Origin: an uncultured beta proteobacterium
GTDB taxonomy: Bacteria > Pseudomonadota > Gammaproteobacteria > Burkholderiales > Burkholderiaceae
DNA length: 33,080 bases
Direction: 5' to 3'
Assembly (NCBI GenBank): GCA_903995005.1
Contig: CAJEZV010000012.1
Location: forward strand, 1 to 33,080
Positions within the stretch are counted from its first letter, which is position 1. Every line of letters begins with the position of its first letter. A program made the position numbers and the translations under genes. Shown one piece after another: positions 1-33,080 of the stretch. The notes below the pieces were generated by a model that had not been told where the DNA came from, did no database searches, and saw only the letters and a list, made by a program, of their open reading frames with translations.

Positions 1-521
1 CTTTGTTAGAAAAAGTCCAGCCAGCTGCCCTGAAGGAATTAAATGAAGTAATGTCGCGCTCCGCTGGTCCGGATGCGGACTTCCGTAGAAGTACTGTTGG
101 TGGCGTAGTGCCAACTGCTGAAATTCTTAATATGCTTTCGGGCGGCCTCGATAAGGCAGCACTTAAAACGATTCATGATTTCAACGCTGAACTGGCTGAT
201 GCCATTCAAGAGAAGATGTTCATTTTCGAAGATTTCAACGATATCGAAGATCGTTCTTTGCAAACCCTTCTCTTGGAAGTTCCGCAAGAAACCTTGGTTA
301 TGGCTCTTAAGGGAGCAAGTCCAAAACTGCGTGAAAAGCTGTTCAAGAATATGGCTAAACGTGCCGCTGATGGTGTTCGCGAAGATTTGGAAACACGTCC
401 TCCAGTCAAGGTGCAAGAAGTCGAAGAGATGCAAAAAGAAATTATTCGTATCGCTCGCAATTTGGCAGAAGAAGGCCGCATGATTATGGAAAGGGGCAAG
501 TCAGCCGATGCCTTCCTCTGA
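1..521 (+). pseudogene. fliG: FliG C-terminal part; 5' end missing at the window edge
   Basis: VQPAALKELNEV...GGVVPTAEILNML...EKMFIFEDFNDIEDRSLQTLLLEV...ALKGASPKLREKLFKNMAKRAADGVREDLETRPPVKVQEVE matches the FliG middle and C-terminal domains. The matching N-terminal part is at 3254-3808 on the minus strand. Confidence 0.9.
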
Positions 522-1317
522 TGAGGACTCTTTGCTGACGAGGTGGGAGCCTCCCTCCTTTGATCCTCCAAAGCCCCCCAAGCCTCCCAAGGTTCCACCA
601 GTGCTTTACCCTACGGTTGAAGAGGTGGAGGCTATTCGTGAGAGCGCATACAAAGAAGCGTATGAATTAGGCACCAACCAAGGATTTCTTGAGGGTCGTG
701 ATGCTGGTTATAAAGAAGGCAAGGAATCAGGCTATCGTGAAGGCTACGAGCAAGGTTATGCTGACGCTGATCTTGAAACTAGGCGTTTACAAGATGCACT
801 TGGACAATTGCTAGAAGCTCTTCGAGGTATGCCAGAAGCCATTGCTCAGCCGCTTACTGAATTTACTTATGAAGCTGCTACGCGTTTAGCAGCCAATGCT
901 TCCATGGAGCGCGCGCCGTTCGTTGCTGCAGTTCAAGAAGCGCTCATGCGCTTGCCCCGTCCTGGTGAAAATCTCTACCTGCGTTTAAATGCAGAGGAGG
1001 TAGAGACGTGGAAAAAAATTGTCGAAGATCCAGGGCTACCATTTAATTGCACCATTTTGATCGATGCCGATGTGAAGCTGGGACATGCTTATGTGGAAGT
1101 CAGTGGTGCCCGTATTGATGTGGGTGAGCAAGCGCGTATTGCACTTATCAGAGCGGCACTAGGATTAGATCGGGATTCTTCTTTGCAAGAAGATGGTGAA
1201 CATTTAGATGAAAAACATGAAAGTATGCTAGAGCAACATGAGCATCAAGATTTATCTAAAGAGTCTTTACATGATGATCCTCTTGCACCATCAGCTGATG
1301 AGGTAAAACCAGAGTGA
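508..1317 (+). CDS. fliH: Flagellar assembly protein FliH
   Basis: Typical FliH GxxxG-repeat helix (GFLEGRDAGYKEGKESGYREGYEQGYADAD), located between fliG and fliI; overlaps the fliG 3' end. Confidence 0.9.
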   Translation: MPSSDEDSLLTRWEPPSFDPPKPPKPPKVPPVLYPTVEEVEAIRESAYKEAYELGTNQGFLEGRDAGYKEGKESGYREGYEQGYADADLETRRLQDALGQLLEALRGMPEAIAQPLTEFTYEAATRLAANASMERAPFVAAVQEALMRLPRPGENLYLRLNAEEVETWKKIVEDPGLPFNCTILIDADVKLGHAYVEVSGARIDVGEQARIALIRAALGLDRDSSLQEDGEHLDEKHESMLEQHEHQDLSKESLHDDPLAPSADEVKPE

Positions 1318-2696
1318 GTCATTTGCAGCCGGCTGAATTAGCAAATCAGTTAGAGATGCGAAAGCAGCACTTACTCGAAACACCGCTATCGATTCGTGAG
1401 GGAAAGTTAAAGCGTGTCTCAGGTATTGTGCTTGAGGTAGAAGGTTTGCCTATGAGCATTGGCACAGGCGCAACTATCCTCTCTGAGTTAGGCGGCAAAA
1501 CCTATGATGCGGAGTGTATTGGATTTAACGGTGCAATCACCTATTTGATGCCGATTGATGCAATGGAAGGCATTTCTCCAGGCGCCTTGGTTTACCCAAC
1601 TAACACCCCGTTTAATTCCGGAAGTGGTTACACCTCAAATAGTATTGGTGATCCACTACCAATTGGTGAGGATTTATTGGGGCGCGTAGTAGATGGCCTT
1701 GGTCGGCCCATTGATGGCAAAGGCTATGGCGAAAAACAACTTACTCCATTTATTCAGAGAACCTTAAACCCTTTAGATAGAACCCCAATTCATGAGCCTT
1801 TAGATGTGGGTATTCAAGCGGTTAATGGTTTATTGACGGTGGGTCGCGGTCAGCGGGTTGGGATTTTTGCTGGTTCTGGCGTGGGTAAGAGCGTCCTACT
1901 TGGAATGTTAGCGCGTAACTGTGTTGCAGATGTGATTGTGATTGGACTCGTTGGTGAGCGAGGTCGCGAGGTTAGGGAGTTTTGTGAGGAGACCTTGGAC
2001 CCTGAATCTTTTAAGCGTGCTGTTGTTGTTGCAGCTCCAGCAGATGCCTCGCCACTCGCTAGATCTAAAGGCGCTTCTTATGCAACCGATGTAGCCATTT
2101 GGTTTCGAGATCAAGGCAAGCATGTTGTTTTAATTGTGGACTCTTTAACCCGTTATGCCATGTCCTTAAGAGAAATTGGCTTGAGTTTAGGTGAGGCTCC
2201 AGTAGCGCGAGGTTACCCGCCAAGTGTTTTTGCCAGGATGCCTGAGTTAGTCGAGCGGGTTGGGAATGGCGCTAATCCAGACGGATCGATTACTGCTTTC
2301 TATACAGTTTTGCTAGAAGGTGATGATACAAATGATCCCGTGGCTGATACAGCGCGCGGAATCTTAGATGGCCACTTTTTCCTCTCCAGGGAATTGGCCG
2401 ATAGTGGGCATTACCCGGCGATTGATGTAGAAAAATCTATTTCTCGCGTAATGCCTAAGGTGGCATCAAAGGAGCATTTAATGGCCGCTCGCCGTATGAA
2501 GCAGTTATATAGTCGATATATGCGAGGCAGGGATTTGGTTTCGATGGGCGCCTACATAGCCGGAACCGATTCCGAGTTAGATGATGCCCTCAAGGCATGG
2601 CCCAAAATCCAAGATTTTTTGAGACAAGAGTCCGAAGTGGCCATCCCTCTTTCAAAGACTCTAGAGCTTTTGCTTAAAATCACCCCGAGTAAATGA
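1314..2696 (+). CDS. fliI: Flagellum-specific ATPase FliI
   Basis: Walker A GIFAGSGVGKSVLLGMLAR, GLVGERGREVREF, VVLIVDSLTRYAMSLREIGLSLGEAPVARGYPPSVFARMPELVERVG; GTGA overlap with fliH. Confidence 0.97.
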   Translation: MSHLQPAELANQLEMRKQHLLETPLSIREGKLKRVSGIVLEVEGLPMSIGTGATILSELGGKTYDAECIGFNGAITYLMPIDAMEGISPGALVYPTNTPFNSGSGYTSNSIGDPLPIGEDLLGRVVDGLGRPIDGKGYGEKQLTPFIQRTLNPLDRTPIHEPLDVGIQAVNGLLTVGRGQRVGIFAGSGVGKSVLLGMLARNCVADVIVIGLVGERGREVREFCEETLDPESFKRAVVVAAPADASPLARSKGASYATDVAIWFRDQGKHVVLIVDSLTRYAMSLREIGLSLGEAPVARGYPPSVFARMPELVERVGNGANPDGSITAFYTVLLEGDDTNDPVADTARGILDGHFFLSRELADSGHYPAIDVEKSISRVMPKVASKEHLMAARRMKQLYSRYMRGRDLVSMGAYIAGTDSELDDALKAWPKIQDFLRQESEVAIPLSKTLELLLKITPSK

Positions 2697-3139
2697 AACC
2701 AATAGAGCTTCTTTTGCGTTTAGCGAAGATTCGCGAGGACCAGGCCATGGCGCGAGCAAAGAGGGCATCTGGCCAGGTGAATCAAACAATTGCCTTCAAA
2801 GAGCAAGTTCTTGAATACGCTAAAGATTATGAAAATCAAGTGCTTGATGGCGGTAAAACGGGTATCCCTGTAGCCTTTATTCAAGATGCCAATTCCTTTA
2901 GAGAAAAGCTCATTCAAAGTGCTGTGGAGATGGATGGGCAAATTCAGGGACTCACAAAAGCCTCAGAAAACACACTAAAAACAGCTACGCAGGCACGTAT
3001 GAGAACCCTCGGGCTCACTAAGTTAGTCGATAAGATGCACCGGGAGGTGCGTAAAAAACAGGCAAAAGCTGAGATGAATCAATTCGAGGATAACTACGCA
3101 GCGAGGATGAATATCCAATCTGGCACGAAAGATGCATAG
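2693..3139 (+). CDS. fliJ: Flagellar export protein FliJ
   Basis: Coiled-coil protein of 148 aa directly after fliI with an ATGA overlap. Confidence 0.8.
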   Translation: MKPIELLLRLAKIREDQAMARAKRASGQVNQTIAFKEQVLEYAKDYENQVLDGGKTGIPVAFIQDANSFREKLIQSAVEMDGQIQGLTKASENTLKTATQARMRTLGLTKLVDKMHREVRKKQAKAEMNQFEDNYAARMNIQSGTKDA

Positions 3140-3165
3140 ATAGTAGTGTTCCTATTGGAGAAGCT

Positions 3166-3318
3166 ATGTCAGAAGTAAGTCAAATTCGGATGCAAGCAGC
3201 AGCAAATCGCTTAAATAGCGCTTTTGCTCAATCAGGCTCTAAGCCTGACAGCTTCACTGCGCCTGCCGGCTTTGAAAACTTTTTAGCTGCCCTGGACCGG
3301 GCTCTAAGAACACCATAA
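3166..3318 (+). pseudogene. 5' fragment of the gene downstream of fliJ, truncated at the rearrangement junction
   Basis: My translation from ATG 3166: MSEVSQIRMQAAANRLNSAFAQSGSKPDSFTAPAGFENFLAALDRALRTP*. The last codons run into fliG sequence read antisense. Confidence 0.6.
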
Positions 3319-3808
3319 CAGTTGCAACAATTTGCGGATGCTCACCCTTAATCATCTCATAAAGAACATCAGGCTCCATCCGCTTGAGCGTCTCAATACC
3401 GGACATATCCAAGGTTGACTCCAAACGACCAAGCAAATCAGAGGCGCCTTCTGCGCCCATAGCTTTAGTCAGCATGTTCTGCATAAAGTCATCAGTGTCA
3501 AATGCCACTTGAGAATTATTTTCAGTGACGTCTTTGAATTGCCTCAGTACCTGCAATACCAAATCACGATTTAAGGAGCGCACGACCGCCATTTTGCCAG
3601 ACAGTCTTTGCACTTCAAACGGGGTCATGGTGCGCAATACATTAGCAGCTGACTCCGCGCCTACAGCCAATAAAACCACGGCTGCGCGCGAAGCACCATC
3701 GAGCTCTTCAAAGGTTAAGGTACCCGTTTGGGTTGCACCCTTAACGCCTTCCTTAAGCGCCTCTGCTATGGAGAGGCTTTTAGGTGCTGCGACTTCTTCA
3801 TCGGCCAT
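3254..3808 (-). pseudogene. fliG: FliG N-terminal part, truncated after ...EHPQIVATVMVFLEP
   Basis: Starts right after fliF. LDGASRAAVVLLAVGAESAANVLRTMTPFEVQRLSGKMA...LKRMEPDVLYEMIKGEHPQIVATVMVFLEP is FliG; the remaining GPGQLKSFQSRQAQ is antisense of the 3166 ORF. Confidence 0.9.
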
Positions 3809-3825
3809 GATATTTACTCTTTATC

Positions 3826-5775
3826 TCAACCTGCAGCTGCGGCGGCAGCATTTGCGTTATTGGTTTTCTCAGCATCTGCAGCCAGCCATTCTTTGAAAAT
3901 ACCAGATACCACTTTCGGATTATCTGCAACAAAGTCCGTTGCGTATTTCAGAAGCGACTCGTACTCATGTTTTTTCTCTTCTTCTAGACGAGTGCGCTCT
4001 TCATCCATTCTCTTTTTCTCTTCTTCAATACGCAGACGCTCTTCTTCTTCGGCAATGCGCTGACGCTCTTTTAATAGCTCCATCTCCATACGCCGCTTCT
4101 CACGAAGTTTTGGATCCATCTGGGCCATCTCAGCTTTAATCTTCTCATCAAACTCATCTTCAATACGTTGCTCTTCCAAGGCATCATCCATTTTCTTCGG
4201 AAAGAGTAGTGGCTTAACCACACCAAAGAACATAATGCCAAGAGAACCTAAGATAATGGCAAATTTAAAGAATTCTTTACTGAGCTCAATCACGCCAGGC
4301 TGTTTATAAAACGCCGGCTCATCAGGCACTTCAACCTTAAACGGAATGTTTGCTACGCTCACACTATCGCCACGTCTTTCGGTATAACCTACCGCATCTT
4401 TAGCAAGATTATTAATCTGATCTAACTCTTTTGCATTAAAGGGCACAGGCTTAAGTGGCTTACCCTCTTTATCCAAACCTGCAGGCTGCTTGTAGTTCAC
4501 CACAACGGCAGCGGAAACTCTTCTGACCTTACCTTTTTCGGATTTGATACGCTCAATTGCGCGATCTAACTCATAGTTAACGGTCAAATCTTTTTTGATA
4601 TTGTTAGAGTTAGAAGTTGAACTAGTAGGCGGCGCATTCAAATTTTGTGGGCCAGTATTCGCTGTCGCACCACCTGGTGCATTAATCGGCGCCTGTGCTG
4701 CGCCAGGAGGCTGGTTTGTAAGCGCTCCTGGAACCCCAGAAACACTTGAGCTGGGGGTTGCCGCCTCATTACTTTGCTGACTTCGAATCGAAGATTGGTT
4801 AGGAGGGGAGTTACGACCAAACGTTTCCTGGGTGCGTTCTAGCTCACCAAAATCCATATCTACTGTGACTTGTGCGCGCACATTGTCTTTGCCAGTAACA
4901 GGCTCCAAGATGGCCTGAACGCGTTTTGATAATGCACCCTCTAACTCGGCAACGTATTTGAGTTGATTGCTATCCATACCCATGAGGCGCTGCGCATTTG
5001 GAGCAAGTAAGCTACCTTCGGCATCAACGATGGTGACGTTCGCAGGCCCCAAATTAGGCACTGAAGACCCAACTAAGTTTGTGATAGCAGCAACTTGTTG
5101 AGAGTCTAAAAAGCGTCCTGGGTGCATAGTCACTACAATTGATGCGGTAGGCTTTTCTTGCTCGCGCATAAAGGCAGTTTGCTTGGGAATAGCTAACATC
5201 ACTCTGGCAGACTTGACTTGTGCCAAAGAGCTAATACTGCGCGCTAGTTCACCTTCAAGACCACGTTGATAATTTACCTGCTCTACAAATTGGCTGGTGC
5301 CCATTTTTTGATTTTCGAGCAACTCAAAACCAACATTACCAGCCTTGGGTAAGCCTTGGCCAGCTAAACGTAAGCGGGTCTCATAGACTGAAGATTCTGG
5401 TACCAAAATCGCTGCACCGCCCTCGGTAAACTTGTAGGGCACATTCATTTGTTGCAAGGCAGCCACAATTGCTGCTCCATCACGCTCATTGATGCTGGAG
5501 AAGAGGACCCGATAGTCGTCTTTGCTGCGACCAGAGACAGTGACAAAAATCAGGGCCGAGATAAACAAGAATAATGCAGCCGCAACGATGAGTCGTTGCT
5601 GCATACCGAGCGCTTCAAAGCGCATTTGCAGTTCACCTAATTTTGAGGGGAGTCTTACCCCGCCCGCACGCGGGGCAGATGCTGGAACAGCAGAGGCAGG
5701 CGACATAGAGCCAATATTGACTACCGCCGCATCCTTTTCGCTATCCTGTATTTGGGGCTTTTCTTCTTCGCTCAA
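3826..5775 (-). CDS. fliF: Flagellar MS-ring protein FliF
   Basis: YRVLFSSINERDGAAIVAALQQMNVPYKF..., LARSISSLAQVKSARVMLAIPKQTAFMREQEKPTASIVV; second TM LGIMFFGVVKPLLF; C-terminal FliG-binding-like helix TDFVADNPKVVSGIFKEWL. Confidence 0.97.
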   Translation of the reverse strand: MSEEEKPQIQDSEKDAAVVNIGSMSPASAVPASAPRAGGVRLPSKLGELQMRFEALGMQQRLIVAAALFLFISALIFVTVSGRSKDDYRVLFSSINERDGAAIVAALQQMNVPYKFTEGGAAILVPESSVYETRLRLAGQGLPKAGNVGFELLENQKMGTSQFVEQVNYQRGLEGELARSISSLAQVKSARVMLAIPKQTAFMREQEKPTASIVVTMHPGRFLDSQQVAAITNLVGSSVPNLGPANVTIVDAEGSLLAPNAQRLMGMDSNQLKYVAELEGALSKRVQAILEPVTGKDNVRAQVTVDMDFGELERTQETFGRNSPPNQSSIRSQQSNEAATPSSSVSGVPGALTNQPPGAAQAPINAPGGATANTGPQNLNAPPTSSTSNSNNIKKDLTVNYELDRAIERIKSEKGKVRRVSAAVVVNYKQPAGLDKEGKPLKPVPFNAKELDQINNLAKDAVGYTERRGDSVSVANIPFKVEVPDEPAFYKQPGVIELSKEFFKFAIILGSLGIMFFGVVKPLLFPKKMDDALEEQRIEDEFDEKIKAEMAQMDPKLREKRRMEMELLKERQRIAEEEERLRIEEEKKRMDEERTRLEEEKKHEYESLLKYATDFVADNPKVVSGIFKEWLAADAEKTNNANAAAAAAG

Positions 5776-5940
5776 TGGCTCGCTTCCGTCAAATCAGGCA
5801 AAAATTCTAAAAACATAATAGCACTAAATATAGAACCTTTTTGCCTATTTTGTCTAAATATTGATATCCTATACTCATATTGTGAAAAAAGAGGCAAAAA
5901 TTGCCACCCTAAAACACTAAGCATAAAAGTCTAAAACCCA

Positions 5941-7095
5941 TTGACCAACTCAGAAACCACTATACCCTCGAGCCCTAAAAGTGCCAACCCTAGCCTAGAT
6001 GCCAAGCACCTAGAAGAAGCGTTTGCCATTTTTTATGCTGAATCTCAAAAACTGGAGGCCCAACAAAGCGCACTGCAAGAAAAGATTGACCAGCTAAGTG
6101 ATGAGCTGCATAAATCGAACCAGCGTCTAGGCATCTTAGTAAATGCAATTCCTGCGGGCGTAATTCTGCTAGAAAACAACATTGTGCTCTTGCATAATCC
6201 CGCGGTATTGCACTTCTTACCCACTCTGAGTGCAGGCCAATCGTTTCAGATCCCCGGTGAATGGGAGGCATCAATTGCTCCAGGCGAATATCTGATAAGT
6301 AATTCAGCTACCCCAGGCTCAAAACCCCAAATGACGGTGCAAGTTATCCGCATTGACGATGGTATTCGTAGCTTTATTCAAATCCAAGACATCACCGCCA
6401 ACATCGCTTTGCACCAAGAAACCCAAAGGGAAAATCGCCTAACGGCCATGGGCAAAATGGCAGCGGGTATTGCGCATCAATTTCGCACGCCTTTGGCAAC
6501 CGCCCTACTCTATTCATCCCACCTTTGTGATGACGATCTGGCGCCAGACACGTCAAAAGAATTTGCGCAGCGCTTACGTAAACAATTGCTTGATCTTGAA
6601 AAGCTTTCGCAAGAGATGCTGCGTTTTATTTCCAATCGTCCAAGCAAAACTGCCCTTAGCAGCGTGCAACAAATTATCGATGAAGCACAAGCTAGCATTC
6701 AAGCTTTGTTTGAAAGCAAGGATGTTAAGTTAATTGTTCAGTGCAGTATTCCATCATCAGTCATGTTATTAGTTGAACCTAAATCTATACCGAATGCCAT
6801 AGTGGCGATTTTGGAAAATGCGCTCAGCGTCTCTAAACCAAAAGACAAAGTGCTGTTACAGGCAACCATTGATTCAAAAAAACTACTGATTACCATTGAA
6901 GATCAAGGTCCTGGTATTGCATCGACCATTATTGATTCTTTATTTGAACCGTTCTCTACCACTAGCGCTAACGGCACCGGTCTAGGCTTATCGATTGCCA
7001 AAAATACGATCGAAGCACACCGCGGTACGATTGCTGTTAAGAATTCTATGCACGGCGCCATCTTCAAAATTACCTTGCCCATTACCTCTGAGTAA
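5941..7095 (+). CDS. FlrB/FleS-like sensor histidine kinase
   Basis: TTG start. H-box MAAGIAHQFRTPLATALLYSSHL, N-box AILENALSVS, G-boxes EDQGPGIA and GTGLGLSIAKNTIEAHRG. Followed by an NtrC-family regulator. Confidence 0.88.
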   Translation: MTNSETTIPSSPKSANPSLDAKHLEEAFAIFYAESQKLEAQQSALQEKIDQLSDELHKSNQRLGILVNAIPAGVILLENNIVLLHNPAVLHFLPTLSAGQSFQIPGEWEASIAPGEYLISNSATPGSKPQMTVQVIRIDDGIRSFIQIQDITANIALHQETQRENRLTAMGKMAAGIAHQFRTPLATALLYSSHLCDDDLAPDTSKEFAQRLRKQLLDLEKLSQEMLRFISNRPSKTALSSVQQIIDEAQASIQALFESKDVKLIVQCSIPSSVMLLVEPKSIPNAIVAILENALSVSKPKDKVLLQATIDSKKLLITIEDQGPGIASTIIDSLFEPFSTTSANGTGLGLSIAKNTIEAHRGTIAVKNSMHGAIFKITLPITSE

Positions 7096-7140
7096 GCTGC
7101 AAATAACCCACAAACCCCAAACATTGCGAATAAATCAATC

Positions 7141-8634
7141 ATGACCGAGCTTTTAAATGAACGCTTCCCAGTGATCCTTGTTGAAGATGATGAAGACCTT
7201 CGAGAGGCCATTGCAGTGACTCTAAGAATGAAGGGTATCGACTTTGTGACGCATCAACGTGCAGAGACTGTAGTGCCTTTGCTCCGGCCAGGTCTGAACA
7301 CTGTATTAGTGACGGACTACAAACTACCTGGTATGACAGGGATTGATTTACTCAAGATTGCACAAAAGGAATGTCCTGACTTACCAGTCGTCATCATGAC
7401 TGCATTTGCCGATGCCAAACTTGCGGTTGAAGCACTTAAAGCTGGTGCTCGTGATTTTTTAATTAAGCCCTTTGTACCGCAGCAACTCATTGAAATTATC
7501 TCGCGCTATCACGCACCCAATATTGCGCCAGCTACAACACCTGCACTAACAATACATAAGTCCAAAACTGAAACAGTCGGTTCAGAGATTAGCCCGGTTG
7601 AGCACAACATTATTGCAGTAGACCCAAAAACCGTTGCGATTTTTTCTCGTTGCGAAAGAGTGGCGGCTACGGATACTAGCGTACTAATAACCGGTGAGTC
7701 AGGCGCCGGTAAAGAAGTGGTAGCACACCATATTCACAAAACATCTAAGCGAACAAATGGTCCTTATGTCGCGATTAATTGTGCAGCTATTCCTGACACA
7801 CTCTTGGAGTCGATTTTATTTGGCCATGAAAAAGGCTCTTTTACCGGTGCCACGAAAGCGCAAGCCGGTAAGTTTGAACAAGCTAATAAAGGTACGCTTT
7901 TTTTAGATGAAATCGGTGAGATGCCAGCAACTCTTCAAACTAAATTGTTAAGAGTGCTACAAGATAAAAAGATTGAGCGGATTGGTTCAACTGATTCAAT
8001 TCAAGCGGACGTGCGCATCATCGCTGCAACCAACTTGAATCTTCAAGACCAAGTTAAAGCTGGAAAATTTAGGGAAGATTTGTACTTTCGCTTAAACGTC
8101 TTCCCAATTCACGTTCTAGAACTTCGCAAACGCCCATTAGATATCATTCCACTGGCTGAATTCTTTCTCAAGCGCTACAGCATCAATATTGGGCGAGATT
8201 CTTTAACTCTTAGCAATGCCGCTAAAGCCTTGCTTCAAAAATATACCTGGCCAGGAAATGTTCGGGAACTAGAGAACATTATTCAACGCGCAGTATTGCT
8301 TGCCGATAGCGATCAAATTTATGCTGAGGACCTTGAGCTAGATGAGTCCCATTTAAGTCATGCCAGTTCGATCCCTGATCATGGGAACCACACCGCTCAA
8401 AGCCCAAATACTCTGAATTTGAACCCCAAAAATACAGAAAATGGCACAGAAATTGCATTAATTAAGGGTGATATTGGTCAAGATATTGAGTCTGTAGAGC
8501 GCGAACATATCCTCAAGGTCTTGGCTGAAGTAAATGGAAATAGAACAAAAGCCGTAGAAATATTAGGAATTTCAGCAAGAGCGCTGCGCTACAAGCTCAA
8601 ATCCTATAAGGAAGCTGGCTTTCTAAATGAATAA
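7141..8634 (+). CDS. FlrC/FleR-like sigma-54-dependent response regulator
   Basis: REC domain (VILVEDDEDLREA, VTDYKLPGMTG, FLIKPF), AAA+ domain (GESGAGKEVVAHHIH, FGHEKGSFTGA, GTLFLDEIGEM, WPGNVRELENIIQRAV), Fis-type HTH (NGNRTKAVEILGISARALRYKLKSY). Confidence 0.95.
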   Translation: MTELLNERFPVILVEDDEDLREAIAVTLRMKGIDFVTHQRAETVVPLLRPGLNTVLVTDYKLPGMTGIDLLKIAQKECPDLPVVIMTAFADAKLAVEALKAGARDFLIKPFVPQQLIEIISRYHAPNIAPATTPALTIHKSKTETVGSEISPVEHNIIAVDPKTVAIFSRCERVAATDTSVLITGESGAGKEVVAHHIHKTSKRTNGPYVAINCAAIPDTLLESILFGHEKGSFTGATKAQAGKFEQANKGTLFLDEIGEMPATLQTKLLRVLQDKKIERIGSTDSIQADVRIIAATNLNLQDQVKAGKFREDLYFRLNVFPIHVLELRKRPLDIIPLAEFFLKRYSINIGRDSLTLSNAAKALLQKYTWPGNVRELENIIQRAVLLADSDQIYAEDLELDESHLSHASSIPDHGNHTAQSPNTLNLNPKNTENGTEIALIKGDIGQDIESVEREHILKVLAEVNGNRTKAVEILGISARALRYKLKSYKEAGFLNE

Positions 8635-8681
8635 GCAATCTTAGTGGTTATTTTGTGTATTTTTGATAGATAATTAGGCAT

Positions 8682-9005
8682 ATGAGTACAACTAACGTCG
8701 ATTCTATGATTACCCGGATGCAAGCCCTTGCCGCTGCAGCCAGTGGTAAGCCCATTGCTAGTGATAACCCGGCAGATAATGGCGTTGACTTCTCTGCCGC
8801 TCTAAAACACGCCATTGAGAATGTGAACACAGCTCAAAATAGCGCCCAAGCTAAAGCCCAGTCTTTTTCCACAGGCGCTTCCGATACTTCCTTGGAAGAT
8901 GTGATTGTCTCCCTCCAAAAAGCTAACCTTTCCTTGCAGGGCATGATTGCAGTCCGCAACCGATTGGTTGATGCGTACAAAGAAGTGACCAACATGCAGG
9001 TTTAA
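8682..9005 (+). CDS. fliE: Flagellar hook-basal body protein FliE
   Basis: C-terminus LEDVIVSLQKANLSLQGMIAVRNRLVDAYKEVTNMQV is typical FliE. Confidence 0.95.
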   Translation: MSTTNVDSMITRMQALAAAASGKPIASDNPADNGVDFSAALKHAIENVNTAQNSAQAKAQSFSTGASDTSLEDVIVSLQKANLSLQGMIAVRNRLVDAYKEVTNMQV

Positions 9006-9029
9006 TTGGACTGTATGCCAATCTATCCA

Positions 9030-9056
9030 AAGCCTAGCTTAGTCTAGGCTTTTTTA
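9030..9056 (+). terminator. Rho-independent terminator after fliE
   Basis: Perfect stem AAGCCTAG-CTTAGT-CTAGGCTT followed by a T-rich tract. Confidence 0.85.
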
Positions 9057-9341
9057 TTGCTCAGCCCCTGGCTTGGGAATTTGTTTGCCATCTAACTCAT
9101 AAGCCCAGGCCAAAACTTCTGCAACTGCGGCATACAATTTAGGTGGCACCAGTTCGTTTAGCTTTAATTGCATCAAAAATTCAACCAATTCTGGCTCCGT
9201 TCTTGTTGGAATTCCAAGCTCTTTCGCCTTTGCCAAAATTGCATCTGCCACAAAACCCTCTCCCTGGCCGGTCACTCTTGGGGCAGAGCTATTGATCTCA
9301 TAGGCTAGCGCTACTGCCTTGCGGGTTTTCTTGGGATCCAT
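9054..9341 (-). CDS. FhlB-like stand-alone FlhB cytoplasmic domain protein
   Basis: AVALAYEINSSAPRVTGQGEGFVADAILAKAKELGIPTRTEPELVEFLMQLKLNELVPPKLYAAVAEVLAWAYEL resembles the FlhB C-terminal domain; no TM region and no NPTH cleavage site. Confidence 0.85.
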   Translation of the reverse strand: MDPKKTRKAVALAYEINSSAPRVTGQGEGFVADAILAKAKELGIPTRTEPELVEFLMQLKLNELVPPKLYAAVAEVLAWAYELDGKQIPKPGAEQ

Positions 9342-10412
9342 TTATGGGAGCACTTCATTCTTAAGACTCACATAGACTTCGGAGTCAAGCTGACTGCGCA
9401 CCTGATCAATAAGCTCCTGAAAGGTCTTGGTAAACACTTCTTGAGACTTCAGATCAGTTACTTGAATGGACAACTGAACAGTTTCGCCAAACTGAGTTCC
9501 GATCACCTTGATTGGGCCCAAATTTGGAAGTGTTATATCCATAGTCAGCTGACTTCCCTTTTGCAATTGATGGGGGTCATTGGGGTCAGCGCTCCAGCAA
9601 TCTTCACGGTATAAACGCCCCTCAACCCTTGGCATCAGTTGCCCCTGCCATAGCAAATCGCCACGTAACAATAACTTAACTGAATCGCGCGCCGAAGGTG
9701 AATCTGCAGATACCTGAGCAATCAATTTAGCCGCTTTTTCTTCAAAACCTGTAACGTCAAGCAAGGCACCATCAGCCTCAACACCTGTCGGGAAGACTAA
9801 CTTTTTTAACTGATCGGCAGCAAAAATCCCGCTATTTTGTAAACTTTGATATAACAAACCCATAGCCACTTTTGGGTCAATTTGTCCTGAATTTATGCTA
9901 ACCGCATTTGGCCAATTGACAACCGCCTCGGATGCCAGCTTCTGATTATTTTGAGTAGCAATTAGCTTACCTAATTCTGGAACGTCCACCTCTAAAATAT
10001 CGGAGAGCAGTTGGCCAAGTGCTGCGCTACCTGTCTGATCAATCCGGCTTAAGTTTTGCGATAGCAGATTGGTCATATCGGTTCGCTGATTCTCAGGAGA
10101 GATCAGTCCGTTTTGACCAAGCCTAGAAGAGATCTCGAGCAAAACAGCCTTATCCATGCGCGGCTCTAATGAATGCAACTCAGCAGAGCCAGATTTAGAA
10201 ACCGCATCTTGAATAGCATCATGCAATGCATGCCCTGCAGCTGAGTTGACTACTGGCATAGGCATATTGAGCGCCACACGAGGATCAATTGCAGAAAGAC
10301 TTTCAACTATCGCTGGCGCAGAAGGAGGGGAAATCAGATCATTGCGCTGAAAGTCAATAATATTACCAACCGGTAGGTTTGATGGGATTTGGATTGCCAT
10401 ACACACCCCCAA
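9342..10412 (-). CDS. fliK: FliK-like hook-length control protein (start may be the downstream ATG near 10400)
   Basis: C-terminal LTMDITLPNLGPIKVIGTQFGETVQLSIQVTDLKSQEVFTKTFQELIDQVRSQL resembles the FliK C-terminal domain; adjacent to the FlhB-like gene. Confidence 0.75.
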   Translation of the reverse strand: MGVCMAIQIPSNLPVGNIIDFQRNDLISPPSAPAIVESLSAIDPRVALNMPMPVVNSAAGHALHDAIQDAVSKSGSAELHSLEPRMDKAVLLEISSRLGQNGLISPENQRTDMTNLLSQNLSRIDQTGSAALGQLLSDILEVDVPELGKLIATQNNQKLASEAVVNWPNAVSINSGQIDPKVAMGLLYQSLQNSGIFAADQLKKLVFPTGVEADGALLDVTGFEEKAAKLIAQVSADSPSARDSVKLLLRGDLLWQGQLMPRVEGRLYREDCWSADPNDPHQLQKGSQLTMDITLPNLGPIKVIGTQFGETVQLSIQVTDLKSQEVFTKTFQELIDQVRSQLDSEVYVSLKNEVLP

Positions 10413-10454
10413 AAAAATGCTTAATCATTCAATGGCATTTTGCCATCAATATGC

Positions 10455-10877
10455 TTAATTAAGACTTTTTGTAACCTCAATAGCGGCATTGGACTCTTCG
10501 TCTCTAGAAGACATTTGGCTCCAGGCCTCCCTCAAATCCGCAAGGACGCCCATCACCTGGTCCAGTCTTTCTATATTTCGGTCCAAGCGCGCTGCAAGAA
10601 TTTCCCTTAGAGACCACTCGTAAACCAAATTCAAATTCTCAGCAATGCCAGCACCCCGCTCATGGTCTAAGCATGCTAACAAACCCTGTTGAATGAGGTC
10701 ATGAGCCTTATTGAAAGCCTCTATACCATCGCCCCCATTTTCCATGGAGAACTTTGCAATACGCAAATGATCTAAAACACGGTCATAAATCAGAACAATT
10801 AACTGCGTAGAACCAAAAGAGGCAACGGCAGTATCAGCATCATTATGAGCATAGGCAGTAGCAGATTTATTACGCAT
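10455..10877 (-). CDS. fliS: Flagellin chaperone FliS
   Basis: QLIVLIYDRVLDHLRIAKFSMENGGDGIEAFNKAHDLIQQGLLACLDHERGAGIAENLNLVYEWSLREILAARL is FliS-like; next to fliD. Confidence 0.92.
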   Translation of the reverse strand: MRNKSATAYAHNDADTAVASFGSTQLIVLIYDRVLDHLRIAKFSMENGGDGIEAFNKAHDLIQQGLLACLDHERGAGIAENLNLVYEWSLREILAARLDRNIERLDQVMGVLADLREAWSQMSSRDEESNAAIEVTKSLN

Positions 10878-10885
10878 TTTTTGAA

Positions 10886-12646
10886 TTAGTTTTTATTATT
10901 GTTAAGAGCGTCTAGGGCGCTTGTTAGCGCGGTACTGGTTGAGGATAATTCAAACAGCAACTTGTTTAACGCTGAATACTGAGTAATTAATTGAGCTTGC
11001 TTAGAATCAAGTCTAGTTTGTATCGCTTCTTGTTGCTTTTCAAGTGACCAAATGGTTTCTTGTTCGTAACTAATAATAGATGTTATTGCACCGGAGCTAC
11101 CTGTCTGAGAGGTGATGTAGTCGTCCAAGCCATCAGTAGATGAGGCATCAGTAGAAAAATACACTCCTTGAGATAATATGGTTTGTAGCTCGTTACTTAA
11201 TGTGCCTAAATCATTGCTTACCGCATGATCATAATTAGTTTGGTTAAATTGTGCAGTGCCATCTAGCTGCAAATCGATTCCCAATGTACTCAAGCTAATT
11301 GTTTTGGCCTCACCAGATAACTGATAAGAAATACCCTGGGCAAAACGACTTTTAATCTCGGCAATAAACGATAAGGTTGACGGAGAACTCGCAAAACTTC
11401 CCGGTGTTTTAGAGTTATAGCTGTTGGCTGTCATCGTCTTGTAAGTAGAAATTAAATCGTTGTATGCTGTGATCAGCGTATTGATTTGTGTTTTTGCTAC
11501 ATTCTCACCGGCTGAAATCGTGATTGAGGACGTTGTGTTCGTTGCGCCAGGCAACAATTGCAAGGTAAGGCCTTCTACGATATCGCTAATGGTATTGCTC
11601 TGACGAGTGTAGGATTCACCATCAAAAGTAATGCTAGCATCTGCCGCCGATTGGATCACCATCTTTGAACTAAAAACAGCAGATCCTGTATTTTCGAGAT
11701 GCGTGCTTAGCACGGTATTGGCTTGTGAACTGGTAAATACAATACTACTTGAATCAACTACGCTTGCCGTACTCCAGTCCGTCATCACACCAGTTGTAAA
11801 CTCGCCGCCTGCAGCATCAGATAAACCATTGGCAGTATTGATATCGGTATAGATCGCACCATCGGCGATATTTGCAAATGCTGCTGCTAACTGAGCAGCA
11901 GTTGCGCCTGATGTACCTGCGGTAAAAGTAAGGCCACCCAATATGACTGTCTCACCAGCGGCCAGTGGTGCAAACTCCACCTTCGCAGTCTCCGTAGTGG
12001 AGGCTGTCCCTTTGGTTGTATTAATTGTGTTGAGGCCATCATAGCTAACTGCATAGTCCGCGCCAGTCTCAGTACCTTGTATCTTAAGAGACCAACTTGT
12101 CCCAGCGGAATCCATTTGGACCACACTAGCTTGAAAATTTTCCCCAAGAGAATTAATCCAAGAAGCCAAATCGGAAATGGATGAGCTTGAATCCAAGCCC
12201 GAATCCAGGGTATCGCTGTTGTAACTATTGCCACCTACTGAAATCGTAAAACCATCAGATCCTATGCCAGCAGAGGAGGTTTCAGATGAAAATCCGGATA
12301 AACTAAAAAAACTTTGGGTAGCAACGTTATTGACAGTTAAAGAGTGGCCGCCTTTGGTGGCGCCATTTACTACGCTGGCAGACACTACCGTGCTGTCTGA
12401 ATTACTAACGGAAGCGGTTTTAAAGGTATCAGCATCCTGAAATGCCTGAATGGCATCTTGAAAAGTGGCCATCTTACTTTTGATGGTCCCCAGATCGCTA
12501 ATAACCGCACTTTGATTACTTAATTTTGCCTTGATTGCGTCAAGCGGCTTACTTTCATAAGTCATCAATTGACTGACAATTCCCGCTACGTCAATTGCGT
12601 TTGTCGTTGCTGCGCTAGAGCTCGAACTGGTGGATGATACTGCCAT
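10886..12646 (-). CDS. fliD: Flagellar cap protein FliD (likely start at 12646; ORF track extends to 12688)
   Basis: IDVAGIVSQLMTYESKPLDAIKAKLSNQSAVISDLGTIKSKMATFQDAIQAF; C-terminal coiled coil. MAVSSTSSS start has a TTTGAGG-type RBS upstream. Confidence 0.95.
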   Translation of the reverse strand: MAVSSTSSSSSAATTNAIDVAGIVSQLMTYESKPLDAIKAKLSNQSAVISDLGTIKSKMATFQDAIQAFQDADTFKTASVSNSDSTVVSASVVNGATKGGHSLTVNNVATQSFFSLSGFSSETSSAGIGSDGFTISVGGNSYNSDTLDSGLDSSSSISDLASWINSLGENFQASVVQMDSAGTSWSLKIQGTETGADYAVSYDGLNTINTTKGTASTTETAKVEFAPLAAGETVILGGLTFTAGTSGATAAQLAAAFANIADGAIYTDINTANGLSDAAGGEFTTGVMTDWSTASVVDSSSIVFTSSQANTVLSTHLENTGSAVFSSKMVIQSAADASITFDGESYTRQSNTISDIVEGLTLQLLPGATNTTSSITISAGENVAKTQINTLITAYNDLISTYKTMTANSYNSKTPGSFASSPSTLSFIAEIKSRFAQGISYQLSGEAKTISLSTLGIDLQLDGTAQFNQTNYDHAVSNDLGTLSNELQTILSQGVYFSTDASSTDGLDDYITSQTGSSGAITSIISYEQETIWSLEKQQEAIQTRLDSKQAQLITQYSALNKLLFELSSTSTALTSALDALNNNKN

Positions 12647-12686
12647 AAAAGCCTCAAAGAAATAAAATACCCAATGGAAGTAATGC

Positions 12687-12723
12687 AAAAGTCATGCCAA
12701 TATTTAATCGGCATGACTTTTTT
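12687..12723. terminator. Strong hairpin between flaG and fliD
   Basis: AAAAGTCATGCC-AATATTTAATC-GGCATGACTTTT, a 12-bp perfect stem with T tracts on both strands. Confidence 0.75.
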
Positions 12724-12730
12724 ACGCAAA

Positions 12731-13126
12731 TTAGGCCTTTTGATTTACTAGGGCGCTGTTTATTTGGGCAAAAGACTGGGCGATTCTAAGCAACTCTTCA
12801 GAAGGTAACTGACGAATAATTTCGCCAGTATCTGGATTAGTCACGCGTACTACGTGATATCCAGTTGTGCTATCAACTGAGAAATTCAAATTTCGCCCCA
12901 TGGACTGAACAAAACTTTGAATTTGCTGAGCAGCCTTTGCTACTACCTCGCGGGTTGGTGCTGATGTTTCATTTACCGATGATGGCTTAATTTCCATACT
13001 GGCAACTGTCGACACTACCTCGGCATCACTACGTGCAATCTTTTGTCCAGCAACAGAATTAGGCATAGGCATTGGTGTACTCGCAGCCTGACCAGTTGAT
13101 GCCCCAATATTAGTTAAAGTATTCAT
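12731..13126 (-). CDS. flaG: FlaG family protein
   Basis: LNFSVDSTTGYHVVRVTNPDTGEIIRQLPSEELLRIAQSFAQ matches the FlaG signature; lies between fliC and fliD. Confidence 0.92.
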   Translation of the reverse strand: MNTLTNIGASTGQAASTPMPMPNSVAGQKIARSDAEVVSTVASMEIKPSSVNETSAPTREVVAKAAQQIQSFVQSMGRNLNFSVDSTTGYHVVRVTNPDTGEIIRQLPSEELLRIAQSFAQINSALVNQKA

Positions 13127-13151
13127 ATTTGTATCCCTGACTTATAGCTAA

Positions 13152-13178
13152 TACTCGGCCCAATCAAAATCTGACTAA
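13152..13178 (-). promoter_or_regulatory. Candidate sigma-28 promoter for flaG
   Basis: Minus strand TTAG-N15-GCCGAGTA against the TAAA-N15-GCCGATAA consensus; about 25 nt upstream of the flaG ATG. Confidence 0.45.
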
Positions 13179-13186
13179 GCCGAGTA
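13152..13186 (-). terminator. Hairpin downstream of fliC that overlaps a sigma-28-like promoter for flaG
   Basis: TACTCGGC...GCCGAGTA 8-bp inverted repeat with a 19-nt loop, 11 nt after the fliC stop. No clear T tract on the minus strand. Confidence 0.45.
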
Positions 13187-13196
13187 AATATTGGTC

Positions 13197-14936
13197 TTAT
13201 TTCAAAAGAGACAAAATCACGTTTGGCATCTGATTGGCTTGGGCTAACATTGCTGTAGCAGCCTGTTGCATGATCTGACCTTTAGTAAGCTTTGCTGTCT
13301 CAGCCGCGAAATCCGTGTCAATAATTGCAGAACGTGAATTTTGAGTATTAACACTCTGAGTACCTAAGTTGGAAATAATGTAGCTCAAACGATTCATTTG
13401 TGAGCCAATTGTTGCGCGTTGCTCAGAAATATAATCCAAGGCGGTATCGATCGAAGACTCAAGCGCTTTAAATGCTGCCTGCCAAGTCGCGGTGCTATCG
13501 CTTGATGTGAGATCCGAAAGAGTATCGGTAATACTTGTTCCAACTTCTTGCATCTCGCTTGCTGTTCCGGTTGAGTCCGTTGCAACGTTAAGAGTATTTA
13601 CTGTAATGTAAGCATCGCTTGAGGCACCGCTTTGGAATTCTAACTTGTTATTCCCGGAACCAGTGATCACTAATTGGCCCGAATTATCGCCAGCACCGCC
13701 GTCAAATGTTGTGCCGTTATCAACCGCAGCCAACCAATCCACGACATTTTCTTTTGTAGTTTTTTGGAAGTTTTCCAAACTAATTTTTAAGCCAAATCCA
13801 ATATCAACCGTTGTATTGGTTCCTGCGTAATCAAACCATGAGTCTTGAAACTCCACATCAAAAAGCTGTGATGTTCCATACTCATCGATATAGGTTGTTG
13901 TCAAAACACCAGCGCCATCTGATGTTAATTCATAAGTTCCTGCGCCATAAGTCGCACCAGATGCATCAATATTTGTAATCTTAACTGATGTTCCATCATC
14001 TTCATCACTGGCCTGATTGATAGTCATGCCATCTAAGTCGTGGGCAATCGAGGAGCCCAACACCTTGGTTTCAGTAGCGCTAATTGTTGTTGTAATGTTT
14101 AACTTAATACCAAAATTTGAAAAGTCTAAGGTTTGTGTAACATCTCCACCCGCACCGGCATTATCAGACGTTACGTCAGCAACGCTAATGGTTTGGCTTG
14201 CGCCATATACCTTATCATCACCATTAGTGCCACTCCAGTCGGAGACTGCTGACAAGGTAATATTTTTGCCATCACCACCGTATGAGAAAGTGTAAGTAAC
14301 ACCAGCCATTTGCTTATACGCATCACTATTCACATCATAAGAAATTTCAATGTTAGCAGTTGAAACGGTCAAAGGATCGTCGCCGTTACCGTTTGCTGGA
14401 TCAAGAGCTGTATCACCTGTCAGAGCAAAATCACCACCAGCCCAATCATAAGCAACTCCACTACTTAAGTAAGTTCCTTTTTGTAAGTCACTTAACTTTG
14501 CATCCACACCAGTGGAGCTAGAAAGTAGGCTGATGCCATTAAATTTAGTTCTAGTCGAGGTTGCATTAATTTCAGTATTGAGATCACTTACCTCTGTCCT
14601 AATATTGGTGCGCTGTGTTGCAGACAAAGAGCTGTCGTAACCTTGTACTGACAATTGCTTTAAACGTAAGAGCATATCTTGAACAGTAGCTAGTGAAGAA
14701 TCTGCTGTTTGGAGCAAGTTAGTTGCATCATTTAAGTTACGAACAGACTGACTCAAGCCATTAATTTGTGACTGCATGTTTTGTGCAATCGATAGACCGG
14801 CAGCGTCATCACGTGCGCTATTGATGCGCAAGCCAGATGACAATCTTTGTACGGACTGTGCTAACGCTCCTTGAGCATTAGTAAGATTATTTTGAGCATA
14901 TAAAGATGCTAAGTTGGTATTAATTACTGTAGACAT
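13197..14936 (-). CDS. fliC: Flagellin FliC
   Basis: N-terminus MSTVINTNLASLYAQNNLTNAQGALAQSVQRLSSGLRINSARDDAAGLSIAQNM; C-terminus QRATIGSQMNRLSYIISNLGTQSVNTQNSRSAIIDTDFAAETAKLTKGQIMQQAATAMLAQANQMPNVILSLLK. Confidence 0.99.
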   Translation of the reverse strand: MSTVINTNLASLYAQNNLTNAQGALAQSVQRLSSGLRINSARDDAAGLSIAQNMQSQINGLSQSVRNLNDATNLLQTADSSLATVQDMLLRLKQLSVQGYDSSLSATQRTNIRTEVSDLNTEINATSTRTKFNGISLLSSSTGVDAKLSDLQKGTYLSSGVAYDWAGGDFALTGDTALDPANGNGDDPLTVSTANIEISYDVNSDAYKQMAGVTYTFSYGGDGKNITLSAVSDWSGTNGDDKVYGASQTISVADVTSDNAGAGGDVTQTLDFSNFGIKLNITTTISATETKVLGSSIAHDLDGMTINQASDEDDGTSVKITNIDASGATYGAGTYELTSDGAGVLTTTYIDEYGTSQLFDVEFQDSWFDYAGTNTTVDIGFGLKISLENFQKTTKENVVDWLAAVDNGTTFDGGAGDNSGQLVITGSGNNKLEFQSGASSDAYITVNTLNVATDSTGTASEMQEVGTSITDTLSDLTSSDSTATWQAAFKALESSIDTALDYISEQRATIGSQMNRLSYIISNLGTQSVNTQNSRSAIIDTDFAAETAKLTKGQIMQQAATAMLAQANQMPNVILSLLK

Positions 14937-14997
14937 TTGACTACTCCTTAACTTGTATTTAGAGGGAACAATTCAGGGATTGCTCCCCTACCTTCTT

Positions 14998-15027
14998 ATT
15001 TACGGTTCGCCAATCAAATCTGTTTAG
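14998..15027 (-). promoter_or_regulatory. Candidate sigma-28 promoter for fliC
   Basis: Minus strand CTAAAC...ACCGTAAAT with about 16 nt spacing, about 60 nt upstream of the fliC ATG. Confidence 0.5.
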
Positions 15028-15410
15028 ACCTATTTCACAATGTTCTCTAAGCACTCTTAGAAACTGCAGCCATATAACCGTGGAAAGGGTTCAAGGATGG
15101 ATTTATGTTAGTAACTACTATCAATATTAATCATATATTTAATAGAAATTTCAATCAAATTCTAAGAATTTTGAGTGTTTAAATCAGGCCTGCACTGGGC
15201 ATACAAAACTGAAGCGTCTCCTCAAAATCTCCAAGATGCTCAATGGTCGAGTCCAAATACGGCAATTTTTGCCATTTTTAGGTAAATTGGGCTACAAATC
15301 GGGTATATTTAGTCTTTAAAGTAATGCCTACCACCATATATAGTGTTTTTGCAAATTTTATGAGTGTTAAGCATGGCTTGACCCACATTTAGGATGCAAA
15401 ACATAAGCGC

Positions 15411-17501
15411 ATGAAAATCCTCGGTTTTGACACCTCTAGACTGCCGAGTCCCTCGGCGCAAGGCGCCATCCCGATTCTGGTTCTTTTAGTATTAATCATG
15501 ATGCTGGTGCCCTTGCCAGCCATCATTTTGGATGTACTCTTTACCTTCAATATCGCCCTATCGATCATCGTTCTTTTTACGGCGATCAATATTAAGAGCT
15601 TTAAGGATTTCGTTGCCTTTCCAACAGTTCTGCTGCTGACCACCCTCCTACGACTCTCTCTAAATGTTGCCTCTACCCGTATTGTTCTATTGGAGGGTTA
15701 CAAAGGCACTGACGCAGCCGGTAAAGTAATCGAAGCCTTTGGTGTATTTTTGATTGGCGGAAACTTTGCCGTTGGTATCGTGATCTTTATCGTGATCACC
15801 ATCATTAACTTTGTGGTGATTACCAAGGGCTCTGGTCGTGTTGCTGAAGTTTCTGCTCGCTTTGCACTTGATTCCATGCCAGGCAAACAAATGGCAATTG
15901 ATGCTGATTTGAATGCAGGCTTGATTCAGCAAGACGAAGCAAAATCTCGGCGTGCAGATGTAGCCCAAGAAGCAGACTTTTTTGGTTCCATGGACGGTGC
16001 CTCCAAGTTCGTACGGGGCGATGCGATGGCCGGCATTATGATTTTGGTGATCAACCTCATTGGCGGCTTACTCATTGGTGTGTTGCAACACAATATGGAT
16101 TTTGGCAAGGCGCTTGCTACCTTCGCGTCGCTCACCATCGGTGATGGCTTGGTCGCTCAAATTCCAGCACTCATTATTTCTACTGCGGCCGGTATTTTAG
16201 TTACGCGCGTTGCCACCGAGGATGATTTTTCTGGTCAAGTTTCAAAACAGTTTGAGGCTAATAGCAATGCACTAGGCGTAGTTGCTGCAGTACTGGGTAT
16301 TTTAGGTGTATTGCCTGGTATGCCCCATGTCATCTTTATTGGCTTTGCCCTGCTATTTGGTGGTCTTGCCTACTTAGCCCATCAAAAAACTAACCGCGAA
16401 ATAGCAGCTGCCAAAACTGCTGCAGCAACTCCCGATGCCAATCAAGAGCTAGAGTGGAAAGATGTTCCGATTGTCGAGCCGCTTTGCTTAGAGCTAGCTT
16501 ACAGACTCATTCCACTTGTTGATAAGGGTAATGATAGTGACCTCATTAAACGCATTAAAGCCATTCGCCGAAAATTTATTACGGAGATTGGCTTTCTGAT
16601 TCCCTCAGTGCACATTCGGGATAACTTGCAACTCAGCGCAGAGACCTATCGGGTTTTGTTATATGGTGCTGAAATTGGTCGCGGGCAATGTCTACCTGAT
16701 CGGCTTTTAGCGATTCAACAAACCACTGGCAACAGCATTCCGGGTATCGAAGTAAAAGATCCAACCTTTGGCATGCCGGCGATCTGGATTGAGCGTCGCT
16801 ATCGTGATGAAGCGATTTCAAAGGGTTATACGGTTGTTGAACCTGCGGTGGTCATCACAACCCATTTGGATCATTTGATTCATCAACACGCCGCTGAATT
16901 ACTAGGTCGTCAGGAAACTCAAGATCTTCTAGATCACGTCAAAATGAGTTACCCAAAATTGGTTGATGAGGTTGTGCCTAAAGTAGTACCACTGGCTACC
17001 TTACAGCGCCTGCTACAACTATTACTTGAAGAAGATGTCCCTATTAAAGACTTGCGCACCATCTTGGAGGTCGCTAGTGAATATGCGCCTAAACTCAATG
17101 ACCCCTTAGAGATCTTGCCTCACATCCGTTATGCCCTTCGTCGTACCATTGTTCAAGAAACCTTAGGAGACGGCTCAAACTACAAAGTCTTGGGCATTCA
17201 GCCAGAATTTGAGCGCCTGATTGAACAGGCTATCGGTAATGGCGCCATTGCTCCAGATGGCCTGATTGAGCCCGCCCTAGCTAGAATGTTTGGCGAAGAG
17301 GTAATTAAAGGCATCCAGGAGCTTGAGGGACAAAATTTACCCCCCGTTATCGTGACTGGGACACGCACCAGAATGACGCTTTCTAGGATAGCCCGGCGTG
17401 TATGCCCTCAAGCGTCGATTCTGGCTATAGGAGAGCTTCCCCCAACCGCAAATCTGGCCTTTTACAAGGTTCTTTGTTCCCAAACTGGCAAAAACCCCTA
17501 A
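15411..17501 (+). CDS. flhA: Flagellar export component FlhA
   Basis: Multi-TM N-terminus; RVAEVSARFALDSMPGKQMAIDADLNAGLIQQDEAKSRR; LPPVIVTGTRTRMTLSRIARRVCPQASILAIGELP. Confidence 0.98.
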   Translation: MKILGFDTSRLPSPSAQGAIPILVLLVLIMMLVPLPAIILDVLFTFNIALSIIVLFTAINIKSFKDFVAFPTVLLLTTLLRLSLNVASTRIVLLEGYKGTDAAGKVIEAFGVFLIGGNFAVGIVIFIVITIINFVVITKGSGRVAEVSARFALDSMPGKQMAIDADLNAGLIQQDEAKSRRADVAQEADFFGSMDGASKFVRGDAMAGIMILVINLIGGLLIGVLQHNMDFGKALATFASLTIGDGLVAQIPALIISTAAGILVTRVATEDDFSGQVSKQFEANSNALGVVAAVLGILGVLPGMPHVIFIGFALLFGGLAYLAHQKTNREIAAAKTAAATPDANQELEWKDVPIVEPLCLELAYRLIPLVDKGNDSDLIKRIKAIRRKFITEIGFLIPSVHIRDNLQLSAETYRVLLYGAEIGRGQCLPDRLLAIQQTTGNSIPGIEVKDPTFGMPAIWIERRYRDEAISKGYTVVEPAVVITTHLDHLIHQHAAELLGRQETQDLLDHVKMSYPKLVDEVVPKVVPLATLQRLLQLLLEEDVPIKDLRTILEVASEYAPKLNDPLEILPHIRYALRRTIVQETLGDGSNYKVLGIQPEFERLIEQAIGNGAIAPDGLIEPALARMFGEEVIKGIQELEGQNLPPVIVTGTRTRMTLSRIARRVCPQASILAIGELPPTANLAFYKVLCSQTGKNP

Positions 17502-17537
17502 AATCACTAACAGAGAGAATTATTTCGGAGTTAACGT

Positions 17538-19157
17538 ATGGGTCCACAAAAATTTATAGCAGCCAATACCGCTGACGCCCTAAAGCTTATACGCGCCGAG
17601 ATGGGTCCTGATGCTATGGTGCTCTCGACTAAAGATACTGATCAAGGTGTCGAAGTAATGGCTATCACTTCTGGTGATTTAGCAAACCTTTCTTCACGCT
17701 CTGAACTCATTAATCCAGAACATGGTGAGCATGGTGTCTTTTCAGAACGCTCGCTAGAACGCTCAGGATTATCAGATAAGTTTGCCAGCGCCATTGCTAG
17801 GCGCGCACCTTCTCCCGCATCCTCTACTCCTGCTAGAGCGTATGCGGGTGTGCCCAATGGTATTGTGCGGCGTAACCCCGCTAGAGCTGAGCGCTCCATT
17901 CGCGCTCCTGGTGCCGAGGCTTTTTTACCGACTTCATTTAATGATGCAGAGCGCATTCCACGAGGATCAACTAATGTTATCAATCCTTCTAATAATGATG
18001 CCATCTTTAGCGCCAGTCTTGCAGCGAACACCAAAGCAGCGCAAGAGGCAGCAGCACTCAATGCCATGAAAAGTGCAGCTCAAAATGCAGCGCAGAGCAT
18101 ACGTGCTGCAAGCGCCCCCAGCCCAGCTAGCATTCCATTAAGCGCCCCCAGCCCTCCCATTGCAGGACCAGCCGAAAGTTCGCCGAAAGTCGAAATGTTG
18201 CTCTCAGAAATCAGTGAAGTGAAGCAGCTATTGCAGTCACACGTTGCCGGCAGTTTTTGGGGCAATCTGCAACAAGAAAATACCCGTATCACTGAGGTTG
18301 TAAAGCATCTTCTCAATAGTGGCTTTTCACCAAAACTGGTAGCGGAAATCTCCCAAAACCTTCCTGAGAATTTGAGTGTATTGCACCTATTGAAAAATGC
18401 TCGGGAGCAAGTTAAATGCATGATGAAAACATCCCATGCATTTGATACTTTTGATCGCGGTGGCGTATTTGCCTTTATTGGCCCTACTGGGGTTGGTAAA
18501 ACAACTACGGTTGCCAAGATTGCTGCTCGCTGTGTGCTGCGCTATGGTCGCAATCAAGTAGCTTTGCTTACAACTGATACCTATCGGATTGGAGCTCAGG
18601 AGCAACTCAAAACTTTTGCCAAAATATTGGGTTTATCGGTTACGGCAGTAAGAGATAGCGAAGACTTGGCTGCTAAAATTAAAGACTTTTCAAATCGCAA
18701 GATCATTTTGCTTGATACCGCTGGCGTAAGCCAACGTGATGCCCTAATGGTTGAGCAATCTCATTTGCTAGAGCATGGCTCCGGTAAAGCACGTCGCATC
18801 CTGGTAATGAGCTCCACTACCGATTTGCGCACTCAAGAAGAAGTCATTAATTTACACAATCAAGCAATGCAAAATACCCATGGTGAAAAGTTGGATCATG
18901 TCATCATCACTAAAATTGATGAAGCAGCACACTTAGCTCCGGTGATAGATAGCGTCATTCGACATAATCTATCCATCTTGTTTGTATCCAATGGCCAACG
19001 TGTTCCAGAAGATCTAAACCAGCCCGATGTCAATTACTTAAGCCACCGTGCGATGGCTATGCGCGCTTTTTCTGAAACTTTCTCATTGACTGACGAGCAA
19101 GTTCCAGCCCTACTTTCCGATCATTTGGGTGACTGGATTCGCAAAGTAAACCAATGA
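17538..19157 (+). CDS. flhF: SRP-type GTPase FlhF
   Basis: FAFIGPTGVGKTTTVAKIAARCVLRYG, LLTTDTYRIGAQEQLKTFAKILGL, ILLDTAGVSQRD; variable basic/Ala-rich N-terminal region. Confidence 0.96.
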   Translation: MGPQKFIAANTADALKLIRAEMGPDAMVLSTKDTDQGVEVMAITSGDLANLSSRSELINPEHGEHGVFSERSLERSGLSDKFASAIARRAPSPASSTPARAYAGVPNGIVRRNPARAERSIRAPGAEAFLPTSFNDAERIPRGSTNVINPSNNDAIFSASLAANTKAAQEAAALNAMKSAAQNAAQSIRAASAPSPASIPLSAPSPPIAGPAESSPKVEMLLSEISEVKQLLQSHVAGSFWGNLQQENTRITEVVKHLLNSGFSPKLVAEISQNLPENLSVLHLLKNAREQVKCMMKTSHAFDTFDRGGVFAFIGPTGVGKTTTVAKIAARCVLRYGRNQVALLTTDTYRIGAQEQLKTFAKILGLSVTAVRDSEDLAAKIKDFSNRKIILLDTAGVSQRDALMVEQSHLLEHGSGKARRILVMSSTTDLRTQEEVINLHNQAMQNTHGEKLDHVIITKIDEAAHLAPVIDSVIRHNLSILFVSNGQRVPEDLNQPDVNYLSHRAMAMRAFSETFSLTDEQVPALLSDHLGDWIRKVNQ

Positions 19158-19972
19158 GTACCTTAGGCACTGCTGGCGGCACCGATCAGGCCGCAGGTTT
19201 ACGTAATATTTTTGGCTCTGAAATGTGCCGCGTTATCTGTATAGCCAGTGCTTTAGATCCAGACTCTACTATTCACTTAGGTCACGGTACCGCACACAGT
19301 ATCAAGCAACTCGGTCATCGGGTACTTCTTGTCGATGAAGTACCTTTGGCTGATCGCAAGACAATGTCTGGTTTTTTATACCCAGTACGTTATGACTTAG
19401 GGCAAGTATTCTCTAACTCTGTTGACTTAACCAAAACCATTAAGCAAATAGAAGACAATCTTTGGTATGCCACTAGCGTAAAACTACGTTCCGAAGTCAA
19501 TGGCCGTTTTGCTAAGTATCCCAAGTTAGATGAGCGCTTGGTAAAGCATGAGGTTGATATCGACTATCTTGTTTTCCCAACGATTGATCCACAAGCCAAT
19601 ATCGTTGCATACTATGGCAACAATATTAAACGCATTTTAGTCACATCTACCGAGGAGTCCTGTCTAAAAAGGGCGATGGTGATGATTCGCCAAATGGCCC
19701 AATTGCAAATCGACGAGCCTTTAGCGGTACTGATTGTTGGCGGCCAGGATGAGGAGGCCGGAAATGCCGCTTTTGAAAAACTCAGAGAAGCGGCTCACAG
19801 AGCTCTTGAGCAAACCATTGAATCTTTGGGTTGGATTAAGGCTTTTACAGCCCAACGCGTAGAAATTGATGTTGATGACATGAGCTTCAATCCTGTTACC
19901 CGTGGTACACCCCATGAATTTGTTCTGCCACATGGTTTCTTTAAGGCAATTTCTGCCAAAATTACAGCTTAA
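19154..19972 (+). CDS. FlhG/FleN-like protein without a P-loop
   Basis: Position between flhF and fliA with an ATGA overlap. CRVICIASALDPDSTIHLGHGTAHSIKQLGHRVLLVDE aligns to the MinD/FlhG N-terminus but lacks KGGVGKT. Confidence 0.75.
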   Translation: MSTLGTAGGTDQAAGLRNIFGSEMCRVICIASALDPDSTIHLGHGTAHSIKQLGHRVLLVDEVPLADRKTMSGFLYPVRYDLGQVFSNSVDLTKTIKQIEDNLWYATSVKLRSEVNGRFAKYPKLDERLVKHEVDIDYLVFPTIDPQANIVAYYGNNIKRILVTSTEESCLKRAMVMIRQMAQLQIDEPLAVLIVGGQDEEAGNAAFEKLREAAHRALEQTIESLGWIKAFTAQRVEIDVDDMSFNPVTRGTPHEFVLPHGFFKAISAKITA

Positions 19973-20018
19973 GAACATTTTGAGATTTCCGATTGATATC
20001 CATTTCTGTGAGTTGTGA

Positions 20019-20711
20019 TTGAAGCCATCCAGTTATTCCCAGTCTATCGATATCGATTTGGCCATTAAAGAGCATTTACCGTTAGTAAAACGAATTGCTC
20101 ATCAGATCTGCTCTCGCTTGCCGCCAAATGTGGAGGTAGATGATTTGATTCAAGAGGGCTTAACGGGTTTATTGGATGCCTTAACTCGTTATGAGCCACA
20201 GGCTAATTTGAATTTTGAAGTCTATGCGCGCACCCGCATTCGCGGGGCTATCTATGATGCCTGCCGGAAAAATGACATCCTGCCACGAAACCAGCGCGAT
20301 GAATTAGAGGGTATAGAAAAAGTTACCCGCAAATTAGAACAAAATCTAGGGCGTCACCCTTCTGAAAAAGAAATTGCAGCAAGTGCACAGTTGAGCATCG
20401 AGGCCTACCATGCCATTATGGCCAACATGGTGCATCTTATGCCGCTCGATGATCTGTCCGATGATCTTTTGCCCTCAGATACCGACACATCAGATCCCAT
20501 GAGGGCAGTGGCCATGAGTCAATTAGGGGAGCGGATAGCTACAATTTTAGAAGGCCTTCCCGAGAACGAGCAGTTAGTATTTGCCCTTCACTACCAAGAA
20601 GATTTATCTTATCGTGAAATTGCGCAAGTGATGAATATTACTCCTGGTCGCATTAGCCAGATTCATACTCAAGGTATGATTCGGATTCGCGCCAAACTTA
20701 AAGTCCAATAA
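20019..20711 (+). CDS. fliA: Flagellar sigma-28 factor FliA
   Basis: EHLPLVKRIAHQICSRLPPNVEVDDLIQEGLTGLLDALTRYEP...FEVYARTRIRGAIYDACRKNDILPR; region 4 ENEQLVFALHYQEDLSYREIAQVMNITPGRISQIHTQGMIRIRAKL. TTG start. Confidence 0.97.
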   Translation: MKPSSYSQSIDIDLAIKEHLPLVKRIAHQICSRLPPNVEVDDLIQEGLTGLLDALTRYEPQANLNFEVYARTRIRGAIYDACRKNDILPRNQRDELEGIEKVTRKLEQNLGRHPSEKEIAASAQLSIEAYHAIMANMVHLMPLDDLSDDLLPSDTDTSDPMRAVAMSQLGERIATILEGLPENEQLVFALHYQEDLSYREIAQVMNITPGRISQIHTQGMIRIRAKLKVQ

Positions 20712-20767
20712 GTCTGAGTTTGCAGCAAATAGCCAATAAAACTTAATTTCAATTAGAACGGCAAAGA

Positions 20768-21181
20768 CTACACTTTGCGGGAAAGAACTCCACCAACTGA
20801 GCCAGGTACACCTCCTTCACTATCGTAGGTGGCGCTGGGCGCTTGCTGTGCAATAAAAGACTGCATTGCCGCACTGCGTTGCATCGCAAGACGAATCAAA
20901 TCCCCGTTGATTTGATGATTAACTGAAGCCTCGTCTAATAGGCTAAGCAAAACTTTCTTTTGCTCACCCGAAAACTGCTGAATATCTTGTTTGAGCTTTT
21001 CTGCTCCGCCAGGATAATCATTGATTGCGTCTAACGCTACATTAGTTAAATCTAAGGCAGCAGGAAGTCGATCCATATCATTGGCCTCTAGCGAGCTACG
21101 TAAGTCTCGAATTGCGCCTGCAACCTTTTGCAAAAAGGCCTGCATTCCATCAAATGAATTTGATGGAACTAAATCTGACAT
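20768..21181 (-). CDS. FlgN-like export chaperone
   Basis: Small helical protein after flgA-flgM; position fits FlgN, sequence signature is weak. Confidence 0.55.
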   Translation of the reverse strand: MSDLVPSNSFDGMQAFLQKVAGAIRDLRSSLEANDMDRLPAALDLTNVALDAINDYPGGAEKLKQDIQQFSGEQKKVLLSLLDEASVNHQINGDLIRLAMQRSAAMQSFIAQQAPSATYDSEGGVPGSVGGVLSRKV

Positions 21182-21219
21182 AAATTAATCAATTTGAAGA
21201 AAAACCCAAACTTAAGGGA

Positions 21220-21555
21220 TTAAGCTTGTTTTGGCTTTTGACCAATAGCAGCAACAACATCTTTAAGCATAGCCTGAGAAATCTTTTTGTAATCAATCTT
21301 AAATTCGCCATTAGCTACCTGATTGCGCAATTTTTCAATCAAGGCTTCGTCTGTCACTTTGCTTGATTTGGAGTCACTTTGCACTTCAGCTAATTTAGCC
21401 GCTAGGCTAATATCAAGATTAACTGCTGGGCCAGCAACTACATCCGTTGCCACTTTATTGGCGCCCGGGTTTACAGCAGTCGAGTTTAAGCCTGGGTTGG
21501 CTTTGCCAACTCCTGAGTTTGGCGGAATTAGCGCCGAATTCTCGTTAACTTTCAT
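21220..21555 (-). CDS. flgM: Anti-sigma-28 factor FlgM
   Basis: C-terminal KVTDEALIEKLRNQVANGEFKIDYKKISQAMLKDV is FlgM-like; lies between flgA and flgN-like. Confidence 0.9.
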   Translation of the reverse strand: MKVNENSALIPPNSGVGKANPGLNSTAVNPGANKVATDVVAGPAVNLDISLAAKLAEVQSDSKSSKVTDEALIEKLRNQVANGEFKIDYKKISQAMLKDVVAAIGQKPKQA

Positions 21556-21660
21556 CTCATTCCCTTGTGTACTACAACTATTTTACTACTCTTGGCAACG
21601 GCCTACTGGCTATCGCTTGTATGCCTTACTGTAACGCAAAACCATTGTTTTTACACTACT

Positions 21661-22338
21661 TTATTCGACGGTTACCACTACTACCGATGGCCTTAAAACC
21701 TTACCTTGCAACACCTGACCATCGGCTAAACGTACCCGGATCATATCGCCAATCATCCCAGCGGTTTGGGCTACGCCCTCACCAGATACTTCAAAATCCT
21801 TACCACTTAAAACTAGCCTAACAGGATCTCCTACCTTTACTACGGATGATTCCTTTAAATCGTTTAGCCCTATTGGAGATCCCATTTGCAGATGTCTACT
21901 TAAAACCCGCTCATAAGCTACTTTAGGGGTGCGCAAAACATCATCAGGCAAGAGACTCAAATCCCCTTCTATGACCCTTATATCAGTAGAATCAAGCTTT
22001 AGACCCGCAGGAAGATAGCGGGCGGCAACCACATAATCTCCAAATACATGCACATTAAAGGGTATATTTACCATCCAGGCTGCCTTGGCGCATCGCAATT
22101 GTAAGGTTGTTCTCCCCCAAACACGAGATCCAGGGGCCGTAGCGATCTCGATAGAACCCCCTAGACAGACTGGAACATTGATATTTGGGTCCACAAGATC
22201 AGCCTGCACGCGTAAGCCATTCACACTAGGGCTTTTTTGAATAAAACGCATAATTTCCTTTTCAACCTCAGGAGCTATGGCTGCCTGAGCGCTTGTGCCT
22301 AAAAAATAGGCAGCTATGATGGTCCAAAAAAAACGCAT
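21661..22338 (-). CDS. flgA: P-ring assembly protein FlgA
   Basis: Signal peptide; VVAARYLPAGLKLDSTDIRVIEGDLSLLPDDVL and GDPVRLVLSGKDFEVSGEGVAQTAGMIGDMIRVRLADGQVLQGKV (SAF/FlgA). Confidence 0.93.
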   Translation of the reverse strand: MRFFWTIIAAYFLGTSAQAAIAPEVEKEIMRFIQKSPSVNGLRVQADLVDPNINVPVCLGGSIEIATAPGSRVWGRTTLQLRCAKAAWMVNIPFNVHVFGDYVVAARYLPAGLKLDSTDIRVIEGDLSLLPDDVLRTPKVAYERVLSRHLQMGSPIGLNDLKESSVVKVGDPVRLVLSGKDFEVSGEGVAQTAGMIGDMIRVRLADGQVLQGKVLRPSVVVVTVE

Positions 22339-23924
22339 TATCTAGAGTACCGGTCTAGGGCAATCCAAGAGTAAACATTATTGGCGCCGTCTAGTGCTAC
22401 GCCTGCCATCCAGTAAGGTCGCTCTAGGGATCTTGGAAGATTTTGATGCACATTCATATTTTGAACACCCAAGAATTCGTGGGCGTGAATCACATAATCT
22501 TGATTACCAGCGCGAACATAGATACTTCGAGCTGGGTGAATGATCTCCCCCAAGAAATCAATCTTAGAATCACCCCCCCTGGTCAAGGGCTCTTCCCCAA
22601 GGTACTGAATGGCTGATACCGCATATTGCTCACCATGGCGAGTGAAAAAGGCCATTGGCATTCGAAGTAAGCTAGATGGACAAGACAAACGCACACCATC
22701 GTGATGTATCTCAAGTGAACCCCCTATCTCAGCCATCATGCTGCTCACAGCTAAGAGGTGCTCACTAGAAAGCGTCACATGATCTAAATCGACAAAAATC
22801 ATCAGCTCTTGCTGAACAGCAAAGATACTAGGACAAGGCGGCAAAATACTGAGTATGGTCAAGAGTTGCTGCGCAATCTCCGGATCAGCATAGACTTCAT
22901 CAATTAACAGCTCATCTGTTAAATTATCAAAAATATGACGCAAAGATTGCTGTCCAGACCGCACGAGTTCATCTTGCTCGCGACCAAGTAAATAATCTAC
23001 CTCTACGCCACTCCAGTTATCGCCCTTACCAACTAAACTGCGCGCTTTTTGCATGCGATTTAAATTGATAGAGCGATCTAAGGTGTAATGTTTATCTAAA
23101 TAACGCGTCTTGCTAGAGTACTCAAAAGCACTTTCTCGATCAATCGGCTTTGTTAAATTTTCGGGTAATGAGAAAGGCTTTGGCTCAGGCGTGGCAAATA
23201 CTATCGGAGGAAATTCTTTTCTTGGCGCAAACAAATGATTGATTTCATTTACTGCGCGGTCTAGATTCTGCTCCAAGACCTGTTGGCGCGAGGCTGGCTC
23301 TTGCGCAGCAGGCGCCATCATTTGCTGTGGTGCTGCTTGTTCTGGAGTACTTCCCTTTTTCGCCTGCAAACCACGAAAGAGTCCCGGCGAAAATTCTTGA
23401 TTTGGAAACACGTCCTCAACCTCTTCCTCAAGCGGGAAATCTTTATCTGCAGCAACTGTCACACTGCTTTCGACTTGATTCGACTGTACAGACTTCTCTG
23501 ATTCCTGGTTTAGATTTAAACTGTTTACCGCAATAGGCTCAGGAGAAATTGGTGCACCAGCTTTTAACTGAGCTAATTTATTGACAAAACTAGATTTAGC
23601 AGCTTGCAATATCTCATCACTAACACCCGATTGGGATGTGTCGCCAGGATGAACTTGTGTGACCCCAGCATTTGTTAGGGCAATGAAGTCATTTATCAAT
23701 AATAAAGATTGCGCTTGATTATTCTTAAATTGATTTGCAAGTTCTTGTGCAAACTCGGAGAGATCCTCAAGACCTGCCCCGTCAAGTGCATTGGCTAGAT
23801 CAATGCAATGCAATACAATGGACTCAACCTTGATTGGCTCAGATGTATTTTTAGGCGTAGAAGACAGCAACCCTTCGATGGCACGATCGACGTCTATTAA
23901 AAACAGGGGTTTTTCTTCGGCCAT
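22338..23924 (-). CDS. CheA/ChpA-like protein with eroded kinase core and CheW-like C-terminus
   Basis: MMAEIGGSLEIHHDGVRLSCPSSLLRMPMAFFTRHGEQYAVSAIQYL resembles the end of a CheA ATPase domain running into a CheW domain; RSIYVRAGNQDYVIHAHEFLGVQNMNVHQNLPRSLERPYWMAGVALDGANNVYSWIALDRYS resembles the CheW second half. TAATG overlap with flgA. Confidence 0.6.
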   Translation of the reverse strand: MAEEKPLFLIDVDRAIEGLLSSTPKNTSEPIKVESIVLHCIDLANALDGAGLEDLSEFAQELANQFKNNQAQSLLLINDFIALTNAGVTQVHPGDTSQSGVSDEILQAAKSSFVNKLAQLKAGAPISPEPIAVNSLNLNQESEKSVQSNQVESSVTVAADKDFPLEEEVEDVFPNQEFSPGLFRGLQAKKGSTPEQAAPQQMMAPAAQEPASRQQVLEQNLDRAVNEINHLFAPRKEFPPIVFATPEPKPFSLPENLTKPIDRESAFEYSSKTRYLDKHYTLDRSINLNRMQKARSLVGKGDNWSGVEVDYLLGREQDELVRSGQQSLRHIFDNLTDELLIDEVYADPEIAQQLLTILSILPPCPSIFAVQQELMIFVDLDHVTLSSEHLLAVSSMMAEIGGSLEIHHDGVRLSCPSSLLRMPMAFFTRHGEQYAVSAIQYLGEEPLTRGGDSKIDFLGEIIHPARSIYVRAGNQDYVIHAHEFLGVQNMNVHQNLPRSLERPYWMAGVALDGANNVYSWIALDRYSR

Positions 23925-23957
23925 GGGTACGTTGTGCTTAATGTACTTTTAACTTAA

Positions 23958-25943
23958 TTAAACTTTGATTTCGCGCTTGAGATCACTAAAGGCGCGACTC
24001 AATTCGTCAAATTCTTCTTGCCACAAATCCAGATCCCGCATTACCTGCTTCGCATCCATATTCAGCAACTCAATAACCTCAGGTGATACCTGAGGAGTGG
24101 CAGTCTGAGCATCAGCAACCCGGTCAAGAGCCTGCGCTAGTGAAGTACGCATTTTGGAAACAGTCGCCTCAACTCGCTCAACTAATAGGTTTAACTGCTC
24201 CGTTTCCACGGCTAATTGCTTGCTGGAGTGGTTGTCCAAAATTGCCAAATACAAACGTACGCCCTGCTGCTTCAAAGCAAAGAAAGCATCTTGTAGTTGC
24301 TCTAATGGGCCTCCGCGATCACCGTGAGAGCTGCTGCCATAAGACTCATCTCCTTGTGTAGAGCCCGAGCGCATCTGAGCACTCTTGTCTTGCAAGGTAT
24401 TGACTGAATGTCGCATTTTATTGCCTAACTGGCCAAGAGTCTTGATACGAGACTCAATGCCAATCACTTGATCTCTCAAGTCTTTACTTAACTCGGTAAT
24501 AACATTTACTACAGTTTTTAGCTCTGCATTCCCTGCACTAGCGGTCTCATTTTTGTCATCACCCGATTTAAGATCTGCTGAAAGCTGGGGCTCTGCTTTG
24601 GATTTCACATTCCTGGTATTTGCAGCCTTATTTAATCCCAAATCAATTGAACCCAACAACTCATCAGCTGCAGCTGCAAGCTTGGTAGTACGCTGACCTT
24701 CGACTTGAGTAACACGGCTATTTTTAAATAACATTGCACCTCCCAAGCCAGCACCAATCAAGCCAATCATGCTGAGTAATGTTAGGCCTAAAAATCCACC
24801 TGCGGTATTAAAGTCAAATAAACGTAATCCTGTTGAATTTTTCTGTGCAACAACGCGCAGTGCTTCGTGATCAGAAGCAAACTCACGAACCAGCTGAATG
24901 TTATTGGCATACAACTTGAGTGCAGAGGCGCTCTCTTGTGGCAACTTGGTGTGCCACGGACTTTGATGCACTTTTGGGATTGCTTGAGCAAGGCTCAAGG
25001 TTGACTTACCAGACGATTTTTTACCTGCCTCAATCTCAATCAACACTTTTTGATCAATCACAGTGCCCAAAGTCTTTTGGAGATCTGATGAGGCAGTTGC
25101 GCTGGTAATATTTTTTTGCCAAACTGCATTGGCCTTAACAAACTCAGTCAAACTCTCAGCATATTTTTTTGCAGGGGAATCGGTAGTCATTTTGTCTAAT
25201 TCGAGCGGCCCTTTTGAGGAAAGCAACACCTCAGCAGATTTAGCCAAAATATCCAAACCAGCCAAACCCTTCTCTTGAGCAAGCACTATCAAAATAGACT
25301 GTTCTGCGGTTTTAGCACCAACCAATATATCCTGAACATCCACAGCATTAACCGACTTTGACTCAGGCGTTGCAATAGTCAGCGCAGGAGTAGACATATC
25401 TCCCTCATTGGCAAGCTCTGCATACTTATCTGGCTTGCCAAATAGTAGATTCATGATTTTGGAATCTAACTTTTGGAAAAAAGCTAAAGCCGGATTATCC
25501 GAAAGTGTTGCCATGGCACCAGACTCATCAGCAGAACTCTTCGTGGCAACTAGACTCTTGTTACTATTTGCCGGAGTTGACTTCTGTGAGGTGACGCTAT
25601 TTGATGTGCTTGATACGCTTGAGCTATCAGCAGGTACTTTCAGATCATCGGTCATTGATCTTAAAAGTCGATCTGCCTTTTTCAGGTTATTAAAAAACTC
25701 TGAATCTAAGATATGGGTTCCTGAAGTTTGCTGCTGTAGATCTTTTAAAGCAGGGATTAAGCGTAGTACTTCAATCTGATCGATGTCAATGGCTTGTAAA
25801 TAACGCCCTTCGACTAGCCAGCTACGAGCCGTCAGATAAGCGCTAGCACTGGCAAGCAAAGCAACTGAAAAAGAAATGGCAGTCAACCACTGCCAAGGCC
25901 TAGTCGAGCGTTGAAAGACATGATTGTTATATATTTTGCGCAT
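23958..25943 (-). CDS. PilJ/MCP-like membrane receptor without a canonical signalling tip
   Basis: N-terminal TM, helical periplasmic-type region, second TM (FLGLTLLSMIGLIGAGLGGAMLF), then coiled coil; lies between CheW-like and CheA-like genes. Confidence 0.55.
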   Translation of the reverse strand: MRKIYNNHVFQRSTRPWQWLTAISFSVALLASASAYLTARSWLVEGRYLQAIDIDQIEVLRLIPALKDLQQQTSGTHILDSEFFNNLKKADRLLRSMTDDLKVPADSSSVSSTSNSVTSQKSTPANSNKSLVATKSSADESGAMATLSDNPALAFFQKLDSKIMNLLFGKPDKYAELANEGDMSTPALTIATPESKSVNAVDVQDILVGAKTAEQSILIVLAQEKGLAGLDILAKSAEVLLSSKGPLELDKMTTDSPAKKYAESLTEFVKANAVWQKNITSATASSDLQKTLGTVIDQKVLIEIEAGKKSSGKSTLSLAQAIPKVHQSPWHTKLPQESASALKLYANNIQLVREFASDHEALRVVAQKNSTGLRLFDFNTAGGFLGLTLLSMIGLIGAGLGGAMLFKNSRVTQVEGQRTTKLAAAADELLGSIDLGLNKAANTRNVKSKAEPQLSADLKSGDDKNETASAGNAELKTVVNVITELSKDLRDQVIGIESRIKTLGQLGNKMRHSVNTLQDKSAQMRSGSTQGDESYGSSSHGDRGGPLEQLQDAFFALKQQGVRLYLAILDNHSSKQLAVETEQLNLLVERVEATVSKMRTSLAQALDRVADAQTATPQVSPEVIELLNMDAKQVMRDLDLWQEEFDELSRAFSDLKREIKV

Positions 25944-25986
25944 ATTTATTGTCTAACTATAAGGTTTAGCGGTATACCCGGCAACT

Positions 25987-26394
25987 TTATAAAACCCCCA
26001 CCAAATGAAAATCTGAACCGTTGTAGTGTAGAAAGGGTGTTTCAGGAAAAATGAATGCATGGAACGGGCCCACAATATTGTTTACCCTGAAGCCAAGGCC
26101 CTTATCTATCCCATCTTTTAATACCACTACCCATGGAGCATGATCACGTTTTAATACCTGCTGCCAAGGCGCCATATTCTCAACTCGCTGACCTGTTCTA
26201 AGTAGCTGAAAATGATTGCGAAGATAGACGGGCTCACCCTCATGCACTACCACGCCGCTAATTTTGAGATCTTTAATCGATTGCTCCGCCTCAGGACAAA
26301 GAAAGACTGAGTGGACAAGCGATGCCGGCAGCGCATAACGCTCCCCATTGATGCGCAGGCCTAACCAATACTCTTGATTCTCTAAAGAACTCAC
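25987..26394 (-). CDS. CheW/PilI-like adaptor
   Basis: YWLGLRINGERYALPASLVHSVFL...ISGVVVHEGEPVYLRNHFQLL...WVVVLKDGIDKGLGFRVNNIVGPF follows CheW fold order; GTGA overlap with the upstream PDZ gene. Confidence 0.7.
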   Translation of the reverse strand: MSSLENQEYWLGLRINGERYALPASLVHSVFLCPEAEQSIKDLKISGVVVHEGEPVYLRNHFQLLRTGQRVENMAPWQQVLKRDHAPWVVVLKDGIDKGLGFRVNNIVGPFHAFIFPETPFLHYNGSDFHLVGVL

Positions 26395-27419
26395 GATATC
26401 TTACCTGCGAGGCGACGTTGATACCAAAACAGGAATCCAGCAATCCCAAAAATGACTAGACTACAAACGAAGCCGACCACCGCATCACCCATGCCAGTCA
26501 TATAAAACGCATTTTTATTTTCTATTTTTCTTCTTTGAGAAAAATAAGCATCAACACTCTCAAGTACTTTTTTATGTTGCCAATTCAGTACATCCTTGGA
26601 CTGAAGTTTAACTGGAGATGATCCGGTTAGATCTATTACTCCTTTGGAAATTAAGTTTAAGCGTTTGGCATTTTGCATTAAGTTGTTCGCAGCTTCAGTA
26701 CGCCAATCAACCGAAATAACAGGCAGCATTTCACGGCGGTATTGCTCAGCCATGCGTTTGCTGTCTTGCTCAGTGAGATACACTGCTTCTGGTGGAACTG
26801 CAAATCTGATACCACTATTACCGCCAGTAATAGGAGTACGGCTTGGATTTTTCATTGCAACCGAAATATTGTTTTGCTTATTTCTCAGTAACCTCAAGCT
26901 TGTTTCAGAAGATAACTTTTCATTTAGAGCCTGGTAATAACCCATGACTGACTCAATCTTAATAGAGCTAACGTACTGCACAAGATCACCCGGCTTTACC
27001 CCAGCTACATCGGCGGGTGATCCAGGTTCAACTGATTCAACAGTAGGAAGCGTTATTGTCAAAATCGGCCCAGAGCGCTTATTTTCAAACTCTGTAAAGT
27101 ATTGAAATGCCCTATTCACAGCATCATCCAAATTGACTGGAATAATCGCATCTTCGGCCAATTTAGGAACATCACTAGGCTTTAATCGACGAGTATTAAG
27201 TGTGGAATTATTGAGACGAAAATCAATTGCCTGATAACTGACATACTCTTCCAAATTGGGCATCGTTACCTTCAGATTTTTTAAGTCCGAGGAGGAGCTT
27301 GATAATTCAGCGGCGGCACCCAAAAGGGTTGCCAAAGAAAAAAACAATAGGAGGCTTGAAAAAGCTAAAAACCAAAAGTAAAGCCCTTTTTGCGTCCGAG
27401 GAAACTGAATTTTTAGCAC
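26391..27419 (-). CDS. PDZ-domain membrane protein with two TM segments
   Basis: PDZ core VESVEPGSPADVAGVKPGDLVQYVSSIKIESV; N-terminal TM FWFLAFSSLLLFFSLATLL and C-terminal TM VVGFVCSLVIFGIAGFLFWYQRR. No HExxH protease motif seen. Confidence 0.8.
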   Translation of the reverse strand: MLKIQFPRTQKGLYFWFLAFSSLLLFFSLATLLGAAAELSSSSSDLKNLKVTMPNLEEYVSYQAIDFRLNNSTLNTRRLKPSDVPKLAEDAIIPVNLDDAVNRAFQYFTEFENKRSGPILTITLPTVESVEPGSPADVAGVKPGDLVQYVSSIKIESVMGYYQALNEKLSSETSLRLLRNKQNNISVAMKNPSRTPITGGNSGIRFAVPPEAVYLTEQDSKRMAEQYRREMLPVISVDWRTEAANNLMQNAKRLNLISKGVIDLTGSSPVKLQSKDVLNWQHKKVLESVDAYFSQRRKIENKNAFYMTGMGDAVVGFVCSLVIFGIAGFLFWYQRRLAGKIS

Positions 27420-27427
27420 GTTCGTTT

Positions 27428-28237
27428 TTACTTTTTGTTAGAGCCAAAATCAGTTTTGCTACTAGCAAACTTATTACCGCCCTGATTTAAAATGAATCGC
27501 TGCTTTAATAACTCAACCTCTCGATGCTCAGCCATTAGCTGAACCTCTGTTTTGCGTTTATCCATGAGCAATCTACAACTAGCAATATCGTCAATCCAAT
27601 CGCCTGACTTCATTTCAATAATGGCCGATTCTAAGATATCACGACCATTTGTCTCGTTGGCTTTGATGCGCACAACAAATAAACGCACATCATCTACATC
27701 GCGCAAAGTCAGCTCGACAAAGTATGTTCTTGCGAAGCGATGATTAACAGCAGTCAGCGTGTACGGATAGTTATGTAGGGTGAAAAAAATCTTAGTGCCA
27801 TCATCTAACGGCATCGGCTCAACCTTAAGCTCAGTAATACCGGCTTGAGCATGCCACTCAAGATCGGTCTGTTGAGCCTCTAGACTCTTTTTTGGAAAAG
27901 CGCGGGTTTCAAAATAAATTTGATAAAGAGTTTCCGGCAAATGCCTTTCATTGGCCAAATTCTTCAGAACTTCGGCAGTAGAAGTAATTCGCAATCGCTC
28001 TGCCATTAAATCTAACTTCATATTAGCAATCTTTTGATTGATTACCTCTTCAAGCTGATGAGTCTTTTGCAAACTGGCTACCACTACGGGTTCAATGGGC
28101 TGAGCTTGCTGATCTTTAACCTCTTCGACTACTTTTCCATAGAAATCGCGGATGAAAAAATAGACCAGGGCAATGAACATGACCAGGCTCACGATCATGA
28201 TCAATTTTCCAGTAGTAAATGATGCGAAGAAATTCAT
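27428..28237 (-). CDS. Membrane-anchored protein of unknown function
   Basis: N-terminal TM LIMIVSLVMFIALVYFFI then a soluble domain; no recognised family. Operonic position. Confidence 0.75.
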   Translation of the reverse strand: MNFFASFTTGKLIMIVSLVMFIALVYFFIRDFYGKVVEEVKDQQAQPIEPVVVASLQKTHQLEEVINQKIANMKLDLMAERLRITSTAEVLKNLANERHLPETLYQIYFETRAFPKKSLEAQQTDLEWHAQAGITELKVEPMPLDDGTKIFFTLHNYPYTLTAVNHRFARTYFVELTLRDVDDVRLFVVRIKANETNGRDILESAIIEMKSGDWIDDIASCRLLMDKRKTEVQLMAEHREVELLKQRFILNQGGNKFASSKTDFGSNKK

Positions 28238-28281
28238 AGAGAAATTAAACCCTAAGAGCAGACAAAAGTTGCGTCAGTGTA

Positions 28282-29040
28282 TTACTCATGCCAAGAAGCC
28301 CCTAAATACCAGCGATTTAAACGACTTTGGACACGCGCATTCTCAATAGCACTTCGAGTACTTTCAAATTCTTTAAGGGCGAGTTTTTTAGGCTCATATA
28401 ACTCGCAACCAGCACGAATACGATCGATATCAGTTCCAGGACGTACATTTTTAATTTCCAAGTCTATGGTGGTTGAACGCAATCTAAGGCGCTCAAAATA
28501 ACCGGAATGCCAATAACGTCCTACCTCCACTTCTGTTGCACCTAAACGTAGATCTAATAAAATGCCATGGTCAGATATATCAATTACCTTAGTGAGTAAC
28601 TCTTGCCCAGCACCAAGGCAGAGCACAAAATTTAAATCATCATCTGCGGGTCCAAGGGTTCTGAATTCTTTGCGGCGCTGAATCAAAATTAAATCTGCTG
28701 GCAATGGGCATAACAAGTTGCCCTCGTCATTTAGCTTTAAATTGCTTGCCAAGAATTGCAACTTACCGCTATCGCTACACAGTACCACAATGCGATGCCC
28801 ACCAATTAGACTTGTAAAACCACCCTCCGGCTTTATTTCGGACTTCATCACCAATAAACCTTGACGGATATCCAAGATACTCACTGGTATGGCTGTACCA
28901 TTACCATCAATTGGATATAAACCAGCTAAGGGAATTTTATGCAACTCCCGTTCTATCGTCTTAGTAATAGCACGAGGTTCAACATGGAATCTTGGCTCGA
29001 TACTTTTGAGTCCTTCAGGCGGGAAAATATTAAATCTCAT
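28282..29040 (-). CDS. YcgR-like PilZ domain protein
   Basis: PilZ motifs QRRKEFR (RxxxR) and DISDHG (DxSxxG) with a preceding YcgR-N-like beta domain. Confidence 0.8.
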   Translation of the reverse strand: MRFNIFPPEGLKSIEPRFHVEPRAITKTIERELHKIPLAGLYPIDGNGTAIPVSILDIRQGLLVMKSEIKPEGGFTSLIGGHRIVVLCSDSGKLQFLASNLKLNDEGNLLCPLPADLILIQRRKEFRTLGPADDDLNFVLCLGAGQELLTKVIDISDHGILLDLRLGATEVEVGRYWHSGYFERLRLRSTTIDLEIKNVRPGTDIDRIRAGCELYEPKKLALKEFESTRSAIENARVQSRLNRWYLGASWHE

Positions 29041-29049
29041 ATGAATAAA

Positions 29050-29499
29050 TTAAGCACCACAAATTTGAGAAAAAATAATGGCCAAGGGAGTCCCTGCCGG
29101 AACTGGATCGTCGTTTAATTCAAAACCAGACTGTGTCTGCAAATTAGGCTTGCCCATGGCATTAGTATCGCCATAATTTACGGTAGCTAAAGTGGAGTAG
29201 GTATTGCGAACGCAATTAAATAAAATATTACGGCGTATTGATTGAATTCGCTCGGGTGCAGCGCCCTCTTCTTGTTTTCGATTAGTAATAATCCATACTT
29301 TCTTCCAATCGGGGGGTAGTACTTTAATTGAGCTCTTATAATAGGAAAGGCTATATTGGCGCCCATCTATTACGGTTATCAAATCGTCATTTGCTTGAGC
29401 CAAAACGAGACCACTGCCATAAATGACGAAAAAGATAATAAAAGTGGTTTTTTGAAAAAAGGAGAGACCCATACAACTAACCCACATTAAATGGGTCAT
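29050..29499 (-). CDS. Secreted/periplasmic protein of unknown function (start may be 29469)
   Basis: Signal-peptide-like MGLSFFQKTTFIIFFVIYGSGLVLAQA; head of the minus-strand operon. Confidence 0.65.
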   Translation of the reverse strand: MTHLMWVSCMGLSFFQKTTFIIFFVIYGSGLVLAQANDDLITVIDGRQYSLSYYKSSIKVLPPDWKKVWIITNRKQEEGAAPERIQSIRRNILFNCVRNTYSTLATVNYGDTNAMGKPNLQTQSGFELNDDPVPAGTPLAIIFSQICGA

Positions 29500-29618
29500 T
29501 ATACGGATATCCTGCGTTCATAGCCCCTTCCAACACCATCTTTAAATCCCAGTAGAGGATTTACGAATTAAAGACATTAGAACAGCTAGAAATGGACCGT
29601 GATTTTGATAAAAATAAC

Positions 29619-29810
29619 TTATGAGGTTTTCGCATCACTATGGTCAGCATCACCTTGTGGAAGGGCAGCACTCTGGCCAGCCACCACATGCTTTATCCAA
29701 TAACGCGCAGCCGCAATATTGGTCGTGTAAAAAGCAATCTTGTTGCTTTTTACAATGGTGTAAAAGCGTTCACCACGAATACGGTGCTCATTAAGGATAG
29801 GATTTTCCAT
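29619..29810 (-). CDS. Possible small protein, 63 aa
   Basis: ATG with AGAGGA upstream; contains a perfect inverted repeat in the coding region. Confidence 0.4.
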   Translation of the reverse strand: MENPILNEHRIRGERFYTIVKSNKIAFYTTNIAAARYWIKHVVAGQSAALPQGDADHSDAKTS

Positions 29811-30145
29811 AATGTGAAATTCCTCTTTTTTAGTGACAGGGTAACTATAAACGGATAAATCTCGACAGGTGATTAGCTTTTTGGCACCTTAAATATCTTA
29901 CACGTCTTAACAAATTTCTAAGTACTTGTTTTATATATATATATTTTATATTTTCCTGATTTACTGAAATGCAAAAAGAAGTATTAGACATCCTGGTCCA
30001 CAAGAAATTCACTTTGAAGACTAGTAGAAACCCGCAAACAGGCTTGCAGGCACCTAATCAGATGCATCCATTCTGAAATAAGCCAATTACACTCAACCCT
30101 GTGAACGCTCAAATCCTATCCATAATCATTAATAATCAGTAAATC

Positions 30146-31531
30146 ATGGCCATCTCACTTAATACCCGAGTCAGCCAGACCGTCAACCTTACGCCACAAC
30201 TGCAGCAATCTATTAGGCTGTTGCAGCTTTCTAATTCAGAGCTAGAGCAAGAATTAGCTAAAGCAGCTGAAGACAACCCTCTCATCGAATTTGAGCCAAA
30301 TCCTGAGATTGAATCCAATCTTTCCCAGTCTAGCGAGCGGATCGAAACCAATCAAAACTCTTGGGCTAATAATCGGATATCGCAAGACGATGATGAGGAA
30401 TGGGGAGAGCGCTACGAACGTATAGCTCATAAACAAACCTTACTAGAATATCTAGACGAGCAGGTTCATCTGCTCAATATCGACCCCAAGGAGCAATCAT
30501 TGATTGCCTATATCGCCGGATGCTTAGATGAGAGGGGTTACCTCCCAGAGGATCTTGAAGCGATTCAAGTGGATATTGGCACCCAGATTGATGGAGCCAA
30601 TTCGCGCGATAGTATCCAAAATGCTCTAGCTAAACTGCAATCACTTGATCCTCCCGGTATTGGTGCTCGTGACTTGGCAGAATGCCTGTCACTTCAAATC
30701 GATCGTATTCTTGAAAATGCAAAGTCTGATAAGCTCTCTTGGGAGTTAGCCCGATATATTGTTACCAGTCATCTATCCAAAGTGGGATCAAAAGACTGGC
30801 AAAAAATCAAACAGGCTAGCGGTAAATCTGAGGCAGAAGTACTCAAAGCTGTTGAACTGATACGTACGCTGCAACATAATCCAGGTGCTCAATTTGAACG
30901 TGAGAATGATCAGTGGGTTCTGCCTGATGTCGTTGTGAATCTTAAACAAAATCGTTGGGTCGTTGAATCCAATCCCAACGCAAAACCCCGTCTCTCTCTA
31001 AACAATGAATACGCGAGAATTCTGAAAGAAAATGGTCAGAAGAACATTGATGGCGTCCTAAAACAAAAAATGTTGGAAGCGAGTTGGCTCGTGAAGAATA
31101 TTGTGCAGCGAGAAGAAACTATATTAAGAGTAGCGCAAGCGATTGTTGTCAGGCAACAGCAATTTTTCTCAATAGGGGCTATTGGTATGAAGCCTTTAGT
31201 TTTGCGTGAAATTGCTGAAGAATTAGAGATGCATGAATCGACCATCTCCAGAGTGACCACTCAAAAATATTTAGCCTGCCAACTGGGAATTTTTGAGTTT
31301 AAATATTTTTTTAGCAGTCAAGTTAGCTCAGAAAAAGGTGGCGGCATTTCTTCTACAGCCGTGCAGGCCTTAATCAAAAAAATTGTAGAAGAAGAATCCG
31401 CTAGCAAACCAATTTCTGATACTCAGATCACCCAACTATTGAGCGATCAAGGCTACATCATTGCACGGCGTACCGTTGCGAAGTATCGAGATATTCTCCG
31501 GATTCCGCCTGTTCACTTGCGCAAACAATAG
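30146..31531 (+). CDS. rpoN: RNA polymerase sigma-54 factor
   Basis: N-terminal LTPQLQQSIRLLQLSNSELEQEL; DPPGIGARDLAECLSLQI; RpoN box ARRTVAKYRDILRIPPVHLRK. Confidence 0.97.
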   Translation: MAISLNTRVSQTVNLTPQLQQSIRLLQLSNSELEQELAKAAEDNPLIEFEPNPEIESNLSQSSERIETNQNSWANNRISQDDDEEWGERYERIAHKQTLLEYLDEQVHLLNIDPKEQSLIAYIAGCLDERGYLPEDLEAIQVDIGTQIDGANSRDSIQNALAKLQSLDPPGIGARDLAECLSLQIDRILENAKSDKLSWELARYIVTSHLSKVGSKDWQKIKQASGKSEAEVLKAVELIRTLQHNPGAQFERENDQWVLPDVVVNLKQNRWVVESNPNAKPRLSLNNEYARILKENGQKNIDGVLKQKMLEASWLVKNIVQREETILRVAQAIVVRQQQFFSIGAIGMKPLVLREIAEELEMHESTISRVTTQKYLACQLGIFEFKYFFSSQVSSEKGGGISSTAVQALIKKIVEEESASKPISDTQITQLLSDQGYIIARRTVAKYRDILRIPPVHLRKQ

Positions 31532-31541
31532 CCCTCTAGTC

Positions 31542-31559
31542 ACCACTTTACGAAGTGGT
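31542..31559. terminator. Weak hairpin between convergent rpoN and GGDEF genes
   Basis: ACCACTT-TACG-AAGTGGT, short stem, no strong T tract. Confidence 0.4.
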
Positions 31560-32264
31560 AATTTCAATTCGGTTTTTGCCTGCCTTTTTGGCGCTATACA
31601 TTGCCTGGTCTGCCCGCTCAATGAAGGTCAGCGCATCTACTTGCTCCTGTGAAGCAATGGATGTAGCCGCCGTAACAATAGATACGCCAATGCTTGCGCC
31701 CAAGAACAAGGTTAGTGGCTCATCAGCGCTCAATCTTAGAGGATGAGAAATGGCAGTCAATAGTCGATTGGCTAAGTTTTCAACTGATTCCGGTCGATCA
31801 ACATTTTGTAGAACAACCACAAACTCATCACCACCCCAACGGCATAATAGGTCATCCGATCGGATGGAGTTTTGCAAACGTGTACTTACCAAGCATAAGG
31901 CTTGATCGCCTAAGGCATGCCCGTGCTGATCATTAATCTCTTTAAATCCATCTAGATCAATAAAACATACCGCTAAGATGGCATTACTACTTTGTAGGCC
32001 CCTTAGCGCAAGGTCGAGACTTTCAAGTAAGCTAGATCTGATTAAGAGTCCAGTTAACTCATCACGTAAAGTCGAAGATGGCGATGGCTGATCATAAAGT
32101 AGCTCTTGAAAAATATGGCGCTCAAGATGAGTCAGTTGCGCATCAGAATGGATCTGTGCAATAAGCTCTTGATGATTGGCTGCTTGAGCCAATTTTTGCA
32201 TTTGAGCAAATAGAGTCTTAAATTGCTCTGCCACGTATTGTGACTTCGCTTGGCGATCTGTCAT
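31548..32264 (-). CDS. GGDEF diguanylate cyclase
   Basis: DELTGLLIRSSL, FIDLDGFKEINDQHGHALGDQAL, RSDDLLCRWGGDEFVVVL (intact GGDEF, RxxD I-site 5 aa upstream), SIGVS, ADQAMYSAKKAGKNRI. Confidence 0.95.
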   Translation of the reverse strand: MTDRQAKSQYVAEQFKTLFAQMQKLAQAANHQELIAQIHSDAQLTHLERHIFQELLYDQPSPSSTLRDELTGLLIRSSLLESLDLALRGLQSSNAILAVCFIDLDGFKEINDQHGHALGDQALCLVSTRLQNSIRSDDLLCRWGGDEFVVVLQNVDRPESVENLANRLLTAISHPLRLSADEPLTLFLGASIGVSIVTAATSIASQEQVDALTFIERADQAMYSAKKAGKNRIEITTS

Positions 32265-32759
32265 TTAATTACAGATAATGGATTTAACGCTCGACTCAAT
32301 AGTCTCGGGATTAATTGGCAGGATGTCAGACTTACTTTTCTTAAAGAAGACTTCGCTCAAGGCTTTGGACTTGGCATCATAATACATATAGGAAATACGA
32401 TAAAAGAAAAAATGATTTTCTTTGCAATCCTGAGCACCACTCAGACTAAAAAGATTAAAAGGCTTGCCATTAGGCGCTAATTGCTCGGCATTAAAGTGAG
32501 CTGAAACGGTATACCAAACATAAGGCTCTTCTGCTTTACCCCAGCCTGACAATAAATACACAGTGGATTGTCCATTCTTTCGCAGTACAACATCCTTATC
32601 ATTATTTGACTTTTGCGCACCCTTTGCTCCACCGGATTTTGCTGGACCTGGCTCAGGATGCTCAGACTTTGCTTGCGCTCCCACTACAAAGCAGACGGTT
32701 AATAGTGCGCATAGATAATATTTCATCCGGGGGATTACAGTACTCAATAAAAGAGCCAT
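32265..32759 (-). CDS. Secreted protein of unknown function
   Basis: Signal peptide MKYYLCALLTVCFVVGAQA with internal start; no family recognised. Confidence 0.6.
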   Translation of the reverse strand: MALLLSTVIPRMKYYLCALLTVCFVVGAQAKSEHPEPGPAKSGGAKGAQKSNNDKDVVLRKNGQSTVYLLSGWGKAEEPYVWYTVSAHFNAEQLAPNGKPFNLFSLSGAQDCKENHFFFYRISYMYYDAKSKALSEVFFKKSKSDILPINPETIESSVKSIICN

Positions 32760-33080
32760 TATTTGGCACCCCCTGAGGTTTGACTACCGTGCCACTTCTC
32801 AAACGCTGCAGGTGTCGACTTACCATCCTCAACACCATAGTAAACAGTCTTGCCATCTTGGCTAAGGGCAGCATAGTATTTACCGCTATCGGGGTCAATC
32901 ACAAATGCTGCTTCGGCCTCACTACACGCTTGCTTTTTGCAACCAGAACCTAAAATTTGCTTACCAACATAAATCATCGGGACACTATCTTCCATCGCGT
33001 TATGAAAGGCTTTGTAATCAGCGGCTAAGAGGTAAGAAAAAATAAAATCTCTGTTACCGCGCAGCACATATTCAAGCGAT
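32759..33080 (-). CDS. Possible Ivy-like (lysozyme inhibitor family) protein, N-terminus beyond window
   Basis: YLLAADYKAFHNAMEDSVPMIYVGKQ...GCKKQACSEAEAAFVIDPDSGKYYAALSQDG resembles the Ivy layout with a CKxxxC loop; frame stays open to the window edge. Confidence 0.4.
   Translation of the reverse strand, partial: SLEYVLRGNRDFIFSYLLAADYKAFHNAMEDSVPMIYVGKQILGSGCKKQACSEAEAAFVIDPDSGKYYAALSQDGKTVYYGVEDGKSTPAAFEKWHGSQTSGGAK

Follow-up and report, generated by a model that had tools for sequence, protein, structure and literature searches.

Can a protein descended from the chemotaxis kinase CheA remain useful to a flagellum after its kinase machinery is gone? This question is raised by an open reading frame, here termed pseudo-CheA, in the window (the whole 33,080-nucleotide stretch of DNA that was analysed), which comes from a bacterium probably of the genus Polynucleobacter (Burkholderiales). 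An earlier note, made from the letters alone, had read its C-terminal third as the tail of a CheA ATPase domain with a CheW-like domain after it, had found neither an N-box nor a G1 box, had likened the N-terminus to an HPt helix lacking the usual HxLKG, and had proposed a pseudokinase scaffold that binds through its CheW-like part. Such a protein would give an example from nature of a chemosensory complex in which the structural components have survived the kinase. It would allow a direct test for any role of CheA-CheW-receptor assemblies apart from phosphorylation, and it yields a testable claim on how flagellated small-genome freshwater-type bacteria without chemotaxis regulate their flagella. 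A partial literature search found no published description of pseudo-CheA.

Domain architecture of pseudo-CheA

The AlphaFold2 model of pseudo-CheA, computed with 14 orthologs as input, has a mean pLDDT of 70.6, with values of 85-95 across most of residues 310-480. It displays, in order, a P1-like helical bundle, a disordered linker, two P3-like helices, an alpha/beta region at the place of P4, and a beta-rich region (residues 421-521) at the place of P5 (Table 1). When the model was compared with the PDB by Foldseek, the first eight hits were all CheA P3-P4-P5 structures (E = 1.3e-10 to 2.8e-8); P5-CheW complexes came next, then CheW. In support of this assignment, hhalign matched residues 371-523 to the end of P4 and the P5 domain of CheA at P = 2e-6, and a shorter segment, residues 393-518, to ChpA/PilL at P = 1e-4. 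Unrelated profiles, ten in all and built from flagellar or neighbouring proteins, gave P >= 0.038. The P5-like part, which is the most conserved region of the protein, also aligned with P5 of CheA/ChpA when taken alone and is not detected by Pfam. The earlier reading of the C-terminus is thus borne out by both fold and profile.

Table 1. Features of the window, with the evidence for each assignment.
Feature	Position	Strand	Evidence or remarks
flhG-position protein	19154-19972	+	N-terminal DQAxGLR kept; no Walker A (GKGGVGKT); no Pfam match
flgN-like	20768..21181	-	
flgM	21220..21555	-	
flgA	21661..22338	-	overlaps pseudo-CheA stop codon
pseudo-CheA, 528 aa	22338..23924	-	ORF, AlphaFold2 model, Foldseek, hhalign, column counts
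P5/CheW-like domain, residues 418-525	22350..22673	-	hhalign against P5 of CheA/ChpA, P = 2e-5; Foldseek
degenerate P4, residues 338-416, without N-box, G1, ATP lid, G2	22677..22913	-	AlphaFold2, Foldseek, columns, boxes
two helices, residues 284-322, at the place of the P3 dimerisation domain	22959..23075	-	AlphaFold2; within CheA P3-P5 Foldseek alignments
P1/HPt-like helical region, residues 7-121	23562..23906	-	AlphaFold2 secondary structure, weak CheA P1 fold match, column counts
receptor-like membrane protein, 661 aa	23958..25943	-	TM, long helical periplasmic part, TM, helical cytoplasmic part
CheW-like protein, 135 aa, degenerate	25987..26394	-	Pfam CheW E 0.0011, below cut-off
PDZ protein, two TM helices (15-33, 313-331)	26391..27419	-	PDZ presumably periplasmic
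p269, 269 aa	27428..28237	-	single TM, coiled coil, conserved C-terminal domain
weak PilZ/YcgR-like protein	28282..29040	-	upstream; kept there in part of the genus

The two short P3-like helices (residues 284-299 and 304-322) lie inside the CheA fold alignment and find no support in sequence. The N-terminal bundle weakly matched CheA P1 domains by Foldseek (3kyi, the P1 domain of CheA3; probability 0.99, E = 0.19). By sequence profile the same region gave no HPt support (P = 0.42), and the Pfam Hpt model matched weakly in 1 of the 14 members (E 0.0038). The likeness to HPt therefore stands as far as the helices, the retained histidine (His39) and the missing HxLKG are concerned, and assignment to HPt draws on the fold and on this single Pfam match. 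In one species (G003; L019, 9291-11915), pseudo-CheA is 874 residues long, with a far longer linker between its P1-like and P3-like parts.

Pseudo-CheA matched no Pfam or NCBIfam model, and PDB sequence searches with its single sequence, its C-terminal profile and the profile of the CheW-like protein returned nothing meaningful. The absence of Pfam and PDB sequence matches would be expected of an unrelated family whose model resembles CheA by convergence. However, several domains match in one order with a Foldseek E of 1e-10, the profile alignment (P 2e-6) is collinear, and a CheW-like gene lies next door; because of this collinearity we reject convergence, which we regard as very unlikely.

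The ATP site and the phosphoryl acceptor

The earlier note had suggested structure prediction and superposition on CheA as a check. Here, the comparison recovered the CheA P3-P4-P5 arrangement with a degenerate P4 and no intact Bergerat ATP site. Residues 338-416 form a strand-helix-strand-strand-helix-strand-strand remnant in the element order of the Bergerat fold; it has lost the ATP lid and the boxes. The helix that follows 'ADPEI' stands at the position of the CheA N-box helix, the expected N-box Asn positions are occupied by Leu, Thr or Ile among the homologs, and 'GGSLEI..GVRLSCPSSL' corresponds to 'GGxVxI...GTxxxLxxPLTL' of CheA. Pfam HATPase_c did not match pseudo-CheA. The loss of the N-box and G1 box proved to be family-wide: none of 45 distinct full-length homologs carries NxxDHG, DDGxG or GRGxG. 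The same scan of nine reference CheA/ChpA proteins from related genomes detected G1 and G2 in all nine and the N-box in eight.

In the expected P1-like helix, the column of His39 holds His in 28 of 43 homologs and Tyr in the other 15, and the position of the HxxKG lysine is an invariant aspartate (Asp42). HPt domains carry Lys at this position. Judged from these columns, phosphotransfer by pseudo-CheA appears unlikely, because a selected phosphoryl acceptor would not be Tyr in one third of the homologs; for the His-bearing members this is less certain. Compared with a CheA histidine kinase, pseudo-CheA possesses P5 and lacks both the P4 boxes and a P1 histidine in an HxxKG context. The proposal of a pseudokinase was upheld: the CheA fold, the absence of ATP-site boxes from every homolog, the Tyr at position 39 and the strong purifying selection described below make it well supported that pseudo-CheA is homologous to CheA and has ceased to be a kinase.

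In a survey of CheA proteins found by HATPase_c and CheW models, the kinase domain was taken to be present in every CheA (PMC10542144). By that definition pseudo-CheA is not a CheA, being a homolog without the defining activity, and its family is therefore invisible to such searches. The use of a histidine-kinase fold without kinase activity is shared with DivL, a repurposed ordinary transmembrane histidine kinase (PMC4211667). DivL, however, does not belong to the CheA family, and its fold is largely intact.

A conserved module in a flagellar operon

Beyond the single protein considered in the earlier note lies a larger fact: flagellated bacteria that have no ordinary chemotaxis share a conserved module of five genes. 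The gene order p269, PDZ, CheW-like, receptor-like, pseudo-CheA, flgA, flgM, flgN is common to two families, between which the module order and the invariant residues are kept at 22-30% identity. The module is adjoined by fliA-flhG-flhF-flhA, and flhF, flhG and fliA are its neighbours in all carriers seen. In two members of the host genus (G036 and G018), the p269 and PDZ genes are not adjacent. No sigma-28 consensus was found in the window; sigma-54 sites, allowing two mismatches, were barely above chance, with none convincing upstream of the operon.

The 661-residue product of the receptor-like gene has one N-terminal TM helix and another at residues 387-405, as in the topology of chemoreceptors, and it is this topology, together with the gene position, that suggests a receptor. 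It gave no MCPsignal match, that is, no MCP signalling hairpin by profile, and its hhalign comparison with PilJ was not significant (P 0.04-0.16). Its model is poor (pLDDT 50) and unfit for a fold search. Among orthologs of the CheW-like protein, 7 of 13 matched Pfam CheW weakly (best 1.4e-4). The protein p269 accompanies pseudo-CheA throughout and is better conserved than any other product of the module, reaching 84% identity between species.

In its order CheW, receptor, CheA, the module resembles pilI-pilJ-chpA of the Pil-Chp system, and the P5 domain aligns with ChpA/PilL at P of about 1e-4. Unlike Pil-Chp, the module has no kinase, MCPsignal or CheY-like domain and belongs to a flagellum. 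Descent of the module from Chp is not demonstrated by the profiles, because CheA is matched (2e-6) at least as well as ChpA.

With the C-terminal profile, pseudo-CheA was detected in 44 of the 186 species searched in the host genus, and in 5 of 26 genomes of a second family of the same order. Most genomes of the host genus measure 1.5-3 Mb, and its family contains genera of 6-8 Mb as well. The reading frames are intact in the roughly 50 species with pseudo-CheA. Across 398 genomes sampled evenly from the order, pseudo-CheA was confined to those two groups, plus one spurious match, and it occurred together with p269 in exactly the same seven genomes. Among 369 genomes of the class, the window's own genome gave the sole match, and a tblastn search of plasmids gave none. 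The spurious match in the order, a distant one in G239 (E 3e-4), was rejected as a filamentous haemagglutinin-type protein.

Pairwise dN/dS values for the pseudo-CheA, receptor-like and CheW-like genes lie between 0.04 and 0.12, similar to those of the nearby flgA and rpoN, with some pairs near saturation at synonymous sites. Pseudo-CheA is thus under strong purifying selection; it is being maintained and is no relic. That the CheW-like and receptor-like partners are degenerate too might have pointed to a functionless, decaying remainder of a chemotaxis or Pil-Chp operon. Because of this selection, we reject such decay, which is extremely improbable also in view of the frames kept intact across two families and of the invariant residues and gene order preserved despite the low identity.

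Chemotaxis genes in carriers and the role of the module

Flagellin was found in 13 of the 14 carriers tested. An ordinary CheW (at the Pfam cut-off) and a CheA-type Hpt were each absent from 13 of them, and MCPsignal was absent from 12; weak Hpt matches in ORFs of about 810 residues elsewhere are present in non-carriers as well. The window's genome is 80% complete, and the complete single-contig genomes of relatives (G010, G012, G018, G031 and G036) give the same absence of chemotaxis genes. Most carriers are thus flagellated bacteria in which no working chemotaxis kinase is seen. The LSQxExDxLL peptide of FliM binds phospho-CheY. This N-terminal peptide is absent from FliM in 12 of 12 carriers examined, covering all sampled clades (L150:5985-7082, L153:1821-2924 and others), and is present in both flagellated non-carriers found (G034 and G029). 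The flagellum of carriers therefore looks blind to CheY.

One carrier, G401, is an exception, with a cluster of CheA, CheW, MCP, CheB and CheR-like genes (L051:4304-12084), after which comes a fusion of a receiver domain with a class III nucleotide cyclase. Because this fusion accompanies the chemosensory genes, the system may well act on cAMP instead of on the motor. Its full CheA system could in principle phosphorylate the P1-like His39 in trans.

Pseudo-CheA finds its closest precedent in Rhodobacter sphaeroides CheA3, whose kinase domain is degenerate too. CheA3 consists of P1, P5 and a degenerate kinase domain without Mg/ATP-binding residues, and is phosphorylated by CheA4 within a working chemotaxis cluster (PMC3591291, PMC10542144). 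Both proteins are CheA-type, with P1, P5 and a degenerate internal kinase domain. This shared architecture (PMC10542144, PMC3591291) and the His39 retained in most homologs would suit a split kinase, in which another kinase phosphorylates the P1-like domain in trans and the phosphate is passed to a regulator. In contrast to CheA3, however, pseudo-CheA occurs without another CheA-type protein in 13 of 14 carriers, its phospho-His is unconserved, being Tyr in 15 of 43 homologs with an invariant Asp for the HxxKG Lys, and its receptor and adaptor are degenerate. Carrier FliM, moreover, lacks the CheY-docking peptide. We therefore consider a split kinase unlikely.

Our preferred reading, which we hold to be probable though far from settled, is that pseudo-CheA is a CheA-derived non-catalytic scaffold in a membrane complex dedicated to the flagellum. 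With its P1-like bundle, shortened P3, P4 shell and P5, it would form the cytoplasmic hub of this complex, joined by the CheW-like adaptor, the receptor-like protein with its large periplasmic helical part, the periplasmic PDZ protein and p269. The CheW-like and receptor-like partners would be bound through the P5-like part; from sequence and gene context, binding through this part, as the earlier note had proposed, is a reasonable inference because the P5-like part is best conserved and the two genes always lie alongside. The module would be co-expressed with flgA-flgM-flgN and would serve the flagellum, in its placement, assembly or motor state, via protein contacts and not by phosphotransfer to CheY. 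We infer the formation of the complex, the receptor identity of the 661-residue protein and the output of the module. An envelope signal is plausible because the PDZ and receptor-like proteins have periplasmic parts. Against the scaffold stand the insignificant likeness of the 661-residue protein to PilJ and its poor model, the CheW-like match below cut-off, the weakness of P1 by sequence, and the full CheA system of G401 with its possible action on His39. A bolder proposal is that pseudo-CheA and its CheW-like and receptor-like partners form a chemosensory-type complex which steers the flagellum without kinase or CheY, by conformation or assembly alone, and which has replaced classical chemotaxis in the carriers; it is put forward tentatively and is more probably wrong than right.

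A role of the module at the pole is plausible because flhF and an flhG without Walker A are its neighbours. ParC/ParP and FimV/FimL are the comparison systems for such a role. Carried to its end, this idea holds that the module labels the pole bearing the flagellum or sets flagellar number with FlhF and a degenerate FlhG, with no sensing involved. It would agree with the presence of flhF, flhG and fliA beside the module in all carriers seen, and with an FlhG that keeps DQAxGLR without Walker A, so that control of flagellar number may need another component. Pseudomonas FimL offers a precedent, being a dead protein at the pole that resembles only the HPt region at the N-terminus of ChpA (PMC3019171). 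FimL likewise derives from the CheA/ChpA group, takes up no phosphate canonically and is a presumed binding partner; pseudo-CheA differs in keeping P3-P4-P5-like parts and in lying in a flagellar operon. On the other hand, the module includes two to three membrane proteins that reach into the periplasm, which points to an envelope input, and function does not follow from gene neighbourhood alone. A purely polar landmark thus appears doubtful, and we place it behind the scaffold.

The protein at the flhG position, which we take to be a pseudo-ATPase FlhG, keeps DQAxGLR and has neither Walker A nor a Pfam match in all carrier orthologs; its counterparts in the non-carriers G007, G014 and G034 lack Walker A as well. 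Elsewhere, at locus L158 (G000:C6:10000-29000), flgK-like, flgL, motA and motB genes occur twice on one contig as near-identical inverted copies, representing either a duplication or an assembly artefact.

Follow-up and report, generated by a model that had tools for sequence, protein, structure and literature searches.

A gene block of putative chemosensory origin in the flagellar region of one Polynucleobacter lineage

Chemotaxis is a textbook phosphorelay that runs from receptor to motor. The locus described here raises the question of what a CheW-like protein and a possible CheA derivative do in a flagellar gene cluster, next to membrane proteins and a PilZ protein. The window (the whole stretch of DNA analyzed, 33,080 nucleotides) belongs to a Polynucleobacter MAG, a draft genome of 1.66 Mb and 80% completeness, and its closest named relatives are Polynucleobacter. 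It is a flagellar region, with fliH, fliI, fliJ, fliF, genes for a sensor kinase and a sigma-54 response regulator, fliE, fliD, fliS, flaG, the flagellin gene, flhA, flhF, an flhG-like gene and fliA; rpoN and a diguanylate cyclase gene stand after fliA. The genes under study form a block on the minus strand, bounded by rpoN and fliA and lying opposite flhF, the flhG-like gene and fliA. Their order is A, B, C, D, E, F, G, flgA, flgM, flgN, as follows.

29050..29499, minus strand: gene A, secreted Adhesin_E-family protein, 149 aa as an ORF (Pfam Adhesin_E, 5.5e-9; homologue alignment)
28282..29040, minus strand: gene B, YcgR/FlgZ-like PilZ protein, 252 aa (PilZ, 0.0039; RxxxR and DxSxxG)
27428..28237, minus strand: gene C, orphan with one N-terminal TM (11-29), 269 aa (TM scan)
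26391..27419, minus strand: gene D, PDZ between two TM segments, 342 aa (PDZ_6, 2.9e-6)
26391..26394, minus strand: GTGA overlap of the D stop and the E start (sequence)
25987..26394, minus strand: gene E, CheW-like, 135 aa (homologue matches to Pfam CheW)
23958..25943, minus strand: gene F, 661-aa membrane protein in the chemoreceptor's place (alignment, TM scan)
22338..23924, minus strand: gene G, 528 aa, P1-like at 1-121, linker, P5-like at about 392-518 (hhalign, AF2, motif loss)
21661..22338, minus strand: flgA (ChapFlgA, 5e-22)
21220..21555, minus strand: flgM (FlgM_jcvi, above its cutoff)
20768..21181, minus strand: flgN (FlgN, 0.00045, under cutoff; position conserved)

The four ORFs A to D that the initial annotation placed at 29499-26391 on the minus strand are all present in the sequence with the features it described. 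Spacing is close from A down to flgA: the gaps are 9 nt (A-B), 44 (B-C), 8 (C-D), -4 (D-E), 43 (E-F), 33 (F-G) and -1 (G-flgA), followed by the widest, 105 nt between flgA and flgM, and 38 nt between flgM and flgN. The GTGA through which the initial annotation saw the PDZ gene D coupled to the CheW-like gene E is present as an overlap at 26394-26391, and this 4-nt overlap is found again in most loci. Sigma-28-like sites were no more frequent than chance, and every sigma-54-like site inside the block carried at least two mismatches. Upstream of gene A lies a small ORF of 63 aa (29619-29810, minus strand), conserved at 60-120 aa in relatives, for which no credible family was found. Past rpoN, a canonical GGDEF diguanylate cyclase (31548-32264, minus strand) adjoins a second Adhesin_E-like gene (32265-32759, minus strand); the pair is kept there in most close relatives.

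To which flagellar system does the block belong? In a survey of 186 Polynucleobacter genomes, FlhA falls into two score classes, here called type A and type B. G is present in 38 of 38 type-B genomes and in none of 21 type-A genomes (Fisher 1.9e-16, uncorrected for relatedness), and C in 33 of 38 and 0 of 21, respectively. A tree of 30 FlhA sequences groups eight type-B proteins with one from f18, a family other than that of Polynucleobacter, in a 100/100 clade whose stem measures 1.12 changes per site; the four type-A proteins lie outside it. Among 399 genomes sampled across the order, C occurs in seven, all Polynucleobacter or f18; the G profile gave no further credible match among 369 genomes of the class. 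E-F-G-flgA-flgM-flgN is contiguous in all loci read, as far as each stretch reaches. C-D stands ahead of E-F-G except in one subgroup of five genomes (G018, G036, G136, G192 and G197), and fewer loci have A-B in front of C. The gene order is kept across many genomes, far beyond chance, and the genes are conserved together with one flagellar lineage, so that the absence of co-conservation, which would have spoken against the proposed operon, is not what we see. The idea of one unit of six genes was too strong, since E-F-G is always kept, C-D mostly and A-B in fewer loci; the locus is modular. In G073, G is split into two ORFs by a frameshift (L110 3823-5287), the sole clearly disrupted copy among the loci read. 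We also considered the FlhG-like protein (19154-19972, plus strand), which keeps DQAxxLR, has no Walker A and has no Pfam match. Type-A loci and two other Burkholderiales loci are likewise without Walker A, so this loss is not special to the type-B lineage.

Gene E is supported by sequence as CheW-like: of 20 E homologues, 11 hit Pfam CheW (PF01584) with E-values of 0.1 or less, the lowest being 2.5e-5; the protein encoded in the window reaches 0.0011, below the Pfam cutoff. Gene G is probably CheA-derived but kinase-dead, as judged from profile alignments, motifs and a model. By hhalign it aligns in register to the end of CheA P4 and to P5, nearly to the C-terminus; the P5 match beats 239 of 240 block shuffles (8 runs) and the reversed profile, and the hhalign probabilities are low. 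Residues 1-121 are modeled fairly confidently as a five-helix bundle, with AF2 poor beyond 121 (the models of both G and C were built on shallow alignments). A Foldseek search with this bundle gave CheA P1 as the best matches (5 of the top 10, Z 10-11, E-values not significant), scores that are not decisive since helical bundles reach them by chance. The profile comparison with CheA P1 is weak alone, four of 60 shuffles scoring equally high. CheA families gave no match in the G homologues except for Hpt in one of them, at 0.0038. One G-profile match, to a hybrid kinase of a gammaproteobacterium (G692, E 6.5e-4), lies past the Hpt histidine and out of register, and was therefore left unused.

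What G has lost is the catalytic equipment. In 20 G sequences the residue aligned with the phospho-histidine is I, V, F, R or Y and never His. The H-box is at its proper place in 0 of 20 G sequences versus 10 of 10 CheA sequences, and the same counts hold for the ATP-binding boxes N, G1 and G2. Gene F, between E and G, has a strong TM segment at 387-405 and a weaker N-terminal one. As a candidate degenerate MCP it was rejected: its EQTNLLALNAA-like stretch did no better than heptad-block shuffles in profile comparison, and profile searches of Pfam and PDB returned chance-level matches only. The description of these proteins as degenerate chemosensory proteins is thus upheld for E, moderately for G, as CheA-derived and without a kinase, and not for F, which shows no MCP homology above controls.

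CheA is missing from most genomes of this lineage. Neither CheA nor the MCP signaling domain (PF00015) was found in the nine type-B/f18 genomes tested (G000 and eight others). Across the genus, CheA occurs in three of 45 G-positive genomes (G100, G132 and G164), and CheA proteins of similar length and score also turn up where FlhA is missing, some CheA being carried by 30 such genomes. CheA is missing from 16 of 21 type-A flagellated genomes as well, so its absence alone is not diagnostic of the type-B lineage. One type-B genome encodes a CheA histidine-kinase dimerization domain (G164:C1:594775-594948) roughly 6 kb away from its flhA. By sequence, FliM is more telling. The CheY-docking peptide LSQxEIDALL is absent from 15 of 15 type-B/f18 FliM proteins, read stop to stop; it is present in six non-type-B FliM, of which three come from CheA-carrying type-A genomes and three from Burkholderiales outside this family, and altered yet recognizable in three type-A genomes without CheA (control G037, read out of frame, is left out of these counts). 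The draft genome to which the window belongs yielded no FliM, so we infer the loss of the peptide in this organism from its relatives. In laboratory culture Polynucleobacter MWH-MoK4, which has flagellar genes, is usually non-motile (PMC5018217).

At the head of the block, the initial annotation saw two orphans, a secreted protein and a one-TM protein, flanking a PilZ protein. The first, gene A, has a hydrophobic, signal-like N-terminus, and its Adhesin_E match (5.5e-9) is above the cutoff, so A is no orphan. Several A homologues start at the residue equal to Met10 of the window protein, which makes 29472 the likelier start. An Adhesin_E gene also lies upstream of C in one f18 genome (G053). 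The second, gene C, does stand as an orphan with one TM, with no credible relatives in Pfam, NCBIfam or PDB; its identity to 16 other aligned sequences is 33-89%. Profile searches of Pfam and PDB gave matches at chance level only, the AF2 model had a pLDDT of 44 and a structure search with it returned nothing. In two f18 loci a gene of about 278 aa with no family match lies directly before C (L053 4372-5208; L101 8646-9479).

Gene B was described as YcgR-like with intact RxxxR and DxSxxG motifs, and both were found, conserved: RKEFR (123-127) and DISDHG (154-159), the latter in the variant form DIGRSG in one relative (L052). Its Pfam PilZ score is 17.9 bits, under the 22.5 cutoff; its profile matches the YcgR structure 5kgo_D (0.0012, over 79-199), and against the flagellar brake YcgR equivalog NF047947 it scores 16.9 bits, below the cutoff of 400. 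In G100 and G104 a GGDEF-EAL gene sits between B and C. The suggested link to c-di-GMP gains support from the intact PilZ motifs and from this gene within the block of two genomes. A second PilZ gene stands right after flgN in three loci (L009 16630-17406, L049 12206-13027 and L114 12636-13388), which is the position of flgZ in Pseudomonas. In gene D, a TM scan puts the two segments at 15-33 and 313-331. Pfam shows PDZ families only, with no serine protease domain; where DegP/HtrA models hit the protein, they cover PDZ or C-terminal parts, and a comparison with plasmids gave no matches.

We favor, with a probability of about 0.5, the reading that the block is a kinase-independent membrane scaffold of chemosensory derivation, kept by one divergent flagellar lineage and provided with a c-di-GMP input. 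G would retain the docking end of CheA (its P5-like part) and a P1-like bundle without the phospho-histidine or the ATP site. F, C and D would hold E and G at the inner membrane, where F, through its periplasmic part, and D, through its PDZ, may sense a signal from the envelope or from assembly. The complex would then pass its state on to flagellar assembly or rotation by direct protein contact, not phospho-CheY, with B supplying c-di-GMP input as a YcgR/FlgZ-like brake. We hold only tentatively that a phosphorylation-free chemosensory complex controls the motor, its CheW- and CheA-derived subunits contacting the motor or the assembly line under tuning by PilZ and c-di-GMP.

It is rather unlikely, in our estimate, that the block is a positioning or assembly scaffold like ParP or FipA of polar flagellates, in which the products of C to G would carry no signal and would act with FlhF and the FlhG-like protein to set the place or the timing of the flagellum. 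The block does adjoin flgA, flgM and flgN and face flhF, the flhG-like gene and fliA, and in Vibrio the CheA-P5-like domain of ParP serves as a scaffold, with arrays of CheW, ParP and MCPs forming without CheA (PMC5706961). However, F and D have periplasmic parts and their neighbors include PilZ and GGDEF-EAL genes, which suggests input signals, and C-D is missing in five type-B genomes. That G owes nothing to CheA, and that the block specifies a novel membrane complex, serving flagellum assembly and containing a single CheW-like subunit, seems improbable. The low hhalign probabilities, CheA-family matches that are nil apart from one Hpt and the poor model past residue 121 agree with a chance likeness to P1 and P5, whereas the P5 match runs in register almost to the C-terminus and withstands both shuffling and reversal, and the domain order and the CheW-like neighbor fit CheA. 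We give little credence to a gene-expression checkpoint, in which the complex would sense the envelope state or c-di-GMP and control FlgM/FliA output: the block shares the strand of flgA and flgM at close spacing, with fliA opposite, but Pfam shows no DNA-binding domain, kinase or output enzyme in it, and the 105-nt flgA-flgM gap could hold a separate promoter.

All seven genes A to G are under purifying selection. Relics of a lost chemotaxis pathway drifting along with flgAMN would account for the lost kinase motifs and the broken G of G073, but this is hardly credible given the retention of G in every type-B genome and dN/dS values against close relatives of about 0.01-0.14 (by counting, where dS was computable; rough, as several pairs are close to dS saturation or past it), similar to those of flgA and flgM.

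If the scaffold reading is right, a lineage keeping an adaptor and CheA-like pieces under strong selection, minus the kinase and the CheY site, would show how arrays of this kind act free of phosphate. The Polynucleobacter block would then offer a small, genome-streamlined freshwater model for testing such arrays. The initial annotation knew of no described system of this composition, and our literature search, which most subscription papers lay outside, agrees: we could not find a description of chemosensory-derived parts in this combination and state.

Parts of the block do resemble known systems. D, like HtrA/DegS-type proteins, carries a PDZ, probably periplasmic, on a membrane anchor; unlike them it has no matched protease domain, and two TM segments flank its PDZ region. 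B recalls the YcgR/FlgZ brake in that its PilZ motifs are intact and it belongs to a flagellar locus, and PilZ control from a flagellar transcript is known from FlgZ in flgMNZ of Pseudomonas (PMC3913639). The second copy after flgN in some relatives adds to this likeness, whereas B itself lies near the head of the block and scores far under the NCBIfam YcgR cutoff. The P5-like end of G recalls the ParP array scaffold, although ParP partners true MCPs and ParC, and MCPs are absent here. In layout the block has a parallel in the chemosensory core unit of CheW, MCP and CheA. The block departs from it in that G has neither phospho-histidine nor ATP-binding boxes, F is without an MCP signaling domain and FliM of the lineage is without the CheY-docking peptide; it resembles the core unit in its order of CheW-like protein, membrane protein and CheA-like protein, and in a G whose two ends are P1-like and P5-like.
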